Below are positions 1 through 64,000 of a stretch of DNA of 64,000 nt, piece after piece; the stretch's first letter is position 1; every line of letters begins with the position of its first letter. The stretch is from Actinomyces oris. GTDB lineage: Bacteria; Actinomycetota; Actinomycetes; Actinomycetales; Actinomycetaceae. A program made the position numbers and the translations under genes. Location of the stretch: assembly GCF_001929375.1 (NCBI RefSeq), contig NZ_MSGO01000014.1, forward strand, positions 1 through 64,000. The letters run 5' to 3'. The notes beneath the pieces were generated by a model. The model was given only the letters and a program-made list of their open reading frames with translations. It was not told where the DNA came from and did no database searches.

Positions 1-1
1 T

Positions 2-226
2 GAGCAGTGGGACAAGGACCATCTGGAGGAGGCCCTCAAGACCGCCATCGTCGAGGGGCGGGGCATGCCCGACGGCGAGGGGATCAAACCGCGTCTGGCC
101 TACGGCCCGTTGCGTGTCGCGGTGACCGGGCGACAGGTCTCTCCGCCCTTGTTCGAGTCCATGGAGATCCTCGGAAGCAGCTCCACCCTGAACAGGCTGA
201 AGGCTCTTCGGGCGCAGCTCGGCTGA
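2..226 (+). CDS. gltX: Glutamate--tRNA ligase, C-terminal end (partial)
   Basis: The window opens inside a frame whose last 74 residues read through LAYGPLRVAVTGRQVSPPLF and ESMEILG, the conserved C-terminal anticodon-binding tail of bacterial glutamyl-tRNA synthetase. The catalytic domain lies upstream of the window. The enzyme charges tRNA-Glu in the cytoplasm; in actinobacteria it usually also mischarges tRNA-Gln for the GatCAB amidotransferase. It stops at a TGA followed by a strong hairpin. A tRNA-Gln/tRNA-Glu cluster lies 2 kb downstream, so enzyme and substrates are linked, with two lipoprotein genes between them. Identification is from the recognised C-terminal motif only. Confidence 0.9.
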   Translation, partial: EQWDKDHLEEALKTAIVEGRGMPDGEGIKPRLAYGPLRVAVTGRQVSPPLFESMEILGSSSTLNRLKALRAQLG

Positions 227-248
227 CGCGGCCGTCGAAAGAACTCGA

Positions 249-300
249 CCGGTGGGGCCGGGGACACAGCGTTGAGTGGCTGTGTCCCCGGCCCCACCGG
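249..300. terminator. Bidirectional terminator hairpin between gltX and lipoprotein gene
   Basis: A perfect 22-bp inverted repeat (249-270 with 279-300) encloses an 8-nt loop. It sits between convergent genes, so it can end transcription from both sides. There is no long T tract, which is common for GC-rich actinobacterial terminators. Confidence 0.8.
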
Positions 301-362
301 CCAATGAGCTGAGTACAGGGCTGCGCGAGCCGCTCCGCTCTTCTGAAGACCGCGTCGGTCGA

Positions 363-1145
363 TTACATGGCTCCGGCGTCGATTCCCCGGATTCGGATGC
401 CCCCCAGGATCGTGTGCCACTGATCCAGTCCTATGAGAGAGCCTTGGGGGCACACCAGCATGACCTCGACAGCGAACCCCTTTTCTCCCACTCTCCTGTC
501 GAAGCGATATCCATCCATGGGCGTGTTGGGGGCGTCGGAGAAGTTGGCGGTCACGGAGAACGTCTCCTCATAGCCCGGGAAGGTTCCGTTGTCGTCCCGG
601 ATGGCCTCCACAGGGTTTGGGCCTTGCGTTGTCTGATATCCGGAAAAGATCGTCTGCTGACTCTTGAGAGCTGCCTTGGACTGAATATCGTCTCCGACTC
701 CTCGGAGGGTGTAATACCTCTCCTCGGCGTTGCTGGATATGAAACCGAAGCAGGCGGGGTTGGCGTTGACCGTGTATCCGTCAATAGTTCCGTTGGGGCC
801 GGCAGAGTCCTTCTTGATGCGATCGTCGTCGTGTGTCCAGACCGACGAGTCCTCGCTGGAGATCGTGACACTCGGTGCCGTCCATGTCGTCGCCGACGGT
901 GAAGGTTTCGACGATGAGGATGGTGAAGCGCTCGGGCTGGGCTCCTCGGACGGCGTGGGCGAGCTGGAGGGGCTGGCCTCGGCGGAGGCGTTGGCGGGCT
1001 CGACGGTCAGCTGTCCCTTGTGGGTGGGGCCGCAGGCGCTCAGCGTCAGACTGGCTGCGAGGCACAGTCCCAGAGCGAGGTGACGAGCTCTGGAGGAGGT
1101 GTGGGCGAGGAATATCTGGCGATGGTGCTGTGCTGGATGAGGCAA
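363..1145 (-). CDS. Secreted lipoprotein, paralogue 1 of a tandem pair
   Basis: 260-residue predicted lipoprotein. The start is a TTG preceded by AGGAG at 7 nt spacing. A signal peptide ends in LSAC, with the lipidated cysteine near residue 38, followed by a Ser/Pro/Glu-rich linker of about 50 residues that would span the cell wall. The C-terminal domain (about 100-260) has no family I recognise. It shares with the next gene upstream the block GQLTVEPANASAE after the cysteine, PVEAI-D--GT-PGYE, a GYRF-R stretch and a W-H--L----R--G-DA-AM tail, so the two are duplicates. The genes are 63 bp apart on the same strand and probably one transcript. Function unknown; a surface-exposed ligand-binding or stress lipoprotein is only a guess. 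Confidence 0.75.
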   Translation of the reverse strand: MPHPAQHHRQIFLAHTSSRARHLALGLCLAASLTLSACGPTHKGQLTVEPANASAEASPSSSPTPSEEPSPSASPSSSSKPSPSATTWTAPSVTISSEDSSVWTHDDDRIKKDSAGPNGTIDGYTVNANPACFGFISSNAEERYYTLRGVGDDIQSKAALKSQQTIFSGYQTTQGPNPVEAIRDDNGTFPGYEETFSVTANFSDAPNTPMDGYRFDRRVGEKGFAVEVMLVCPQGSLIGLDQWHTILGGIRIRGIDAGAM

Positions 1146-1208
1146 TGCGGCTCTCCTGACGGTGAGGAAGAAGGAGGGGTTCTGCGGCTCGGTACTGGAA
1201 ACCCGTCT

Positions 1209-1970
1209 CTATCCCATGGCCTTAGCGTCGAGCCCCGTCACTCGTGTCGAGGACAGGAACTGATGCCATGTGTCGGAGGAGGCGAGCTTGTCCGGCTCAC
1301 ACTCGAGGAAGATCTCGAGGGTGACGCCCTGGTTGCTGATCTGCCGGAAGAAACGATATCCCGCTACATCGCCGGTTGAGCCACTGGCATATTTTACGTT
1401 GGCTGTATATCCGATCTCATATCCGGGGAGCGTTCCGCTGTTGTCTGGTATGGCTTCGACGGGAGTCGGCCCTGAGGTGACCACGAAAGAACTGTGGTTT
1501 GACATCGTCTGCTGTATCTTGGCGGAGGAGGTCACGTTGTCCCCGCCCCTATTTCTTTCGTTGTAGATCGACTGATTTGCTTCATAGAAGATAATTGCTA
1601 GACATTCTCCTGTGTCGAAGTTGTAGGCCTGGCTGATTTCTGATGATGTCGCGACCGGTCGTTCGAGTATGTCGTCCTGCCGGTGCCACGTGCCGGTCGT
1701 GTCGTTGGAGATCGTGACGTTCGGGGCCGTCCAGGCTGTTGCGGAGGGTGTCGTCGACGGTGTTGGGCTCGGTGGCTTGGATGGTGCGTCCGAGCCGGAG
1801 GGGTTGGGCTCGGCGGAGGCGTTGGCGGGCTCGACGGTCAGCTGTCCCTGGTGCGCGGGGCCGCAGGCGCTCAGGGAGAGGGTGACGATCAGGGTCAGTC
1901 CAAGGGTGAGGAGGTGAGGGCTGCAGGGGCCGTGACCTGCGTGGTGACGGTGCTGCAGGTGGGTGGGCAT
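1209..1970 (-). CDS. Secreted lipoprotein, paralogue 2 of a tandem pair
   Basis: 253-residue lipoprotein, first gene of the pair. I chose the ATG at 1970 because GGGAGG lies 4 nt upstream; a longer frame reaches 2156 but adds a His/Pro-rich segment with no signal features. The signal peptide ends LSAC with cysteine near residue 36. The segment after it (GPAHQGQLTVEPANASAE) is almost identical to paralogue 1, then a Pro/Ser linker, then a diverged domain with PVEAI, GYEIGYTANVKY and GYRF motifs. A TACACT box at 2017-2012 on the minus strand could be its -10. The signal and linker are conserved while the domain has diverged, which suggests duplication followed by change of ligand or antigen. 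Family not recognised. Confidence 0.75.
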   Translation of the reverse strand: MPTHLQHRHHAGHGPCSPHLLTLGLTLIVTLSLSACGPAHQGQLTVEPANASAEPNPSGSDAPSKPPSPTPSTTPSATAWTAPNVTISNDTTGTWHRQDDILERPVATSSEISQAYNFDTGECLAIIFYEANQSIYNERNRGGDNVTSSAKIQQTMSNHSSFVVTSGPTPVEAIPDNSGTLPGYEIGYTANVKYASGSTGDVAGYRFFRQISNQGVTLEIFLECEPDKLASSDTWHQFLSSTRVTGLDAKAMG

Positions 1971-2167
1971 ATTGCCTCCCAGAAGGGTGGGGTGAGCAGG
2001 AACTAGACGGAAGTGTAGGGGATGCCTCTGGGGTCCGCTCGGTTGTGAGTGCGCAGAAGGGGAGCGATCCCGGTTGTTGTGAGGGGTCGTATGAGCCGTG
2101 ATGGGGATGACGGAGGGGGAAGGCGTCTGAGGTTCCTGTTGTGTGTCGGTCTTCACCTCCCGGCGAT

Positions 2168-2196
2168 TTGGTGGGGCGGGGGTGGGCGTGTAGATT
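2168..2196 (+). promoter_or_regulatory. Promoter of the tRNA cluster
   Basis: TTGGTG (2168-2173) and TAGATT (2191-2196) are separated by exactly 17 bp and lie about 45 bp before the first tRNA, matching a housekeeping sigma-70 type promoter for the tRNA-Gln/Glu transcript. Confidence 0.6.
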
Positions 2197-2241
2197 ACTG
2201 CCCGCTGCCTCGGACGTGGTCCGTTCCGGGGTGAAGCCCTT

Positions 2242-2313
2242 TGGGGTATGGTGTAATTGGCAACACGACTGATTCTGGTTCAGTTATTCTAGGTTCGAGT
2301 CCTGGTACCCCAG
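2242..2313 (+). tRNA. tRNA-Gln (CUG anticodon)
   Basis: 72-nt cloverleaf: acceptor arms TGGGGTA (2242-2248) and TACCCCA (2306-2312) with G73, anticodon loop TTCTGGT giving CUG, and a GGTTCGAGTCC T arm. No CCA is encoded. It is first in the cluster. Confidence 0.95.
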
Positions 2314-2331
2314 CGGATCTGCTGATCTGTG

Positions 2332-2404
2332 GCCCCCATCGTTTAGTGGCCTAGGACACCGCCCTCTCACGGCGGCGGCGCCGGTTCGAATCCGGCTGGG
2401 GGTA
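2332..2404 (+). tRNA. tRNA-Glu (CUC anticodon), copy 1
   Basis: 73-nt cloverleaf: acceptor arms GCCCCCA and TGGGGGT with discriminator A, anticodon loop CTCTCAC region giving CUC, T arm GGTTCGAATCC. Identical in sequence to copies 2 and 4. Confidence 0.95.
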
Positions 2405-2445
2405 CGAGGGTCCGGTTGCCGGTTTCGGCACTCGGACTGTCATGA

Positions 2446-2518
2446 GCCCCCATCGTTTAGTGGCCTAGGACACCGCCCTCTCACGGCGGCGGCGCCGGTT
2501 CGAATCCGGCTGGGGGTA
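2446..2518 (+). tRNA. tRNA-Glu (CUC anticodon), copy 2
   Basis: Intact 73-nt copy identical to copy 1. The 41-bp spacer between them is unrelated to the spacer that follows, so the repeated unit is the tRNA alone. Confidence 0.95.
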
Positions 2519-2566
2519 CGGATCGAGCAGGCTGTTCAGTTCTGCCGGTTCGCAGCTCCATAGCAT

Positions 2567-2635
2567 GCCCCCATCGTTTAGTGGCCTAGGACACCGCCCT
2601 CTCACGGCGGCGGCGCCGGTTCGAATCCGGCTGGG
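2567..2635 (+). pseudogene. Truncated tRNA-Glu copy 3, fused to copy 4
   Basis: The copy is identical to the others up to TGGG of the 3' acceptor arm (2632-2635), where the sequence runs straight into the GCCCCCA of copy 4; G2635 is shared. The last three acceptor bases and the discriminator are replaced by CCC, so two of seven acceptor pairs become C-C mismatches. Without a proper 3' end this copy should not mature as a tRNA. It looks like a deletion of the original spacer at a one-base junction; a collapsed repeat in the assembly is the alternative. Confidence 0.75.
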
Positions 2636-2707
2636 CCCCCATCGTTTAGTGGCCTAGGACACCGCCCTCTCACGGCGGCGGCGCCGGTTCGAATCCGGCT
2701 GGGGGTA
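2635..2707 (+). tRNA. tRNA-Glu (CUC anticodon), copy 4
   Basis: Complete 73-nt copy: 5' arm GCCCCCA at 2635-2641, 3' arm TGGGGGT at 2700-2706, discriminator A at 2707. It starts inside the end of truncated copy 3 with no spacer, so its 5' end depends on RNase P cleavage directly after copy 3. Confidence 0.93.
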
Positions 2708-2716
2708 CGAGCACAA

Positions 2717-2750
2717 GGTGCCTGCACCACCACGCGGTGGTGCAGGCACC
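2717..2750. terminator. Terminator after the tRNA cluster and deacetylase gene
   Basis: Perfect 15-bp stem (2717-2731 with 2736-2750) with a 4-nt loop, followed on the plus strand by a TTTT-containing stretch. It lies between the convergent tRNA cluster and the minus-strand deacetylase. Confidence 0.85.
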
Positions 2751-2776
2751 TCATGTTTTCTCGCGGCGAGACCCGC

Positions 2777-3640
2777 TCATGCGGGCGACTGTTCCTCAGC
2801 CCATCGCGCGGACGCCAGGAGGTCGCTGCCCGTCGTGACGGTGAGTCCTCGCTCCAGCAGCGAGCGCAAGGCCCCCTCCAGGGCGGCGAACAGGGCCTGA
2901 GAGGGCTGTGCGCGCCCGTCGTGGCACAGCACCACTGATCCGGCGCCGGCAACGTCCTTGACGGCGGTGGCCGCCGCAGTGGAAGGCGTGTGAACGCTCC
3001 ACAGCAGCAGGTCCATCCGCTTCTGCGAGGCGACCATCATGGCCGGCGCGTCAACCCGGCCGTAGGGAGGCCGCCACAGGCGCGGGGACGGTGCTCCTGC
3101 CGCCATGATCGCCTGACGTGTCCGGTCCACCGAGTCGCTCAGCTCCGAGAAGCCCACGCCGTAGACGTCCGTGTGCACCCAGTTGTGGACCGCGACCTCG
3201 TGCCCCTCGGCGACCTCTCGTGCGATCAGCTCGGGGTGGGCCTCCGCCGCGGACCCCAGGACGAAGAAGGTGGCCCGTACGTGCAACCTTGCCAGCATGT
3301 CGAGCACGAGAGGAGTCCAGCGGGGGTCCGGCCCGTCGTCGAAGGTCAGCGCCAGCTTCCCGGACTCCCCGTCAGTCTGAAACACCACTCGCGTCCCGAG
3401 CGCGTTGCCGGGGCTCGCGGGGCGAGGGGCGGTTCTTGCCGTGGGGGAGAGGTGGGTGTCCCTCCAGTGAGCGGCTCCTGCGCCGGCGCCCGCGCCGAGG
3501 AGGCCCGCTGTCATCGCCAGGGCGGCTCTCCCCAGGAGGCCCCGCCGGCTCTCACGAGTGGCGGGGCTCGGCTGTGACTCGGCTGACGGAGCAGGCGCGG
3601 TGTCCCTGGCTCCATCATCCGGCAGGTTCGTGGTCGTCAC
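2777..3640 (-). CDS. Polysaccharide deacetylase (NodB domain), Tat-type exported
   Basis: 287-residue carbohydrate esterase family 4 protein, probably removing acetyl groups from peptidoglycan or cell-surface glycan outside the membrane. The N-terminus carries SRRGLLGRAAL (31-41), a twin-arginine-like signal followed by a hydrophobic stretch. NodB motifs follow: TFDDGPD at 99-105 (catalytic base and metal Asp), H152 and H156 in HNWVH (metal ligands), RPPYG, and VVLCHDG near the end. The fourth motif reads LLLWSVHT, slightly off the usual W-D form. I chose the GTG at 3640, which sits exactly 6 nt after a TACGAT -10 box; an upstream TTG at 3715 would extend the frame but has no ribosome binding site. 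Divergent from rnj. Confidence 0.85.
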   Translation of the reverse strand: MTTTNLPDDGARDTAPAPSAESQPSPATRESRRGLLGRAALAMTAGLLGAGAGAGAAHWRDTHLSPTARTAPRPASPGNALGTRVVFQTDGESGKLALTFDDGPDPRWTPLVLDMLARLHVRATFFVLGSAAEAHPELIAREVAEGHEVAVHNWVHTDVYGVGFSELSDSVDRTRQAIMAAGAPSPRLWRPPYGRVDAPAMMVASQKRMDLLLWSVHTPSTAAATAVKDVAGAGSVVLCHDGRAQPSQALFAALEGALRSLLERGLTVTTGSDLLASARWAEEQSPA

Positions 3641-3646
3641 CGATAC

Positions 3647-3652
3647 ATCGTA
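3647..3652 (-). promoter_or_regulatory. -10 box TACGAT, leaderless deacetylase start
   Basis: TACGAT lies 6 nt before the GTG at 3640, so transcription should begin at or next to the start codon. TTCAGG about 18 bp upstream is a weak -35. Confidence 0.55.
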
Positions 3653-3756
3653 GAGCGATCCCGGCAGGTCCCTGAACTTGGCGTCGCAACGTTGCAGAAG
3701 CACGACGGAATCCAACTGGATCGCACCGCATCAACCGATAATCGGGGCATCCTCGG

Positions 3757-3762
3757 TAGGAT
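3757..3762 (+). promoter_or_regulatory. -10 box TAGGAT, leaderless rnj start
   Basis: TAGGAT lies 6 nt before the rnj GTG. The same bases contain AGGA, so a Shine-Dalgarno reading is possible if transcription starts further upstream. Confidence 0.5.
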
Positions 3763-3768
3763 GCCGGC

Positions 3769-5454
3769 GTGACGAACTTTCCCGCGCTGAAGACCCCCGG
3801 CCCCCTCGCTGATGGCGCCATGCGCATCACTCCCCTGGGGGGCCTGGGCGAGGTCGGTCGCAACATGACCGTCTTCGAGCTGGACGGCAAGCTGCTCATC
3901 GTTGACTGTGGTGTGCTCTTCCCCGAGGAGGACCAGCCGGGCGTCGACCTCATCCTTCCCGACTTCTCCTCCATCGAGCACCGCATCGACGACGTCGTCG
4001 CCCTGGTCCTGACTCATGGGCACGAGGACCACATCGGGGGCGTGCCCTACCTGCTGCGCCTGCGTGAGGACATCCCCCTGGTGGGGAGTGAGCTCACGCT
4101 GGCCTTCGTGGAGGCCAAGCTCAAGGAGCACCGCATCCGCCCGGTGCTGCGTCAGGTCGTCGAGCACGAGGAGGTCTCCTACGCCCCCTTCGACCTGGAG
4201 TTCGTGGCCGTCAACCACTCCATCCCCGACGCCATGGCCGTCATGATCCGCACCGATGCCGGCAACGTGCTGGCCACCGGTGACTTCAAGATGGACTCCC
4301 TGCCCATCGACGGGCGCATCACGGACCTACGCTCCTTCGCCCGTTTCGGTGAGGAGGGGGTGGACCTGTTCTGCGTGGACTCCACGAACGCCGAGGTCCC
4401 GGGCATGGTGGGCCATGAGGGTGAGATCGGCCAGGTCCTGGACAACGTCTTCGCCGACTCCGACGGGCAGATCATCGTGGCCTCCTTCGCCAGCCACGTC
4501 CACCGGGTCCAGCAGGTCCTCGACGCCGCCGCCCTGCACGACAGGCGGGTGGCCCTCGTGGGGCGCTCCATGGTGCGCAACATGGGGATCGCCTCCGAGC
4601 GCGGCTACCTCAAGGTCCCCGCCGGCGTCCTCATTGATGCCAGGGACATCACCTCGCTGCCCCCGCACGAGAGAGTCCTCATGGTCACCGGCTCGCAGGG
4701 CGAGCCGATGGCGGCCCTGTCCCGGATGGCCCATTCCGAGCACCGCAGCGTCACCATCGAGCCCGGGGACACCGTCATCTTCGCCTCCTCCCTCATCCCC
4801 GGCAACGAGAACTCCGTCTTCCGGGTCATCAACCAGCTCATGCGGCTGGGTGCGCGTGTGGTCCACCAGGGCAATGCCAAGGTCCATGTCTCCGGGCACG
4901 CCTCCTCCGAGGAGCTGCTCCACGTCTACAACATCGTTCAGCCCCGCAACGTCATGCCCATCCACGGCGAGATCCGTCACCTGGTGGCCAACGGCGGACT
5001 CGCCGTCAAGACGGGAGTCGCCCCGGAGCGGGTCATGCTGTGCGAGGACGGCGTGGCCGTCGATCTGGACGGGGGAGTGGCCCGTATCGCCGGCCAGGTG
5101 CCCTGCGGCTACATCTACGTCGACGGCTCCTCAGTGGGGGAGATCGACGAGGCCGAGCTCAAGGACCGCCGCATCCTGGCGGAGGAGGGCTTCGTCTCCG
5201 TCTACGCCGTGGTGGAGACCACGACCGGCACGATCCTGGCCGGCCCCCACATCCAGGCGCGGGGCGTGGCCGAGGACGACTCGGTCTTCGAGGAGATCCT
5301 TCCCGATGTGACCGAGGCCCTCTCCGCCGCGTTGGAGACCGGGAAGGCGGACGCCTACTCCCTCCAGCAGGTCATGCGCCGCACCCTGGGGCGCTGGATC
5401 GGGCGCCGCCTCAGGCGCCGTCCCATGATCGTCCCGGTCGTCATCGAGGCTTAG
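3769..5454 (+). CDS. rnj: Ribonuclease J
   Basis: 561-residue metallo-beta-lactamase/beta-CASP nuclease with endo- and 5'-3' exoribonuclease activity in mRNA decay and rRNA maturation. The zinc motif HGHEDH occupies about H83-H88, further ligands appear at VNHSIPDAM and TGDFKMD, and the beta-CASP region includes GSQGEPMAALSRMA and the C-terminal HVSGHAS and MPIHGE motifs. Length matches the RNase J family. The start is GTG at 3769. It is divergent from the deacetylase and followed after 18 bp by a PfkB kinase, so those two may be co-transcribed. In many actinobacteria rnj follows dapA; here dapA is absent. Confidence 0.95.
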   Translation: MTNFPALKTPGPLADGAMRITPLGGLGEVGRNMTVFELDGKLLIVDCGVLFPEEDQPGVDLILPDFSSIEHRIDDVVALVLTHGHEDHIGGVPYLLRLREDIPLVGSELTLAFVEAKLKEHRIRPVLRQVVEHEEVSYAPFDLEFVAVNHSIPDAMAVMIRTDAGNVLATGDFKMDSLPIDGRITDLRSFARFGEEGVDLFCVDSTNAEVPGMVGHEGEIGQVLDNVFADSDGQIIVASFASHVHRVQQVLDAAALHDRRVALVGRSMVRNMGIASERGYLKVPAGVLIDARDITSLPPHERVLMVTGSQGEPMAALSRMAHSEHRSVTIEPGDTVIFASSLIPGNENSVFRVINQLMRLGARVVHQGNAKVHVSGHASSEELLHVYNIVQPRNVMPIHGEIRHLVANGGLAVKTGVAPERVMLCEDGVAVDLDGGVARIAGQVPCGYIYVDGSSVGEIDEAELKDRRILAEEGFVSVYAVVETTTGTILAGPHIQARGVAEDDSVFEEILPDVTEALSAALETGKADAYSLQQVMRRTLGRWIGRRLRRRPMIVPVVIEA

Positions 5455-5472
5455 CAGGAGGGTTCTCACTGC

Positions 5473-6408
5473 ATGACTCTGTTCCGGCCCGCGTGCTTCA
5501 TATCCACCGGATCCATCCTCATTGACATCCCCCTCCACGTCAGCCGCGTGCCGACGCCGGGAGGGGCGATCACCGGGGCGTCGTCGGGTCCGGTTGTCGG
5601 CGGCGGGTACACCGTGGTCTCGGCTGCAGCCCGGCAGGGTGTCCCCACTGCCCTGGCCGCCACCCTGGGGACCGGCCCCAACTCCGCGCGGGTGCGCGAG
5701 TCGATGCGCCTGGACCGGGTCGAGCTGCTCGTCGAGGAGCTCGTCGGGGACATCGGCACCTGCACCACTCTCATCGAGCCCTCCGGCCGACGCACCTTCA
5801 TCACCACCGCGGGCGTCGAGGGGGAGCCTCAGTGCGAGGACCTTGAGAGCATCGACCTGAGAGCCGGGGACTGGGTCTACGCCACCGGTTATGACCTGGC
5901 CCATTACACGAGTCGCGGCATCCTGGCCGACTGGCTCCTGTCGATCCCCGACGGCGTCGGACTGGTGATCGACCTCGGTCCGGTCCAGCCCGACATCCCC
6001 GACCAGGTGCTCCTGCCGCTCCTGGGCCGAGCCACGATACTGACCGGGAACGATCTGGAGATGGGGCGCCTCGAGAAGCGCCTGGGCGGCACGAACGCCA
6101 TCCGAGAGGCCTGTCCTCGAGCACTGATCGTCCACCGTACCGGCGTCCACGGCTGCGTCCTCCACCCGGTGGGCGGCGAGGCGATCGAGGTCCCAGGCTT
6201 CGTGCGTGAGGTCGTGGACACGACGGGGGCGGGAGACACGCATACCGGGGTCCTGGTCGCCGGCCTTCTTGACGGGCTCGACGTCGTCGAGGCGGCCAGA
6301 CGCGCCAACGCCGCCGCAGCCCACGCCGTTGCGCGCAGCGGCCCGGCCCAGGCCCCGCTGCGCGAGGAGATCGATGAGTTCCTGCGGGCAGGCGATGAGA
6401 GCTCCTGA
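5473..6408 (+). CDS. PfkB-family carbohydrate/nucleoside kinase
   Basis: 311-residue ribokinase-like kinase in the cytoplasm. It has an N-terminal GGG-Y substrate region (SGPVVGGGYTVVSAAARQG) and the C-terminal signature DTTGAGDTHTG, whose GAGD aspartate is the catalytic base. Substrate cannot be told from sequence; a sugar such as ribose or adenosine are both possible. Start is ATG at 5473 with AGGAGG about 10 nt upstream. It lies 18 bp after rnj, likely on the same transcript. A 15-bp palindrome (6411-6425) directly follows the stop. Confidence 0.85.
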   Translation: MTLFRPACFISTGSILIDIPLHVSRVPTPGGAITGASSGPVVGGGYTVVSAAARQGVPTALAATLGTGPNSARVRESMRLDRVELLVEELVGDIGTCTTLIEPSGRRTFITTAGVEGEPQCEDLESIDLRAGDWVYATGYDLAHYTSRGILADWLLSIPDGVGLVIDLGPVQPDIPDQVLLPLLGRATILTGNDLEMGRLEKRLGGTNAIREACPRALIVHRTGVHGCVLHPVGGEAIEVPGFVREVVDTTGAGDTHTGVLVAGLLDGLDVVEAARRANAAAAHAVARSGPAQAPLREEIDEFLRAGDESS

Positions 6409-6573
6409 CAGGTTCTGACAGAACCCAGGGCCGCGGCTGCTCCTCTCGTCAGGGGCTGAGCCCGCGCAGTCCCCGCACCGGGCGGCGGCACCGAGAAGGT
6501 GACGTGTCTCCGGCCGGTGCAGGCGGCGTGGCAAGGACGTTGAAACTGAGAATCCGATAGTTTCTAGAGCATC

Positions 6574-9498
6574 ATGGCCAATCGTCGCACCACGAGAACA
6601 GCTGCGCCTTCGTCGGGGACCGGCAGAGGGCGTAATCGAGGCGGCTCCGCTTCAGGGGCCGCTCCCTTCGTCGCGCCCGGGACCGGGCCCTCCGGCGGGC
6701 GCTACCGTCGTACCGGATGGGCCTTCCTCATCCTGGCCCTCGCAGCGGTGCTGGCGCTGCGCGAGTGGTTCGGGATCTCCGGGGCCGCAGGTGACCTCCT
6801 GCACCACATCGCCGCGGGCCCCGTCGGTGTTCTGGGTATCTTCGTGCCCCCGCTCCTGGCGGCGCTGGGGGTCGCCATGCTGCGGGTCCACAGCCTGGGG
6901 GCGGTGCACGCGCGGGTCTCTGTGGGCTGTCTGGGGCTGCTGACGGCTCTGACCGGAATGATCCAGGTCGGTAGCGGCAACCCGGTCCTCAAGAACAACA
7001 TCGGCGGCCTGGAGAGTGCCGGAGGGCTGCTGGGATGGCTGGTGGGCTACCCCCTGGCGGCACTGTTCTCCTCCGTGGGGGCCTTCATCCTGTTCATCCT
7101 CCTGATTGCGTTCTCCGCCCTGGTCCTGTCCGGCAAGACCGTTGCCGAGATCCGTGACCTGCTGGAGCAGTACCGGGCCGCGGAGGGCGACGGGGCCTCA
7201 CACGACGCCGGCGGTTCCGGCGACTCCCTGGCCCGGCGCCTGCTCGGACGGGCGCGCCGAGGCACCGGGCGGGCCGGCGCCTCGGGCGGCGACCCGGATC
7301 AGACGGCACTGTTGGACTCCTACGACGGCGACGAGCCCTTCCGCTCCGCCCTGGAGGTGGAGGAGCCGTCCTCTCGCAAGCGAGGCAGCGGCCGGCGTAA
7401 GCGCTCGGCCGACCGGGAGGCCCAGCAGACCTCGATCACCGAGCTCTTCGAGCCGGGCAGCGATCACGGCGCTCACTTAGAGGGTGCGGACTTCGTCATC
7501 CCGGACGTGGGCGAGGAGACCGACGTCATCGCCTCCTCAGCGCCCTCGACCGTCTCTGCCACCCGAAGCAGGCCCTCCGGACCGGCAGGTGGCCCCGCGG
7601 CCTCCGGCCCGGCCGCAGGGGGGCAGCGCAAGCCCTCATCGGCCAAGCGCCCCGTCCCGCAGCCGGCCCCGCAGTCACCCTCCGGTTTCGACGCCGTCAC
7701 CGAGGAGACTCCGGAGGTCGCGCTCGAGGAGCCCGACCTCGCCGACCAGATCGCCATGAGTGACCTGAGCAACATGGCCCTGCCCGACGGCTCGACCTAC
7801 ACCCTGCCCGAGGACGCGCTGCTCGGTCCTGGGCCGGGCCACTCCACCCGCACCCCTGCCAACGACGCCATCGTCGAGTCCCTGCAGAACGTCTTCGCCG
7901 AGTTCAACGTGGACGCCACGGTCACCGGCTACACGCGCGGTCCTCAGGTCACCCGCTATGAGGTCCACCGGGGCCGGGGGGTCAACGTCTCCCGGATCAC
8001 GGGGCTGGAGAAGAACATCGCCTACGCGGTGGCCTCCGACGAGATCCGCCTGCTCACCCCCATTCCCGGCAAGAGCGCCATCGGCATCGAGATCCCCAAC
8101 AGCGACCGGGAGATGGTCAAGCTCGGCGACGTCCTGCGCTCCCAGGCCGCGCGCAAGCAGGCGCACCCGCTGGTGGTCGGGCTGGGCAAGAACGTCGAGG
8201 GCGACTACGTCGTCACCAACCTGGCCAAGACCCCGCACCTGCTGGTGGCCGGTCAGACCGGATCGGGTAAGTCCTCCTTCGTCAACTCGATGATCACCTC
8301 GATCATGATGCGCGCCACTCCCGAGGAGGTGCGCATGGTGCTGGTCGACCCCAAGCGGGTGGAGCTGACCATCTACGAGGGCATCCCGCACCTCATCACC
8401 CCGATCATCACCTCCCCGAAGAAGGCGGCCGAGGCCCTGGAGTGGGTGGTGCGTGAGATGGACGCCCGCTACGACGACCTGGCCTCCTTCGGCTTCAAGC
8501 ACATCGACGACTTCAACAAGGCGGTGCGCGCAGGAGAGGTCCAGCCCCTGCCGGGATCCCAGCGAGAGCTGAGCCCCTACCCCTACCTCCTGGTCGTCGT
8601 CGACGAGCTCGCCGACCTCATGATGACCGCCCCCAAGGACGTGGAGGCCTCCATCCAGCGCATCACCCAGCTGGCCCGCGCCGCCGGGATCCACCTGGTC
8701 CTGGCCACCCAGCGACCCGTCGCCCAGGTGGTCACCGGCCTCATCAAGTCCAACGTCCCCTCGCGTCTGGCCTTCGCCACGGCCTCGCAGCTGGACTCCC
8801 GGGTCATCCTCGACCAGAACGGGGCCGAGACGCTCACCGGCCAGGGTGACGCCCTCTACCTGGGGCCGGGCGCCTCGACGCCGGTGCGTATCCAGGGCTC
8901 CTGGGTCACCGAGTCCGAGATCCGCTCCGTCGTCGAGCACGTCAAGTCCCAGCTGACGCCCGAGTATCGCGAGGACGTCGTCGTCCCGGAGGTCAAGAAG
9001 CAGATCGACGAGGAGATCGGCGATGACATGGACCTGCTCCTGCAGGCCGCCGAGCTCATCATCTCCAGTCAGTTCGGCTCCACCTCCATGCTCCAGCGCA
9101 AGCTGCGCGTCGGCTTCGCCAAGGCCGGACGCCTCATGGACCTGCTCGAGTCCCGTGAGGTCGTTGGCCCCTCGGAGGGATCCAAGGCCCGCGACGTCCT
9201 CGTCCAGCCCGAGCAGCTCGAGGAGACCCTGGCCTGGATCAAGGGCGAGGGCGGTGCGCCCGGAAGCGCCGAGACTCCCGAGGCCCCTGACGCCTCTCAG
9301 GGTGAGCCCGACTCCGAGGCCCCGTCGGCTCCCGCCTCGAACGAGCCCCGTACCGCGGTCATGCCGTCGAACCGCTACAGCACGGACCCGTTGGAGGTCG
9401 CCTCGAGCCTGCCGGAGTCAGAGTCCTGGGACGATACCTCCGCCGATGAGGACTCCGAGGACGCCTGGTCGCTCACTGGCCGCGGCTCATCGTGGTGA
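6574..9498 (+). CDS. ftsK: DNA translocase FtsK/SpoIIIE
   Basis: 974-residue septal DNA pump that clears chromosome ends during division. The N-terminal domain has about four membrane segments between residues 45 and 185, then an acidic/Pro-Ala linker (190-420), then the RecA-like motor with Walker [10 protein letters not shown] near residue 560 and Walker B LLVVVDEL ending near D677. The C-terminal gamma domain ([21 protein letters not shown]) would read KOPS-like DNA motifs; a further 90-residue acidic tail follows. The ATG at 6574 has no clear Shine-Dalgarno; TAGTTT lies 10 nt upstream. Its last 12 bp overlap the 3' end of the convergent CapA-type gene. Confidence 0.95.
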
Positions 9499-10860
9499 TG
9501 GGGAGGCCGATGCCGTGCCCTGCGGGACCGGGTGGGCTCCCGCTCGTTTGATGACCTCGTCCCGGCTGGGAATCGTCGGGGCCGGTCCGGTGGGTTTGGG
9601 CGGCGTGGTGGACATGGTCGAGGCGTCCTTGACCTGAGAGGTGAGCAGGTCCCAGCGCCGGTCGATCTGCTCCTTGCTCAGACCCAGGTCGGCAGGGCGC
9701 TCGCCGTCGTGAAGCGCCGCCAGGTCCCTGACCTTGTAACCGCCTCCGTGATCCATCGTGAACGGGTGCCAGTTCAGCTTGTCCACGCTCACTGAGCCGT
9801 CGGCGTGGGACGTGACGTCGGCCCAGACCAGCTGGCCGACGTCGGACAGCGGGGCGCAGCACTCCTCGTCCTGGTTGGAGATGTAGTTGCCGGCCGAGTA
9901 CGACACCCACATGCCCTTGCCCCCGACTCCTCCGGAGAGCTTCTCGGCTGGCTGAGGCACATGGGGGTGGGCGCCGAAGAGGATGTCGACCTGCCCGCTG
10001 TCCGCCAGGGACTGGGCGTAGGAGACCTGCTTGTCGTTGGGTGTGGTCTCGTACTCCTCACCGAGCTGGGAGTGGACGACGACGAGGTCGGCACCCGTCG
10101 CACGGGCCGACTTCGCCGCCTTCGTGATGGCGTCGACGTCGTTGAGCGACACCGAGTAGCCGGTGGGATCCTCCAGGCCGTTGAGGTCCATGGTCGTGGA
10201 GATCTGGGCGACGGTCACTGTGCGCCCCGCCCGCGTGAGCTCGTAGAGCGCGAAGGGCACGGAGGCGTCCTGTCGGCTCCGGTAGGTGCCCGCGTGCCCC
10301 AGCCCGTGAGCGTCCAGGGCGTCCAAGGTGGCCACGACTCCGGCCTCCCCCCGGTCCGCGGCGTGGTTGGAGGCGGTCGCGCAGCCGTCCCAGCCGGATC
10401 TCGCCAAAGCGCTTACGACCTCAGCAGAGGTGCCGAAGGAGGGGTAGCCCGAGTAGACCCCGTCCGGAGCGACAGGCACCTCCATCCCGCACAGGGCCAG
10501 ATCCAGGCCCTCGACCCAGGGGGTCTCAGCCGCGATGTTGGCGGTGATGTCCCCCGAGGCCCCCGGGGTGGACTCCATCACCGGCATGTGCATGAGGACG
10601 TCCCCGGCGTAACCCACGGTGAAGTGCACGTCCTGCGAGCCGCCGGTGCTGGTGCTGGTGGAGGCGGACGGAGTCGGCGACTGAGCCGGCACAGACTGAT
10701 CCGAGCTCGTCGAGCAGCCGTTCATCGCGACGGATGCGGCGAGAACGGCGGCGGTCAGGAGGATGGACCCTCGTGACCTGCGGGTGAGACGTACGGAGCG
10801 TGGCGAAGACGAAGGCAGAGGAGTGGCGGAGTACATGGCGGAGTACATGGTGGAGAACAT
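9487..10860 (-). CDS. CapA/PgsA-type surface protein (metallophosphatase-like), putative lipoprotein
   Basis: 457-residue protein with the PGA_cap domain found in CapA/PgsA/YwtB proteins of poly-gamma-glutamate and capsule systems. Motifs seen are GYAGDVLMH near residue 93, [11 protein letters not shown] (NHxxD metal site), [11 protein letters not shown] and [11 protein letters not shown]. The N-terminus has a hydrophobic stretch ending NGCS (cysteine near 49), a weak lipobox, then a Ser/Thr/Pro linker. The start at 10860 sits 7 nt after TACGTT; the first codons contain a 12-bp direct repeat giving MYSAMYSA, so starts at 10848 or 10836 are possible. No capsule polymerase neighbours exist, so a stand-alone surface role is likely. 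It overlaps ftsK by 12 bp tail to tail. Confidence 0.8.
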
Positions 10861-10867
10861 GGTGATG

Positions 10868-10873
10868 AACGTA
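10868..10873 (-). promoter_or_regulatory. -10 box TACGTT, leaderless CapA-type gene
   Basis: TACGTT lies 7 nt before the ATG at 10860, and there is no Shine-Dalgarno, which supports this start and leaderless translation. Confidence 0.55.
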
Positions 10874-11076
10874 AGAAGTGGACCTTAACGACGTGTGTAC
10901 GGTTCGTGCTCGTTCCGGCCGCGCGAGGCGGACGTGCCGAGACGTCGGCGACAACGGATCCTATGCCGCGTGTCGTCTGCGAGGGCGCCGTGGCGCGCAC
11001 GGCGGGGGCGGCGCGGACACGAGGCTGTCGAGAAGATGGATCGAGGTTTCTCCGTCGGAGGGTGGCCGTACGCGAC

Positions 11077-11082
11077 TAGGCT
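11077..11082 (+). promoter_or_regulatory. -10 box TAGGCT, leaderless pgsA start
   Basis: TAGGCT lies 7 nt before the pgsA ATG. Confidence 0.6.
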
Positions 11083-11089
11083 GACCCTG

Positions 11090-11713
11090 ATGAACGCCCC
11101 GACCGCCCCGGACGGCGCCGCGCAGCCAGAGCAGGCGCCGCTGCTCAACATCGCCAACGCCCTGACGGTGCTGCGCCTGCTGCTTGTTCCCGTCTTCATC
11201 TGGCTGTCCCTGCTGCCGGGGGACCGGGCCAGGCTCGCCGCAGTCGTGGTCTTCGTCGTGGCGGCCTTCACGGACCGTCTGGACGGCCAGCTGGCGCGCT
11301 CGTGGGGGCTGGTGACCTCCTTCGGCAAGATCGCAGACCCGATCGCGGACAAGGCGCTGACCCTGTCCGCCTTCGTCCTGCTGAGCGTCAACCACCGGCT
11401 GTGGTGGTGGGTCACCGTCCTCATCGTCGTGCGCGAGCTCGGCATCACGGTCATGCGCTTCTTCATGCTGCGCCGCGCTGTCATGGCGGCGTCGCGCGGC
11501 GGCAAGATCAAGACGACGCTCCAGATGGTGGGGCTGGTCGGGCTGCTCACGCCCTGGTCCATGCTCCTGATTCCCTCCGGTCCGGCCGCGTTCCTGGCCA
11601 AGGCGGCCTACGTCATCGTGGCTGGGGCGCTCATCGTCACGGTGGTGACCGGCTTGGACTATGTTCGTGAGGCGATGCGGTTGAGCCGTCAGGACGGACG
11701 GAGCGGCCAGTGA
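11090..11713 (+). CDS. pgsA: CDP-diacylglycerol--glycerol-3-phosphate phosphatidyltransferase
   Basis: 207-residue integral membrane enzyme of the CDP-alcohol phosphotransferase family; it makes phosphatidylglycerol-phosphate from CDP-diacylglycerol. The family signature D-x2-DG-x2-AR-x8-G-x3-D-x3-D is complete (D62, D65-G66, A69-R70, G79, D83, D87), surrounded by about five membrane helices. I chose ATG 11090 because a TAGGCT box lies 7 nt upstream; the longer frame from 10895 is not membrane-like. It begins the pgsA-cinA-clgR series known from corynebacteria and mycobacteria. Confidence 0.92.
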   Translation: MNAPTAPDGAAQPEQAPLLNIANALTVLRLLLVPVFIWLSLLPGDRARLAAVVVFVVAAFTDRLDGQLARSWGLVTSFGKIADPIADKALTLSAFVLLSVNHRLWWWVTVLIVVRELGITVMRFFMLRRAVMAASRGGKIKTTLQMVGLVGLLTPWSMLLIPSGPAAFLAKAAYVIVAGALIVTVVTGLDYVREAMRLSRQDGRSGQ

Positions 11714-11732
11714 CCGTCCCGGGGCGCAAGCC

Positions 11733-12257
11733 GTGGTGATCGAGGAGGCGCACGACGCCGAGGACCGCATTCGCGTGGCAGCGGCTCTTCTGCAGGCCGC
11801 CGCGGATCGCGGAGTGAGTCTGGCGATCGCCGAGTCGTTGACGGGCGGGCAGGTCTCCTCCAGCCTGGTGGAGGTTCCCGGTGCCTCACGTGTGCTCGTG
11901 GGGGCGGTCGTGGCCTACGCCACCCGGATCAAGGCTCAGGTCCTCGGGGTCGATGCCGCGCACCTGGAGCGGACCGGGCCGGTGGACCGCGATGTCGCCC
12001 TGCAGATGGCGCACGGAGTGCGCCGGCTCCTCGGGGCTGATCTGGGGCTGGCGACCACCGGGGTGGCCGGGCCGGGGCCGGCCGACGGTCATCCGGCCGG
12101 AACGGCCCATGTCGCCGTCGTCGCTCCTTGGGGTGAGAGGCACCGTGAGCTGCACCTGAGCGGTGACCGCTCGCAGGTCCGGCGCGCCACCGTGATGGAA
12201 GTGTGTGAGCTGGCCATCAGTCTCCTGCGGAAAGAAGGTCGTGGGCCGCAGCCCTGA
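11733..12257 (+). CDS. cinA: CinA C-terminal domain protein (nicotinamide-nucleotide amidase)
   Basis: 174-residue stand-alone CinA C-terminal domain. AESLTGGQVSSSLVEVPGAS (38-57) and TTGVAGPGPADGHPAGTAHV are the conserved blocks of NMN deamidases (PncC), which convert NMN to nicotinate mononucleotide for NAD recycling. It lacks the N-terminal molybdopterin-binding-like domain of full CinA. The start is one of two adjacent GTG codons (11733 or 11736). It follows pgsA by 19 bp and precedes clgR, as in other actinobacteria. Confidence 0.88.
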   Translation: MVIEEAHDAEDRIRVAAALLQAAADRGVSLAIAESLTGGQVSSSLVEVPGASRVLVGAVVAYATRIKAQVLGVDAAHLERTGPVDRDVALQMAHGVRRLLGADLGLATTGVAGPGPADGHPAGTAHVAVVAPWGERHRELHLSGDRSQVRRATVMEVCELAISLLRKEGRGPQP

Positions 12258-12418
12258 GTACGTCACATCGACGACTGACCAACTACAGACCACAGACTAA
12301 GGCGTATTTCAGATTTCTCTCAGGAATGCCGGTAGAGTGGTTCTCAACGTCACCGGAGCCGGAGATCTGGCCCCGCGTGGCGGGAATGAATCCACGACGT
12401 GAATGGTTGTGCTAGACG

Positions 12419-12829
12419 ATGAACAACACGACTCACCCCCGCACCACTCGCCCGATCAACAACCGGATGCCGATGCGCCAGGGACCCGGGGCAGGGTACG
12501 GTGTGTCCGTGGACACCCCGAAGCACGAGAATGTCGTCCTGCGCCGCGAGATCGGAGAAGTCCTGCGCGGCGTCCGACAACACCAGGGACGCACGCTGCG
12601 CGAGGTCTCCTCCCAGGCCCGCGTCTCCCTGGGGTACCTCTCCGAGGTTGAGCGCGGTCAGAAGGAGGCCTCCTCCGAGCTGCTCGCCTCCATCTGCCAG
12701 GCGCTTGACGCCCCCCTGTCCATGGTGCTGCGCGAGGTCTCCGACCGCATCGCCCTGACCGAAGGCGTCATGATTCCGGACACAGTTCCCGATGAGCTCG
12801 TGCGTCAGCAGGGGGCCGCCCTGCGGTGA
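12419..12829 (+). CDS. clgR: ClgR-like XRE-family transcription regulator
   Basis: 136-residue protein with one helix-turn-helix (about 45-105). The stretch [20 protein letters not shown] and [20 protein letters not shown] followed by [13 protein letters not shown] is the ClgR signature. ClgR activates clp protease, stress and sometimes DNA-repair genes and is itself a Clp substrate; the C-terminus ends in GAALR, small and hydrophobic as in Clp degrons. The ATG at 12419 gives a longer N-terminus than usual; ATG 12464 or GTG 12503 are alternatives. TAGAGT at 12333-12338 could be the -10, leaving a leader of about 75 nt that holds a nine-codon uORF. Confidence 0.88.
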
Positions 12830-12958
12830 CCGCCAGCTGACGCCCTCCGCGCGCTGCTCCTGCGCCGCGGAGGCCGTTACCAGTGAGCCGACCTTCCCGG
12901 CGGTGGGGCCACGACGAGTGGACTCGCCGCCGGGTTGCCTGTTGACAAAGGGGGAGTG

Positions 12959-13177
12959 GTGAAGCACTCGGAGTTCTGGGACGCCGTCGAAGCGGTTTTC
13001 GGTTCGGCCTACGGTCGGTCGCTGGCGCAGGATCTGGTTCTTCCGGGACTGGGGGTGACCTGCGTGCAGGCGCTCGACGACGGGGAGGCGCCCGAACGGG
13101 TCTGGGGTCTTCTGTGCGACGAGACCGAGCGCTCGGATGCCGAACGATGGATCTTCCGCTCGGATCCGCGTCGCTGA
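12959..13177 (+). CDS. DUF3046 protein
   Basis: 72-residue protein starting VKHSEFWDAVEAVFGSAYG and containing SLAQDLVLPGLG, RVWGLLCDE and a final RW; this matches the small actinobacterial DUF3046 family that sits just before recA. The second of two adjacent GTG codons is chosen (12959), because AAGGGGG lies 4 nt upstream and family members start at this VKHSEFW. The function is unknown; its constant position suggests a link to recA expression or DNA repair. A longer frame from 12935 has no family support. Confidence 0.85.
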   Translation: MKHSEFWDAVEAVFGSAYGRSLAQDLVLPGLGVTCVQALDDGEAPERVWGLLCDETERSDAERWIFRSDPRR

Positions 13178-13249
13178 GCTCGGGTGACGAGGGCGGGCGC
13201 CGGGGCGGATTCGGGAGCCGCCGACACGCGCATGACGATGATGTCATGA

Positions 13250-13265
13250 TCGAACAGGTGTTCGG
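13250..13265 (+). promoter_or_regulatory. SOS (LexA) box upstream of recA
   Basis: TCGAACAGGTGTTCGG matches the actinobacterial TCGAAC-N4-GTTCGA operator with one mismatch. A TACTGT box (13267-13272) follows at once, so LexA would cover the promoter. The leader to the recA ATG is about 165 nt. Confidence 0.85.
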
Positions 13266-13444
13266 GTACTGTTCTCCACGAACGACGACGACGCCACGTG
13301 AGTCCACAGGGCTGACGGGGGGCGGAGATAGATGTCAGTGGTCAGGCATACCGTCGTTGGTGAGCCCCGGAGAGGGGACCTCGCCGAAGTTGACCAGCCA
13401 TGCCCGCCGCGGCTGCGCGCCGCCCTGAGAACCGAGGTAGAACA

Positions 13445-14686
13445 ATGCCTGCTGCCAGCCAGACCCAGGACCGCTCCAAGGCCCTGGCCACAGCCCTCGC
13501 CCAGATCGACAAGAGCTTCGGCAAGGGATCCGTCATGCGCCTGGGGGACGACACTCGCCCTCCGGTCTCCGTCATCCCGACGGGATCGGTCGCCCTTGAC
13601 GTGGCTCTGGGAGTCGGGGGCCTCCCGAGGGGACGCATCGTCGAGGTCTACGGGCCGGAGTCCTCCGGAAAGACCACCGTCGCCCTGCACGCCGTGGCCA
13701 GTGCGCAGAGGGCCGGTGGGAACGCGGCCTTCATCGACGCCGAGCACGCCCTCGACCCGGTCTACGCCAAGGCCCTGGGCGTCGACATCGACAACCTCCT
13801 GGTCTCACAGCCGGACACCGGGGAGCAGGCCCTGGAGATCACCGACATGCTGGTGCGCTCGGGCGGCCTGGACATCATCGTCATCGACTCCGTGGCGGCC
13901 CTGGTCCCCAAGGCCGAGATCGAGGGGGAGATGGGTGACTCCCACGTCGGCCTCCAGGCCCGTCTCATGAGCCAGGCGCTGCGCAAGATCACCGGCGCAC
14001 TGTCCTCCACCGGCACCACCGCCATCTTCATCAACCAGCTGCGCGAGAAGATCGGCGTGTTCTTCGGCAACCCGGAGACCACCACCGGTGGGAAGGCCCT
14101 GAAGTTCTACGCCTCGGTACGCCTGGACGTGCGCCGCATCGGCGGCCTCAAGGACGGCGACCAGCCCGTGGGCAACCGCACCCGGGTCAAGGTCGTCAAG
14201 AACAAGATGGCGCCTCCCTTCAAGCAGGCCGAGTTCGACATCCTCTACGGCCAGGGCATCTCCCGCGAGGGCAGCCTGCTGGACCTGGGTGTGGACAACG
14301 GCGTGGTGCGCAAGTCGGGGGCCTGGTTCACCTATGGGGAGGACCAGCTCGGTCAGGGCAAGGAGAACGCCCGCAACTTCCTCAAGGACAACCCGCAGCT
14401 GGCCGCCGAGATCGAGGAGAAGATCCTCGCCGCCCTGGGAATCGGTGAGCCCGGCCGCAAGGCCCGGGAGGCTGAGGAGCTCGCCGCCGCTGAGGCCGCC
14501 GTGGCCGCGGCCGCCGTCCCGGTGGACAGTGGGGACACCGCCGCCACGAGCGCGGTCAAGACCGCCCGGGGGCGTGGGAAGAAGACCACCGCCACCGCTA
14601 AGGCCTCCAAGAGCGTCAAGGCGCCCAAGGAGGCGTCGGCGGATGAGCCGGACACCATCTTCGGTGAGGACGCCGGCGGGTTCTGA
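13445..14686 (+). CDS. recA: Recombinase A
   Basis: 413-residue strand-exchange recombinase and LexA co-protease. The Walker A is GPESSGKTT (70-78), the MAW motif region is present ([20 protein letters not shown]), and the C-terminus extends about 60 residues in an Ala/Lys-rich tail ending in acidic residues. The start at 13445 has GAGGT 7 nt upstream; an in-frame ATG at 13400 would add 15 residues without a ribosome binding site. It is preceded by an SOS box and overlaps recX by one base (TGATG), so recX is translationally coupled. Confidence 0.98.
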
Positions 14687-15183
14687 TGCCCTGGCTCATC
14701 CCTGACGCCCACGCGCAGGCGGTCGAGGCGGCGCGGGAGATCGTCCTGCGCCGCCTCGACCGCAGCGCGGCTCCTCGCGCGGCTCTGGTCGAGCTCCTCG
14801 AGCGCAAGGAGGTGGACCCCCGTGTGGCCACCGAGGTCCTCGACCGTCTGGAGGCGGCCGGGGTCATTGACGACACCGCCTATGCGACCCGCCTGGCGCG
14901 CACCCGCTTCGCGGAGAAGGGCGCGGCCAGGCGGGCCATCGCCGAGGAGCTGCGGCGCAAGGGGCTGGGTGATCGGGACGTTGCCGAGGCCCTCGAGCAG
15001 ATCAGCTCCGAGGACGAGGACGCGGCGGCCCTATCACTGGCTCGCAAGAAGCTGATCTCCACGCGCCACCTGCCCTGGGAGGTGCGCCGGCGCCGCACCG
15101 CGGCCGTGCTGGGGCGCAAGGGCTACAGCCAGGACGTGACCATACGGGCCATTGCCGCTGCTCACGCCGAGGAATCTGAATGA
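14686..15183 (+). CDS. recX: Regulatory protein RecX
   Basis: 165-residue helical protein that limits RecA filament growth. The three-helix repeats are visible: LIVLRRLDR type start, VIDDTAYATRLARTRFAEKG in the middle, and LPWEVRRRRTAAVLGRKGYS near the end. It overlaps the recA stop by one base, so expression follows recA and SOS. In many actinobacteria miaB follows; here a sugar cluster on the other strand intervenes. Confidence 0.93.
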   Translation: MPWLIPDAHAQAVEAAREIVLRRLDRSAAPRAALVELLERKEVDPRVATEVLDRLEAAGVIDDTAYATRLARTRFAEKGAARRAIAEELRRKGLGDRDVAEALEQISSEDEDAAALSLARKKLISTRHLPWEVRRRRTAAVLGRKGYSQDVTIRAIAAAHAEESE

Positions 15184-15194
15184 GAACCGGGCCG

Positions 15195-16589
15195 TCAGCT
15201 CTTCTTGTGCTTGGACGTCTTGAACAGGAGGTTGACCTGCTCGTTGTACTTCGTCAGCGTTGAGGCCGGCACCCGGTTCGCCCACAGGTCGTCCGTCGCC
15301 GGCTTCATGATGGCGGCCACGTCCGCCCCGAAGTAGGTCAGTGGGAAGAAGAACGTGGACTTGTCCTCCAGGTGCTGGGTGAAGGGGGCGGTGGGGAGCC
15401 CCGTCTCCTCGAAGACCTTGACGGCCTTCTTCGTGGAGGATGCGATCGCCGGGAAGACGATTCCGTGAGAGGCCACGATGTCCTGCGCCTCAGCGGTTCC
15501 CAGGAAGGCCACCCACTTGGAGGCGTTGTCGATATTGGCCGACTGCTTGGAGATCGAGTCGCCCAGCCCGTTGAACAGGGAGACCGACTTGCCGTTGGGG
15601 CCCACGGGGTTCGCGGCGATCCCGACCTTGACGTCGAGCTTGGCGTAGGTGCCGAACATCCACGAGCCGTTGAAGCACATGGCGATCTTGCCGCTGCCCA
15701 GCTGGACATCGGTGCTGGTCGTGGAGGAGAAGGCGCCGCGCGGAGGCATGTAGCCCTTGTCCACCAGGCCGAAGTACCAGTCCATCGTGCCCTGGAAGAC
15801 CTTCTCGTCGTAGCGGTAGTGGTCACCCCAGGTTTCCTTGTTCGTGTAGAACCAGTCGCCGGCTGAGCCGGTGAAGGGGCTCCACTGCGTCTGGCCGTCC
15901 CCCGTACCGGCGTCCTGGATACCCAGGCCGTAGACGGCCACGCGGTTCTTGTCGAAACCGGGCTCGTCTCCGCGCACGCCGTTCTTGTCCACGGTCAGGC
16001 GGGCGAGGATCTTCTCAAAGGTTCCGCCGTCGGTGGGGTTCCATGACCACTCGGCCAGGTCCGCCTCGGACAGGCCCGCCTGGGTGAGCATGTCCCGGTT
16101 GTAGAAGACCGCCACGGTGTCCCAGTCCTTGGGGCAGCCGTACTGGTGGCCGTCCTCCCCCTTCCACAGGTCGATGAGGCCCTCCTGGAAGGCGGACTCG
16201 TCGACACCCGCCCAGGCGGCCTGCTTCTCCAGCGGGACCAGGACCTCCAGATCCACGAACTGGGCGAACTTGGAGATGTGGTCGGTGAAGGCGTCCGGTC
16301 CGGTCCCGGCGATGAAGCCGGCTGTCAGCTTGGTCCAGTAGTCGCTCCAGGCGATCTGGGTGATATTGACCTTGATGCCGGTCTTGGTCTCGAAGGCCTT
16401 GGCGCAGGCCTCGTAGGCGGGCAGCTGGCTGGCGTCCCACATCCAGTACTCCACGGCGCCGGATCCCGACTTCCTGGAGCCGCCGGAGCAGGCGGCCAGG
16501 GTTAGGGCGGCCGCACCCGAGGCCAGGCCGCACAGGAGGCTGCGGCGTGACAGTGAGGAGCGAAGAGGGTTGATCGGTTGAGTCGTCAT
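15195..16589 (-). CDS. ABC sugar transporter, extracellular substrate-binding lipoprotein
   Basis: 464-residue family 1 solute-binding protein. SRRSLL (14-19) is a twin-arginine motif and LAACSGG gives a lipobox (C34), so it looks like a Tat-exported lipoprotein. The mature domain has typical binding-protein features (ALDVTQIAWSDYWTKLTAGF-like region, MCFNGSWMFGTYA). The context with an alpha-galactosidase suggests raffinose, melibiose or stachyose as ligand. GAGG 6 nt before ATG 16589 sets the start; a GTG at 16601 is alternative. It is last in the transcript of two permeases. Confidence 0.88.
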   Translation of the reverse strand: MTTQPINPLRSSLSRRSLLCGLASGAAALTLAACSGGSRKSGSGAVEYWMWDASQLPAYEACAKAFETKTGIKVNITQIAWSDYWTKLTAGFIAGTGPDAFTDHISKFAQFVDLEVLVPLEKQAAWAGVDESAFQEGLIDLWKGEDGHQYGCPKDWDTVAVFYNRDMLTQAGLSEADLAEWSWNPTDGGTFEKILARLTVDKNGVRGDEPGFDKNRVAVYGLGIQDAGTGDGQTQWSPFTGSAGDWFYTNKETWGDHYRYDEKVFQGTMDWYFGLVDKGYMPPRGAFSSTTSTDVQLGSGKIAMCFNGSWMFGTYAKLDVKVGIAANPVGPNGKSVSLFNGLGDSISKQSANIDNASKWVAFLGTAEAQDIVASHGIVFPAIASSTKKAVKVFEETGLPTAPFTQHLEDKSTFFFPLTYFGADVAAIMKPATDDLWANRVPASTLTKYNEQVNLLFKTSKHKKS

Positions 16590-16597
16590 CTGGTGCC

Positions 16598-17551
16598 TCA
16601 CTTGATTCCGGTAAAGCCGATGGAGTTGACGATGCGCCGGGCGAAGGCCATGAACAGCAGGAGCATCGGGAGGGCTGCCACCAGGGTGGCGGCCATGAGA
16701 CCGGCCCAGTCGGGACCGGTCTGCGGGGCCTGGGAGCGGAAGACGGCCAGAGCCACTGTGAGTACCCGTGAGGAGTCCGTGTAGGAGACCAGCAGGGGCC
16801 AGAAGTAGTCGTTCCAGGCCGTGATGTAGGTCAGGATCGCCAGCGTCGAGATCGGGGCCTTGGCTATGGGCAGGATGAGGGTGAAGAACACCCGGACCTT
16901 GGAGGCGCCGTCGAGCAGCGCGGCCTCCTCCAGCTCGCGCGGGATATTCATGAAGAACTGCTTGAGGAAGAACACCGCGAAAGGCGTCATGAACATGGTC
17001 GGCAGCGCCACCCCGAGGAAGGTGTCGATGAGGTGGAGCTGCCTGACCAGCACGAAGTTGGGCAGGAGCGTGAAGATCGAGGGGACCATGAGGGCGCCCA
17101 GGAACACGGCGAAGACCGTGTCGCGTCCCCTCCAGCGCAGGCGGGAGAAGGAGTAGGCGGCCATCGCCGAGAAGAAGACCTGCCCCACGGTGACCAGTGT
17201 GGAGATGATGACCGAGTTGCGCAGGTAGAGCCAGAAGTTGATGGCTGCGCCGCTGCCGCCGTCGGCCAGTGCCTCCTGGGTGGACTGCATGCCGAAGACA
17301 CGGGCGAAGCCGCGCAGGTTGATGTCCACCGGCAGCAGGCTGGTGGGGTGGGCCGTGATGCCCGCGTTGGAGGACAGCGCTGTACGCAGCACCCAGTAGA
17401 AGGGCAGGAGCGTGAACAGCATGATGAGGACCATCGCCGCCCAGGCCAGGGCCTTGCCGAGGGTGAACCGGCGGCCGGAGGCCTCAGAGGGAGCCGCAGC
17501 GGCTGCCTGGGAGGACTTGGTGGAGGATACGGATGCGGTTGTCGTTGTCAT
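16598..17551 (-). CDS. ABC sugar transporter permease (MalG type)
   Basis: 317-residue inner-membrane permease with about six helices and the EAA loop EEAALLDGASKVRVFFTLILP that docks the ATPase. The ATG at 17551 has AAGGAGG 7 nt upstream, overlapping the end of the preceding permease gene by signal only (stop at 17565). The stop TGA at 16598 lies 8 nt before the binding-protein ATG, so genes are coupled. It pairs with the MalF-type permease upstream. Confidence 0.92.
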   Translation of the reverse strand: MTTTTASVSSTKSSQAAAAAPSEASGRRFTLGKALAWAAMVLIMLFTLLPFYWVLRTALSSNAGITAHPTSLLPVDINLRGFARVFGMQSTQEALADGGSGAAINFWLYLRNSVIISTLVTVGQVFFSAMAAYSFSRLRWRGRDTVFAVFLGALMVPSIFTLLPNFVLVRQLHLIDTFLGVALPTMFMTPFAVFFLKQFFMNIPRELEEAALLDGASKVRVFFTLILPIAKAPISTLAILTYITAWNDYFWPLLVSYTDSSRVLTVALAVFRSQAPQTGPDWAGLMAATLVAALPMLLLFMAFARRIVNSIGFTGIK

Positions 17552-17564
17552 GGCTGGTCCTCCT

Positions 17565-18482
17565 TCAGTCCAGGTCCGTCTCGCCGGCACGGGTCATGCG
17601 GTACTGCAGGATCGTGATCGCGGCCAGGACGAGCAGCAGCCCCACCGCCATGGCGGAGGCGTATCCGAACTGGAAGCGCCCGAAGGCCATGTCGTAGATG
17701 TAGTACTGCAGCACGCGGGTGGCGTTGACGGGGCCGCCCTGGGTGGCCACGGAGACGGTGTCGAAGACCTGGAAGGAGCCGATCATCGTCATGATGAGCA
17801 CCAGCGCCAGGATGGGGCGCAGCAGCGGGACGGTGATCCGCCAGAACATCCGCCACTCGCTGGCGCCGTCCATCTTGCCTGCCTCGTAGACCGTGTTCGG
17901 GATCGACTGCAGGCCCGCGAAGATGAGCAGGGCCGTGTAGCCCACGTGCCGCCACACGTTGATGATGGCGATGGTGGGGATGGCCATCGACGAGGAGAAG
18001 AAGTCCACGGCGGAGCCCGTCAGGGACTCCAGGAGCTGGTTGGTGATGCCCAGCGTGTTGTCCAGGATCCACAGCCACAGCATGGCGGCGACCACGTTGG
18101 AGACGAGGTAGGGCGTCAGCACGATGGATCGTACGAAGGTGGACTGGGTCAGGCGCTGCATGAGCATGAGGACGGCGATGAGGAGCGCCAGGATCGTCTG
18201 CAGGCCGATGTTGATGATCACGTACTCCACGGTGACGACGACGGCGTTCCAGAAGGTGTCGTCCTGGACCATGCGCTTGTAGTTGTCCAGGCCGGTGAAC
18301 TCCTCGGGGGTCAGGAGGTTGTACTCGGTGAAGGACAGCCAGATGCCTCGGATGAGGGGCCAGATGTAGAAGGCGACGAGGCCGATCGTCGCCGGGAGGA
18401 TGAAGGCGAGGCCGAGCTTGAGGTCGGAGCGTGGCTTGCGTTGCCGACGCGATGGTCGTGCGAGCAGGGTCGAGGTTGACAT
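17565..18482 (-). CDS. ABC sugar transporter permease (MalF/UgpA type)
   Basis: 305-residue permease with an Arg/Lys-rich cytoplasmic start (SRRQRKPRSDLK), about six membrane helices and the EAA loop YEAGKMDGASEWRMFWRITVP. GGAG precedes the ATG at 18482. It forms the translocation pore with the downstream MalG-type subunit. No ATPase gene lies in the cluster, so a shared MsiK-like ATPase encoded elsewhere is inferred. The 112-bp gap to the alpha-galactosidase shows no strong hairpin, so the four genes may be one transcript. Confidence 0.92.
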   Translation of the reverse strand: MSTSTLLARPSRRQRKPRSDLKLGLAFILPATIGLVAFYIWPLIRGIWLSFTEYNLLTPEEFTGLDNYKRMVQDDTFWNAVVVTVEYVIINIGLQTILALLIAVLMLMQRLTQSTFVRSIVLTPYLVSNVVAAMLWLWILDNTLGITNQLLESLTGSAVDFFSSSMAIPTIAIINVWRHVGYTALLIFAGLQSIPNTVYEAGKMDGASEWRMFWRITVPLLRPILALVLIMTMIGSFQVFDTVSVATQGGPVNATRVLQYYIYDMAFGRFQFGYASAMAVGLLLVLAAITILQYRMTRAGETDLD

Positions 18483-18594
18483 CGGGTCTCCAAATCGACG
18501 GTGATGTGGGAAAACGGGTCGAAGACGGATGGGGGGCTAGGAACGGGTAGAAGTAGATGAGGACGGACCGGCGACTCGGAGGGTCGCCGAGCTC

Positions 18595-20775
18595 TCAGTT
18601 GACGGCGCTCGCGCGCAGCAGGACGAGGTGGTCGGGGTGCAGCACCGGCAGCGCCAGCCCCGTGGTGGTCAGGTAGGAGCCCGGCAGGGTGACGCCCTGG
18701 GCCATCCAGCCCGCTGCCAGGCGCAGCTCGGGGTAGGCCGGTGCCGCCAGGCGCACGTGGTAGCGGCGCGAGGGGTCCAGGCCGGGCAGAGGTCGCGGTG
18801 CCGTGGGCCAGGCCAGGAGCTGGCCCAGCGAGGCGATCTCGAACAGGGCGTCGGAGCCGTCAGGGGCGACGACCCCCTCGATGCGCAGCACGTCGTCGTC
18901 GGGCAGGTCCGCGTGGACCGTCACCCCCGAGTGCAGCAGGCCGCGCAGCTCCTTGTGCAGCGCGATGATGGAGGCCAGGCGCTCGCGGGTGGCGTCGTCG
19001 GCCTCGGTGAGGTCCCACTCCACGCCCATGTGGCCCCATAGGGCGGTGCCGGCCCGGAAGTCGAGGTCGAGGTCGCGCAGGGTGGTGTGGGCCCGCCCGG
19101 AGCCGACGTGGGTGCCCACCAGCTCCGGGGGAAGCAGCAGAGTGGTGCCTCGCTGGATGTTCTGGCGGTCGTGGGCGTCGATGCAGTCCGAGGCCCACAC
19201 CCGCTGGGTGCGCTCCATGATCCCCAGGTCGATGCGGCCGCCGCCGCCGGCGCAGGACTCGATCTCCAGAGAGGGGAAGCGCTCATGGAGCGCATCCAGG
19301 AGTCGGTAGACGGCCAGGGTCTGGTCGTGGACGGCGGCCGCCCCCTGGCGTCCCGCGGTGGGGTCGGCGACCTCATGCCCCGTGGCCAGCAGAGGGGAGT
19401 TGTGGTCCCACTTGAGGTAGGCGATACCGAGGCGCTCCACGAGGGCGGAGATGGCGTCGAACAGGTAGTCCCAGGCACCGGGGGCGGTCAGGTCCAGGAC
19501 CCGCTGGTGGCGGTGCTCGGGTGCTCCGCCGGCGCCGTCGGACAGGATCCACTCCGGGTGGGCGCGGGCTACCTCGGAGTCGACGTTGATCATCTCCGGC
19601 TCGAACCACAGGCCGAACTCCATGCCCAGTGAGTGGACGTGCTCCACGAGTGGCTCCAGGCCGTTCGGCCAGGCCTCGGGGGAGACCTGCCAGTCGCCCA
19701 GTCCCGAGGTGTCGTCGCGGCGGGAACCGAACCAGCCGTCGTCCAGGACGTAGCGCTCGATACCGACCTGGGCCGCGGCGTCGGCCAGGGCCTTGAGCTT
19801 GTCCAGGTCGTGGTGGAAGTAGACGGCCTCCCAGGTGTTGAGCAGCACCGGGCGGGGACGGGTGGGGTGGGACGGGCGCGAGCGCAGCCAGGCGTGGCTG
19901 CGGTGGGCCAGTGCGTCCAGGCCCTCGCCCCAGGAGAAGACCGTCCACGGAGAGGTGTAGGTCTGACCGGGGGCCAGCGAGACCTCGCCCGGCAGGAGCA
20001 GCTCTCCGGCTCCCAGGAGCTTGCGGCCCGAGGCCGGGTTCATCGCCAGGTGACGGACGTTGCCGGACCAGGCCGCGTGAACGCCGTGGACGCGCCCGCT
20101 GCGCCATCCGAAGCCGGTGGGGCCGGCTGCCAGCCAGGTGACGGCGTCGTGCCCCGGGCGCCCCTCCCAGGACTCGCGCAGGCGGGTGCCCGGGGTGAAG
20201 GGGGTGCGCACGAGCCGACGCTCCTGGACGTGGTGGCCGGTGGTGTCAAGCAGCTCGTCGGCGCTGTCGGGCAACGGCAGTACCGGCGTGAGCTCGCCGA
20301 CGACGAGGTCGGCCCCCTGATCGCCGCCGGACCCGGAGTGGTCATTGCGGACCCAGGCGCGCAGGCGTACCAGGCCGCAGGGCTCCAGGCGCAGCTCGGT
20401 GCCCAGGGTCAGCGCGTGGGCGGTGTCGGTTCCGCTGGAGCGCACAACGAGGGCGGTGCCGGCCGGGGTGTCCTCGGAGCCCTCCTCGTGGGTGAAGGCG
20501 GTGGGGTGGGGCGAGAAGGCCGAGCCGTCGGTGCGTGAGAGCGCTACGGCGGGGCGAGAGCTCCAGCCCAGGTGGGCCAGGGGCAGGATCGGCAGGTCGT
20601 TGGTGATCCAGGCGGTGTTGGTTCCCAAGGACGTCTGTGCGGCCAGGGCCGCGTCGGACAGGGCGTCACCGCTGACGTCACCCAGTTCGGGGCCCCAGTG
20701 GCGGACCACCGGGAAGCGGTCGTCGGGCAGGTCAAGGACCACGGAGGTGTCGGCTCGGCGCAGGTGGAGGGTCAT
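18595..20775 (-). CDS. Alpha-galactosidase (GH36)
   Basis: 726-residue glycoside hydrolase family 36 enzyme, cytoplasmic (no signal), releasing galactose from melibiose/raffinose-type sugars. An N-terminal beta-sandwich (1-300) precedes the TIM barrel: VLDDGWFGSRRDDT, nucleophile in KWDHNS (D457), ESCAGGGGRIDLG, and acid/base in SDCIDAHDRQN (D530). Two ATGs are adjacent; the second (20775) is 6 nt after GGAAGG and is chosen, the first is at 20778. It is first in the transporter cluster and divergent from a ROK regulator, which probably controls it. Confidence 0.93.
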   Translation of the reverse strand: MTLHLRRADTSVVLDLPDDRFPVVRHWGPELGDVSGDALSDAALAAQTSLGTNTAWITNDLPILPLAHLGWSSRPAVALSRTDGSAFSPHPTAFTHEEGSEDTPAGTALVVRSSGTDTAHALTLGTELRLEPCGLVRLRAWVRNDHSGSGGDQGADLVVGELTPVLPLPDSADELLDTTGHHVQERRLVRTPFTPGTRLRESWEGRPGHDAVTWLAAGPTGFGWRSGRVHGVHAAWSGNVRHLAMNPASGRKLLGAGELLLPGEVSLAPGQTYTSPWTVFSWGEGLDALAHRSHAWLRSRPSHPTRPRPVLLNTWEAVYFHHDLDKLKALADAAAQVGIERYVLDDGWFGSRRDDTSGLGDWQVSPEAWPNGLEPLVEHVHSLGMEFGLWFEPEMINVDSEVARAHPEWILSDGAGGAPEHRHQRVLDLTAPGAWDYLFDAISALVERLGIAYLKWDHNSPLLATGHEVADPTAGRQGAAAVHDQTLAVYRLLDALHERFPSLEIESCAGGGGRIDLGIMERTQRVWASDCIDAHDRQNIQRGTTLLLPPELVGTHVGSGRAHTTLRDLDLDFRAGTALWGHMGVEWDLTEADDATRERLASIIALHKELRGLLHSGVTVHADLPDDDVLRIEGVVAPDGSDALFEIASLGQLLAWPTAPRPLPGLDPSRRYHVRLAAPAYPELRLAAGWMAQGVTLPGSYLTTTGLALPVLHPDHLVLLRASAVN

Positions 20776-20798
20776 CATCGTCCTTCCGGGGGAGGGAG

Positions 20799-20865
20799 AA
20801 GGAACCAGGAGTGATTCCTTGTAGGATGAAAATAATTGATGATGCTAGATTTCGCAAGGGCTTGC
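20799..20865. promoter_or_regulatory. Candidate operators between alpha-galactosidase and ROK regulator
   Basis: Two inverted repeats lie in this AT-richer divergent region: AAGGAA and TTCCTT arms separated by 10 bp (20799-20820), and GCAAG-GG-CTTGC (20854-20865). Either could bind the ROK regulator. Assignment is by position only. Confidence 0.35.
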
Positions 20866-20965
20866 CCTACAGTGTCGGTACGACGTGGGCGGTGATGAAC
20901 GTCGTCCCAGGTCAGGGCCGTGCGGTCCCTGTGGCAGCTGACGACGATGGGAGCGGGAGTCGACG

Positions 20966-22108
20966 ATGGGTGGTGGACGCAGCCTCGGCGCCAGGGCGCT
21001 GCTCGCCCTGATCTCCGCCGGCCCCATGAGTCGCGGCGACCTCGCCGAGCGCCTGGGGCTGTCCGCGGCGACGACGACACGCACGGTGCGCCCCCTCATC
21101 GAGGCGGGCCTCATTGAGGAGCGGCCGCCGGTGGAAGTGGCTGGACCGGGGAGGCCCACCCGCCTCCTGGCCGTCGTCCCGAACAGCGCCACCGTTGCCG
21201 GCATCAAGCTCACGGATGACCGCCTCTACGCCGTCCTGACCGACCCGCTGGGCGAGGTCCTCATCAGTGACTCACGGCCGTTGACCGACACCGACGCCGG
21301 CTGTGTGACCGCCCTCATCGCCTCAGTGGTGGCGCAGCTGGCCGAGCGCAGCGGTCGACGGCCCGACGCCATCGGAATCTCCCTGGGGGCGGCCGTCGTC
21401 GGGAGACGAACTGTGGTGGTGGCCAGCTTCCTGGGATGGCGCGACGTGCCTCTGGCCGACATGGTCACCGAGGCCACCGGGCTGCCCTGCGTCGCGGCCA
21501 ACGACGTGCGCGCCTTCGCCTACGCCGAGGCCTGGTTCGGGGCCGGCCGCGGAAAGGACCCCTTCGCCATGGTCACCCTCGGCGCCGGGATCGGCTGCGG
21601 GGTCGTGGTGGCCGGTGAGGTCGTCTCCGGTGCACAGGGGGCGGCCGGCAGCGTCGGGCACCTGCCGGTGGACCCTTCCGGACCCAGCTGCGAGATCGGG
21701 CACCCCGGGTGCGCCCGGGCCCTCGCCTCGACCCCCGGGATCCTGCGGGCGGCCGCCGAGCACCTGGGGTGTGAGGCCGAGGAGCTGAACCTCGATCTGC
21801 TCCTGAGCCCCGACATGCGTCGCAACGACGGCGTCGACGACGTCCTGCGGCGTGCGGTGCTGGCGATCGGAAGGGTCGTGGGGACTCTCATCGCCTACGT
21901 CGATCCCGAGCTCGTCGTGGTCTCCGGGGAGGGGGTCGCCGTGGTGGAGGCCTACCGGGAGACCTTTGAGAAGGAGGTGGGCGATCTGCGGCACTGGGCG
22001 GCGGCGCCGGTGTCGGTCCTGCTGCGTCCCTTCGAGTTCGACGAGTGGGCGCGAGGTGCGGCCGCTCTGGCCCTGGACCAGTGGACGGTGGTCGCGGGCA
22101 GTCGGTGA
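20966..22108 (+). CDS. ROK-family transcriptional regulator
   Basis: 380-residue regulator with an N-terminal winged helix (SRGDLAERLGLSAATTTRTV, about 18-60) and a C-terminal ROK sugar-sensing domain. The kinase phosphate loop is degenerate and the zinc motif reads SCEIGHPGC, where the middle cysteine of the usual CxCGxxGC is isoleucine, so this is a regulator rather than a sugar kinase. GGGAG lies 6 nt before ATG 20966. Divergent orientation suggests repression of the alpha-galactoside cluster. Its stop overlaps a 21-codon frame. Confidence 0.88.
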   Translation: MGGGRSLGARALLALISAGPMSRGDLAERLGLSAATTTRTVRPLIEAGLIEERPPVEVAGPGRPTRLLAVVPNSATVAGIKLTDDRLYAVLTDPLGEVLISDSRPLTDTDAGCVTALIASVVAQLAERSGRRPDAIGISLGAAVVGRRTVVVASFLGWRDVPLADMVTEATGLPCVAANDVRAFAYAEAWFGAGRGKDPFAMVTLGAGIGCGVVVAGEVVSGAQGAAGSVGHLPVDPSGPSCEIGHPGCARALASTPGILRAAAEHLGCEAEELNLDLLLSPDMRRNDGVDDVLRRAVLAIGRVVGTLIAYVDPELVVVSGEGVAVVEAYRETFEKEVGDLRHWAAAPVSVLLRPFEFDEWARGAAALALDQWTVVAGSR

Positions 22109-22170
22109 GCGACGCCTTCGCCCAGGCCGCTCGCAACGACGCCAAGATGGCCTCGCGCAAGAAGTCCTGA
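22105..22170 (+). CDS. Possible small basic peptide (21 residues)
   Basis: A GTG overlapping the ROK stop (GTGA) opens a 21-codon frame beginning VSDAFAQAARNDAK and ending ASRKKS. Such overlap is typical of coupled genes here, and a hairpin follows 8 nt after the stop. I recognise no family. It could be a real small protein, or the remnant of a gene cut when the sugar cluster was placed beside miaB. Confidence 0.35.
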   Translation: MSDAFAQAARNDAKMASRKKS

Positions 22171-22177
22171 GACCAGC

Positions 22178-22195
22178 TCTCCCGCATCCGGGAGA
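22178..22195 (+). terminator. Hairpin after ROK gene
   Basis: TCTCCCG and CGGGAGA form a perfect 7-bp stem with a CATC loop, 70 bp after the ROK stop and before the miaB promoter. Confidence 0.55.
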
Positions 22196-22270
22196 AAGTC
22201 AAGGGCCCCGCCCCGGCGTGCATCTGGTCACGACCCTGCGCCAGGGCTGGGGCGGGACCCCGCCGCCACC

Positions 22271-22276
22271 TACACT
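22271..22276 (+). promoter_or_regulatory. -10 box TACACT, leaderless miaB start
   Basis: TACACT lies 8 nt before the miaB ATG and no Shine-Dalgarno is present. Confidence 0.55.
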
Positions 22277-22284
22277 GCTCGGCG

Positions 22285-23946
22285 ATGACCACGCTGACCA
22301 CCCCCGCCCCCGTTCTCGACGCCCGAGGCGCCCCGCCGCGCACCTACCACGTGCGCACGCTGGGCTGCCAGATGAACGTCCACGACTCCGAGCACATGGC
22401 GGGACTGCTGGAGAGGGCCGGCTACCTGCGCGTCGAGGACGTGCCCGAGGCCGCCGCCCGCGCCACCGACGCCGGTGACGGCGGGGCCGACGTCGTCATC
22501 ATCAACACCTGCTCCGTGCGCGAGAACGCCGCCACCCGGCTCTTCGGCAACCTGGGCCAGCTCGCCGCCGTCAAGCGCGAGCGCCCCGGCATGCAGATCG
22601 CCGTGGCCGGGTGCCTGGCCCAGCAGATGGGCGAGGGGATCGTCGAGCGGGCCCCCTGGGTCGACGTCGTCTTCGGCACCCACAACCTCGACGTCCTGCC
22701 CGCCCTGCTCGAGCGCGCCCGGCACAACTCCGCGGCCGCCGTCGAGCTCGAGGAGTCCCTCAAGGTCTTCCCCTCCACCCTGCCCACCCGCCGCGAGTCC
22801 TCCTACGCCGCCTGGGTCTCCATCGCCGTGGGATGCAACAACACCTGCACCTTCTGCATCGTGCCCTCCCTGCGCGGCAAGCAGCGCGATCGCCGCCCCG
22901 GTGACGTCCTGGCCGAGGTCGAGGCCGTCGCCGCGCAGGGCGCCATCGAGGTGACTCTCCTGGGGCAGAACGTCAACTCCTACGGGGTCGGCTTCGGGGA
23001 CCGCGGCGCCTTCGCCAAGCTGCTGCGGGCGACAGGCTCAGCCGAGGGCATCGAGCGCGTGCGCTTCACCAGCCCCCACCCCGCCGCCTTCACCGACGAC
23101 GTCATCGAGGCCATGGCCCAAACCGAGGCCGTCATGCCCAGCCTGCACATGCCCCTGCAGTCCGGCTCGGACCGGGTGCTGCGCGCCATGCGCCGCTCCT
23201 ACCGCACCCAGCGCTTCCTGGGCATCCTGGACAAGGTCCGCGCCGTCATGCCCGAGGCCGCCATCACCACCGACATCATCGTCGGCTTCCCCGGTGAGAC
23301 CGAGGAGGACTTCCAGGCCACCCTCGACGTCGTCGAGCAGGCCCGCTTCGCCTCGGCCTACACCTTCGAGTACTCCCCGCGCCCGGGCACCCCCGCCGCC
23401 GACCGCGACGACCAGGTCCCCACCGAGGTCGTCAAGGACCGCTACCGGCGGCTCGACGCGCTCGTGCGCCGCATCGCCCACGAGGAGAACGAGCGCCAGG
23501 AGGGACGCGTCGTCGAGGTGCTCGTCGCCGAGGGCGAAGGGCGCCGGGACTCGGTCACCGCCCGCATCTCCGGGCGCGCCGCCGACAACCGGCTCGTCCA
23601 CGTCGCCCTGCCCGAGGGCCTGTCCGAGGGCGACTACGCCGGCGGGGCCCCGCGCCCCGGCGACATGGTCACCGTGCGCGTCACCCACGGCGCCCCCCAC
23701 AACCTCATCGCCGACTCCGCCCGCTGCGGACGCGGGCTGGACCCGCTCGCCGCGGCCACCAACGAGGCCCTCAAGCCCGGCGACCGCCTCTGGCTCGACG
23801 ACGGCCCCGCCCTGTTCCAGGTGCGACGCACCCGCGCCGGGGATGCCTGGGAGCGCCGCCGGGCCGAGGCCCGCGCCACTCCCGAGCCCGACACCGCCCC
23901 GGTGAGCCTGGGCCTGCCCACCCTGCGCGTGGGCGCACCGGCCTGA
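22285..23946 (+). CDS. miaB: tRNA-2-methylthio-N6-dimethylallyladenosine synthase
   Basis: 553-residue radical-SAM methylthiotransferase that adds a methylthio group to i6A37 of tRNAs. The N-terminal UPF0004 domain has C28 in LGCQMN and further cluster cysteines at NTCSVR and AGCLAQ; the radical-SAM CNNTCTFC supplies C184, C188 and C191; a TRAM domain follows (about 385-455). A C-terminal extension of roughly 90 residues has no clear domain. It acts on the product of MiaA, encoded 1.3 kb downstream. Confidence 0.95.
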
Positions 23947-23984
23947 GGCGGGCGACGGCTGATTGCGCTGACGGTGGAGCGGGC

Positions 23985-24008
23985 CGGGCTGCGGTGGGGA
24001 GCAGCCCG
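23985..24008 (+). terminator. Hairpin after miaB
   Basis: CGGGCTGC and GCAGCCCG form a perfect 8-bp stem with an 8-nt loop, between the miaB stop and the next -10 box. Confidence 0.55.
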
Positions 24009-24018
24009 CATGCCCCGC

Positions 24019-24024
24019 TAGGCT
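24019..24024 (+). promoter_or_regulatory. -10 box TAGGCT, leaderless start of first YbjN gene
   Basis: TAGGCT lies 7 nt before the ATG at 24032. Confidence 0.6.
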
Positions 24025-24031
24025 GGGGAGC

Positions 24032-24502
24032 ATGCCCAGCTTCGACGCCAGCTCTGCTGCCGCCGCCACGGTCCCCAGGCCCGTGGACGTCGACCGTATC
24101 CACGAGTGCGTCAAACGACTGGGACTGCGCTACTTCATCGATGACGAGGGCGACATCGGCATCCCCTGGCGCTACGTCACCGTCCACGCCATCTTTCAGG
24201 ACACCAGGGCCGTCCAGATGCGCGGGATCTGGCACCGCATCGCCGACACCGAGCACCTGACCCAGCTGCGCGCCCTGGTCGAGGACTGGAACACCACCCG
24301 CATCGGCCCCAAGGCCTACCTCACCGTCGCCGACGGCGGAGTGGTGCGTCTTCACGGCGAGTACACCTACCCCCTCGAGGCGGGCATGACGGACCGGCAG
24401 CTCGAGGACTTCGTCTTCGGCGGCTGCCGGCTCATCGTCGCCCTCATGCACGAGGCCGAGGAGCAGTTCCCCGACGAGCTGCGCGGAAGCCTGGAGCCAT
24501 GA
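24032..24502 (+). CDS. YbjN-like protein 1
   Basis: 156-residue protein matching the YbjN / putative sensory-transduction-regulator fold: an N-terminal helix, VDVDRIHECVKRLGLRYFID, a beta strand with DEGDIGIPW, then LRALVEDWNTTRIGPKAYLTV and a C-terminal helix. No catalytic residues are known for the family, which resembles type III secretion chaperones. It overlaps the second YbjN gene by 4 bp (ATGA). This pair between miaB and miaA is a recurrent actinobacterial arrangement. Confidence 0.75.
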   Translation: MPSFDASSAAAATVPRPVDVDRIHECVKRLGLRYFIDDEGDIGIPWRYVTVHAIFQDTRAVQMRGIWHRIADTEHLTQLRALVEDWNTTRIGPKAYLTVADGGVVRLHGEYTYPLEAGMTDRQLEDFVFGGCRLIVALMHEAEEQFPDELRGSLEP

Positions 24503-25281
24503 TGCCGCGACTGCAACGCCTCACCGACTTCATCGCACGCCTCCTGGGCAAGGAGTGGGACGTGCGGGCACTGGACCATCAGCGCAGCAGCCGGCCGGTC
24601 GACTCCCACGGCCGACCCGATGCGCCCCCGACCCTCTCACCGTACGCCGCAGGTCACGAGGGACCCGCAGACTCAGCCGACTCAACCTCCCCGGCCGACT
24701 TCGGTGCCCCGTCGGAGCCGGCCAGGACAACCGCGTCGGCGCAGACCTTGGACGCCTCACGCAGCTGGTCGAGCACATCAGGCCGGTCGGAGGCGGAGCC
24801 GGCAGCGGGAGGACAGGACACCGACCGCTCTCCGGACCTGGGGCCGACCGACGAGGAGCCCCAGGTGCTGACCCTGGCTCGGATCGAGTCCATGCTCACC
24901 GGCCCCATGGAGTACAACGTCCAGCTGGCCGAGGGCCGTGAGCACCCCTGCCTTCTGGGCACCTGGGACTCCTTCCCCTTCGTCATCGAGATCCCCGAGG
25001 GGCACGACGGCTGGCTCCTGGTCTCCGGGGACTGGGAGGAGGCCGCCCCCGCCTCCCAGAGGGACGAGATCGCCGCCAGCGTCAACGACTGGAACCGGGA
25101 CAAGTTCTTCCCCACCGTCGGCGTCGTCGACACCCCCATCGGTCCGCTGGTGCGCGCCACCTACCTCACCGACCTGTCCGCCGGGGCCACCGACGCCCAG
25201 CTGCGCCTCCACCTGGACACGGCGCTGTCCGCCTGCACCCAGGCGCTCAGCCTCGTGGGCCCCCTCCTGCCGGAGATCTGA
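24499..25281 (+). CDS. YbjN-like protein 2 with N-terminal low-complexity region
   Basis: 260-residue protein. The C-terminal half (about 125-258: LTLARIESMLTGPMEYNVQ, VNDWNRDKFFPTVGV, LRLHLDTALSACTQAL) is a second YbjN-type domain, paralogous to the preceding gene. Residues 30-120 are Ser/Ala/Pro/Asp-rich and probably disordered. It overlaps gene 1 by ATGA and is followed 5 bp later by miaA, so the three are translated together. Function unknown; the two may form a heterodimer. Confidence 0.72.
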   Translation: MMPRLQRLTDFIARLLGKEWDVRALDHQRSSRPVDSHGRPDAPPTLSPYAAGHEGPADSADSTSPADFGAPSEPARTTASAQTLDASRSWSSTSGRSEAEPAAGGQDTDRSPDLGPTDEEPQVLTLARIESMLTGPMEYNVQLAEGREHPCLLGTWDSFPFVIEIPEGHDGWLLVSGDWEEAAPASQRDEIAASVNDWNRDKFFPTVGVVDTPIGPLVRATYLTDLSAGATDAQLRLHLDTALSACTQALSLVGPLLPEI

Positions 25282-25286
25282 GCCCC

Positions 25287-26282
25287 ATGAGCCCAGCGGC
25301 CCCGAGCGCCCCCCGCCTGCCGAGACTCGTCGTGGTGGGCCCCACCGCCACCGGCAAGTCCGCCCTCGCCCTCGACCTCGCCGAGAAGATACAGGCCGAC
25401 GAACCGGAAACCCGCGCCGAGATCATCAACGCCGACGCCTCCCTGCTCTACCGGGGCATGGACATCGGCACCGCCAAGCCCGGCCCCGCCGAGAGGGCGC
25501 GGGTCCCCCACCACCAGATCGACGTCCTCACCGTCAGGGACCGGGCATCCGTGGCGGCCTTCCAGCGCAGCGCCCGCGGCGACATCGACGCCGTCGAGTC
25601 ACGGGGCCACCTGCCGATCATCGCCGGAGGCTCCGGCCTATACGTGCGGGCCCTGACCGACGACCTCGACTTCCCCGGCACCGACCCGGCCGTGCGCACC
25701 CGCCTGAGCGAGCGCGCCGAGCAGGAGGGGACGGCCGCCCTCCACGCCGAGCTGGCCCGCCTGGACCCGGTCGCCGCCGAGCGCGTCGAGGCCTCCAACA
25801 CCCGCAGGATCGTGCGGGCCCTGGAGGTCATCGAGATCACAGGTCGTCCCTTCTCCGCCTCCCTGCCCCGCTACGAGGACATCGCCCCCACCGTCCACAT
25901 CGCCCTGCGCTGCGAGCGCCGGCTCCTGGACCTGCGCATCAACGAGCGGGCCCGCGCCATGTTCGAACGCGGCCTGGTCGAGGAGGTGGAGGCCCTCATC
26001 GACCAGGGCATCCGGGAGGGGGAGACCGCTCCGCGCGCCATCGGCTACGCCCAGGCGCTCGCGGTCATCGACGGGACCATGAGCGTGCCCGAGGCGGTCG
26101 ACTCCACCGCCCTGGCCACCCGCCAGCTCGCCTCCCGCCAGATCAAGTGGTTCCGGCGTGACCCGCGGGTGCACTGGATCGACGTCGCCCTGACCGAGAC
26201 CGGGCAGTGCACCGACTCCGAGCGCTCCCGGTTGACCCGGCAGGCGTGGGAGCTCGTCTGCGCGCGTCGTGGCGTCGCTTAG
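25287..26282 (+). CDS. miaA: tRNA dimethylallyltransferase
   Basis: 331-residue enzyme that prenylates A37 of tRNAs reading UNN codons, giving the MiaB substrate. The P loop is GPTATGKS (18-25); INADASLLYRGMDIGTAKP and AGGSGLYVRAL are the conserved substrate blocks; NTRRIVRALEV and AIGYAQ follow. The start ATG lies 5 bp after the YbjN gene. No clear Shine-Dalgarno, so coupling to the upstream gene is likely. Its stop is part of the TAGGCT box of dapF. Confidence 0.95.
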   Translation: MSPAAPSAPRLPRLVVVGPTATGKSALALDLAEKIQADEPETRAEIINADASLLYRGMDIGTAKPGPAERARVPHHQIDVLTVRDRASVAAFQRSARGDIDAVESRGHLPIIAGGSGLYVRALTDDLDFPGTDPAVRTRLSERAEQEGTAALHAELARLDPVAAERVEASNTRRIVRALEVIEITGRPFSASLPRYEDIAPTVHIALRCERRLLDLRINERARAMFERGLVEEVEALIDQGIREGETAPRAIGYAQALAVIDGTMSVPEAVDSTALATRQLASRQIKWFRRDPRVHWIDVALTETGQCTDSERSRLTRQAWELVCARRGVA

Positions 26283-26285
26283 GCT
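26280..26285 (+). promoter_or_regulatory. -10 box TAGGCT, leaderless dapF start
   Basis: TAGGCT lies 7 nt before the dapF ATG; its first three bases are the miaA stop codon. Confidence 0.55.
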
Positions 26286-26292
26286 AGGGGCC

Positions 26293-27243
26293 ATGCCGCA
26301 CTCGACAGGTCTTCGCGGTCGTGAGCTCATCAAGGGCCACGCGACCCTCAACGACTTCCTCATGCTGGTCGACCCCGGCTGCGAGGTCGCCATCAGCGGT
26401 GCCGACATCGCAGCGGTCTGCGACCGCCACAGCGGCATCGGCGCCGACGGCTTCGTGCGTGTCGTACGGACCACCGCCCTGCCCGGCGGCGGGGCCTTCG
26501 CCGCCTCCGTGCCCGAGGCCGAGTGGTTCATGGACTACTACAGCGCCGAGGGAACCGTGGCCGAGATGTGCGGCAACGCCGCACGCCTGTTCGCCCACGT
26601 CCTGGACCGCGAGGGACTGCGTCCCATCGCCGACGGCGAGTCCGTCACCATCGGCACGCGCGGTGGGGCTCGCACCATCACCCGCCTGGGCGAGCTGTGG
26701 ACCGTGGACATGGGGCCGGCCCGCCTGGCCAGCCCCGAGGAGGCCGACGACGAGGGCTGGGACACGGCCGTCGTCGTCCCCGGCCTGGCCGGGCAGCGGG
26801 CCGCCCTGAGCGTCGAGATCTCCGGGCCCCACACCGTCGTCGCCCTGGGGGAGGAGAGCGAGCTCGAGGCGGCCGCCTTCGCCGGGCTCACCGACTCCGC
26901 GGACCCGGTCGCCTACGACCCCGCCCCCGAGGCCGGCACCAACCTCGAGCTCGTCGTGCCGCTGGGGGAGGAGACCGACCCCGATACCCACTCGCCGGTG
27001 GGTGTCGCCCGCGTGCGCGTCCTGGAGCGCGGAGTGGGGGAGGCCCTCTCCTACGGAGCGGGGTGCTGCGCCGTCGCCGTCGCCCTGCACGCCTGGACCG
27101 GGCCGGGAGCTCCCGAGGACTACCGGCTGCTCGTCCCCGGCGGAGAGATCGGGGTCCACGTGGGCGCCGACCCCCTGGGCGAGGACAGCAGCGTGCTGCT
27201 GACCGGACCGGCCTCGATCACCGGGCGGGTCACCGTCGCCTGA
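26293..27243 (+). CDS. dapF: Diaminopimelate epimerase, second catalytic Cys replaced by Tyr
   Basis: 316-residue DapF, which converts LL- to meso-diaminopimelate for lysine (and, where used, peptidoglycan). The first catalytic cysteine is present in EMCGNAARLF (C93). The second catalytic block, normally ACGSG or SCGTG after ERGxGET, reads ERGVGEALSYGAGCC here: the cysteine is Tyr254 (TAC at 27052-27054), with two cysteines at 258-259. The alignment has no gap. One transition (TGC to TAC) would explain it. The enzyme may be impaired or rely on the shifted cysteines; sequencing error is possible. ATG 26293 is chosen by its TAGGCT box. Confidence 0.9.
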   Translation: MPHSTGLRGRELIKGHATLNDFLMLVDPGCEVAISGADIAAVCDRHSGIGADGFVRVVRTTALPGGGAFAASVPEAEWFMDYYSAEGTVAEMCGNAARLFAHVLDREGLRPIADGESVTIGTRGGARTITRLGELWTVDMGPARLASPEEADDEGWDTAVVVPGLAGQRAALSVEISGPHTVVALGEESELEAAAFAGLTDSADPVAYDPAPEAGTNLELVVPLGEETDPDTHSPVGVARVRVLERGVGEALSYGAGCCAVAVALHAWTGPGAPEDYRLLVPGGEIGVHVGADPLGEDSSVLLTGPASITGRVTVA

Positions 27244-27325
27244 GGCCCCTCAGCCCCGCCGCCACCCACACTGCTCCCGGACGTCGCACCGACGCCGCAT
27301 CCGAGAAGAGAAACCGACCACCATC

Positions 27326-28729
27326 ATGACCCAGCCATCCACGCGCTCCGCCGTCGGCGCCATCCTGCCGACCGGCCTGATGCTCTTCGCCCTGTTCTTC
27401 GGAGCGGGCAACCTCATCTTCCCGCCCCTGCTGGGGGCCGCCTCGGGCAGGTCCTTCATCCTGGTCATGGCCGGCTTCATCACCACCGGGGTGCTCATGC
27501 CGCTCATCACGGTGGTCGCCGTCTCCACCTCCGGTGAGGGGATCCTGGGACTGGCCCGCAGAGTGGGACCCCGGTTCGGCACAGTCATGCCGCTGGCGGT
27601 CTACCTGGCGATCGGCCCGCTGTACGCCATCGCCCGTGTCACCACGGTCGCCTACGAGCTGGCGACCCGCCCAGTGCTCGAGCTGCTGGGGATTCACGAC
27701 TCCCGCCTGGCCCTGCTGGCGCACGTGACGGTGTTCATGGGCGCGTCCTTCGGCATCGCCCGCAGCCCGAGCCGCCTGGCCGACCGCGTCGGGCGCTGGC
27801 TCACTCCCGCCCTGCTGGCCCTGCTGGCCCTGCTGTGCGGAGTCACCATCGCGATGTCCCCCGGGGTGGAGCGCGAGGCCATCGAGCCCTACGCGAGTGC
27901 TCCCCTGACCAACGGGCTGACTCAGGGCTACCTCACCATGGACGTCCTGGCGGCCACCGTCTTCGGCATCGTGGTCATCACCTCCCTGCGCGAACGCGGT
28001 CTGACCTCTTCCCGGGCCCTGGTGCGCGGCACGATCCTGTCCGGCGGTATCGCCGCCGCGCTCCTGGGGCTGGTGTACATCGGCCTGGCCGTCCTGGGAA
28101 CCCGCACCCGCGGGCAGATCACCGCCGACACCAAGGACGGCACCGAGCTGCTGCGCAACGCGGCCTCCTCCACGCTGGGGACCTCGGGCGTCGTCATCTT
28201 CGCCGCCATCGTCATCCTGGCCTGCCTGACCACCGCCGTGGGGCTGCTGGCCTCCTGGGCCGGCTACGCCTACACCGCCTGGCCGGCCGTCTCCTTCAAC
28301 CGGCAGCTCGCCGCCTGCGCGATCGTCTCCTTCACCCTGGCCAACCTGGGGCTGAGCGCCATCCTCAAGATCGCGGGGCCGTTGCTGTTCCTGCTCTACC
28401 CCTTCGCCATCGCCCTGGTCGCCGTGACACTGGTCGACGCCGCGGCACCGGGACGGCTCAGGGCGGCCTACCGGTGGTGCGTGAGCACAGCCGGGATCCT
28501 CGGCTCCGTCTCCGCCATCTCCGCCGCCGGCTGGGAGGGCCCCAGCAGGCTGCTGGCGCGCACCGGCCTGTGGAGCGACTCCACCGGCTGGATCCTGCCG
28601 GCACTCATCGCCCTGGGGATCGGGATCGTCCTGGACGTCCGCTCCGGAGCCTGGTTCACGCCCGCACCGGGGGAGCCTCCCAGCCGGGTTCAGCAGGACG
28701 TGGAGCACGCCGCGGCCTCACAGCTGTGA
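27326..28729 (+). CDS. brnQ: Branched-chain amino acid transporter
   Basis: 467-residue LIVCS-family carrier importing Leu, Ile and Val with Na+ or H+. About twelve membrane helices; the N-terminus GLMLFALFFGAGNLIFPP is the family hallmark, and the second half has SWAGYAYTAWP. The ATG at 27326 has only a weak GAGAAG upstream. It sits alone between dapF and a drug exporter, interrupting the dapF-hflX neighbourhood seen in relatives. Confidence 0.93.
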   Translation: MTQPSTRSAVGAILPTGLMLFALFFGAGNLIFPPLLGAASGRSFILVMAGFITTGVLMPLITVVAVSTSGEGILGLARRVGPRFGTVMPLAVYLAIGPLYAIARVTTVAYELATRPVLELLGIHDSRLALLAHVTVFMGASFGIARSPSRLADRVGRWLTPALLALLALLCGVTIAMSPGVEREAIEPYASAPLTNGLTQGYLTMDVLAATVFGIVVITSLRERGLTSSRALVRGTILSGGIAAALLGLVYIGLAVLGTRTRGQITADTKDGTELLRNAASSTLGTSGVVIFAAIVILACLTTAVGLLASWAGYAYTAWPAVSFNRQLAACAIVSFTLANLGLSAILKIAGPLLFLLYPFAIALVAVTLVDAAAPGRLRAAYRWCVSTAGILGSVSAISAAGWEGPSRLLARTGLWSDSTGWILPALIALGIGIVLDVRSGAWFTPAPGEPPSRVQQDVEHAAASQL

Positions 28730-28745
28730 GCAGCCCGGCACGCGG

Positions 28746-28751
28746 TAGCCT
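28746..28751 (+). promoter_or_regulatory. -10 box TAGCCT, leaderless MFS start
   Basis: TAGCCT lies 6 nt before the GTG at 28758. Confidence 0.55.
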
Positions 28752-28757
28752 CTCGAC

Positions 28758-30239
28758 GTGCCCACGCCTCGCCCCCGTGACCCGGCCCAGATGCCGCGTT
28801 CGAACCATGAGCGGCTTCTGCCGACACTGCTCATCCCCGCCTTCGTCTCGCTGCTGGCCGTCTCCTCGGTCAATGTCATCCTGCCGGCCGTCTCCCACAG
28901 CCTGAGCGCCGGCACCGCCAGTCTCCAGCTCGTCGTCTCCGGCTACGCCCTCGTCTTCGGGGTCGTCCTCGTCCCGGCCGGCCGTGCCGGCGACGTCATG
29001 GGGCGGGGACGGCTCTTCGTCATCGGTATGCTCCTGTTCGGGGCCGGATCCCTCGCCTCGGGCCTGGCCCCCGACGTCGTCACCCTCAACCTGGCCCGGG
29101 TCGTCATGGGGGTGGGCTCAGGGCTGCTCAACCCGCAGGTGACCGGCATGATCCAGCAGTACTACACCGGTGAGGCCAGAGGACGCGCCTTCGGGCTCTT
29201 CGGCGCCGTCATCGGGGTCTCGGTGGCCCTGGGGCCGGTGCTCAGCGGCGGGTTCATCGGCTGGCTCGGGGACGACCGGGGCTGGCGCGCCTCCTTCCTC
29301 ATCAACGTCCCCCTCACCCTGGCCGGCGTCTGGGCCGCGCGCCGGTACCTGCCGTCCTCCGCCTGGCGCCGGGGGAGCGACACAGGTCAGACGGAGCGCG
29401 CCGAGGCCACCGGGGCCGCCCATCGCGGCGGGGTCGATCTCGACCCGGTGGGGATGGGACTGCTCGCCGTCGGCACGCTGCTGATCATGATCCCCTTCAT
29501 GGAGGCCTCGGCCGGCACCTGGATCTGGGGCCTGGAGGTTGCCGGCATCGGCGTCATCGGCGCCTGGGTGGTCTGGGAGAAGCGCTACCGGGCCAGGGGC
29601 GGCGCCCCCATGGTGGACCTCAGCCTGCTGGCCATCCCCTCCTTCGCCTACGGCAGCCTGGCCATTGCCGTGTACTTCCTGGGCTACACCAGCGTGTGGA
29701 TCATCGTGGCCCAGTACGTCCAGGCCGGCCTGGGCTCCACCGCCCTGGCCAGCGGCCTCGTCGGAGTCCCGGCCGCCCTGGCGGGATCGATCGCCGCCGC
29801 CGTCGCCGGCCGCCGGGTGATCCGGGTGGGGCGGGTCATGGTACTCGGCGGCATGGTGCTGGGCGTGGCCGGGCTGCTGGCGAGTATCGGCATCATGCAC
29901 ATGCACGCGCGCGCGGGGTGGAGCCCCTGGTGGCTGACGCTCACGCTGCTGGTGCTCGGAGTGGGACAGGGCCTCGTGGTCTCCCCGAACCAGACCCTCT
30001 CCCTGGCCGACGTCCCCCTGGAGTACGCCGGGGCCGCGGGCGGCATCCTCCAGACCGGCGAGCGCATCGGCGCCTCCATCGGCATCGCCGTCATCACGGG
30101 CCTGACCTTCCGCGTCTCGCACTCCTCGGGCTGGGAGGTCGCCGCCCAAGCCGGTCTGCTGGCCGTCGTGGCCGCCATCGCCGTCGCCGCCGGGGTCGCC
30201 GTCATCGACCTGCGCCTGGCGAGGCGACGACGCCGGTAG
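28758..30239 (+). CDS. MFS drug exporter, DHA2 (14-helix) type
   Basis: 493-residue major facilitator with about 14 membrane helices. Motif A-like GRAGDVMGRGRLF, motif C-like ALGPVLSGGFIGW and NVPLTLAGVWAARRYLP are typical of EmrB/QacA proton antiporters. The GTG at 28758 is preferred since TAGCCT lies 6 nt upstream; ATG 28791 is an alternative. Substrate unknown. A ribosome-protecting GTPase (hflX) controlled by a leader peptide lies 0.9 kb away, so a drug-related neighbourhood is possible. Confidence 0.9.
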   Translation: MPTPRPRDPAQMPRSNHERLLPTLLIPAFVSLLAVSSVNVILPAVSHSLSAGTASLQLVVSGYALVFGVVLVPAGRAGDVMGRGRLFVIGMLLFGAGSLASGLAPDVVTLNLARVVMGVGSGLLNPQVTGMIQQYYTGEARGRAFGLFGAVIGVSVALGPVLSGGFIGWLGDDRGWRASFLINVPLTLAGVWAARRYLPSSAWRRGSDTGQTERAEATGAAHRGGVDLDPVGMGLLAVGTLLIMIPFMEASAGTWIWGLEVAGIGVIGAWVVWEKRYRARGGAPMVDLSLLAIPSFAYGSLAIAVYFLGYTSVWIIVAQYVQAGLGSTALASGLVGVPAALAGSIAAAVAGRRVIRVGRVMVLGGMVLGVAGLLASIGIMHMHARAGWSPWWLTLTLLVLGVGQGLVVSPNQTLSLADVPLEYAGAAGGILQTGERIGASIGIAVITGLTFRVSHSSGWEVAAQAGLLAVVAAIAVAAGVAVIDLRLARRRRR

Positions 30240-30315
30240 CCGGCCAGGACCGTTGCCAAGACCACGGCCGAGACTGCGGCCGGGACCGCGCGCCAGGCGC
30301 CGGCCCGGCGTCGTG

Positions 30316-30933
30316 TCAGCCGTGTCGGCGGCGCACCCGCAGCACCCTGAAGCCCTTCGAGGAGGCCACCCGGCTCACGTCCCAGCCCTGGTCCCTCAAC
30401 CAGGCCGCCAGGGAGTCGGCTCCCAGGTTCTTGAGCACCACCAGCCAGGCCTCGCCGTCGTCGGACAGCAGCGCCAGCCAGTCCAGCAGCAGGGCGTGCA
30501 GGGCCTCCTTGCCGATGCGCACCGGAGGGTTGGACCAGATGAGATCCACCGGCGTTGAGCCCTGGCGCAGCTCGGCCAGCAGCGCGTCGGCCGGGGCGGT
30601 TCGCACGTTGTCCAGGCCTGCGGCAGCGGCGTTGCGAGCGGTCAGGGCCAGCGAGCGCTCGTTGACATCGGTGGCCAGGACCCTCGCCTGCGGAGCGGCC
30701 CCGGCCAGGGCCAGGGTGATCGGGCCCCAGCCGCAGCCCAGGTCGAGGAACGTGCCGGCCTGGGCCGGATCGGGGACGTGATCGAGGAGGACCTGGGTGC
30801 CCTTGTCGAGGCGGTCGGCGCTGAAGACGCCCGAGGCCGTGACCACCGCGTGTTCGACGCCGCGGATCGAGAAGCGGTGGGTGCGCTCCTCGGCCTCGAC
30901 AGCGGGGGAGGCGGTGAAGTAGTGCTCGCTCAC
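30316..30933 (-). CDS. RsmC-like class I SAM methyltransferase
   Basis: 205-residue methyltransferase resembling the catalytic half of 16S rRNA G1207 methyltransferase RsmC. Motif I is LDLGCGWGPI, followed by ATDVNERSLALTARNA and the NPP motif in IWSNPPVRIGKEALH, which is used for exocyclic amino groups of guanine. The GTG at 30933 is fixed by a TAGCCT box 7 nt upstream; the longer frame to 31791 lies antisense to hflX and is rejected. Divergent from hflX, convergent with the exporter. Confidence 0.85.
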   Translation of the reverse strand: MSEHYFTASPAVEAEERTHRFSIRGVEHAVVTASGVFSADRLDKGTQVLLDHVPDPAQAGTFLDLGCGWGPITLALAGAAPQARVLATDVNERSLALTARNAAAAGLDNVRTAPADALLAELRQGSTPVDLIWSNPPVRIGKEALHALLLDWLALLSDDGEAWLVVLKNLGADSLAAWLRDQGWDVSRVASSKGFRVLRVRRRHG

Positions 30934-30940
30934 GCGGGCC

Positions 30941-30946
30941 AGGCTA
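30941..30946 (-). promoter_or_regulatory. -10 box TAGCCT, leaderless RsmC-like gene
   Basis: TAGCCT lies 7 nt before the GTG at 30933 on the minus strand. Confidence 0.55.
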
Positions 30947-31001
30947 CCCGCACCCGACGCGCCGCCGGAGTCGGCAGGTGGCCCCGCGCGCCCGCGGGCA
31001 G

Positions 31002-31007
31002 TAGCAT
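31002..31007 (+). promoter_or_regulatory. -10 box TAGCAT of the hflX leader
   Basis: TAGCAT lies 7 nt before the ATG of a seven-codon uORF, so the hflX transcript should begin with that start codon. Confidence 0.65.
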
Positions 31008-31014
31008 CGCCCCC

Positions 31015-31038
31015 ATGTGGATCCTTCGTATGCGCTGA
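31015..31038 (+). CDS. Leader peptide MWILRMR upstream of hflX
   Basis: A seven-codon frame (ATG TGG ATC CTT CGT ATG CGC, then TGA) with the start 7 nt after TAGCAT, so it would be translated leaderless. Codons 3 to 7 form the 5' arm of a 12-bp helix whose 3' arm contains the hflX ribosome binding site. The geometry is that of a ribosome-stalling leader peptide. Its reality rests on promoter spacing and RNA pairing, not on a known family. Confidence 0.65.
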   Translation: MWILRMR

Positions 31039-31116
31039 AACGGCGGCCGGCGCCGCCCCCCGCCAGAACCATCGCGCCCCATCGGAGGGGCGCAGGCATA
31101 CGACGAAGGACTTTTT
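31022..31116 (+). promoter_or_regulatory. Leader RNA switch (attenuator / SD-sequestering) of hflX
   Basis: Outer helix: 31022-31028 (TCCTTCG) pairs with 31104-31110 and 31029-31033 (TATGC) with 31096-31100, leaving a 3-nt bulge. Inside are two hairpins: GGCGGC/GCCGCC (31042-31057) and GCGCCCC/GGGGCGC (31074-31093). The 3' arm holds AAGGA, 6 nt before the hflX GTG, and is followed by CTTTTT (31111-31116), so the helix can act as a terminator or block translation. A ribosome on the uORF would cover the 5' arm and open it. Confidence 0.65.
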
Positions 31117-32739
31117 GTGACCCATCACCACTCCAACACCCCCTCCACCCCCGAGGACGCAGCAGACCTGCGCGACACCCGCGATGCCCATGAGGCCCGT
31201 GACGTCCGTGACGTCCATGACGTCGTCGCCCGGGTCCTGTCCCGGACCGGAACCGCCCTGGCCTCCACCGCCGCCCAGCACGAGCACGCCGGTGGCTACG
31301 AGGACGGCCTCGACGACGGCGCCCTGGAGCGGGAGGCCCGTGCCGCCCGCCGCCGTGTGGCCGGGCTGTCCACCGAGCTGGAGGACGTCAGCGAGGTCGA
31401 GTACCGCCAGGTCCGCCTGGAGAAGGTCGTCCTGGTCGGCCTGGAGCTGCCCCGGCCCCACGGCCCGGCCACCGGCGCACCGGGCGGCAGCGGCCAGGTG
31501 CGCGACACCCAGGACGCCGACACCTCCCTGCGCGAGCTGGCAGCCCTGGCCCAGACCGCCGGCAGCCAGGTCCTCGACGCCCTCATCCAGAAGCGCGACC
31601 ACCCCGATCCCGCCACCTACCTGGGCAGCGGCAAGGCGCGCGAGCTGGCTGACGTCGTGGCCGCGGCCGGCGCCGACACGGTGATCGTCGACGGCGAGCT
31701 CGCCCCCTCCCAGCGCCGCGCCCTGGAGGACGTCGTCGGCGTCAAGGTCGTTGACCGCACCGCCCTCATCCTGGACATCTTCGCCCAGCACGCCAAGTCC
31801 CGCGAGGGCAGGGCCCAGGTCGAGCTCGCCCAGCTCGAGTACCTCCTGCCACGCCTGCGCGGATGGGGCGAGTCCATGTCCCGACAGGCCGGAGGCCGCG
31901 TGGCCGCCGGTCAGGGCATCGGCTCACGCGGCCCCGGCGAGACCAAGATCGAGCTCGACCGGCGCCGCATCCGCCGGCGCATGGCCCGCCTGCGTCGCGA
32001 GATCCAGGCCATGGCGCCCTCGCGTCAGACCAAACGAGGCTCACGCCGACGCGGGGCCATCCCCTCGGTGGCGATCGCCGGTTACACCAACGCCGGCAAG
32101 TCCTCCCTCATGAACCGCCTCACCGAAGCCGGCATCATGGTCGAGGACGCCCTGTTCGCCACGCTCGACCCCACCGTCCGGCGGGCCGAGACCTCCGAAG
32201 GGCGCACCTACACCCTCACCGACACCGTCGGTTTCGTGCGCAACCTGCCCCACGAGCTCATCGAGGCCTTCCGCTCCACCCTGGAGGAGGTCGCCGGGGC
32301 CGACCTCGTGCTGCACGTCGTCGACGCCGCCCACCCCGACCCCCTCAGCCAGGTGGCGGCCGTGCGCACCGTCCTGTCCGAGATCCCCGGCGCCCTGGAC
32401 GTGCCCGAGCTCATCGTCCTGAACAAGATCGACCTCGCCGACGCCGTCACCCTGGCCGCGCTGCGCACCGGCCTGCCCGGGGCGGTCGCGGTCTCGGCCC
32501 GCACCGGCGAGGGGATCGAGGAGCTGCGCGCCCGCATCGAGCAGATGCTGCCCCACCCGCAGGTGAGCATCGACGTCGTGGTGCCCTACTCCCGTGGGGA
32601 CCTCGTCTCCCGGATCCACGCCGAGGGCGAGATCGACACGGTCGACTACGTCGAGACGGGCACTCACGTCGTCGCGCACGTCGGCGCCGCCCTGGCGGCG
32701 CAGATCGAGGGCGCCGCGGCGGGCGGCACCGTCGGCTGA
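31117..32739 (+). CDS. hflX: GTPase HflX
   Basis: 540-residue TRAFAC GTPase that binds the 50S subunit and splits stalled ribosomes after heat or antibiotic stress. The N-terminal HflX domain (about 90-290) includes YLGSGKARELADVV and SREGRAQVELAQLEYLLPRL; G domain motifs are GYTNAGKSS, DTVGF and NKID. GTG at 31117 follows AAGGA by 6 nt. The first 50 residues contain a 9-bp direct repeat giving RDVRDVHDV. Expression is probably set by the leader switch. dinG follows 8 bp after the stop. Confidence 0.95.
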   Translation: MTHHHSNTPSTPEDAADLRDTRDAHEARDVRDVHDVVARVLSRTGTALASTAAQHEHAGGYEDGLDDGALEREARAARRRVAGLSTELEDVSEVEYRQVRLEKVVLVGLELPRPHGPATGAPGGSGQVRDTQDADTSLRELAALAQTAGSQVLDALIQKRDHPDPATYLGSGKARELADVVAAAGADTVIVDGELAPSQRRALEDVVGVKVVDRTALILDIFAQHAKSREGRAQVELAQLEYLLPRLRGWGESMSRQAGGRVAAGQGIGSRGPGETKIELDRRRIRRRMARLRREIQAMAPSRQTKRGSRRRGAIPSVAIAGYTNAGKSSLMNRLTEAGIMVEDALFATLDPTVRRAETSEGRTYTLTDTVGFVRNLPHELIEAFRSTLEEVAGADLVLHVVDAAHPDPLSQVAAVRTVLSEIPGALDVPELIVLNKIDLADAVTLAALRTGLPGAVAVSARTGEGIEELRARIEQMLPHPQVSIDVVVPYSRGDLVSRIHAEGEIDTVDYVETGTHVVAHVGAALAAQIEGAAAGGTVG

Positions 32740-32747
32740 GAGGCGCC

Positions 32748-34808
32748 GTGACCCCGAGCGAGCCGAGCCGGACGCAGCGGCCTGATAACGACAGCGCCGG
32801 CGACCGCAGGGTCCTGAACGCCCTGGACGCCGCGGTGCGCTCTCTGGGCGGCAGCCCCCGCCAGGGGCAGACCACCATGGCCCAGGAGGTCGCCCAGTCC
32901 CTGGCCGACGGCACCCACCTCCTGGTGCAGGCCGGCACCGGGACGGGAAAGTCGCTGGGCTACCTGGTGCCCGCCATGGTCCACGCCGTGCAGGCCGGTC
33001 ACCGGGTCGTGGTCTCCACCGCCACCCTGGCCCTTCAGCGGCAGATCCTCACCAAGGACGCGCCCCTGGCAGCCGACGCCGTCGAGCAGGTCACCGGCAC
33101 CCGCCCCGAGGTGGCCCTGCTCAAGGGCTGGCAGAACTACCTGTGCCGGCACCGGCTGGACGGCGGCTACCCGCAGGACGAGGACGAGTCCGCGCTCTTC
33201 GGCGTCGGGGACGCCATCGCCCAGCCGGCCGCCGGGCACGGGAGTGACGCGAGCCTGGGGGAGCAGGTGGTCCGCCTGCGCCAGTGGGCGGCCCGGACCG
33301 ACACCGGTGACCGCGACGACCTCGTCCCCGGCGTCTCCCAGCGCGCCTGGGCCCAGGTCTCCGTCTCCCGGGCCGAGTGCCTGGGGCAGTCCTGCCCCCT
33401 GAAGTCCGAGTGTTTCCCCGAGCTGGCGCGCGCCGCAGCCTCCCGGGCCGACCTCGTCGTGACCAACCACGCCATGCTCGGCGTGGTCGTGGCCGGCAAC
33501 CCCGGCGTCCTTCCCGACCACCGGGTCCTCATCGTCGACGAGGCCCACGAGCTGGCCGACCGCATCCGCTCCCAGGGCACCATCGCCCTGTCGGCGGCCG
33601 CCGTGGCACGCACCGCCGCCACCGCCCGCAAGCACGCCTCCGTGCTGGTCAGCGAGCTGGAGTCCGCCGGCCAGACCCTCCAGCTCGCGCTGGCCGAGCT
33701 GCCCGACGGCCGCCTGGAGACGACCCTGCCCACCGCCCTGCACGACGCGCTCGTGCTCCTGGCCGGCGCCGCCCGCCAGGTCGCCTCCGACGTGCGCGAC
33801 CAGGCCCGCACCCTGGGGCGCGACCGCTCCAGTGAGGCCGCCGGGGGCCTGGCGGTCGCCCGTACCGCGGTCGGCGACCTGGTCGACGCCCTGGACCGCA
33901 TGACCTCCGACTCTGTGGCCCAGGGCCGCGACGTCGCCTGGATCGAGCGCCCCCGCACGGGCGCCGAGCCCCCGCGCCTCCTCCTGGCCCCCATCGAGGT
34001 CGCCGGATCGGTGGCCGGCCACCTGCTGGACGGGCGCGCCGGCGTCATGACGTCGGCGACCCTCGCCCTGGGGGACAGCTTCGAGCCCATGGCCCGCTCC
34101 CTGGGACTGACCCTGGCGGAGCAGCCGTGGAGAGGCCTCGACGTCGGCTCCCCCTTCGACTACCCCCACCAGGGCATCCTCTACGTGGCCGCCCACCTGC
34201 CCCGCCCCGGCGCCGGTATCTCCGAGGCCGCCCTGGATGAGATGCTCGCCCTGGTCGAGGCCTCCGAGGGCGGCATGCTGGGCCTGTTCTCCTCCAGGCG
34301 CGCGGCCCAGGAGGCCGCCGAGGTACTGCGAGGAGCCACCGACCTGCCCGTCTACGCCCAGGGCGACGACCAGCTGCCCACCCTGGTGCGGGCCTTCGCC
34401 GGCGACGAGGCCGCCTGCCTGGTGGGCACCCTCTCGCTGTGGCAGGGCGTCGACGTGCCCGGACGCACCTGCCGCCTCGTCGTCATCGACCGCATCCCCT
34501 TCCCCCGCCCCGACGACCCGGTCGCCCAGGCCCGCACCGACGCCGTCGTGGCCGCAGGCGGCAACGGCTTCATGAGCGTGTCGGCCACCCACGCGGCCCT
34601 GCTCCTGGCCCAGGGGGCGGGGCGCCTCATTCGTCGCAGCCAGGACCGCGGCGTCGTCGCCGTCCTGGACTCGCGCCTGCGCACGGCGCGCTACGGGGGC
34701 TTTCTCACCCGCTCCATGCCCGCCCTGTGGCCGACGACGAAGCCCGACGTGGTGCGCGCCGCCCTGAGGCGTCTGGCTATCCGCTCCGATGCCCCGGGGG
34801 AGGAGTGA
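32748..34808 (+). CDS. dinG: ATP-dependent DNA helicase, DinG family
   Basis: 686-residue XPD-like 5'-3' helicase. Walker A is AGTGTGKSLGY, four iron-sulfur cysteines are seen in NYLCRHR and CLGQSCPLKSECF, the DEAH box is VDEAHELAD, and GTLSLWQGVDVPG plus QGAGRLIR are motifs V and VI. It unwinds R-loops and forked DNA. The GTG at 32748 has GAGAGG 4 nt upstream. It is coupled to hflX. No SOS box lies directly before it. Confidence 0.93.
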   Translation: MTPSEPSRTQRPDNDSAGDRRVLNALDAAVRSLGGSPRQGQTTMAQEVAQSLADGTHLLVQAGTGTGKSLGYLVPAMVHAVQAGHRVVVSTATLALQRQILTKDAPLAADAVEQVTGTRPEVALLKGWQNYLCRHRLDGGYPQDEDESALFGVGDAIAQPAAGHGSDASLGEQVVRLRQWAARTDTGDRDDLVPGVSQRAWAQVSVSRAECLGQSCPLKSECFPELARAAASRADLVVTNHAMLGVVVAGNPGVLPDHRVLIVDEAHELADRIRSQGTIALSAAAVARTAATARKHASVLVSELESAGQTLQLALAELPDGRLETTLPTALHDALVLLAGAARQVASDVRDQARTLGRDRSSEAAGGLAVARTAVGDLVDALDRMTSDSVAQGRDVAWIERPRTGAEPPRLLLAPIEVAGSVAGHLLDGRAGVMTSATLALGDSFEPMARSLGLTLAEQPWRGLDVGSPFDYPHQGILYVAAHLPRPGAGISEAALDEMLALVEASEGGMLGLFSSRRAAQEAAEVLRGATDLPVYAQGDDQLPTLVRAFAGDEAACLVGTLSLWQGVDVPGRTCRLVVIDRIPFPRPDDPVAQARTDAVVAAGGNGFMSVSATHAALLLAQGAGRLIRRSQDRGVVAVLDSRLRTARYGGFLTRSMPALWPTTKPDVVRAALRRLAIRSDAPGEE

Positions 34809-34926
34809 ACCGGTCGACTGGGCCTTTCGGTATGTGCCCCTCGGGAGGAACTGCACGTAGGCTTGGCGTGAGCGGGTGCTCGCGCCCCTGCGGTCCTGCC
34901 CAGCAGATCCCATTGAGGAGAAGAAC

Positions 34927-35928
34927 GTGTCAGACCACATCACCACTACCGCTGAAGGCTCCTACCCCACCAACCGTTCCGGCCGCCCCTCCAAAGTCGC
35001 TGTCATCGGTGCCGGGGCCGTCGGCTCCACCCTCGCCTACGCCTGTGTGACCAAGGGCGTTGCCCGCGAGGTCGTGCTGCAGGACATCGTCAAGGAGAAG
35101 GTCGAGGCCGAGGCCCTCGACATCGCCCAGGGAATCCAGTTCACCTCCGCCGGCTCCGTCTCGGGATCCGACGACCCCGAGATCTGCCGCGACGCGGACG
35201 TCATCGCCATCACCGCCGGCGCCAAGCAGAAGCCCGGCCAGTCCCGTCTCGAGCTGGCCGGCGCCACCGTCGGCATCATGGAGAAGATCCTCCCCAAGCT
35301 GGTCGAGGTCGCTCCCAACGCCATCTTCGTCCTCGTGGCCAACCCGGTGGACGTGGTGACCTACTGCGCCAAGAAGATCACCGGCCTGCCCGAGAACCAG
35401 ATCTTCGGCTCCGGCACGGTGCTGGACACCGCCCGGATGCGGTACCTCATCTCCCTGGAGACCGGCACGGCCGTCCAGAACATCCACGGCTACATCGCCG
35501 GTGAGCACGGTGACTCCGAGGTGCCCCTGTGGTCCTCCACCGAGATCGGCGGCGTGCCGATCACCCAGTGGGGCACCACCCTCGACGGCGGCGTGTTCGA
35601 CGAGTCCAAGCGTGAGCGCATCGCCCACGACGTGGTCCGCTCCGCCTACCGCATCATCGAGGGCAAGGGCGCCACCAACTACGCCGTCGGCCTGGCCGTG
35701 CAGCGCATCATCGGCGCCGTCCTCAACGACGAGCAGCGGGTGCTGACCATCTCCCCGCTGCTGGACAACTGGCACGGCATCTCCGACGTGTGCATGGCCG
35801 TCCCCACGATCGTGGGACGTGAGGGTGCCGGGCGTCGCCTCGAGCTGCCCCTGACCCCCGACGAGAAGGAGCGCCTGATCGCCTCCGCCGACCACCTGCG
35901 CGAGGTCGCACGCGGCCTGGGTTACTGA
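34927..35928 (+). CDS. ldh: L-lactate dehydrogenase
   Basis: 333-residue NAD-dependent enzyme reducing pyruvate to lactate at the end of fermentation. The dinucleotide fold GAGAVGSTLAYA, catalytic region LDTARMRYLISLE and active His in GEHGDSEVPLW are intact. GTG 34927 lies 6 nt after GAGGAG; an in-frame ATG at 34876 lacks such a site. A TAGGCT at 34859-34864 may be the -10, giving a leader of about 55 nt. A strong terminator follows, so ldh is monocistronic. Confidence 0.97.
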   Translation: MSDHITTTAEGSYPTNRSGRPSKVAVIGAGAVGSTLAYACVTKGVAREVVLQDIVKEKVEAEALDIAQGIQFTSAGSVSGSDDPEICRDADVIAITAGAKQKPGQSRLELAGATVGIMEKILPKLVEVAPNAIFVLVANPVDVVTYCAKKITGLPENQIFGSGTVLDTARMRYLISLETGTAVQNIHGYIAGEHGDSEVPLWSSTEIGGVPITQWGTTLDGGVFDESKRERIAHDVVRSAYRIIEGKGATNYAVGLAVQRIIGAVLNDEQRVLTISPLLDNWHGISDVCMAVPTIVGREGAGRRLELPLTPDEKERLIASADHLREVARGLGY

Positions 35929-35947
35929 GCCGCCCGTCTGAACCGTT

Positions 35948-35980
35948 GAAGGGCCGCCCCGTTGACCGGGGCGGCCCTTC
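35948..35980. terminator. Bidirectional terminator between ldh and lexA
   Basis: A perfect 13-bp stem (35948-35960 with 35968-35980) with a 7-nt loop lies between the two convergent genes. Confidence 0.9.
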
Positions 35981-36001
35981 AATCATGAAGGCCTGGCGTG
36001 C

Positions 36002-36757
36002 CTACAGGGCGCGCAGCACCGTGACCACCTTGCCCATGATCGTGGCATGGTCACCGTTGATCGGGGCGTAGCTGGAGTTGCGGGGGAGCAGCCACTGGTG
36101 GCCGTCGCGACGCGAGAGCACCTTGACCGTTGCCGAGGCGCCGTCGACATCCTCGATCATGGCCGCCACGATCTCACCGTTGGCCGCGTCGGGCTGGGAG
36201 CGCACCACCACCCAGTCGCCGTCGCAGATGGCGGCCTCGATCATCGAGTCCCCGTGCACCTCCAGCATGAAGAGCTCGCCCTCGCCGGTCAGGCGGCGGG
36301 GTAGGGCCATGACATCGGTGATCTCCTGCTCGGCCAGGATCGGGGCCCCGGCGGCGATCCGCCCCACCAGCGGGACCGCGACGGCGTCCCCGTCCTCGAC
36401 ACCGGGGACGCTGGGGGAGGCGGGCGAGGCGCGGTGAGCTGCGCCGCCGCAGGCAGCCGCACGACCACCAGGGCCGCTGTCGGCGGAGACGACCTCCATC
36501 GCCCGAGGACGATTGGGGTCTCGGCGCACCAGGCCCAGGCGCTCGAGCTTGTCCAGCTGGTGCTTGACGGAGGAGGGGCTGGTCAGACCCACCTGCTCGC
36601 CGATCTCACGCAGCGAGGGCGGATACCCGTGGGTGGCAATGGCCTCGCGGACAGCCTCATAGACCGCGCGGGCGCGCTCGTCGAGGTCGCTGACGGCCTC
36701 CGCGACCGCTGCTGCGCTGCTCGCCTCAGAGCCGCCCTGGTGTGCTGTGGTGCTCAT
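36002..36757 (-). CDS. lexA: LexA repressor
   Basis: 251-residue SOS repressor. The N-terminal winged helix has [21 protein letters not shown]; the cleavage site is A136-G137 in RIAAGAPI; the catalytic dyad is S171 (HGDSMIEA) and K212 (ATVKVLS). A 35-residue Ala/Gly/Pro linker joins the domains. ATG 36757 is chosen because it follows GGGGAGG; a frame extending to 36886 has no support. It is divergent from the LysM gene with SOS boxes between them, so it controls itself and the neighbour. Confidence 0.96.
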
Positions 36758-36876
36758 GGTCCTGGCCCTCCCCGCCGGACGGCCCTCAGGCCCGGGGGCG
36801 TCAAGGGCGCGGAATAGATGTCGGTGGTCCGTGATCGTCTTGGACATGACAAGCCTACCGGCGAGACGACCACGAT

Positions 36877-36892
36877 TCAAACACATGTTCGA
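36877..36892 (-). promoter_or_regulatory. SOS box on the lexA side
   Basis: TCAAACACATGTTCGA matches TCGAAC-N4-GTTCGA with one mismatch, about 120 bp before the lexA start, fitting autoregulation. Confidence 0.75.
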
Positions 36893-36930
36893 AGAGATGC
36901 TGGACGTGCCGCCCTTCAGGCGCTAATGTG

Positions 36931-36946
36931 TCGAACAAGCGTTCGT
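36931..36946 (+). promoter_or_regulatory. SOS box 1 of the LysM gene
   Basis: TCGAACAAGCGTTCGT matches the consensus with one mismatch. A TAATGT -10 box lies at 36924-36929, so the operator begins at the predicted transcription start. Confidence 0.85.
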
Positions 36947-36961
36947 CGAACACGTGTTCAG
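36946..36961 (+). promoter_or_regulatory. SOS box 2 of the LysM gene, overlapping box 1
   Basis: TCGAACACGTGTTCAG shares its first T with box 1 and ends 9 bp before the GTG, covering the region of the ribosome binding site in DNA. Confidence 0.8.
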
Positions 36962-36970
36962 GAGGTTGCT

Positions 36971-37666
36971 GTGAGTGCCATCGCCATCCCGCTCCCGTCC
37001 CGCCAGGCTTCTCGGGCTCGGACTGATGAGCCTGTCGCTGGGCCGGCCAGTGGTCGGGACGCCGGGCAGTCCTCCCGTCGGCCCAGGCTGAGACTGGTCA
37101 CCGACGACTTCGTCCCCGAGGCTCCCGTGCGGCGCGGCCTCGACGGCGCGCGGCGTCCCGTGTCCTCACCCGCCTGCGTCCCGGCGCTGCCGGCAGCGCC
37201 GGCGATGCGTCGCCCCGCGACGCCCGTGGCCCTGCGGGACCGTCGCACGGAGCTGGAGCGGCTGGCCCCGCAGCACCCGGCAGTGCGGGCCGCCGGGCTG
37301 CGACGGGACGCCCAGCGGGAGACGGTGGAGGGGGCTGCGCGCTCCCAGGCTGTGCGTCCCCGAGTGGTGCTGCGGCTGCTTCGCGGTGGCTCCGCGGTCA
37401 TCGTCGCGGTCTTCGTGCTCGCCTGCTGCGGACTGGCCATCGGGGCTCTGGCGGGCATGGCCTGGGCGGCCCCCACCACGGCCGTTGCGCAGGTATCGAC
37501 GGATACCACCACCACAGTCGTTCGTCCCGGTCAGTCCCTGTGGGACATCGCCGAGGCGAGCGGGACCTCGGACGTCCCGGGAATGGTGGCCCGGATCGCC
37601 GAGCTCAACGACCTGAAGGGAACCACCATCCGTGCCGGGCAGACGCTTGAGATTCCCGCGGCATGA
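36971..37666 (+). CDS. LysM-domain membrane protein, SOS cell-division suppressor type (ChiZ/Rv2719c-like)
   Basis: 231-residue protein: a basic, Pro/Arg-rich cytoplasmic region (1-140), one membrane helix (about 142-167, SAVIVAVFVLACCGLAIGAL) and an extracellular LysM domain (about 183-230, VVRPGQSLWDIAEASG) that binds peptidoglycan. Position divergent from lexA, before nrdR, and under two SOS boxes matches mycobacterial Rv2719c/ChiZ, which blocks division during DNA damage; corynebacterial DivS holds the same place. GTG 36971 follows AGGAGG. Function is inferred from synteny and architecture. Confidence 0.82.
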   Translation: MSAIAIPLPSRQASRARTDEPVAGPASGRDAGQSSRRPRLRLVTDDFVPEAPVRRGLDGARRPVSSPACVPALPAAPAMRRPATPVALRDRRTELERLAPQHPAVRAAGLRRDAQRETVEGAARSQAVRPRVVLRLLRGGSAVIVAVFVLACCGLAIGALAGMAWAAPTTAVAQVSTDTTTTVVRPGQSLWDIAEASGTSDVPGMVARIAELNDLKGTTIRAGQTLEIPAA

Positions 37667-37773
37667 GAACTCGTGCACGGATCGCACCTTGAGGCGGGCT
37701 TGCGGGGCGGCCCGCCGGGCGTTTACCCTCCGATGGACTGACACGTAGTCCAGTGAGTTCGGAGGTTGTAGGC

Positions 37774-38229
37774 GTGCACTGCCCCTTCTGCCGTCATGAC
37801 GGCTCGCGCGTTGTCGACTCCCGGACCGCTGAGGACGGCACCTCGATCCGTCGTCGTCGTGAGTGTCAGCAGTGCGGGCGCCGCTTCACCACCCTGGAGA
37901 CCGCCAGCCTGTCGGTCCGCAAGCGCTCCGGCGTCGTCGAGCCCTTCAGCCGTGACAAGGTCGTGGTCGGGGTCAGACGCGCCTGCCAGGGACGCCCCGT
38001 CTCCGACGACCAGCTCGCGCTTCTGGCGCACCAGGTTGAGGATGCCATCCGCGCGGGAGGGCAGGCGCTCGTCGACTCCCACGACGTCGGACTGGCGATC
38101 CTGGGCCCCTTGCGTGAGCTGGATCAGATCGCCTACCTGCGCTTCGCCTCGGTCTACTCCTCCTTCGACTCCCTGGAGGACTTCGAGAAGGCCATTGCCG
38201 GACTGCGCAGCGCCGAGGCGGCCTGCTGA
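37774..38229 (+). CDS. nrdR: Transcriptional repressor NrdR
   Basis: 151-residue zinc-ribbon/ATP-cone repressor of ribonucleotide reductase genes. The ribbon is [17 protein letters not shown] with the second pair CQQCGRRF; the ATP cone follows ([14 protein letters not shown]). GTG 37774 is chosen since family members begin at this HCPFC and GGAGG lies upstream; GTG 37753 would add seven residues. It lies downstream of the LysM gene, with a small TGGACT/AGTCCA hairpin in the gap. Confidence 0.95.
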
Positions 38230-38311
38230 CGTCACTGGCTGACGAGGGCCTGCGCGGCATGAGGGGCCCGTCAGGGACGTGTGCCGAAGAAGGGCGTGGC
38301 AGACTGAGGCT

Positions 38312-39454
38312 ATGCGCGTCCTCATCGTCTCCGACTGCTACGCGCCCAGGCTGGGCGGTATTGAGACTCAGGTGCGGGATCTCGCCCGCAACCTGAAGCT
38401 GGCCGGTCATGAGCCCGCTGTCGTCACCGCCACGCCGGTCGGTGACGGTCGTGGCCGCAGCGTCGAGAGGGCCGATGGCTTCCCCGTCTACCGCACCACT
38501 GCGCACCTGCCCAGTGAGCTGCCCGTTCATCCTCGAGCCGGCCGCGAGCTCGATGACCTCCTGTCGCGCCTGCACCCCGACGTCGTTCACGCCCACGTCG
38601 GCGTCGTCTCACCCTTCGCCTGGTCCGGCATCGCCGCCGCCCGGCGAGCGGGGCTCCCGCTGGCCGTCACCTTCCACTGCGTCCTGGGACCCTGGGCGCA
38701 CGTGGCCGGAGCACTGGGGCCCGTCAGCCCCGTGCGAGGGTGGCAGCGCTCCGGCGCCGACCTGACGGCCGTGTCCTCCATGCTCGCCGCCGAGGTCCAT
38801 CGCGCCGGCGCTCACGATCCCGTCACCGTTCTGCCCAACGGCATCACCGTCGAGGACTGGCGCCTGGAGCGCCCCGGTCCCCGGGAGCGGCGGCCTCACC
38901 GGCCGCTCACGGTCGTGGCCTCCCTGCGGTGGGTCGAGCGCAAGCGCCCCCTGCAGGTCGTGCGCGCCTTCGCCCAGGCGGTCAGGAGCACCCCCGGCAC
39001 CGATGCGCTCCTCAAGATCTACGGGGACGGCCCGCTGCGCGAGCGGCTCGCCCGTGAGGTCGCCGAATCCGGCCTGGCCGACCGCATCGAGCTCGTGGGG
39101 CGCGTCGAGCGCACTGAGCTCGCCCAGGCCTTCACGCGCGCAGACATCTACCTGCAGACCTCGCCGGCCGACTCCTTCGGCATCTCCACCCTGGAGGCCC
39201 GCAGTGCGGGGCTGGCCATCGTCGCTCTGCGCTCCAGCGGAGTACGCGACTTCATCACCGACGGCGTCGATGGTCTCCTCGCCGACGACGACGCGGGCCT
39301 GGCCCGCGAGCTGGCCACCCTCCTGGGGGACGATGAGCTGCTCGAGCGCGTCAAGACCCACAACTACGAGAACGCCCCCTTGCCCGAGTGGGGCGCCGTG
39401 GCGCAGATGAACGTCGAGGCCTACCGGCGCGCCATCGCCCTGGCAGCCGCGTGA
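38312..39454 (+). CDS. GT4-family glycosyltransferase
   Basis: 380-residue retaining glycosyltransferase with GT-B fold. The N-terminal half has LGGIETQVRDLARNL and VVHAHVGVVSPFAW; the C-terminal half has SLRWVERKRPLQVVRAF, IYGDGPLRERL and SPADSFGISTLEARSAGLAIVAL, the E-x7-E donor motif region. Likely donors are GDP- or UDP-sugars for a lipid or wall glycan; related actinobacterial enzymes act in phosphatidylinositol mannoside or trehalose-type pathways, but the acceptor cannot be told. ATG 38312 lies 6 nt after CAGACT, a near-consensus -10. Confidence 0.85.
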   Translation: MRVLIVSDCYAPRLGGIETQVRDLARNLKLAGHEPAVVTATPVGDGRGRSVERADGFPVYRTTAHLPSELPVHPRAGRELDDLLSRLHPDVVHAHVGVVSPFAWSGIAAARRAGLPLAVTFHCVLGPWAHVAGALGPVSPVRGWQRSGADLTAVSSMLAAEVHRAGAHDPVTVLPNGITVEDWRLERPGPRERRPHRPLTVVASLRWVERKRPLQVVRAFAQAVRSTPGTDALLKIYGDGPLRERLAREVAESGLADRIELVGRVERTELAQAFTRADIYLQTSPADSFGISTLEARSAGLAIVALRSSGVRDFITDGVDGLLADDDAGLARELATLLGDDELLERVKTHNYENAPLPEWGAVAQMNVEAYRRAIALAAA

Positions 39455-39505
39455 GCCCGGCTGAATGCGTGAGCCGGCGCGGAGGCGAGGGCGTCGCCCG
39501 TCGCG

Positions 39506-40255
39506 TCAGGCGGTACTGGCGTCGTTGAGCACCTCGGAGAGCCGGCGCGCAGCGGCCATGACCACGTGCCCGTGAACCCGGCCGGGCTGACGGCCCATGC
39601 GCTCAATGGGGCCGGAGATCGAGATCGCGGCCACCACCTTGCCTCCGGGCCCGCGTACCGGTGCCGAGACGGAGGCGACTCCGGGCTCACGCTCCCCAAC
39701 CGACTGAGCCCATCCCCGACGTCGGACCGCCGAGAGCATGGTGGCGGTGAAGCGGGCTCCCACCAGACCGCGGTGCAGGCGGTCGGGCTCCTCCCAGGCG
39801 AGGAGCACCTGGGCCGCCGAGCCGCCCTGCATGGACATGGTGGCGCCCACGGGAATGGAGTCACGCAACCCGATCGGGCGCTCGGCATTGGCCACGCAGA
39901 TGCGCACGTCTCCCTGACGGCGGTAGAGCTGCGCCGACTCGTGGGTCTTGTCGCGCAGGGCCGCCAGCACCGGTCCGGCGGCGGACAGGAGATGGTCCTC
40001 GCCCGCGGCGCTGGCCAGCTCGGTGAGCCTGGGGCCCAGGATGAAGCGTCCCTGGGAGTCGCGGGTGACCAAACGGTGGAACTCCAGGGCGACCGCGATG
40101 CGGTGAGCCGTGGGGCGGGCCAGGTGCGTGGTGGACACGAGCTGGGCCAGGGTCGCCGGCCCCGATTCCAGTGCACTCATCACCAGGGCCGCCTTGTCGA
40201 TGACGCCGACGCCGCTGCTGTCGTTCTCCCGGGAGTTCTCTGAGGGGCTGTCCAT
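39506..40255 (-). CDS. IclR-family regulator of leucine genes (NdgR/LtbR-like)
   Basis: 249-residue IclR protein: winged helix (about 18-75, AALVMSALESGPATLAQLVS) and a C-terminal effector domain (90-240, VGATMSMQGGSAAQVLLAW). Divergence from leuCD is the arrangement of streptomycete NdgR and corynebacterial LtbR, which regulate branched-chain amino acid and tryptophan genes. ATG 40255 is preferred over a GTG at 40303 because promoter-like elements lie between. The direct repeats ATTTCAAG in that gap may be its binding site. Confidence 0.88.
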   Translation of the reverse strand: MDSPSENSRENDSSGVGVIDKAALVMSALESGPATLAQLVSTTHLARPTAHRIAVALEFHRLVTRDSQGRFILGPRLTELASAAGEDHLLSAAGPVLAALRDKTHESAQLYRRQGDVRICVANAERPIGLRDSIPVGATMSMQGGSAAQVLLAWEEPDRLHRGLVGARFTATMLSAVRRRGWAQSVGEREPGVASVSAPVRGPGGKVVAAISISGPIERMGRQPGRVHGHVVMAAARRLSEVLNDASTA

Positions 40256-40269
40256 AATCTGATACTGGC

Positions 40270-40299
40270 ATTTCAAGGTATGAGATTTCAAGTTAGGGT
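40270..40299. promoter_or_regulatory. Divergent leuC/IclR promoter and repeats
   Basis: ATTTCAAG occurs twice with 15-bp period (40270-40277, 40285-40292). On the minus strand these give TTGAAA -35 elements for the regulator; on the plus strand TAGGGT (40294-40299) is a -10 for leuC. The leuC leader would be about 160 nt. Confidence 0.5.
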
Positions 40300-40466
40300 C
40301 CACCCGGGAAGCGGCGCAGTGTCAGCATCCTGCAGGCCAAGGCGGTGCTCAGTGGCCTCGGATGCGATGCGGCCGCCTCGTGCGGTCTGTGCGGGCCAGC
40401 GGCGTCTTCGGGCGCTCCTGAGTGCGGAGCGGATCGGGAACACCTGTTGCTGAGAGGATGAAGTCG

Positions 40467-41960
40467 ATGGGAATGACTCTCGCCGAGAAGGTCTGGCGCG
40501 ATCATGTGGTGTCCAAGGGTACCGATGGTGCTCCCGACCTGCTGTACATCGACCTTCACCTGGTCCACGAGGTCACCAGTCCCCAAGCCTTCGAGGGGCT
40601 GCGCCTGGCCGGGCGCGCGGTCCGTCGCCCCGACCTGACGATCGCCACGGAGGATCACAACACCCCCACCGTGGACATCGACCTGCCGATCGCCGATGTC
40701 ACCAGCCGCGCGCAGATCGAGACCCTGCGTGCCAACTGCGCCGAGTTCGGGGTGCGGCTGCACTCCCTGGGGGACGCCGACCAGGGGATCGTCCACGCCG
40801 TCGGCCCGCAGCTGGGGCTGACCCAGCCCGGCATGACCGTGGTCTGCGGTGACTCCCACACCTCCACCCACGGCGCCTTCGGGGCCCTCGCCTTCGGTAT
40901 CGGCACCTCCCAGGTCGAGCACGTCCTGGCCACTCAGACCCTGCCCATCGCCCCCTTCAAGACGATGAGCGTCACCATCGACGGGGACCTGCCCTCGGGC
41001 AGCGGGGCCAAGGACATCATCCTGGCCATCATCGCCAAGATCGGCACCAACGGGGCTCAGGGGCACGTCATCGAGTACCGCGGCCGGGCCATCGAGCAGC
41101 TCTCGATGGAGGCCCGGATGACGATCTGCAACATGAGCATCGAGGGCGGGGCCCGGGCAGGCATGATCGCCCCGGACCAGACCACCTTCGACTACCTCAA
41201 GGGTCGTCCTCACGCGCCCGTCGGCGAGGACTGGGACGCCGCCGTGGAGTACTGGTCCAGCCTGCGCACCGACCCCGACGCCGTCTTCGACACCGAGGTG
41301 GTCCTTCAGGCCGAGGACATCGAGCCCTTCGTCACCTGGGGCACCAATCCCGGGCAGGGCCTGCCGCTGTCCGCGCGCGTTCCCGACCCCGAGGACATCG
41401 CCGACGCCACCGAGCGGCTGGCCGCCGAACGAGCCCTGGAGTACATGGACCTCGTTCCGGGAACGCCCCTGCGTGACATCAAGGTCGACACCGTCTTCAT
41501 CGGCTCGTGCACCAACGGCCGCATCGAGGACCTGCGGGCCGCCGCCGAGGTGGTGCGCGGGCGCAAGAAGGCCGAAGGGCTGCGCATGCTCGTGGTGCCG
41601 GCCTCTGCCCGAGTGCGTCTGCAGGCCGAGGCCGAGGGGCTGGACCGGGTCTTCATGAGCTTCGGCGCCGAGTGGCGCAACGCCGGCTGCTCCATGTGCC
41701 TGGCCATGAACCCCGACAAGCTCTCCTCCGGGGAGCGCGCGGCCTCCACCTCCAACCGCAACTTCGAGGGGCGTCAAGGAAAAGGCGGACGGACCCACCT
41801 CGTCTCGCCCGTCGTCGCCGCGGCCACCGCCGTGCGGGGGGCGCTGTCGGCGCCGGGGGACCTGCCGCCGCGGCCCAACGCCTCGCAGGACGCGGGCGAT
41901 ATCCCGACGGTTCCGGCGGTTGCGCCGGTCTCCTCCGCGCCTCCGGCGACCATCCTGTAG
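40467..41960 (+). CDS. leuC: 3-isopropylmalate dehydratase large subunit
   Basis: 497-residue aconitase-family subunit converting 2- to 3-isopropylmalate in leucine synthesis. Iron-sulfur ligands are in [11 protein letters not shown] and [33 protein letters not shown] is the family block. ATG 40467 ([10 protein letters not shown]) matches the usual start and has GAGAGG 9 nt upstream; ATG 40458 and 40473 are alternatives. The C-terminus has a 40-residue Ala/Pro-rich extension. leuD follows after 83 bp. Confidence 0.96.
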
Positions 41961-42043
41961 GGGGGCGGCTGTGCAGGAGACGAAGGCATACAGGTGAGGA
42001 GAGGCCCGGGAAGGGCCGAGTAGAGGCAAGGAGCTCAAAGACT

Positions 42044-42697
42044 GTGGACAAGTTCATCCGACACACGGGTATAGGCGCCCCGTTGCGGCGCAGCGCCGTC
42101 GACACCGACCAGATCATCCCGGCGGTGTACCTCAAACGCATCACCCGCACCGGTTTCGACGACGCCCTGTTCGCCTCCTGGCGGGCCGGTGAGCCCGACT
42201 TCATCCTCAACCAGGAGGCCTACAAGCGGGCCTCGGTGCTCGTGGCCGGTCCTGACTTCGGCACGGGCTCCTCGCGAGAGCATGCCGTGTGGGCGCTCAA
42301 GGACTACGGCTTCAAGGTCGTCCTGGCCCCTCGCTTCGCCGACATCTTCCGCGGCAACGCCGGCAAGCAGGGACTGGTGGCCGGCGTGGTCTCCCAGGAG
42401 GACTGCGAACAGCTGTGGAAGATCCTCGAGACCGAGCCGGGCACCGAGGTGACGGTGGACCTGGAGGACCGCACGGTCGAGGCCGGATCCTTCCGCTGCG
42501 CCTTCTCCATCGACGACTACGTGCGCTGGATTCTCATGGAGGGGCTCGACGACATCTCCCTGACCCTCACCCAGGAGGACGCCATCCGCGCCTACGAGGA
42601 GGTCCGCCCGACCTTCAAGCCGCGCACTCTGCCGGCCAAGCACCTGCCTGCCCAGAAGGTCGTCTCGGCCCGGGCCGCGGACATGCCCCGTCCCTGA
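42044..42697 (+). CDS. leuD: 3-isopropylmalate dehydratase small subunit
   Basis: 217-residue swivel subunit pairing with Leu[32 protein letters not shown] and [14 protein letters not shown] are conserved. GTG 42044 has AAGGAG about 10 nt upstream. The gap from leuC contains a GGCCC/GGGCC hairpin. It ends the leu transcript; no leuB is present. Confidence 0.95.
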
Positions 42698-42760
42698 GTG
42701 GGACCGGGAGAGCTCGCAGTCGGCACGCGGAAGAGATCCTCCTCCGAGTTTCATCGATAT

Positions 42761-42775
42761 TGGCACGGTCTGCCA
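42761..42775. promoter_or_regulatory. Operator-like palindrome TGGCA-N5-TGCCA upstream of murA
   Basis: A perfect TGGCA-N5-TGCCA repeat lies in an AT-richer part of the 250-bp leuD-murA gap. A TATGCT -10 for murA follows at 42858-42863, and a 10-bp ATGACGTCAT palindrome at 42928-42937. Binding protein unknown. Confidence 0.35.
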
Positions 42776-42947
42776 TAGCATTAATCGGGACTTTCTGTGA
42801 GTCGAAGGCCACCTGATACAGCCCTGAAAAAGGTCCTGGGAGTCTCTCCGGTGTGCTTATGCTGGGACGGCCTCGCGCGCGCCTGCGCGGGGACTGGGTG
42901 AGCGGCTCACGCGCGCGGCACGCCCAGATGACGTCATGGAGGTGTGC

Positions 42948-44270
42948 ATGGTCGACGGTCTGCTCCAGGTCGAGGGCGGTCGCCCGCTGACTGGTGAGAT
43001 CACCGTCCGCGGAGCCAAGAACCTGGTTCCCAAGGCGATGGTGGCGGCGCTGCTGGGATCGTCTCCCTCGGTGCTGCGCAATGTCCCGCTCATTCGTGAC
43101 GTCGACGTGGTCTCAGGGCTGCTGAGCCTGCACGGCGTGAGCATCGACTACGACCAGCGCGAGGGCGTCCTCCAGCTGGACTCGTCCAAGGTCGAGTCGG
43201 CGCACATGGCCGACATCGACGCGCACGCCGGCTCCTCGCGCATCCCGATCCTCTTCTGCGGTCCGCTCCTGCACCGCCTGGGGGAGGCCTTCATCCCCGA
43301 CCTGGGCGGGTGCCGTATCGGTGATCGCCCCATCGACTTCCACCTGGAGATCCTGCGTCAGTTCGGCGCCGTGGTGGACAAACAGGCCCAGGGCATCCGG
43401 CTGACCGCGCCGCACGGTCTCAACGGCACTGTCATCGAGCTTCCCTACCCCTCAGTCGGCGCCACCGAGCAGACCCTGCTCACTGCTGTGCGCGCTCACG
43501 GACTGACCGAGCTGCGCAACGCCGCCGTCGAGCCCGAGATCATGGACCTGGTCGACGTCCTGCAGAAGATGGGCGCCATCATCTCGGTGGACACCGATCG
43601 CACCATCCACGTCGAGGGCGTCAACGAGCTGTGCGGCTACACTCACTCGGCCCTGCCGGACCGCATTGAGGCGGCCTCCTGGGCCTCGGCCGCCCTGGCC
43701 ACTCGCGGGGACGTGTTCGTGCGCGGAGCCCACCAGAGCCACATGACCACCTTCCTCAACACCTTCCGCAAGGTGGGGGGAGCCTTCGACGTCACCGATG
43801 AGGGCATCCGCTTCTACCACCCCGGTGGGGACCTGAAGTCGATCGTGGTGGAGACCAACGTCCACCCCGGCTTCATGACCGACTGGCAGCAGCCTCTCGT
43901 CGTGGCGCTCACCCAGGCCCAGGGCCTGTCCATCGTCCACGAGACCGTCTACGAGAACCGCTTCGGATTCACCGGAGCCCTTCGCAAGATGGGGGCCACC
44001 ATCCAGGTCTACCGCGAGTGCCTGGGCGGCACCGAGTGCCGCTTCGGCCAGCGCAACTTCTACCACTCCGCGGTCATCTCCGGGCCCACGCCCCTGACCG
44101 GTGCCGACATCGTTGTGCCCGACCTGCGCGGCGGCTTCTCCCACCTCATCGCGGCTCTGGCCGCCGAGGGCACCAGCCGGGTCGAGGGCGTCAACCTCAT
44201 CGACCGCGGCTACGAGCACTTCATGTCCAAGCTGGAGTCCCTCAACGCCGCCGTCACCCGCCTGGCCTGA
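42948..44270 (+). CDS. murA: UDP-N-acetylglucosamine 1-carboxyvinyltransferase
   Basis: 440-residue enzyme of the first committed peptidoglycan step, transferring enolpyruvate to UDP-GlcNAc. GAKNLVPK carries the substrate lysine, the loop cysteine is C122 in GGCRIGDRP (so fosfomycin-sensitive type), and the C-terminal DLRGGFSHLIAALAAEG holds the conserved Arg. ATG 42948 follows GGAGGT by 4-6 nt; the upstream ATG 42936 contains that site. Preceded by a promoter with a GC-rich leader. Confidence 0.96.
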   Translation: MVDGLLQVEGGRPLTGEITVRGAKNLVPKAMVAALLGSSPSVLRNVPLIRDVDVVSGLLSLHGVSIDYDQREGVLQLDSSKVESAHMADIDAHAGSSRIPILFCGPLLHRLGEAFIPDLGGCRIGDRPIDFHLEILRQFGAVVDKQAQGIRLTAPHGLNGTVIELPYPSVGATEQTLLTAVRAHGLTELRNAAVEPEIMDLVDVLQKMGAIISVDTDRTIHVEGVNELCGYTHSALPDRIEAASWASAALATRGDVFVRGAHQSHMTTFLNTFRKVGGAFDVTDEGIRFYHPGGDLKSIVVETNVHPGFMTDWQQPLVVALTQAQGLSIVHETVYENRFGFTGALRKMGATIQVYRECLGGTECRFGQRNFYHSAVISGPTPLTGADIVVPDLRGGFSHLIAALAAEGTSRVEGVNLIDRGYEHFMSKLESLNAAVTRLA

Positions 44271-44274
44271 GGCG

Positions 44275-44288
44275 GGCCGGCGCCGGCC
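44275..44288 (+). terminator. Weak hairpin after murA
   Basis: A 14-bp perfect palindrome GGCCGGCGCCGGCC just after the murA stop can fold as a 5-bp stem with 4-nt loop. No T tract. Confidence 0.35.
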
Positions 44289-44373
44289 GTGTCCCCGTGA
44301 GGTCGGAAGGTCGGGGCGCACGTGCGGGCCACGGGCTCAGCTCGGGCAGCCTCGTTCAGCGCGCTGAAGCGGA

Positions 44374-44379
44374 TAGAGT
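44374..44379 (+). promoter_or_regulatory. -10 box TAGAGT, leaderless plsC start
   Basis: TAGAGT lies 6 nt before the GTG at 44386. Confidence 0.6.
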
Positions 44380-44385
44380 TCACCT

Positions 44386-45171
44386 GTGCCTGCAACACGC
44401 CCCATGACCCCGTTCTACCGCTTCGCCGCACGCGGGGCGATCATCCCGTTCCTCAAGATGGTCTCCCGGCAGAGGGTGACCGGTCTGGAGAACATTCCCC
44501 GCGAGGGCGGCTTCATCGCCGTGGCCAACCACCTGACCGACCTCGACTCGCTCACGGCCATGCGGGCCCTGGTCGATGCCGATGTCCCCGTCTACTCCCT
44601 GGCCAAGTCCACCCTGTTCAAGGTGCCGGTGCTCGGCTCCATCCTGAGGGCCGGAGGCCAGATCCCGGTCCAGCGGGGCACACAGAATGCGGCCACGGCC
44701 CTCAAGGCCGCCAGTGATGTCCTGGCCGACGGCGGCGCCATCATGATCTTCCCCGAGGGCACGCTCTCCCGAGACCCCCTCAAGTGGCCGATGGTGGCCA
44801 AGACCGGGGCGGCCCGGCTGGCCATGGCCAGCGGTGCCCCCGTCCTGCCCATGGGGCAGTGGGGCGCTCACGAGATCCTGGACACCTACGGGCGTTCCTT
44901 CCGTCCCTTCCCGCGCAAGGACGTGCGCGTCACCATCGGTGAGCTCATGGACCTGTCCCGCTTCGGCTCGGACACCCAGGACCGCGAGGCCGTGCGCGCC
45001 TGCACCGCCGAGATCATGCGGGCCATCACCTCCCTGGTGGAGGAGCTCCGTGGGGAGAAGGCCCCCCGCCCCTTCGACATGCACTACGACGGCGACCCCG
45101 GCAAGGGAAGGATCGGCGTGCGCCGCCCCGACCCGCTGCCCGAGGCGGACACTCAGGAGGAGGGCCAGTGA
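44386..45171 (+). CDS. plsC: 1-acyl-sn-glycerol-3-phosphate acyltransferase
   Basis: 261-residue acyltransferase making phosphatidate for phospholipids. The catalytic H-x4-D is in NHLTDLDS, the substrate block is FPEGTLSRD, and ARLAMASGAPVLPMG is typical. The start is GTG, 6 nt after TAGAGT. It overlaps gpsA by 4 bp (GTGA), coupling two enzymes that share the glycerol-3-phosphate route. Confidence 0.9.
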   Translation: MPATRPMTPFYRFAARGAIIPFLKMVSRQRVTGLENIPREGGFIAVANHLTDLDSLTAMRALVDADVPVYSLAKSTLFKVPVLGSILRAGGQIPVQRGTQNAATALKAASDVLADGGAIMIFPEGTLSRDPLKWPMVAKTGAARLAMASGAPVLPMGQWGAHEILDTYGRSFRPFPRKDVRVTIGELMDLSRFGSDTQDREAVRACTAEIMRAITSLVEELRGEKAPRPFDMHYDGDPGKGRIGVRRPDPLPEADTQEEGQ

Positions 45172-46223
45172 ACGGCGTCGAGCACGCAACGAGCGCACCG
45201 GTGCGCCGGGCCGCGGCCGTGATCGGCTCAGGCGCCTGGGGCACCACCTTCGCCGCTCTCCTGGCCCAGGCCGGTACGCCCACGACGATCTGGGCCCGGC
45301 GCCAGGAGGTGGCCGAGGAGATCAATGCCGGCACCAACGAGCGCTACGTCCCCGGTCACCGCCTGCCGCAGGGATTGAAGGCGACCACCGACCTGGCCGA
45401 AGCGGTCACGGGGGCGGGCATCGTCGTCGTGGCCGTGCCCTCCCAGGAGGCCCGGGGGGTCCTGAAGCCCCTCCGGGGCGCCCTGGCCGACGACGCCGTG
45501 GCCGTCTCCCTCATGAAGGGCATCGAGCTGGGCACCGGGCTGCGGATGAGCGAGGTCCTGGCCGAGGTCCTGGGCATCGACTCCTCCCGTGTCGTGGTCG
45601 TCTCCGGCCCCAACCTCGCCGACGAGATCGCTGCGGGCCAGCCCACCGCCACCGTCGTGGCCGCCGACGACGAGCAGGTCGCCGCCCGGATCGCCTCCCT
45701 GTGCGCCACCGGCACCTTCCGTCCCTACACCAACACCGATGTCCTGGGCGTCGAGCTGTGCGGGGCGGTCAAGAACGTCATCGCCCTGGCCGTCGGCGCG
45801 GCCGCGGGCCGGGGCCTGGGGGACAACTCCAAGGCCACGATCATCACCCGGGGCCTGGTGGAGATCACCCGCCTGGGCCTCAAGCTCGGGGCTCGCCCGG
45901 AGACCTTCTCCGGGCTGGCAGGCATGGGGGACCTGGTGGCCACCTGCTCCTCGCCACTGAGCCGCAACCAGACCTTCGGCCGCCGCCTCGGCGAGGGGAT
46001 GAGCGTGGCTGAGGCTGCTGCGGCCTCCCGGGGCGTGGCCGAGGGAGCCAAGTCGGCCCGCGCCGTCCTCGACCTGGCCCGGGCTCACGGTGTGGACATG
46101 CCGATCACCTCCGGAGTCGTCACCGTCGTCGAGGGCGCCGCCAGCGTCGCTCAGGTGACTGACGCGCTGCTGGCACGTCCCCGCAAGGCCGAGGGCGTTC
46201 ACGCGGCGCCGTCTCAGGCCTAG
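45168..46223 (+). CDS. gpsA: Glycerol-3-phosphate dehydrogenase [NAD(P)+]
   Basis: 351-residue enzyme making sn-glycerol-3-phosphate from dihydroxyacetone phosphate for phospholipids. GSGAWGTTFA is the nucleotide fold, SLMKGIE and CGAVKNVIALAVG contain active lysines, and GLAGMGDLVATCSS is conserved. The GTG start overlaps the plsC stop. It supplies the substrate for the acyltransferase pathway encoded upstream. Confidence 0.95.
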   Translation: MNGVEHATSAPVRRAAAVIGSGAWGTTFAALLAQAGTPTTIWARRQEVAEEINAGTNERYVPGHRLPQGLKATTDLAEAVTGAGIVVVAVPSQEARGVLKPLRGALADDAVAVSLMKGIELGTGLRMSEVLAEVLGIDSSRVVVVSGPNLADEIAAGQPTATVVAADDEQVAARIASLCATGTFRPYTNTDVLGVELCGAVKNVIALAVGAAAGRGLGDNSKATIITRGLVEITRLGLKLGARPETFSGLAGMGDLVATCSSPLSRNQTFGRRLGEGMSVAEAAAASRGVAEGAKSARAVLDLARAHGVDMPITSGVVTVVEGAASVAQVTDALLARPRKAEGVHAAPSQA

Positions 46224-46295
46224 CCTCCCCGGCCCGTGAAAGCCGTCTTTATTCCGGGTCTGTTGTGCGTTATCAGCATGCGGGGCGCCGCGCGG

Positions 46296-46301
46296 TAGCG
46301 T
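46296..46301 (+). promoter_or_regulatory. -10 box TAGCGT, leaderless ddl start
   Basis: TAGCGT lies 7 nt before the ATG at 46309. Confidence 0.6.
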
Positions 46302-46308
46302 GGGACCT

Positions 46309-47475
46309 ATGACAGCCCTCCAGGAAACCGACCCCTCCGTGCCCAGCTCTGACAAGTCCACAGTGCGTGTTGCCGTCGTCTTCGGCGGACGCAGCGGCGA
46401 GCACACGATCTCCTGCGCCACCGCCGCCGGTGTCCTGTCAGCCATTGACCGCGACCGCTACGAGGTCCTTCCGGTGGGCATCACGCCCGAGGGCCAGTGG
46501 CTCCTCGTCGAGGACGATCCGGCCGCCCTCGAGCTCAGCGACAACCGGCCCCCGGTGACCATCACCGCCGAGGGCCTGGGGCGGGGGAGACTCGCCGCCC
46601 CCCTGGGAGGCGGCGAGCTCACAGTGCTCGGCCCCACGGGGCCTGAGACCCTGGGCCAGGTCGACGTCGTCCTGCCGCTGCTGCACGGGCCCTACGGTGA
46701 GGACGGAACCATCCAGGGCATGCTGGAGATGATGGGTCTTGCCTACGTCGGCTGCGGGGTGCTGGCCAGTGCCGCGGGCATGGACAAGCAGGTCACCAAG
46801 GTGCTCCTGGGGGCCGCGGGCATCGCCACGGCGCCGCACGTCGTCGTCGGTCCTCACGCCTGGAGGCGCGACCCCGAGGCGATCCTGGAGGCCTGTCGGT
46901 CCCTGACCTACCCCCTGTTCGTCAAGCCCGCCCGTGCCGGCTCCTCCCTGGGCATCAGCAAGGTCGACCGCCCCGAGGATCTCCCCGGGGCCATCGAGGC
47001 GGCCCGTGCGGTCGACCCCAAGGTCCTCGTGGAGAGCGGCATCGTCGGACGCGAGGTCGAGGTCGCCGTTCTTCAGGGCCGCGGCGACGACGCCCCCCGG
47101 GTGGCCGAGCCCGGCGAGATCGCCATGGACGCCTCCCAGGGCGCCGGCGAGTTCTACGACTACGAGACCAAGTACCTGGCCCACGACGCCGTCGCCATGG
47201 TCTGCCCGGCGCGCATCGACCCCGAGGCACGCGAGCTCATCATGGACACCGCCGCACGGGCCTTCGAGGCGGTCGGCTGCGAGGGACTGGCCCGGGTCGA
47301 CTTCTTCCTCACCGATACCGGCGAGGCGGTCGTCAACGAGATCAACACGATGCCCGGCTTCACCCCCTTCTCCATGTACCCCTACATGTGGCAGGTCTCC
47401 GGCCTGGGCTACACCGAGCTGGTCTCCGAGCTCATCGAGCTGGCCGTGGCCCGCTCCACCGATGTCAACCGCTGA
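46309..47475 (+). CDS. ddl: D-alanine--D-alanine ligase
   Basis: 388-residue ATP-grasp ligase making D-Ala-D-Ala for peptidoglycan. GGRSGEHTISC, LLHGPYGEDGTIQGMLEM, KPARAGSSLGISK and NEINTMPGFT are all intact. ATG 46309 is fixed by TAGCGT 7 nt upstream. Its last 14 bp overlap thiL in another frame, so the two are coupled. Confidence 0.96.
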   Translation: MTALQETDPSVPSSDKSTVRVAVVFGGRSGEHTISCATAAGVLSAIDRDRYEVLPVGITPEGQWLLVEDDPAALELSDNRPPVTITAEGLGRGRLAAPLGGGELTVLGPTGPETLGQVDVVLPLLHGPYGEDGTIQGMLEMMGLAYVGCGVLASAAGMDKQVTKVLLGAAGIATAPHVVVGPHAWRRDPEAILEACRSLTYPLFVKPARAGSSLGISKVDRPEDLPGAIEAARAVDPKVLVESGIVGREVEVAVLQGRGDDAPRVAEPGEIAMDASQGAGEFYDYETKYLAHDAVAMVCPARIDPEARELIMDTAARAFEAVGCEGLARVDFFLTDTGEAVVNEINTMPGFTPFSMYPYMWQVSGLGYTELVSELIELAVARSTDVNR

Positions 47476-48565
47476 GCCGGCCCCATCCGGCGCAGCGGGG
47501 GAGGATACGAGGGTCGGTGACCTCAGCGAGGAGGAGCTCCTCGCCGTCATCACCCCCCTCCTGCCCCGTGGCCCGCAGACCCCCGTCGGAACGGGGGACG
47601 ACTGCGCGGTCCTGTCCTTCCCCGACTCGCGCACGGCGGTGAGCACCGATGTCCTGGTCGAGGGGCGCCACTTCCGCACCCAGTGGTCCACGGGCCACGA
47701 CGTCGGGGCGAGGGCCGCGGCCCAGAACCTCGCCGACGCCGCCGCCATGGGCGCCAGGCCGGTTGCGCTCGTCGTCGGCCTGGTCATGCCTGCGGCCACC
47801 CCGGTCGGCTGGGTGCGGGACTTCGCCCAAGGACTGGCCCAGGGCTGTGAGCCCTGCGGAGCGGGCGTCGTGGGCGGCGACCTCAGCGCCGGTGACTCCC
47901 TGGTCGTGGCCGTCACGGTCCTGGGTGACCTCGAGGGCAGAGCCCCGGTTCTGCGAAGCGGTGCCCGGCCCGGTGACATCGTCGTGCACGTCGGGACCCT
48001 GGGGCGCAGCGCGGCGGGCCTCGCCCTGCTCAGCGCGGGTACCGGCTGCGCATCAGGTTCGTGCTCCGCTGTCCCCGAAGGCCGGGATCGCTCTCAGGCC
48101 CGGGCCTGCATCGAGGCATTCCGCGCCCCCACCCCGCCCCTGGCAGCGGGCAGCGAGCTGGCACTGGCCGGAGCCACCTCCATGCTGGACGTCTCCGACG
48201 GGCTGCTGCGCGACGCCGGTCGGATCGCCCGAGCCAGCGGCGTCGTCATCGACCTCGACGATCCAGATAACCTGCCGGACGCGTCCTTCCTCGACCCGGT
48301 GGCCGCTCTTGTGAATGCTCACGACGGATCGGACGCTCGCGACCTGGCCCGCAGCTGGCTGCTCACCGGGGGAGAGGACCACGGACTGCTCGCCACCGTC
48401 CCGGCAGACGCCCTCGAGCGGCTACCCGCCGGGGCCAGAGTGATCGGCCGGGTCCTGAGCCCGCAGTCCTCACCGGCTCGCGTGCTGGGGCACCGGCCGG
48501 GCGTCCTCCTGGCAGGAGAAACGGCGCAGGAGCACACCGGGTGGGACCACTTCTCTCACACCTGA
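47462..48565 (+). CDS. thiL: Thiamine-monophosphate kinase
   Basis: 367-residue PurM-like kinase converting thiamine monophosphate to thiamine diphosphate. GTGDDCAVL, STDVLVEGRHF, GGDLSAGDSLV, MLDVSDGLLRDAGR and TGGEDHGLL are the metal and ATP motifs. ATG 47462 overlaps ddl by 14 bp; GTG 47516 (VGDLSEEE) is an alternative start nearer to the family average. The long in-frame extension from 46934 is antisense-like noise across ddl. Confidence 0.92.
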   Translation: MSTAEPAPSGAAGEDTRVGDLSEEELLAVITPLLPRGPQTPVGTGDDCAVLSFPDSRTAVSTDVLVEGRHFRTQWSTGHDVGARAAAQNLADAAAMGARPVALVVGLVMPAATPVGWVRDFAQGLAQGCEPCGAGVVGGDLSAGDSLVVAVTVLGDLEGRAPVLRSGARPGDIVVHVGTLGRSAAGLALLSAGTGCASGSCSAVPEGRDRSQARACIEAFRAPTPPLAAGSELALAGATSMLDVSDGLLRDAGRIARASGVVIDLDDPDNLPDASFLDPVAALVNAHDGSDARDLARSWLLTGGEDHGLLATVPADALERLPAGARVIGRVLSPQSSPARVLGHRPGVLLAGETAQEHTGWDHFSHT

Positions 48566-48612
48566 ACACCTGACGGGCCCTACCCCGTTGGAGGGGTACC
48601 GGACACGACAAA

Positions 48613-48641
48613 GGCCGCCGACTGCTTGCGCAGCGGCGGCC
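48613..48641. terminator. Terminator between thiL and rpmB
   Basis: GGCCGCCG-A-CTGC and GCAG-CGGCGGCC form a 12-bp stem with one bulged A and a 4-nt loop. On the minus strand TTT follows, favouring rpmB termination. Confidence 0.8.
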
Positions 48642-48670
48642 CCGTGCTCGAAGGACTCGAGATGACGCGC

Positions 48671-48862
48671 TCAGATGTTGCGCGTCACCTTCCCGGCCTT
48701 GAGGCAGGACGTGCACACGTTGAGGCGCTTGGGGGCGCCGCCCACGAGAGCACGCACACGCTGGATGTTGGGGTTCCACCGGCGGTTGGTCCGCACGTGG
48801 GAGTGCGAGACGCTCTTGCCGAAGATGGGGCCCTTGCCGCAAACGTCGCACACAGCAGCCAC
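48671..48862 (-). CDS. rpmB: 50S ribosomal protein L28 (zinc-binding C+ form)
   Basis: 63-residue ribosomal protein: CDVCGKGPIFGKSVSHSHVR and RWNPNIQRVRAL. Two C-x2-C pairs (CDVC, CTSC) make it the zinc-binding form. GTG 48862 lies 7 nt after AGGAG; a start at 48883 would add seven residues. It has its own promoter (48956-48984) and a structured leader. Confidence 0.95.
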   Translation of the reverse strand: MAAVCDVCGKGPIFGKSVSHSHVRTNRRWNPNIQRVRALVGGAPKRLNVCTSCLKAGKVTRNI

Positions 48863-48903
48863 GGTCTCACTCCTGATCTTCAATGCTTCAACGCTCAGGC
48901 AAC

Positions 48904-48947
48904 TGCCCGGCGTCAGGTCTTACCGCCCAGGCGCGAGGCGCCGGGCA
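48904..48947 (-). ncRNA. Structured 5' leader of rpmB
   Basis: Just after the predicted start of transcription, TGCCCGGCG pairs with CGCCGGGCA (48939-48947 with 48904-48912), a 9-bp perfect stem closing a 26-nt inner region. It ends about 40 nt before the start codon. An autoregulatory L28 leader is possible; no known motif is claimed. Confidence 0.4.
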
Positions 48948-48955
48948 ACCCGAAC

Positions 48956-48984
48956 ACAATAGCGGACCCGCGCGCGGCCCCCAA
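48956..48984 (-). promoter_or_regulatory. rpmB promoter
   Basis: On the minus strand TTGGGG (48984-48979) and TATTGT (48961-48956) are exactly 17 bp apart. Confidence 0.6.
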
Positions 48985-49376
48985 GCCGCAGCGGCGTGCG
49001 TTCGGGCACATGCCGCCGTGCTTGAGGGGCGGGAGTCAACACGGACTCAGCAGAAAATGTGACAAACATCATCATCTGATGAACGTGTGCTCTAAGCGGA
49101 TGTGGTGGTAGTGGCCTGACCAGCGCGCCGGTGCCCAGAATGCCCCTTCGGCTCTCCGTCGCTCTGGGCAAGGTCCCGGTGCGGGTGTCTCGCTCCGGTG
49201 GGAGGAATGTGCCTGGGAAGGTACTCTGAAACCACATATCAAACCAAAGGCTCTGCCCAGCCATGGACCAGGCTCGCTGAACGCCTGCACATATGCAGAT
49301 CATGCAATGGAACAGAAGGTGTTCGCAGCGTGACACATGGTGTGCTGGTCGTAGCCAGGATCCAGGGGAGGCGAAG
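48985..49376. other. Long intergenic region between rpmB and the DAK2 gene
   Basis: About 390 bp without a convincing gene. It holds the 14-bp palindrome TCATCATCTGATGA (49069-49082) in an AT-richer patch, a TACTCT box (49222-49227) that may be the -10 for the DAK2 gene with a leader of about 145 nt, and a five-codon frame MDQAR (49263-49280). Composition is less GC-rich than the flanks. Confidence 0.5.
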
Positions 49377-51326
49377 ATGGCGCAGTCTCAAGGACACCGC
49401 CCCGTTACCCCTGTCTCAGGGAGCCATGTGCTGCAGGGGGCCGCAGTGCGGCGCTGGATCGCGCTGGCGGAGATCGTTGCCGATCAGACCCGGGATCTCG
49501 TCGACTTCCTCAATGTCTTCCCCGTGCCGGACGCGGATACCGGAACCAACGTCCTGCTCACCCTGCGCTCGGCCTCCGACGCCCTCCACCGCCTGGGGCG
49601 GGCCGCTGATGCCGCCCAGGTGGCTCGCGCCGCAGCCGACGGCGCCGTTCGGGGAGCCCGCGGGAACTCGGGTCTTCTGGTCTCCCAGGCCCTGGCCGCC
49701 TTCGCCGACGTCTGCGCCGAGGCCCCGGATCCCACCGCCCTGCGCCCCGTCGAGCTCGTGCACGTCTACGAGGCCATGGCGGACACCACCTGGGCGGCGG
49801 TCTCCCGCCCGGTCTCGGGGACCCTGCTGTCGGTCGCTCGGGACGCGGCCACGGCCGCCCGCTCCGCCCTGGAGGAGGCGACCGCGAGCTCGCCCGCGAC
49901 CCTGAGCCTCATCGCCGCCGCCGCAGCCTTCGGCGCCCAGGAGTCCGTTGTGGAGACCGCGGGCCTCGGGCACGGCCCGGTGGATGCCGGGGGAGCGGCC
50001 TTCATGCTGCTGCTGACCTGCCTGTCGGACACCATCGACGCGATTCAGGACGCGGGCCCCGGGACGACTGATGCCCCGGAGCTGCGCCAGGGCCACCAGG
50101 ACGCCGACGAGCACGCCCCTTACACCGCCGTCGCCCGTCAGATGCTCACCGACCTGGCCGCAGGCGGGGTGCCGCACAGCGTCGGTCCCGAGCCCCTGGG
50201 CATGTCCACCGGCGAGTTCGAGGTGATGTACCTGCTGGAGGCGACCGCGGTCCAGGCCGGTCAGCTGCGCCGGGACCTGGAGCACATCGGCGACTCCGTG
50301 GGCGTCGTCGGCACCCCGGACGCACTGGGGGTGGGCCTCTACCAGGTCCACGTCCACACCGACACTCCTCGGGCCGCCCTGCCGCACGCGGGCCGCGCCC
50401 GCCAGATCTGCATCCACCACCTCCACCCCACCGCCCTGGTGAGCTCCACGGACGAGCCCCCGTCCCCGTGGGGGGCGCTCGACTCCGACCCCACGGGCCA
50501 CGTGGTCTCCTTCGAGCGTCTGGCCGCGCGCCGGGCTGAGCGCAAGGCGAAGTCGGTGCGCATGCACCCCTCCCAGGCGGCCTCTGCCCGCCCCTCGCCA
50601 GTGGATGCCCCGCGTCTGGCCGTGCGCTCGCGGCAGTCCGGCGTCGGTGTCATCGCCTGCACCCGGGCCCCCGGGCTCATCGAGCAGCTCGCCCGCTCCG
50701 ACGCCGCCGTCGTCCTCAACCCGGATCGGGAGGGGATCGCCCGCGCCGCCGCGGACCTGGGGGCCTCCCAGGTCATCGTGCTGCCCTGCGACACCGCCTG
50801 CACCGAGGCGGCCCACGATGCCGCCCGCTTCCTGGCGGCCCGCTCCGCCGTCTCCACCGTCCGCCCACCGGCGGGGACCCGTCAGGCGGGAGCCGCTCGC
50901 GAGACCGCCCGCGTCGGGGGGCAGTCGGATCGCTATGCGGCCGAGGGCATTCAGCTCCTCGTGTGCGACACCGACGACGAGGCCCGAGTCCTGGCCGCCA
51001 CGGTCGCCCTGGCAGGCAGGGGCGAGGAGGCCGAGCTGGCCGACCTGGCCCGCCGCGCCTGGAGCGCCGCCGCGGGGCTGCGCACCATCGCCCTCAACGG
51101 GGCCCAGGCCGACGGCGAGGCCGTGGCTCGCGCCGTGGCCTCGGCGCTGCGGCCCTCCGATGAGCTGCTCACCGTCATCACCGGCCGCAACGCCGGCCGC
51201 GACGTCGGCGCCCTTGCCGCCAGCGCGGCGGTGGGGGCCCGGGGGCACGTGGTCGGTGAGGACGTGGAGGTCGCCGTCCATGCGGGCGGACAGGAGCACC
51301 CTGACGTCCTCATCGCCATCGAGTGA
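49377..51326 (+). CDS. DAK2/DegV-like protein (FakA-type fatty acid kinase or phosphatase homologue)
   Basis: 649-residue protein. The N-terminal DhaL domain (about 20-215) has FPVPDADTGTN, GARGNSGLLVS and the metal aspartates; the middle and C-terminal parts (about 240-649) match the DAK-phosphatase region of FakA proteins, with a diverged C-terminus NGAQADGEAVARAVASAL. In Firmicutes FakA phosphorylates FakB-bound fatty acids; here the rpmB-DAK2-recG order is typical of many bacteria and the substrate is not proven. ATG 49377 follows GGGGAGG by 5 nt. Confidence 0.85.
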   Translation: MAQSQGHRPVTPVSGSHVLQGAAVRRWIALAEIVADQTRDLVDFLNVFPVPDADTGTNVLLTLRSASDALHRLGRAADAAQVARAAADGAVRGARGNSGLLVSQALAAFADVCAEAPDPTALRPVELVHVYEAMADTTWAAVSRPVSGTLLSVARDAATAARSALEEATASSPATLSLIAAAAAFGAQESVVETAGLGHGPVDAGGAAFMLLLTCLSDTIDAIQDAGPGTTDAPELRQGHQDADEHAPYTAVARQMLTDLAAGGVPHSVGPEPLGMSTGEFEVMYLLEATAVQAGQLRRDLEHIGDSVGVVGTPDALGVGLYQVHVHTDTPRAALPHAGRARQICIHHLHPTALVSSTDEPPSPWGALDSDPTGHVVSFERLAARRAERKAKSVRMHPSQAASARPSPVDAPRLAVRSRQSGVGVIACTRAPGLIEQLARSDAAVVLNPDREGIARAAADLGASQVIVLPCDTACTEAAHDAARFLAARSAVSTVRPPAGTRQAGAARETARVGGQSDRYAAEGIQLLVCDTDDEARVLAATVALAGRGEEAELADLARRAWSAAAGLRTIALNGAQADGEAVARAVASALRPSDELLTVITGRNAGRDVGALAASAAVGARGHVVGEDVEVAVHAGGQEHPDVLIAIE

Positions 51327-51416
51327 CCGTCTCCAGGACCACTGGGCGGCCACGCGCTCGGATTGTGGCGACCGCGAGCACCTCGGGTCGTGAACGGCTC
51401 CCAGGCTCCCTCGTCA

Positions 51417-51422
51417 TAGGGT
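51417..51422 (+). promoter_or_regulatory. -10 box TAGGGT, leaderless recG start
   Basis: TAGGGT lies 6 nt before the GTG at 51429. Confidence 0.6.
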
Positions 51423-51428
51423 GGGGTC

Positions 51429-53756
51429 GTGCCCGGCTCGTCTGATCGCTCAACCCCTACGCCACGCCCCGGCAGCGTCGGCCCGCTCGAGCGTCCTGTG
51501 GGCCGGCTCGTGGGCAAGCGCACGGCCGCCCAGCTCGCCAAGCAGGGGGTGGAGACCGGGGCGGATCTGCTGCGCCTGCTGCCCCGGCGCTATGACACCT
51601 GGGGAGATCTGACCGATATGCGCACCCTCGTCGAGGGCGAGCAGGCCACCATCCAGGCCCAGGTCGTGCGCGCCTCCTCCCGGCGCACCCGCTCCGGCCG
51701 GGTACCGGCCCTCATGGAGGCCACCGTCACCGACGGCGCCTCCACCATGGACCTCGTCCAGTTCGGTGCGGCGGGCCAGATGCGCGCCCGAGCCGCCCGG
51801 CTGGCCCCCGGAACCACCGTCCTGCTCAGCGGCAAGGTGGGACTCCACCGCGGACGCAAGCAGCTGTCCAACCCGCGCCTCTACGTCCTCGACGAGCTCG
51901 ACGAGGCCGAGCGCGAGGCTCTGCTGGCCCGCCCCATGCCCATCTACCCCGGCACGGAGGCCCTCCCGTCCTGGTTGGTGGCCAAGGCGGTGCGCATCGT
52001 CCTGGACCAGCTCGAGCCGGGCGACGTCGCCGACCCCCTCCCCGAGGACCTGCGGCGCGAGGCGGGGCTGGTCGACGCCTACACCGCCTACCGCTGGGTG
52101 CACCGGCCCGAGGACTCCGGGCAGTGGAAGGCCGCCCGGAAACGGCTGCGCCACGAGGAGGCCCTCGTCCTGCAGGTCGCCCTGGCCCAGCGCCGAGCCC
52201 ATCATGAGGCGACCCGCACCGCGGCCGCCTGGCCCGTACCGGAGTCGGAGGGCTCCCTGAGAGCGGACCTCGACGCCCGCCTGCCCTACGACCTCACCGC
52301 CGGGCAGGAACGGGTCGGTCAGGAGATCTCCGCCGACCTGGCCCGCACCGTTCCCATGCAGCGGCTTCTCCAGGGCGACGTGGGAAGCGGTAAGACCCTC
52401 GTAGCCCTGCGCGCCATGCTCCAGGTGGTCGGAGGCGGAGGGCAGGCCGCCCTCCTGGCCCCCACCGAGGTCCTCGCCGCCCAGCACCACTCCTCGCTGG
52501 AGGCGGTCCTGGGCCCCATGGCCCGCCTCGGGATGCTCGGTGGCGCCGAACGCGCCACCCGCGTCCACCTGCTGACCGGCTCCACCCCTGCCGCTCAGCG
52601 CCGTCGGATCCTCGCCGAGCTGGCCGCCGGCGAGCCGGCGATCGTCGTGGGTACCCACGCCCTGCTGTCCGACACGGTGCAGATCCCCTTCCTCGGCCTG
52701 GTCGTCGTCGACGAGCAGCACCGCTTCGGCGTCGCCCAGCGCGACGCCCTGCGCGAGCGCGGCGGTCTCACCGACCCGGCCACCGGCCGCAGTCACACGC
52801 CCCACCTCCTAGTCATGACCGCCACCCCGATCCCGCGCACCATCGCCATGACGGTCTTCGGAGACCTGGCCACCTCCGTCCTCGACGAGCTGCCCGCCGG
52901 GCGCAGCGCCGTGCCCACCCACCTCGTCCCGTGGGCGCGCACCACCTGGGTGGAGGGCATCTGGCGGCGCGCCGCGAAGGAGGTCGCCTCCGGAGGGCGG
53001 GTCTACGTCGTGTGCCCACGGATCGAGGCCGACGACGAGCCCCGGCAGGCGAAGACGGAGGGGGCGGCGGCTGCCGAGACCGATGACGGGCAGGGGGCGG
53101 AGCCTTACGCGGAGGAGGGGAGCGGCTCGCATCCCGACCGCCCGCTGGCCGCCGTCGAGGAGTGGAGGCAGCGCCTGGAGGACGAGCCCGCCCTGGAGGG
53201 CATCGGCGTCGGGATCCTCACCGGACGCATGAGCAGTGAGGACAAGGCCGCCTCCATGGCCGACTTCGCCTCGGGCACCGCCCCGGTCCTGGTGTCCACC
53301 ACGGTCATCGAGGTGGGGGTGGACGTGCCCGAGGCCTCCATGATGGTCATCCTGGACGCCGACCGCTTCGGCCTGTCCCAGCTCCACCAGCTGCGCGGGC
53401 GGGTCGGGCGCGGCAGCAGACCGTCCCTGTGCGTGGCGGTCACCGGTGCGCAGGTCGGATCCACCGCCTTCCACCGGCTCAAGGCCTTCGCCTCCACCAC
53501 GGACGGATTCGCGCTGGCCGAGGCCGACCTCGAGCTGCGCAGCGAGGGTGACGTCCTGGGGGCCTCTCAGTCGGGGCGAGCCTCCGGGCTGGACCTGCTG
53601 CGCGTCACCCGCGATGCCCGCCTCATCGCCACCGCGAGGCGTCAGGCCGAGCGGATCGTGGCCGCCGATCCGCGGCTGAGCGGGCACCGGGCCCTGGCCG
53701 CGGCGATCGTCGAGCGCCTCGATGAGCAGTCCCAGGCCTTCCTCGAAAGAGCGTGA
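51429..53756 (+). CDS. recG: ATP-dependent DNA helicase RecG
   Basis: 775-residue fork-reversal helicase. The N-terminal wedge (OB fold, about 70-160) precedes Walker A GDVGSGKT, DEQH in VVDEQHRFGVAQR, TATPIPRT, TTVIEVGVDVP and QLHQLRGRVGRG. An acidic insert of about 35 residues (near 540-575) interrupts the second helicase domain. The GTG start is set by TAGGGT. It lies about 100 bp after the DAK2 gene and converges on rsmD. Confidence 0.95.
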   Translation: MPGSSDRSTPTPRPGSVGPLERPVGRLVGKRTAAQLAKQGVETGADLLRLLPRRYDTWGDLTDMRTLVEGEQATIQAQVVRASSRRTRSGRVPALMEATVTDGASTMDLVQFGAAGQMRARAARLAPGTTVLLSGKVGLHRGRKQLSNPRLYVLDELDEAEREALLARPMPIYPGTEALPSWLVAKAVRIVLDQLEPGDVADPLPEDLRREAGLVDAYTAYRWVHRPEDSGQWKAARKRLRHEEALVLQVALAQRRAHHEATRTAAAWPVPESEGSLRADLDARLPYDLTAGQERVGQEISADLARTVPMQRLLQGDVGSGKTLVALRAMLQVVGGGGQAALLAPTEVLAAQHHSSLEAVLGPMARLGMLGGAERATRVHLLTGSTPAAQRRRILAELAAGEPAIVVGTHALLSDTVQIPFLGLVVVDEQHRFGVAQRDALRERGGLTDPATGRSHTPHLLVMTATPIPRTIAMTVFGDLATSVLDELPAGRSAVPTHLVPWARTTWVEGIWRRAAKEVASGGRVYVVCPRIEADDEPRQAKTEGAAAAETDDGQGAEPYAEEGSGSHPDRPLAAVEEWRQRLEDEPALEGIGVGILTGRMSSEDKAASMADFASGTAPVLVSTTVIEVGVDVPEASMMVILDADRFGLSQLHQLRGRVGRGSRPSLCVAVTGAQVGSTAFHRLKAFASTTDGFALAEADLELRSEGDVLGASQSGRASGLDLLRVTRDARLIATARRQAERIVAADPRLSGHRALAAAIVERLDEQSQAFLERA

Positions 53757-53764
53757 AGGACCGG

Positions 53765-53797
53765 GGCCTGAGCCGGGGAGCGGCCCCGGCTCAGGCC
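53765..53797. terminator. Terminator between recG and rsmD
   Basis: A perfect 14-bp stem (53765-53778 with 53784-53797) with a 5-nt loop; its right arm overlaps the rsmD stop. Confidence 0.8.
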
Positions 53798-54351
53798 GGT
53801 TCGGCGAACCAGATCGTGGTCTCGCCGTACCGCTTGTCCGCGAAGCGCCCCAGCCCCGCCGGCCAGACGGGTTCCGGTGAGCGCGTCGAGCGCTCGACGA
53901 CGACGACGGCGCGCGGCGCCAGCCAAGGGTCCTCACTGCGGGCCAGGGGGGTGAGGATCTCGGTGAGCTCCTCCTCGCTCAGCTCATAGGGAGGGTCGAG
54001 CAGCACCAGGTCCGCCGGGGCGCCCGCCGCACCTGCCAGGAAGGAGGCCGCCTTCGCGGTCACCGCCGATACCCCGCCAAGGCCCAGCGCCCGGATGTTG
54101 CGACGGCAGGTCTGCGACGCACCGCGCGAGGAGTCCACGAGCGTGACCTCGCCGGCTCCTCGGCTCGCAGCCTCCAGGCCCAGGGCCCCGGAGCCCGCGC
54201 ACAGGTCCAGCACCCGAGCGCCGTCGAGCACCCCGTAGTGGTCCAGGCGGGCGAAAAGAGCCTCGCGGACGCGCTCGGAGGTGGGGCGCGTCCCGGAGCG
54301 GGGCACCTCGATCCTGCGTCCGCCCACGGTTCCGGCCACGATCCTCGTCAT
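53791..54351 (-). CDS. rsmD: 16S rRNA (guanine966-N2)-methyltransferase
   Basis: 186-residue methyltransferase modifying G966 of 16S rRNA. RIVAGTVGGRRIEVP, RPTSERVREALF, LDLCAGSGALGLEAASRGA and the catalytic LLDPPYEL are conserved. ATG 54351 lies 7 nt after TAGGGT. It is downstream of the LacI gene on the same strand but has its own promoter. coaD, its usual partner, is separated from it by that LacI gene. Confidence 0.94.
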   Translation of the reverse strand: MTRIVAGTVGGRRIEVPRSGTRPTSERVREALFARLDHYGVLDGARVLDLCAGSGALGLEAASRGAGEVTLVDSSRGASQTCRRNIRALGLGGVSAVTAKAASFLAGAAGAPADLVLLDPPYELSEEELTEILTPLARSEDPWLAPRAVVVVERSTRSPEPVWPAGLGRFADKRYGETTIWFAEPA

Positions 54352-54358
54352 GGGGCAG

Positions 54359-54364
54359 ACCCTA
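54359..54364 (-). promoter_or_regulatory. -10 box TAGGGT, leaderless rsmD start
   Basis: TAGGGT lies 7 nt before the ATG at 54351 on the minus strand. Confidence 0.6.
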
Positions 54365-54431
54365 CCCGGCCCGTAGGCCGCGTCCCCCGCGGCCTACGCC
54401 ATGACCTACCCGGTGCTCCTGACCGCGCTGC

Positions 54432-55448
54432 TCACCCTGGCCGCAGCTGCTGGGCCCTGGTCGTCGACGCCCTGACGACGAGCGTCGGCTCCAGGCGGAT
54501 GCTGCGGGCGGGGGCGCCCTCGACGATCTCGTCGGACAGGCTCAGCGCGGCCCTTCCCAGGGCGTCGAAGTCCTGCGTGACGCTGGACAGGGACGGGGTC
54601 GCCCAACGCGCCAGGGGGATGTCATCGAAGCCGACGACGGCGACGTCGTCGGGGATCCTCACGCCGGCGGCGAGCAGCTCGTGGCACAGGCCCAGGGCGA
54701 TGTCATCGTTGGCGGCGAAGACGGCGTCGGGCAGGCCGCTGTCGAGCAGGCGCCGAGCCACTCTGGCCCCGGCCTCTCCCGTCCAGGCGTCCGTGCCCAC
54801 CCAGCGGCCGGGAACTCCGGCCTGCGCGCACACCGACTGGTAGGAGGCCAGCCGCTCCGAGGCGTCCTGCCAGGACAGGTCCCCGGTGACATGCAGCAGG
54901 CGGCTGCGCCCCTGGGCCAGAAGATGCTCCGTTGCCAGCCTGGCTCCCAGGGCCTGGTCGATGGAGACGGTGGCCAGCTCGGAGAACTCGTGCTGACCCG
55001 AGATGATGGCCACGACCGGGCCGCGGTGGCGCTGGGACGAGAGGATGGTCAGGACGTCGGCTCGCTGGGTCAGGACCACGATGGTCGCCACGCGGTGGCC
55101 GTGCAGATGAGCCAGTGCCTGTCGCACGGATTCCGAGTCGCTGCCCTCGGCGGTGGCCAGGACGAAGGTGGCCCCCCGCTCGCGCACCGCCCTGGCGATC
55201 GCGGAGAAGGTGGAGGCCATCCCGTGCGACAGCCCGGCGGTCAGCAGGATCCCCGAGGCCCCGGAGGAGCCCAATGCCAGTGAGCGGGCGGCGAGGTTCG
55301 GCTCGTAACCCAGCGCCTGGACGGCCGCCAGAACCTTCTGACGTGTCTCGGGACGGACCGACGGGTGGTTGTTGAGCACGCGGGAGACGGTCTGAGACGA
55401 GACTCCGACCGCCTCGGCCACGTCACTGAGGGTCACGCGTGCGGACAC
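54432..55448 (-). CDS. LacI-family transcriptional regulator
   Basis: 338-residue regulator: helix-turn-helix TLSDVAEAVGVSSQTVSRVL with hinge (NLAARSLALG), then a periplasmic-binding-like sensor domain (FAANDDIALGLCHEL, VAVVGFDDIPLARWATPSLSSV). GTG 55448 lies 6 nt after TATATT. No sugar genes adjoin it, so its targets are elsewhere. It splits the usual rsmD-coaD pair, suggesting later insertion. Confidence 0.9.
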   Translation of the reverse strand: MSARVTLSDVAEAVGVSSQTVSRVLNNHPSVRPETRQKVLAAVQALGYEPNLAARSLALGSSGASGILLTAGLSHGMASTFSAIARAVRERGATFVLATAEGSDSESVRQALAHLHGHRVATIVVLTQRADVLTILSSQRHRGPVVAIISGQHEFSELATVSIDQALGARLATEHLLAQGRSRLLHVTGDLSWQDASERLASYQSVCAQAGVPGRWVGTDAWTGEAGARVARRLLDSGLPDAVFAANDDIALGLCHELLAAGVRIPDDVAVVGFDDIPLARWATPSLSSVTQDFDALGRAALSLSDEIVEGAPARSIRLEPTLVVRASTTRAQQLRPG

Positions 55449-55454
55449 AAGGGA

Positions 55455-55460
55455 AATATA
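55455..55460 (-). promoter_or_regulatory. -10 box TATATT, leaderless LacI start
   Basis: TATATT lies 6 nt before the GTG at 55448. Confidence 0.6.
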
Positions 55461-55557
55461 ACAGCGCCGCCACAGGGACCCCGCGATGCCCTGTGCACGC
55501 GGGCGCGCTGCCGCGGGCGGTGCGGCGCGCGTCCCGCACGGCGGCGGGCACAGCCAG

Positions 55558-55563
55558 TAGCGT
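55558..55563 (+). promoter_or_regulatory. -10 box TAGCGT, leaderless coaD start
   Basis: TAGCGT lies 6 nt before the ATG at 55570. Confidence 0.6.
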
Positions 55564-55569
55564 GACCGT

Positions 55570-56157
55570 ATGAGCCTGGCCGTCTACCCCGGAAGCTTCG
55601 ATCCCCTCACCCTGGGGCATGTCGACATCGTCGCCCGCGCGACCACGCTCTTCGACGTCGTCGTCATCGGGATCGCCCACAACGCCGCCAAGGCCGGGCG
55701 CCACCTGCTCGACGCCCACCAACGCCTCCGCCTGACCCGGGATGCCACCTCCCACCTGCCCGGCGTCGAGGTGGACATCGTCCCCGGGCTCCTGGCCGAC
55801 TACTGCAGCCGGCGCGGCGCGAGCGCCATCATCAAGGGCCTGCGCAACGGCAGCGACCTGGACGCCGAGCTGCCCATGGCCCTGCTCAACCGCGACCTGG
55901 GCGCACCCGAGACGGTCTTCCTGCCCGCGTCCGCCGCCTACGCGCACGTCTCCTCCTCCCTCGTCAAGGACGTCGCCGGCTACGGCCGGGACGTCTCCGC
56001 CCTCGTCCCGCCCGCAGTGGCCCACGCCCTGGAGGCCCGGCTGACCCAGGCCCCCGGGCCGGCGGCCCACGACGGCGTCGCCCCAGGACTCGTCCCGCCC
56101 GGGACCCCGCCAAGCCGCTTCGTCGGCGCCGACCACACTCGAGAGGACCTACCGTGA
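55570..56157 (+). CDS. coaD: Phosphopantetheine adenylyltransferase
   Basis: 195-residue nucleotidyltransferase making dephospho-CoA. YPGSFDPLTLGHVDIV has the HxGH-type motif (TLGH), IIKGLRNGSDLDAELPMALLNR binds substrates, and VSSSLVKDVAGYGRDVSALVP is the ATP loop. The C-terminus is about 35 residues longer than the usual 160. It overlaps the next gene by 4 bp (GTGA). Confidence 0.95.
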   Translation: MSLAVYPGSFDPLTLGHVDIVARATTLFDVVVIGIAHNAAKAGRHLLDAHQRLRLTRDATSHLPGVEVDIVPGLLADYCSRRGASAIIKGLRNGSDLDAELPMALLNRDLGAPETVFLPASAAYAHVSSSLVKDVAGYGRDVSALVPPAVAHALEARLTQAPGPAAHDGVAPGLVPPGTPPSRFVGADHTREDLP

Positions 56158-56705
56158 CGACCAGCCGCGATGCGGGAGACGACCTGCTGCGCATCCTTGA
56201 TGAGCTCGACGGCCTCATCAGCAACGCCCGATCCATGCCGATGAGCGCCTCGGTGATCGTCAACCGGGAGAACGCCCTGCATCTCATCGATCGGGCTCGA
56301 GACGCGGTCCCGACCGCCGTTCGTCGCGCCGAGAAGATCGTCGCCGATGCCGACGCCGTCCTGGCTGAGGGGCGGGCCGAGTCCGAACGGCTCGTCCAGT
56401 ACGCCCAGGAGGAGTCCGAGCGCCTCGTGGCCGGGGAGAACATCGTGCGCATGGCCAATGACCGGGCCGACAGCATCGTGGCCGCGGCGGAGGACAAGGC
56501 AGCGTCCCTGCGTCACGGGGCCGATGAGTACTCCGACCGGGCCCTGGCCTCCCTGGAGGCCGAGGTCGCCAAGGTCGCCGAGCAGATCCGCGCCGGCCGT
56601 GAGGTCCTGGCCGGACGCCTGGGGGACGGCGCGGGCCAGCCGGTGGAGATCCAGGAGCCCGTCCGCCGCCGCTCGGCCTGGTCCGTGGACCCCTCCGCCC
56701 ACTGA
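56154..56705 (+). CDS. SepIVA-like coiled-coil cell-division protein
   Basis: 183-residue almost wholly helical protein (about 45-160 is coiled coil rich in Ala, Glu, Arg: RAEKIVADADAVLAEGRAES, LASLEAEVAKVAEQIRAGRE). Position between coaD and DUF177 matches mycobacterial SepIVA, a DivIVA-like septation factor; the N-terminal LLRILDELDGLISNARSMPM also fits. The GTG start is coupled to coaD. Confidence 0.72.
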   Translation: MTTSRDAGDDLLRILDELDGLISNARSMPMSASVIVNRENALHLIDRARDAVPTAVRRAEKIVADADAVLAEGRAESERLVQYAQEESERLVAGENIVRMANDRADSIVAAAEDKAASLRHGADEYSDRALASLEAEVAKVAEQIRAGREVLAGRLGDGAGQPVEIQEPVRRRSAWSVDPSAH

Positions 56706-56880
56706 ACCAGTGGCGCCGCAGCCCCACCGGGTACGCTCGCGCCAGACACCTCGTCCATTCACCTCGCCCACCAGCCGCCCAGCACCGTGTGCCTCACCTG
56801 GGCATCACGCGGACATCATGCCGCGTGATGCCCCCGGTCATCGCTGGATACGGCGCGGTCAACCCGCTGTGGAGGAACCC

Positions 56881-57471
56881 ATGTCAGGACTCGTCGTCGA
56901 TATCGTCGACCTGCCCCGTGCCACCGGCTCGGTCAAGAACCTGCAGATCCGTACCCCCGCCCCCGCCGACCTGGGCACCGAGGTCATCGGCGTGCCCGAG
57001 GGCAGCGACCTCGTCCTCGACGTCACTCTGACCTCCATGGACGACGGCGTCCTGGCGCACGCCGACGCCGACCTGCACGTCCACGGCGAGTGCGTGCGCT
57101 GCCTGCGCGACCTCGATGAGGCCCGCAGCGTGAGGATCGACGAGCTCTACCTCTTCCCCGAGGTCATCGAGACCCAGCGGGCCGAAGGCGATGAGGAGGC
57201 CGAGGACCTCCTGGCGGTGGGGGAGACCACCCTGGACCTCGAACCGGCGCTGCGCGACGCCCTGGTCCCCACCCTGCCCTTCCAGCCCCTGTGCCGCCCC
57301 GACTGCCCCGGGCTGTGCCCCGACTGCGGCAAACGGCTCGAGGACCTGCCCGCCGACCACCACCATGAGGTCATCGACCCGCGCTGGTCTGCCCTGGCCG
57401 GCCTGCTGGAGACCAGGACCGGTCAGGAGGGCGAGCAGGACGCGCCCACGAACGGGGAGGAACAGTCCTGA
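56881..57471 (+). CDS. DUF177 (YceD) protein
   Basis: 196-residue YceD-family protein, implicated in 23S rRNA and ribosome biogenesis. Conserved cysteines appear in CVRCLRDL and CRPDCPGLCPDCGKRL, likely a zinc site. ATG 56881 follows GGAGG. The usual next gene, rpmF (L32), is missing: the stop TGA overlaps the rnc ATG by one base. Confidence 0.88.
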   Translation: MSGLVVDIVDLPRATGSVKNLQIRTPAPADLGTEVIGVPEGSDLVLDVTLTSMDDGVLAHADADLHVHGECVRCLRDLDEARSVRIDELYLFPEVIETQRAEGDEEAEDLLAVGETTLDLEPALRDALVPTLPFQPLCRPDCPGLCPDCGKRLEDLPADHHHEVIDPRWSALAGLLETRTGQEGEQDAPTNGEEQS

Positions 57472-58265
57472 TGGCCAAGCGCCGCAGCGCCCCGCCCGCG
57501 CGCACCGACACCGAGGCCCTCGTCTACCGCTGGGGGCCGAGCATCGATGCCCAGCTGCTCGACTTGGCCCTGACCCACCGCTCCTACGCCCACGAGAACG
57601 GCGGCCTGCCCACCAACGAGCGTCTGGAGTTCCTGGGCGACTCCGTCCTGGGCATCATCGTCACCGAGTACCTCTACCGCACCCACCCGGAGGTCCCCGA
57701 GGGCCAGCTCGCCAAGATGCGTGCCGCCACCGTCTCCGAGCCGGCCCTGGCCGCCGTCGCCCGCGACCTGGGGCTGGGGGAGTTCATCAAGCTCGGCAAG
57801 GGCGAGGCGCTCTCGGGCGGGAGGAACAAGGACTCCATCCTGTCCGACACGGTCGAGGCCCTCATCGGCGCCACCTACCTCACCCACGGTCTGGAGGAGA
57901 CCCGCACGGTCGTCACCCGGCTCGTCTCCCGCTTCCTGGACTCGGCCCGCACCCGCGGCGCGGGCCTGGACTGGAAGACGAGCCTCCAGGAGCTCACCGC
58001 CGTCCACCAGCTCGGCAACCCCGCCTACGAGGTGGCCGGAACCGGCCCCGACCATCAGCGGGTCTTCACCGCCAGCGCCATCGTCGACGGCCAGGTTCTG
58101 GGGCAGGGCACCGGAAGCTCGAAGAAGATCGCCGAGCACGACGCCGCCGAGGCGGCCTATGCCGCCATCCTGGCCGCCAGGGGCGACGGCGGCCTCGACC
58201 TGCCCGGTGTCAACGAGGCCCTGCGCGCCGACCTGCTCACCCGGCAGACCCCCCGGAAGAGCTGA
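57471..58265 (+). CDS. rnc: Ribonuclease III
   Basis: 264-residue double-strand RNase of rRNA maturation. The signature NERLEFLGDSVLG and DTVEALIGATYL carry the metal ligands; the dsRNA-binding domain (about 165-240) has GSSKKIAEHDAAEAAY. One-base overlaps with DUF177 and mutM (TGATG) make a tightly coupled triplet. Confidence 0.96.
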   Translation: MAKRRSAPPARTDTEALVYRWGPSIDAQLLDLALTHRSYAHENGGLPTNERLEFLGDSVLGIIVTEYLYRTHPEVPEGQLAKMRAATVSEPALAAVARDLGLGEFIKLGKGEALSGGRNKDSILSDTVEALIGATYLTHGLEETRTVVTRLVSRFLDSARTRGAGLDWKTSLQELTAVHQLGNPAYEVAGTGPDHQRVFTASAIVDGQVLGQGTGSSKKIAEHDAAEAAYAAILAARGDGGLDLPGVNEALRADLLTRQTPRKS

Positions 58266-59323
58266 TGCCCGAGCTGCCCGAGGTCGAGGTGGTGCGCGCC
58301 GGGCTCGCCCGGCACGTGGCCGGACGCACTGTCACCCGGGTCGAGGTCCTCGACCCGCGTCCTCTGCGCCGCCAGGACGGGGGAGCGCAGTCCTTCGTCG
58401 ACCAGCTCACCGGGCGCGCCCTCACCGCGGCTGTCCGCCGCGGGAAGTTCCTGTGGCTGCCCCTGGACGACGGACGCGCCCTGGCCGCCCACCTGGGCAT
58501 GAGCGGCCAGCTGCTCGTGCGCGGCACCACCGCCGCGACCGCTCCCGGCGCCGACCCGCAGCCGGCCGGTGCCGCGGCCTTCCTGGCCGACCCGCACGTT
58601 CGGCCCGGCGGGCGCCCGGTGGACCTGAGCGCCACCGAGCCGCCCCGCTACGTGCGGGACATCTCCACCTCCGCCCGCCACCTGCGAGTGCGCCTCCACC
58701 TCAGCACCGGCCTCGACGGTGACGACAGCGCCGGCGGGGCGGTGCTCGACCTGGTCGACCAGCGCATGCTCGGCGGCCTGCACGTCGTCGACCTGACCCC
58801 CACCTCCGACGGTGCTCCCGGCGGGATGGGCGATCCGCGGCCGCTGCTTCCCGCCGACGCCACCCATATCGCCCGCGACCTGCTCGATCCGGCCCTGGAT
58901 CTGACCGGCCCCACCGGCGTCGTCGCCCGGGTGCGCGCCTCGAGACGCGCCATCAAGACCCAGCTGCTCGATCAGGGGCTCGTCTCGGGTATCGGCAACA
59001 TCTACGCTGATGAGGGCCTGTGGGAGGCCGGGGTGCACGGCCTGCGTCCGGGAACCGGTCTCGGTCCGAAGGCCGTGGCCCGGATCCTTGAAGCCACCGC
59101 TGCGGTCATGCGCCGGGCCCTGGAGGTCGGTGGCACGAGCTTCGACGCCCTCTACGTCGATGTCGAGGGCGCTGCCGGGTTCTTCGCCCGCGAGCTCGGA
59201 GCCTACGGGCGTCAGGGGCTGGGGTGTCGCCGCTGCGGGGCCACCATGGCGCGCGAGACTCTGGGAGGGCGTTCCCACACCTACTGTCCCCACTGCCAGC
59301 CCCGTCCGCGCCGACGCCGGTAG
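58265..59323 (+). CDS. mutM: Formamidopyrimidine-DNA glycosylase
   Basis: 352-residue base-excision enzyme for 8-oxoguanine. P2-E3 nucleophile at the MPELPEVEVV start, lysine loop in RRGKFLWL, helix-two-turn-helix QGLVSGIGNIYADE, and a zinc finger CRRCGAT---YCPHC. It is about 60 residues longer than typical, with an Ala/Pro-rich insert near residues 85-130 (GADPQPAGAAAFLADPHV region) and another near 180-195. ATG 58265 overlaps the rnc stop. Confidence 0.94.
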   Translation: MPELPEVEVVRAGLARHVAGRTVTRVEVLDPRPLRRQDGGAQSFVDQLTGRALTAAVRRGKFLWLPLDDGRALAAHLGMSGQLLVRGTTAATAPGADPQPAGAAAFLADPHVRPGGRPVDLSATEPPRYVRDISTSARHLRVRLHLSTGLDGDDSAGGAVLDLVDQRMLGGLHVVDLTPTSDGAPGGMGDPRPLLPADATHIARDLLDPALDLTGPTGVVARVRASRRAIKTQLLDQGLVSGIGNIYADEGLWEAGVHGLRPGTGLGPKAVARILEATAAVMRRALEVGGTSFDALYVDVEGAAGFFARELGAYGRQGLGCRRCGATMARETLGGRSHTYCPHCQPRPRRRR

Positions 59324-59404
59324 GCGGCCGTCGGTGTCGGGCAGTCTCCACGACAGCCGCGCCACGACGGAGCCAGAGGTGTGACGTAGGTTTCCAGCCC
59401 CTGG

Positions 59405-59410
59405 TAATGT
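59405..59410 (+). promoter_or_regulatory. -10 box TAATGT, leaderless response regulator start
   Basis: TAATGT lies 7 nt before ATG 59418. GTGACG 18 bp upstream is a fair -35. Confidence 0.6.
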
Positions 59411-59417
59411 CATGAGT

Positions 59418-60071
59418 ATGGCACACACCCCCTCCTCGGAGATCGTCCGCGTCATGATCGTGGACGACCACGAGATCGTCCGTCGCGGCATCGCCGAGAT
59501 CATTGACCGCGCCGATGGGCTCGACGTCGTCGCCGAGGCGGGCTCTCGGGCCGAGGCGGTGCGCCGGGCCGAGCTGGTCCGCCCCGATGTCATCCTCGTG
59601 GACCTCCAGCTGCCCGACGGCACCGGCATCGAGCTCATGCAGGAACTGAGGGACTCCGTGCCCCAGGCCCTGCCGATCGTGCTGACCTCCTTCGACGACG
59701 ACGAGGCCCTGGCCGAGGCCCTGGCGGCAGGCGCCCGGGCCTACCTGCTCAAGACGGTCCACGGCGCCGAGATCAGCGACGTCGTGCGGGCCGTCGCCTC
59801 CGGGCGCGTCCTGCTCGACGAGCGCACCGTGACGCGCCGCCGGGCGGACCACGACGACCCCACCGCTGACCTGACCAACGCCGAGCGCAAGGTCCTCGAC
59901 CTCATCGGCGACGGCCTGTCCAACCGGGAGATCGGTGAGAGGCTCGGAGTCGCCGAGAAGACGGTCAAGAACCACATCACCTCCCTGCTGGCCAAGATGG
60001 GGCTGCAGCGGCGCACCCAGGTCGCCGCCTGGGTCGCCGGCCAGCGCGCCTCGGGCTGGCGCAACGGCTGA
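59418..60071 (+). CDS. NarL/LuxR response regulator (DevR/DosR-like)
   Basis: 217-residue regulator: receiver domain with DDHE and phosphorylated D62 (ILVDLQLPD), then a LuxR helix-turn-helix (about 150-210, GLSNREIGERLGVAEKTVKN) ending QRRTQVAAWVA as in DosR. ATG 59418 is chosen by the TAATGT box; ATG 59412 lies 1 nt after that box. The histidine kinase is convergent across 50 bp. DevR-like proteins switch on dormancy/anaerobic genes; that is inferred from similarity. Confidence 0.88.
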   Translation: MAHTPSSEIVRVMIVDDHEIVRRGIAEIIDRADGLDVVAEAGSRAEAVRRAELVRPDVILVDLQLPDGTGIELMQELRDSVPQALPIVLTSFDDDEALAEALAAGARAYLLKTVHGAEISDVVRAVASGRVLLDERTVTRRRADHDDPTADLTNAERKVLDLIGDGLSNREIGERLGVAEKTVKNHITSLLAKMGLQRRTQVAAWVAGQRASGWRNG

Positions 60072-60086
60072 GGGAGCCTCCCGACG

Positions 60087-60127
60087 GCGCTGAGCCCGCC
60101 GCCGAGGGGCGCCAGCGGACTCAGCGC
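60087..60127. terminator. Candidate terminator between response regulator and kinase
   Basis: GCGCTGAG (60087-60094) pairs with CTCAGCGC (60120-60127); further GC-rich pairing is possible inside. The right arm overlaps the kinase stop. Confidence 0.5.
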
Positions 60128-62214
60128 TCCCGGCCGCCCCCGTCCAAGGGCACTCGCCAGGTGAAGCAGGTGCCGCGCCGCTCGCCGTCGGAGCGGGCCC
60201 GCGGACCGATGACGAAGCTGCCGCCGTGGCGCCGGGCCCGCTCGGCCATGTTGGCCGTCCCCGAACGGCGCGTCACCGAGGGGTTCACCCCGATGCCGTC
60301 GTCACGGCAGACGATCTCCACCACCGGGCTGCCCCGGAAGGGCTCGGCGTCGCCCGAGGCGTGGCCCTCGTCGTCGCCCGGGCCGCAGCACTGCTCCGAG
60401 CCCGGCTGCACCCCCTCGATCTTGACGTCCACCGTCACCGAGGAGGCGTGGGCGTGACGGGCCACGTTGCTCAGTCCCTCACGCACGACGGCGACCATGT
60501 CGTCGGCGATATCCGGTGCCACGGCGGCGCCGACCGAGGCGATGAGCCGGTCCTCCTCGTCGCGGTCCACCTGGGCCAGGCCCCGGCCGTCGACGCTCAG
60601 CAGCAGCGAAGGGGCGTAGCCCAGGGCGTTTCGGGCCAGGGAGGCCTCGCGCCGCAGCCGCTCGATCACGCCGACCTCCTCATCCCGATCGCGCAGGGAG
60701 CGCACGATGGAGCGGATCTGGCCCACGGAGTCGTCCACCGCCTCCAGCGCGGTGCTCAGGACGGAGCACACCGTCTCCAGGTCTGCCTGAGTGCTGGAGG
60801 CCAGCCGTTCCCGGGCCGCGGAGATCTGCATGCCGGTGGCGAAGAGCTGCTGGATGGCCAGGTCGTGCAGGTCCCGGCCGATCCGGGCCCGCTCATCGAG
60901 CAGCGTGGCCATCTCCTCGGCGTGCTGGGCGTCGGCCAGCTCGAAGGCCATCGTGGCCTGCCCCGCCACGAGCTCGGCGATCTCCAGGTCCTGGGCGGTG
61001 AACGGCGCCGCGCCCGGGGAGCGCAGCAGCAGCATGACCCCCACGCCCCGCCCCCGGTGGATCATGGGGGCGTAGAGGGCCGGTCCGAACTGGGCCAGCT
61101 GGGGGACCAGGAGGTCGCCGTCGCTCCAGGCGTCCTCCAGGGAGCTCACGACCAGGCCGGTCTGATGGGCCAGGGTGGTCAGGGCTCGACCCTCGGACGG
61201 GAAGAAGGTGCCGATGAGCTCCTGGGCGTGCTCGCCGTCGGCGATCTCGCAGATCCAGCGCTTGCCGATGCTGGGCAGGATGAGGGCGGCCGTGTCGGCG
61301 TGAGCCACGTGGCGGACGCGGTGAGCGATGAGCGTCAGTGCGTCATCCTCCTCGGCGCCCGAGAGCAGCAGTGTCGTCAGCTCCTGGGAGACGACCATCC
61401 ACTGCTCACGGTCGCGGGCCTCGCGGTACAGACGGGCGTTCTCCACGGCGACGGCTGCGGCCTGGGCCAGGGTCAGCACGGCGTCGGCGTCCGAGCGGGT
61501 GAAGCCCCCGGGCTTGTCACACAGGTAAAGGTGCCCGTAGACCTGGCCGTGAAGGCGCAGCGGGGCCGAGAGCAGGCTGCCGGTCTCCTCACCCTCGATG
61601 GCACCGGTGAAGGCCGAGGCCCTGCCCAGGTCGTTGTCGATGACCATCCCGGTGCCCTCGAGCCCGCTGAGCATGGACTCAGCGGAGGCGTGCGAAGCGC
61701 CGGCGGTATCGGGGGCGCCGGCCATCTGGGCGAGCTCATCGAGGGTCGCCGTGGGCACCCCGCTGCACAGCCCGGTGCCTGAGCCCGCTGCGGAGGGATC
61801 GGACGAGAGGTCACCGGCCTGGTCAACGTCCATATCCGCGTGGTTGAGTACCGCGATGGTGCCCCAGGAGGCACCCGTGATGGAGCAGGCCGACTCCACC
61901 AGACGGCGCAGCGCGTCGGGTACCCGCAGGGAGCTGGTGAGCCTGAGGGCCGCCTGGATGAGGGCGACGGTCGCCTCATCCAGGCTCGGCTGAAGGGCCG
62001 ACGCCCGGCGGTCACGGGTGGAGACCAGCTGGTCGGCGTGGACGGCGTAGGCCAGGCGCCCTGCCGCGGTGGCCTCCTCCGAAGCAGGCGCCATGGCCTC
62101 CTCCCGTCGCGCTGCGGGGCCGTCGAGCTCCTCCGAGGCGTCCTGGGGCACACCGGGAAAGCCAAGGCCGTCGGGGAAAGCGCCGGTTGCGTCCTGCGGG
62201 TCGTGTGTCGTCAT
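60121..62214 (-). CDS. Cytoplasmic GAF-GAF histidine kinase (DevS/DosS-like)
   Basis: 697-residue kinase without membrane segments. Two GAF domains (about 90-265 and 275-430), a HisKA_3 helix with H450 in RIGRDLHDLAIQQLF, and a HATPase domain (about 560-690: VREGLSNVARHAHASSV, CRDDGIGVN, GTANMAERA, GTCFTWRVPL). The layout is that of heme sensors DosS/DevS, but the HPP heme-ligand region of the first GAF is not recognisable, so the ligand is unknown. It starts 5 bp after the cydC stop, so it is co-transcribed with the cytochrome bd export genes. Confidence 0.87.
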   Translation of the reverse strand: MTTHDPQDATGAFPDGLGFPGVPQDASEELDGPAARREEAMAPASEEATAAGRLAYAVHADQLVSTRDRRASALQPSLDEATVALIQAALRLTSSLRVPDALRRLVESACSITGASWGTIAVLNHADMDVDQAGDLSSDPSAAGSGTGLCSGVPTATLDELAQMAGAPDTAGASHASAESMLSGLEGTGMVIDNDLGRASAFTGAIEGEETGSLLSAPLRLHGQVYGHLYLCDKPGGFTRSDADAVLTLAQAAAVAVENARLYREARDREQWMVVSQELTTLLLSGAEEDDALTLIAHRVRHVAHADTAALILPSIGKRWICEIADGEHAQELIGTFFPSEGRALTTLAHQTGLVVSSLEDAWSDGDLLVPQLAQFGPALYAPMIHRGRGVGVMLLLRSPGAAPFTAQDLEIAELVAGQATMAFELADAQHAEEMATLLDERARIGRDLHDLAIQQLFATGMQISAARERLASSTQADLETVCSVLSTALEAVDDSVGQIRSIVRSLRDRDEEVGVIERLRREASLARNALGYAPSLLLSVDGRGLAQVDRDEEDRLIASVGAAVAPDIADDMVAVVREGLSNVARHAHASSVTVDVKIEGVQPGSEQCCGPGDDEGHASGDAEPFRGSPVVEIVCRDDGIGVNPSVTRRSGTANMAERARRHGGSFVIGPRARSDGERRGTCFTWRVPLDGGGRER

Positions 62215-62219
62215 CGTAC

Positions 62220-64000
62220 TCAGCTCGTCCAGCTCGTAGCGGATACGTGGTCCTGCGGCCTGTCCTGATCCTCCTGGGAGAGCGACCACCGGTAGGTCTC
62301 GGAGACGTCCTGGAGCTCACGGTGGCTGCCTCGGTGCAGGATAGTCGCCGGGGCCTGCTCCCCGGCGGCCTGCGGCCGGTGCCCCATGACGAGGACCTCG
62401 TCGGCGTGCTCCAGGGCGCTGAGGCGATGGGTGATCAGGAGAGTCCCGCGCCCCTGGTCACCCACTGTCAGGAGGTCGGTCACGAGCCGGTCCGCGGTGG
62501 CGGCATCGAGATGCTCACCGGGCTCGTCCAGCAGCATCAGGGGTGCCGGAGCCGCCAGGGCCCGGGCCAGCAGGAGCCGACGCCGCTCCCCACCCGACAG
62601 CGTCGTGGCATCCGTTCCGATGATGGTCTCGGCTCCCTCGGGAAGGGCCTCGAGCCAGTTGCCCAGGCCGGCCCTCCTCAGCAGCTCGCCGGCCTCGGCG
62701 GGGGTGACGTCCCCCCGCGCCACGCGCAGGTTCTCCAGGACACTGGTGTGGAAGACGTGCGCGTCCTCCGCGGTCAGGCACACCCTGGCCGCCACCTCAG
62801 GACGGGCGGCCTGCCACGGGGGGACGCCGTCGAGCGTCAGCGTGCCGCCACGCGGCTCCAGCAGTCCGGCCAGCGTGGCCAGCAGTGTCGACTTGCCGAT
62901 TCCCGACGGCCCCACGATCGCCACTCGGCGACCGACCTGCAGATCCAGGTCGATGCCCTCGGCCACCACCGGGCCGCCCGGCCAGCCCACCGCCAGGCCC
63001 CTCGCCTTGAGGCACGGGCCCTGGGCGGAGGGCTCGGGCAGCTCCCGAGGCGTGCCGAACGTCGCGCCGCCGGCGTCGGCACTGGCCTCAGCCGCATCGA
63101 TGAGCTCCACGATGCGGCAGGCGGCACCGGCCGACCTCACCAGCTGCACGCTGGCCGGGCCGAGCGCGGAGGTGGCCTCGAAGGCCGCCAGCGGAACCAG
63201 GACGATGACAGCCAGCCAGACCGGGGCCAGCTGCCCGGCGGAGACGGCGCTCACCCCGACCACCAGGTTGCCCAGGACCGCGATGCCCATGGCGGCCACG
63301 TCCACGGCCGCCGCGATCGCGGCCGGTACCGCGGCCCGGTCCCGCAGGCGGCTCAGGCTCTCCTCCCGGGAGGCGAGCTGACGCATCGAACCGGCCAGAC
63401 GCCCGGAGACGGACAGCTCAGGAGCCCCTTCCAGGACCGCCAGGACCTGCGCGGACAGCTCGGTGGCCTGCCTCTGGCGGGCCTGCTCGGCGATTCTCGC
63501 GGAGCGGATGGTGGCCAGCGGGGCCACCAGCCCCGACAGCAGCAGGCAGGCCAGCAGGACGAGGCCCGCCGGCCAGTAGACCACGCCGATGCCAAGACAG
63601 GTGGCCGCGCCCAGGACGGCTGCGACCGCCGCAGGCAGATAGGCGCGCACGACGAGGTCCCCGACCGCGTCGATGTCGCTGCCCACTCGCGCCAGGACGT
63701 CGCCGCGGCGCAGCCCCGCAATCGTGTCCGTGCGGGCCGCCGCCAGGGACGCATAGAGGCGGGTGCGCAGAGCGCCCATGCCCCTCAAGGCCGTGTCATG
63801 GGAGACGAGCCGCTCGCAGTAGCGCAGCACGGAGCGCGAGATACCGAAGAGCCGCACCGCCACCGGCGCCACCCCCAGCGCGACGACGTCGGGCATCTGG
63901 GAGGCTCGCGCGATGAGCCAGGCGGCCACCCCGGACAGGGCCACGGCCGAGGCCATGGCCGCCGTTCCGGCGATGACGGCCAGGGCGAAGCGTGATCGGT
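62220..64000 (-). CDS. cydC: Thiol reductant/heme ABC exporter subunit CydC (partial, 5' end outside window)
   Basis: The frame runs off the window end on the minus strand; 593 residues are seen. An N-terminal membrane domain (SGVAAWLIARAS, LFGISRSVLRYCERLVSHDT is the CydC hallmark) precedes an ATPase with GPSGIGKSTLL, TTLSGGERRRLLLARAL, LLDEPGEHLD and ITHRLS. CydDC exports cysteine/glutathione and is needed to assemble cytochrome bd. cydD and cydAB would lie beyond 64 kb. The downstream histidine kinase shares its transcript. Confidence 0.92.
   Translation of the reverse strand, partial: RSRFALAVIAGTAAMASAVALSGVAAWLIARASQMPDVVALGVAPVAVRLFGISRSVLRYCERLVSHDTALRGMGALRTRLYASLAAARTDTIAGLRRGDVLARVGSDIDAVGDLVVRAYLPAAVAAVLGAATCLGIGVVYWPAGLVLLACLLLSGLVAPLATIRSARIAEQARQRQATELSAQVLAVLEGAPELSVSGRLAGSMRQLASREESLSRLRDRAAVPAAIAAAVDVAAMGIAVLGNLVVGVSAVSAGQLAPVWLAVIVLVPLAAFEATSALGPASVQLVRSAGAACRIVELIDAAEASADAGGATFGTPRELPEPSAQGPCLKARGLAVGWPGGPVVAEGIDLDLQVGRRVAIVGPSGIGKSTLLATLAGLLEPRGGTLTLDGVPPWQAARPEVAARVCLTAEDAHVFHTSVLENLRVARGDVTPAEAGELLRRAGLGNWLEALPEGAETIIGTDATTLSGGERRRLLLARALAAPAPLMLLDEPGEHLDAATADRLVTDLLTVGDQGRGTLLITHRLSALEHADEVLVMGHRPQAAGEQAPATILHRGSHRELQDVSETYRWSLSQEDQDRPQDHVSATSWTS

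What the first reader, a model, noticed from the sequence alone, without database searches (positions are those of the whole stretch)
31002..31120. hflX is preceded by a leaderless seven-codon uORF inside an RNA switch that traps its ribosome binding site
Seen: TAGCAT, 7 nt, then ATG-TGG-ATC-CTT-CGT-ATG-CGC-TGA; codons 3-7 pair (12 bp, one 3-nt bulge) with 31096-31110, which includes the hflX Shine-Dalgarno and is followed by CTTTTT. Two GC hairpins lie between. A ribosome stalled on MWILRMR would free the site; with normal or no translation the helix forms and hflX stays off. Established: HflX splits stalled ribosomes, and antibiotic-inducible attenuators of hflX exist in Listeria. Inference: this is an independent actinobacterial ribosome-stall sensor. 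The MFS exporter and RsmC-like rRNA methylase next door suit a translation-stress locus.
Basis: partly seen in the sequence, partly recalled or inferred. Interest (0 to 1): 0.85.

Follow-up and report, generated by a model that had tools for sequence, protein, structure and literature searches.

The report
Ribosome-sensing RNA switch before hflX
In most Actinomyces genomes looked at, the gene for a ribosome-rescue factor is preceded by a seven-codon decoy gene whose RNA can fold over the rescue gene's start; a ribosome stuck on the decoy would open it, which would make this a new, compact version of a known kind of antibiotic sensor, inferred from sequence and not yet tested.

Summary
The anatomy is real and where stated. 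The uORF MWILRMR-stop precedes hflX in 39 of 49 genomes of the genus (38 ATG, 1 CTG); all are seven codons, 6-8 nt after a TANNNT box, with W2, R5 and M6 unchanged. A covariance model built from 19 other leaders finds the window's at E=1e-9 and 19 of the 20 leaders it was not built from. I found none outside the genus. Covering the uORF lowers the predicted cost of opening the hflX start by 4.9 kcal/mol on average (29 of 39 by 2 or more; shuffled uORF 0.7). R5-M6-R7 is a +X+ drug-arrest motif (PMC8298421). Best reading: a translational attenuator of the only hflX, sprung by stalled ribosomes. Against: almost no covariation, SD occlusion clear mainly in the window's clade, five leaders with changed arms pair no better than controls, no expression data. 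Same kind as Listeria hflXr and E. coli toiL, but leaderless, seven codons, with the coding strand as lock. New variant of a known kind.

The parts
31002..31007 (+). TANNNT -10 box (TAGCAT)
   Evidence: spacing to the uORF start is 6-8 nt in 39 of 39 leaders
31015..31038 (+). leaderless uORF ATG TGG ATC CTT CGT ATG CGC TGA = MWILRMR*
   Evidence: 39 of 49 genus genomes, seven codons and TGA in each
31022..31033 (+). 5' arm of helix P1, inside codons 3-7 of the uORF
31027..31035 (+). codons 5-7, R5-M6-R7 (+X+ arrest motif); predicted stall with M6 in the P site
   Evidence: sequence; motif from PMC8298421 (passages)
31042..31064 (+). GC-rich hairpin after the uORF (predicted)
   Evidence: this stretch does not align well across the genus
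31074..31093 (+). second hairpin GCGCCCC/GGGGCGC; 19 other leaders carry a conserved GGTCCG...CGGACC hairpin in this place
31096..31110 (+). 3' arm of P1, overlaps the hflX Shine-Dalgarno
31106..31110 (+). hflX Shine-Dalgarno AAGGA
31117..32739 (+). hflX, GTG start; the only hflX found in the genome
   Evidence: TIGR03156 438.6 bits, cut-off 216.75; one strong match in G000

Best explanation
The stretch 31015-31116 is a translational attenuator of the single chromosomal hflX. Transcription starts at or next to the A of the uORF, so the uORF is translated as a leaderless mRNA (inferred from the -10 spacing). With no ribosome on the uORF, or after quick translation and release, its codons 3-7 pair with the bases around and just upstream of the hflX Shine-Dalgarno and hflX is poorly translated (predicted). 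A ribosome that lingers on the uORF covers the 5' arm and frees the hflX start. The most likely lingering event is a macrolide- or ketolide-bound ribosome that cannot join Met6 to Arg7 in the R-M-R motif; HflX then splits the stuck ribosomes (established for HflX in other bacteria). Shown here: conservation, complementarity, confinement to the genus, joint absence of uORF and arm. Inferred: transcript start, uORF translation, stalling, induction.
For: uORF: 39 of 49 genus genomes, 12 peptides of the form [ML]W[INSLF]xRM[RP]*; TGG, the CG of R5, ATG and TGA unchanged, while wobble bases 15 and 21 and codon 4 vary, a coding signature (the script asks for this pattern, but the looser search asked only for NTG-TGG and all 38 leaders it found fit). 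Spacing 6-8 nt in 39 of 39. Covariance model from 19 other leaders hits 31015-31119 end to end at E=1e-9 per genome, and 19 of 20 leaders outside its training set. RNAalifold finds P1 unprompted in those 19; 132 of 132 cells pair, against 0.8-71.5% when slid. Swapping arms between species worsens the duplex: the cognate mean is reached in 8 of 5000 permutations of 21 distinct uORFs (relatedness not removed). 33 of the 34 leaders with 5' CGTATGC pair 7-8 of 8 core positions. Predicted opening cost of hflX -25..+12 falls 4.9 kcal/mol on average when nt 1-32 are covered, 4.9-11.3 in the window clade L001-L012; shuffled uORF 0.7. The arm motif GCATAC/CATACG is in 29 of 39 leaders and in 0 of 10 genomes without the uORF. 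(K/R)MR is reported as an arrest motif in ErmDL variants with telithromycin (PMC8298421, passages). Listeria hflXr is induced by stalling on an RLR leader (PMC6310831, passages).
Against: No expression or ribosome data. P1 barely varies: 5 of 7 pairs never change and none changes on both sides in the 19. The five leaders with a changed 5' arm (L014, L017, L025-L027) have also left GCATACG (as have 8 of the other 34) but pair only 5-6 of 8 core positions, against a mean of 5.5 in shuffled and displaced controls; U-A to G-C at base 15 is seen only in one clade of four, in duplexes chosen by energy. Pairing of 6 or more is reached in 36 of 39 but also in 55% and 49% of controls. RNAalifold on all 39 does not recover P1. 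SD accessibility rises by 0.3 or more in only 11 of 39 and falls by 0.1 or more in 2; 10 of 39 gain under 2 kcal/mol. In PMC8298421 +X+ matters much more for telithromycin than for erythromycin, and RLR is dispensable for erythromycin arrest on ErmDL. Three of 39 encode R-M-P and one starts with CTG. Ten of 49 live without it.
Confidence: 0.62

Rival explanations
1. General ribosome-occupancy sensor: any ribosome that lingers on the uORF, also one held at the start codon or at termination, opens hflX; no drug-specific arrest peptide is needed (toiL-like multipurpose uORF).
For: Covering only nt 1-16 (initiating ribosome) relieves the hflX start as much as covering nt 1-32: mean opening cost 10.1 in both. 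E. coli toiL answers several drug classes, tetracycline by stalling at its start codon (PMC12121999, abstract and section headings only).
Against: Conservation of W2, R5, M6 and nearly R7 (36 of 39) is more than an occupancy sensor needs, although codons 5-7 are also held by pairing.
Confidence: 0.2
2. Transcription attenuator, intrinsic or Rho-dependent: without a ribosome on the uORF, transcription ends before or early in hflX.
For: Listeria hflXr works this way (PMC6310831, passages); in E. coli toiL the translational block leads to Rho-dependent termination (PMC12121999, abstract). A Rho step on top of the translational one cannot be excluded.
Against: Four or more T in the 9 nt before the start in 7 of 39 only; no terminator-like site in the window leader; the 3' arm overlaps or abuts the SD.
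Confidence: 0.1
3. The conserved block is only a promoter with a leaderless start, and the helix is a by-product.
For: In 9 of the 10 leader-lacking genomes the TANNNT box stands 10 nt before the hflX ATG itself (8 by script, G028 by eye); P1 is only moderately unusual in the window alone.
Against: A promoter does not explain a seven-codon ORF with stop in all 39 leaders nor a complementary arm kept while the distance from uORF start to hflX start runs from 96 to 174 nt and the middle hardly aligns.
Confidence: 0.06

Closest known systems
Listeria monocytogenes hflXr leader rli80 (PMC6310831; abstract and passages seen)
   Same: Upstream of an hflX gene; short ORF with an R-X-R motif; alternative RNA folds; stalled ribosome turns the gene on.
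   Different: 14 aa with RLR, transcription attenuation with an intrinsic terminator, controls a second, resistance copy; here 7 aa with RMR, leaderless, no conserved T-run, controls the only hflX.
uORFC-6-1 motif, mostly Bacillales (PMC8632094; passages seen)
   Same: Structured uORF candidate mainly upstream of hflX with an Arg-Leu-Arg motif.
   Different: Firmicutes; covarying structure wholly downstream of the uORF start codon; RLR, not RMR. I had no sequences of it to compare. No Rfam family matches the window leader above noise.
E. coli toiL-topAI (PMC12121999; abstract and section list seen)
   Same: uORF ribosome occupancy relieves occlusion of the downstream ribosome-binding site.
   Different: Other gene, other bacterium; Rho termination follows; whether it is leaderless I did not see.
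MsrDL (PMC10314930; passages seen)
   Same: Very short leader, MYLIFM, stalled by erythromycin with Met6 in the P site; MWxxRM has the same length and an aromatic residue 2.
   Different: MsrDL stalls on its stop codon and works on transcription; Y2 was the one residue whose alanine change mattered little, so the W2 likeness is weak.
WhiB7/WblC control of hflX in Streptomyces and Mycobacterium (PMC7157823, PMC10727445; passages seen)
   Same: Antibiotic-inducible hflX in Actinobacteria; the whiB7 gene itself has a uORF attenuator.
   Different: There hflX is induced by a transcription factor. Four WhiB proteins were found in this genome, none with an AT-hook by a simple motif check.

Membership tests
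ribosome-mediated (translational) attenuator | short conserved ORF upstream of the regulated gene | tested here: met
   39 of 49 genus genomes
ribosome-mediated (translational) attenuator | ORF sequence pairs with the downstream ribosome-binding region | tested here: met
   window: 12 bp including the SD; genus: 132 of 132 cells of P1 paired in 19 leaders, opening-cost effect of 2 kcal/mol or more in 29 of 39; SD itself less consistent, 11 of 39
ribosome-mediated (translational) attenuator | compensatory changes in the helix | tested here: inconclusive
   none in the 19; swap test 8 of 5000; one clade of four with U-A to G-C, but pairing there no better than controls
ribosome-mediated (translational) attenuator | ribosome stalls on the ORF in response to a signal and expression rises | not testable with these tools
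   needs toeprinting and reporters
macrolide +X+ leader peptide | Arg/Lys-X-Arg/Lys motif in the leader peptide | tested here: met
   R-M-R in 36 of 39, R-M-P in 3 of 39
hflXr-type transcription attenuator (Listeria) | intrinsic terminator before the gene | tested here: not met
   no terminator-like site in the window leader; run of 4 or more T in 7 of 39
curated RNA families (Rfam 15) | match above gathering score | tested here: not met
   only four tRNAs in the window; one chance match over the leader at E 0.52, 15.6 against 100 bits
WhiB7 regulon | WhiB7 protein present in the genome | tested here: inconclusive
   4 WhiB proteins, none with RGRP, GRPR or RGRK; the promoter box was not tested

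The most novel reading that the evidence does not exclude
The leaderless start is the sensor. Leaderless mRNAs are thought to be started by undissociated 70S ribosomes (PMC12186496, passage), and HflX is the enzyme that splits 70S ribosomes; a leaderless uORF that locks hflX when empty and opens it when a 70S sits on it would measure HflX's own substrate and close a feedback loop, with drugs as only one input. It fits that 9 of the 10 genomes without the uORF have the hflX ATG itself 10 nt after a TANNNT box, hence nearly leaderless, while an hflX-frame start 5-12 nt after such a box occurs in 8 of 75 loci outside the genus and, presumably by chance, in 7 of 39 leader-bearing genomes. Eight of the 9 come from only two groups on the tree; the ninth was not in the tree.
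Probability: 0.12. Interest if true: 0.85.

Novelty: new variant of a known kind. Interest (0 to 1): 0.62.

Why it matters
If true, it is another, apparently separately evolved way of tying hflX to stuck ribosomes (beside the Listeria and Bacillales leaders and the WhiB7 route), here on the only hflX of a genus that includes oral species. The whole sensor is about 100 nt, with a seven-codon leaderless ORF that is at once the candidate arrest peptide and the lock strand, so it is easy to test and could serve as a reporter of ribosome stalling. My searches that joined leaderless with uORF and stalling, or with 70S and HflX (listings only), showed no title about a leaderless attenuator of this kind.

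Tried and rejected
Transcription terminator reading: rejected as the main mechanism. Known RNA family: none. Wider occurrence: the loose pattern ATGTGGNNNNNNCGNATGCG hits 24 of the 164 family genomes outside the genus. For 18 of the 24 the hit lies on another contig than hflX or 22 kb or more away; for 6 (G066, G074, G075, G093, G124, G126) the hflX place was beyond the printed list and was not checked. The one covariance-model match outside the genus, G170 at E 0.007, lies inside a long reading frame that looks like ComEC (my reading, not searched), has no stop after codon 7, and hflX is on another contig. Family searches with over 40 genomes use stricter filters that can lose weak matches. 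Further copies in the genus: the strict pattern gives exactly one match in each of the 21 genomes that match; the looser one also hits G024, G028 and G034 away from hflX, taken for chance and not followed. The 10 leader-lacking genomes hold no short ORF of 4-30 codons 5-10 nt after a TANNNT box in the 400 nt before hflX. The first alignment with fixed coordinates mixed strands and was dropped. RNAalifold on all 39 leaders failed to give P1; the 19 with the conserved hairpin were then used, a selection of 19 of 39. Named records L031-L035 were left out of the 49-genome counts as likely repeats of G genomes. L129 was left out of the tree as too short. PMC11728304 mentions hflX and Actinomyces, but the hflX data seen are for Porphyromonas gingivalis. 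All ten paper searches showed no report of this leader in the listings of the held open-access library; subscription papers are mostly not in it.

Full report
What is there. The window carries a TANNNT box at 31002-31007, and seven bases later a seven-codon ORF, ATG TGG ATC CTT CGT ATG CGC TGA (31015-31038). Bases 31022-31033 inside it pair with 31096-31110, which holds the hflX Shine-Dalgarno AAGGA; hflX starts with GTG at 31117. The leader folds with this helix and two hairpins inside it. The downstream gene is hflX by a curated model (TIGR03156, 438.6 bits against a cut-off of 216.75). Each of the 49 genomes of the genus shows one strong hflX place; G009 and G028 show it in two pieces. The nearest named relative found is Actinomyces oris (97% identity).

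Is it more than chance? In the window alone the helix is only moderately unusual. Conservation decides. In 49 genomes of the genus, 39 have the uORF before hflX: 38 with ATG and one with CTG (G031, seen by eye). The script that fixed the set asks for the full pattern, but the looser search before it asked only for NTG-TGG and all 38 leaders it found fit the full pattern, and the 10 other genomes have no short leaderless ORF there at all, so no diverged leader was dropped. Peptides: MWILRMR 18, MWIFRMR 8, MWITRMP 3, MWNLRMR 2 and eight single variants; the wobble bases of R5 and R7 and codon 4 vary. The -10 box lies 6-8 nt before the start in 39 of 39, so the uORF would be leaderless (the transcript start is inferred).

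The helix. hflX starts 96-174 nt after the uORF start and the middle hardly aligns. In 36 of 39 leaders at least 6 of the 8 core positions pair, but shuffled or displaced controls reach that in 55% and 49%, so this count alone is weak. Stronger: 33 of the 34 leaders with an unchanged 5' arm pair 7-8 of 8; cognate arms pair better than swapped arms (8 of 5000 permutations as good, 21 distinct uORFs); RNAalifold finds the 7-bp helix and a 10-bp hairpin unprompted in the 19 of 39 leaders chosen for that hairpin; and a covariance model from those 19, which do not include the window, finds the window leader end to end at E=1e-9 per genome and 19 of the 20 leaders outside its training set, the miss being G003 (the model scores sequence as well as pairs). 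True covariation is scarce: in the 19, no pair changes on both sides. The five leaders with a changed 5' arm have lost the usual 3' arm and pair only 5-6 of 8, no better than controls: they look more like decay than like compensation.

Effect on hflX. If nt 1-32 are covered, as by a ribosome with codon 6 in the P site, the predicted cost of opening hflX -25..+12 falls from 15.0 to 10.1 kcal/mol on average, by 2 or more in 29 of 39; with the uORF letters shuffled (5 per leader) the mean fall is 0.7 and 18% reach 2. In the window clade (L001-L012) the fall is 4.9 to 11.3. Accessibility of the five SD bases rises from 0.29 to 0.45 on average, by 0.3 or more in 11 of 39, 9 of them in this clade; with the uORF shuffled 3% rise that much. 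Covering only nt 1-16 works as well. The four leaders with a presumably weaker peptide or start (three R-M-P, one CTG) have falls of 1.3, 0.0, -1.3 and 0.0; this is post hoc, from two lineages, and six leaders with R-M-R and ATG also fall by under 2.

History. On a tree of 55 HflX proteins (48 of the 49 genus genomes, one left out as too short, and 7 outgroups) the leader needs three changes, which I read as one gain after the most distant species G046 split off (support 95/79) and two losses. None of the 10 leader-lacking genomes has the arm motif GCATAC/CATACG before hflX, against 29 of 39 leaders. In 9 of the 10 the hflX ATG stands exactly 10 nt after a TANNNT box, that is, nearly leaderless (8 by script, the ninth, G028, read). 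The leader-bearing hflX genes start with GTG 29, TTG 9, ATG 1, starts being chosen by my script's SD rule. I found no leader outside the genus: none by covariance model in 164 family genomes save one rejected match, none in 75 other hflX loci, nearly all actinobacterial by title; six loose pattern hits were not placed.

How it most likely works. R5-M6-R7 is a +X+ motif, where macrolide- or ketolide-bound ribosomes fail to join the P-site residue to the incoming Arg; PMC8298421 (passages) notes that a (K/R)MR motif created in ErmDL arrests in its telithromycin screen, though it also says that +X+ matters less with erythromycin. A ribosome stuck there covers the 5' arm and frees hflX. HflX splits stuck ribosomes; in Listeria an hflX copy is turned on by stalling on an RLR leader (PMC6310831, passages), and in Streptomyces and Mycobacterium hflX is drug-induced through WhiB7 (PMC7157823, PMC10727445, passages). 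No AT-hook WhiB was seen among the four WhiB proteins of this genome, a hint, no more, that the RNA does the job here. Shown: anatomy, conservation, distribution. Predicted: folding energies. Inferred: transcript start, translation, stalling, induction.

Rivals and verdict. An occupancy sensor without a specific arrest peptide fits the folding numbers equally and has a precedent in toiL (PMC12121999, abstract and headings). A Rho or terminator step is less likely or secondary. The bold reading, a leaderless sensor of the 70S ribosomes that HflX splits, rests on the statement that 70S monosomes are thought to start leaderless transcripts (PMC12186496, passage) and on the pattern in leader-lacking genomes; it is unproven. 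I rate the finding a real regulatory leader of most of the genus and a new variant of a known kind.

Noticed in passing
the 19 leaders of alignment A3 (L015, L018, L020, L022-L024, L028-L030, L111, L112, L114, L115, L117, L120, L123-L125, L127), just upstream of the 3' arm: A conserved hairpin close to GGTCCGTYGAGCCTCGCTCCGGACC, more alike than a spacer needs (99.5% of cells paired); its GAGC repeats the GAGC after the uORF stop, so a further alternative pairing is possible. The window clade has another hairpin there.
   Followed up: partly
L019, L021, L113, L116, L118, L119, L121, L126, L129: Genomes without the leader have the hflX ATG exactly 10 nt after a TANNNT box.
   Followed up: yes
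L117 (G031): The uORF starts with CTG instead of ATG and the predicted switch effect is nil.
   Followed up: partly
L129 (G028): hflX is split in two frames with a stop; this genome is 82% complete, so it may be an assembly error.
   Followed up: no
window 2242-2707: Four tRNA genes in a row, three with identical scores.
   Followed up: no
L077: A record titled Vibrio cholerae holds an hflX 66% identical to this one, as actinobacterial ones are; perhaps contamination of that assembly.
   Followed up: no
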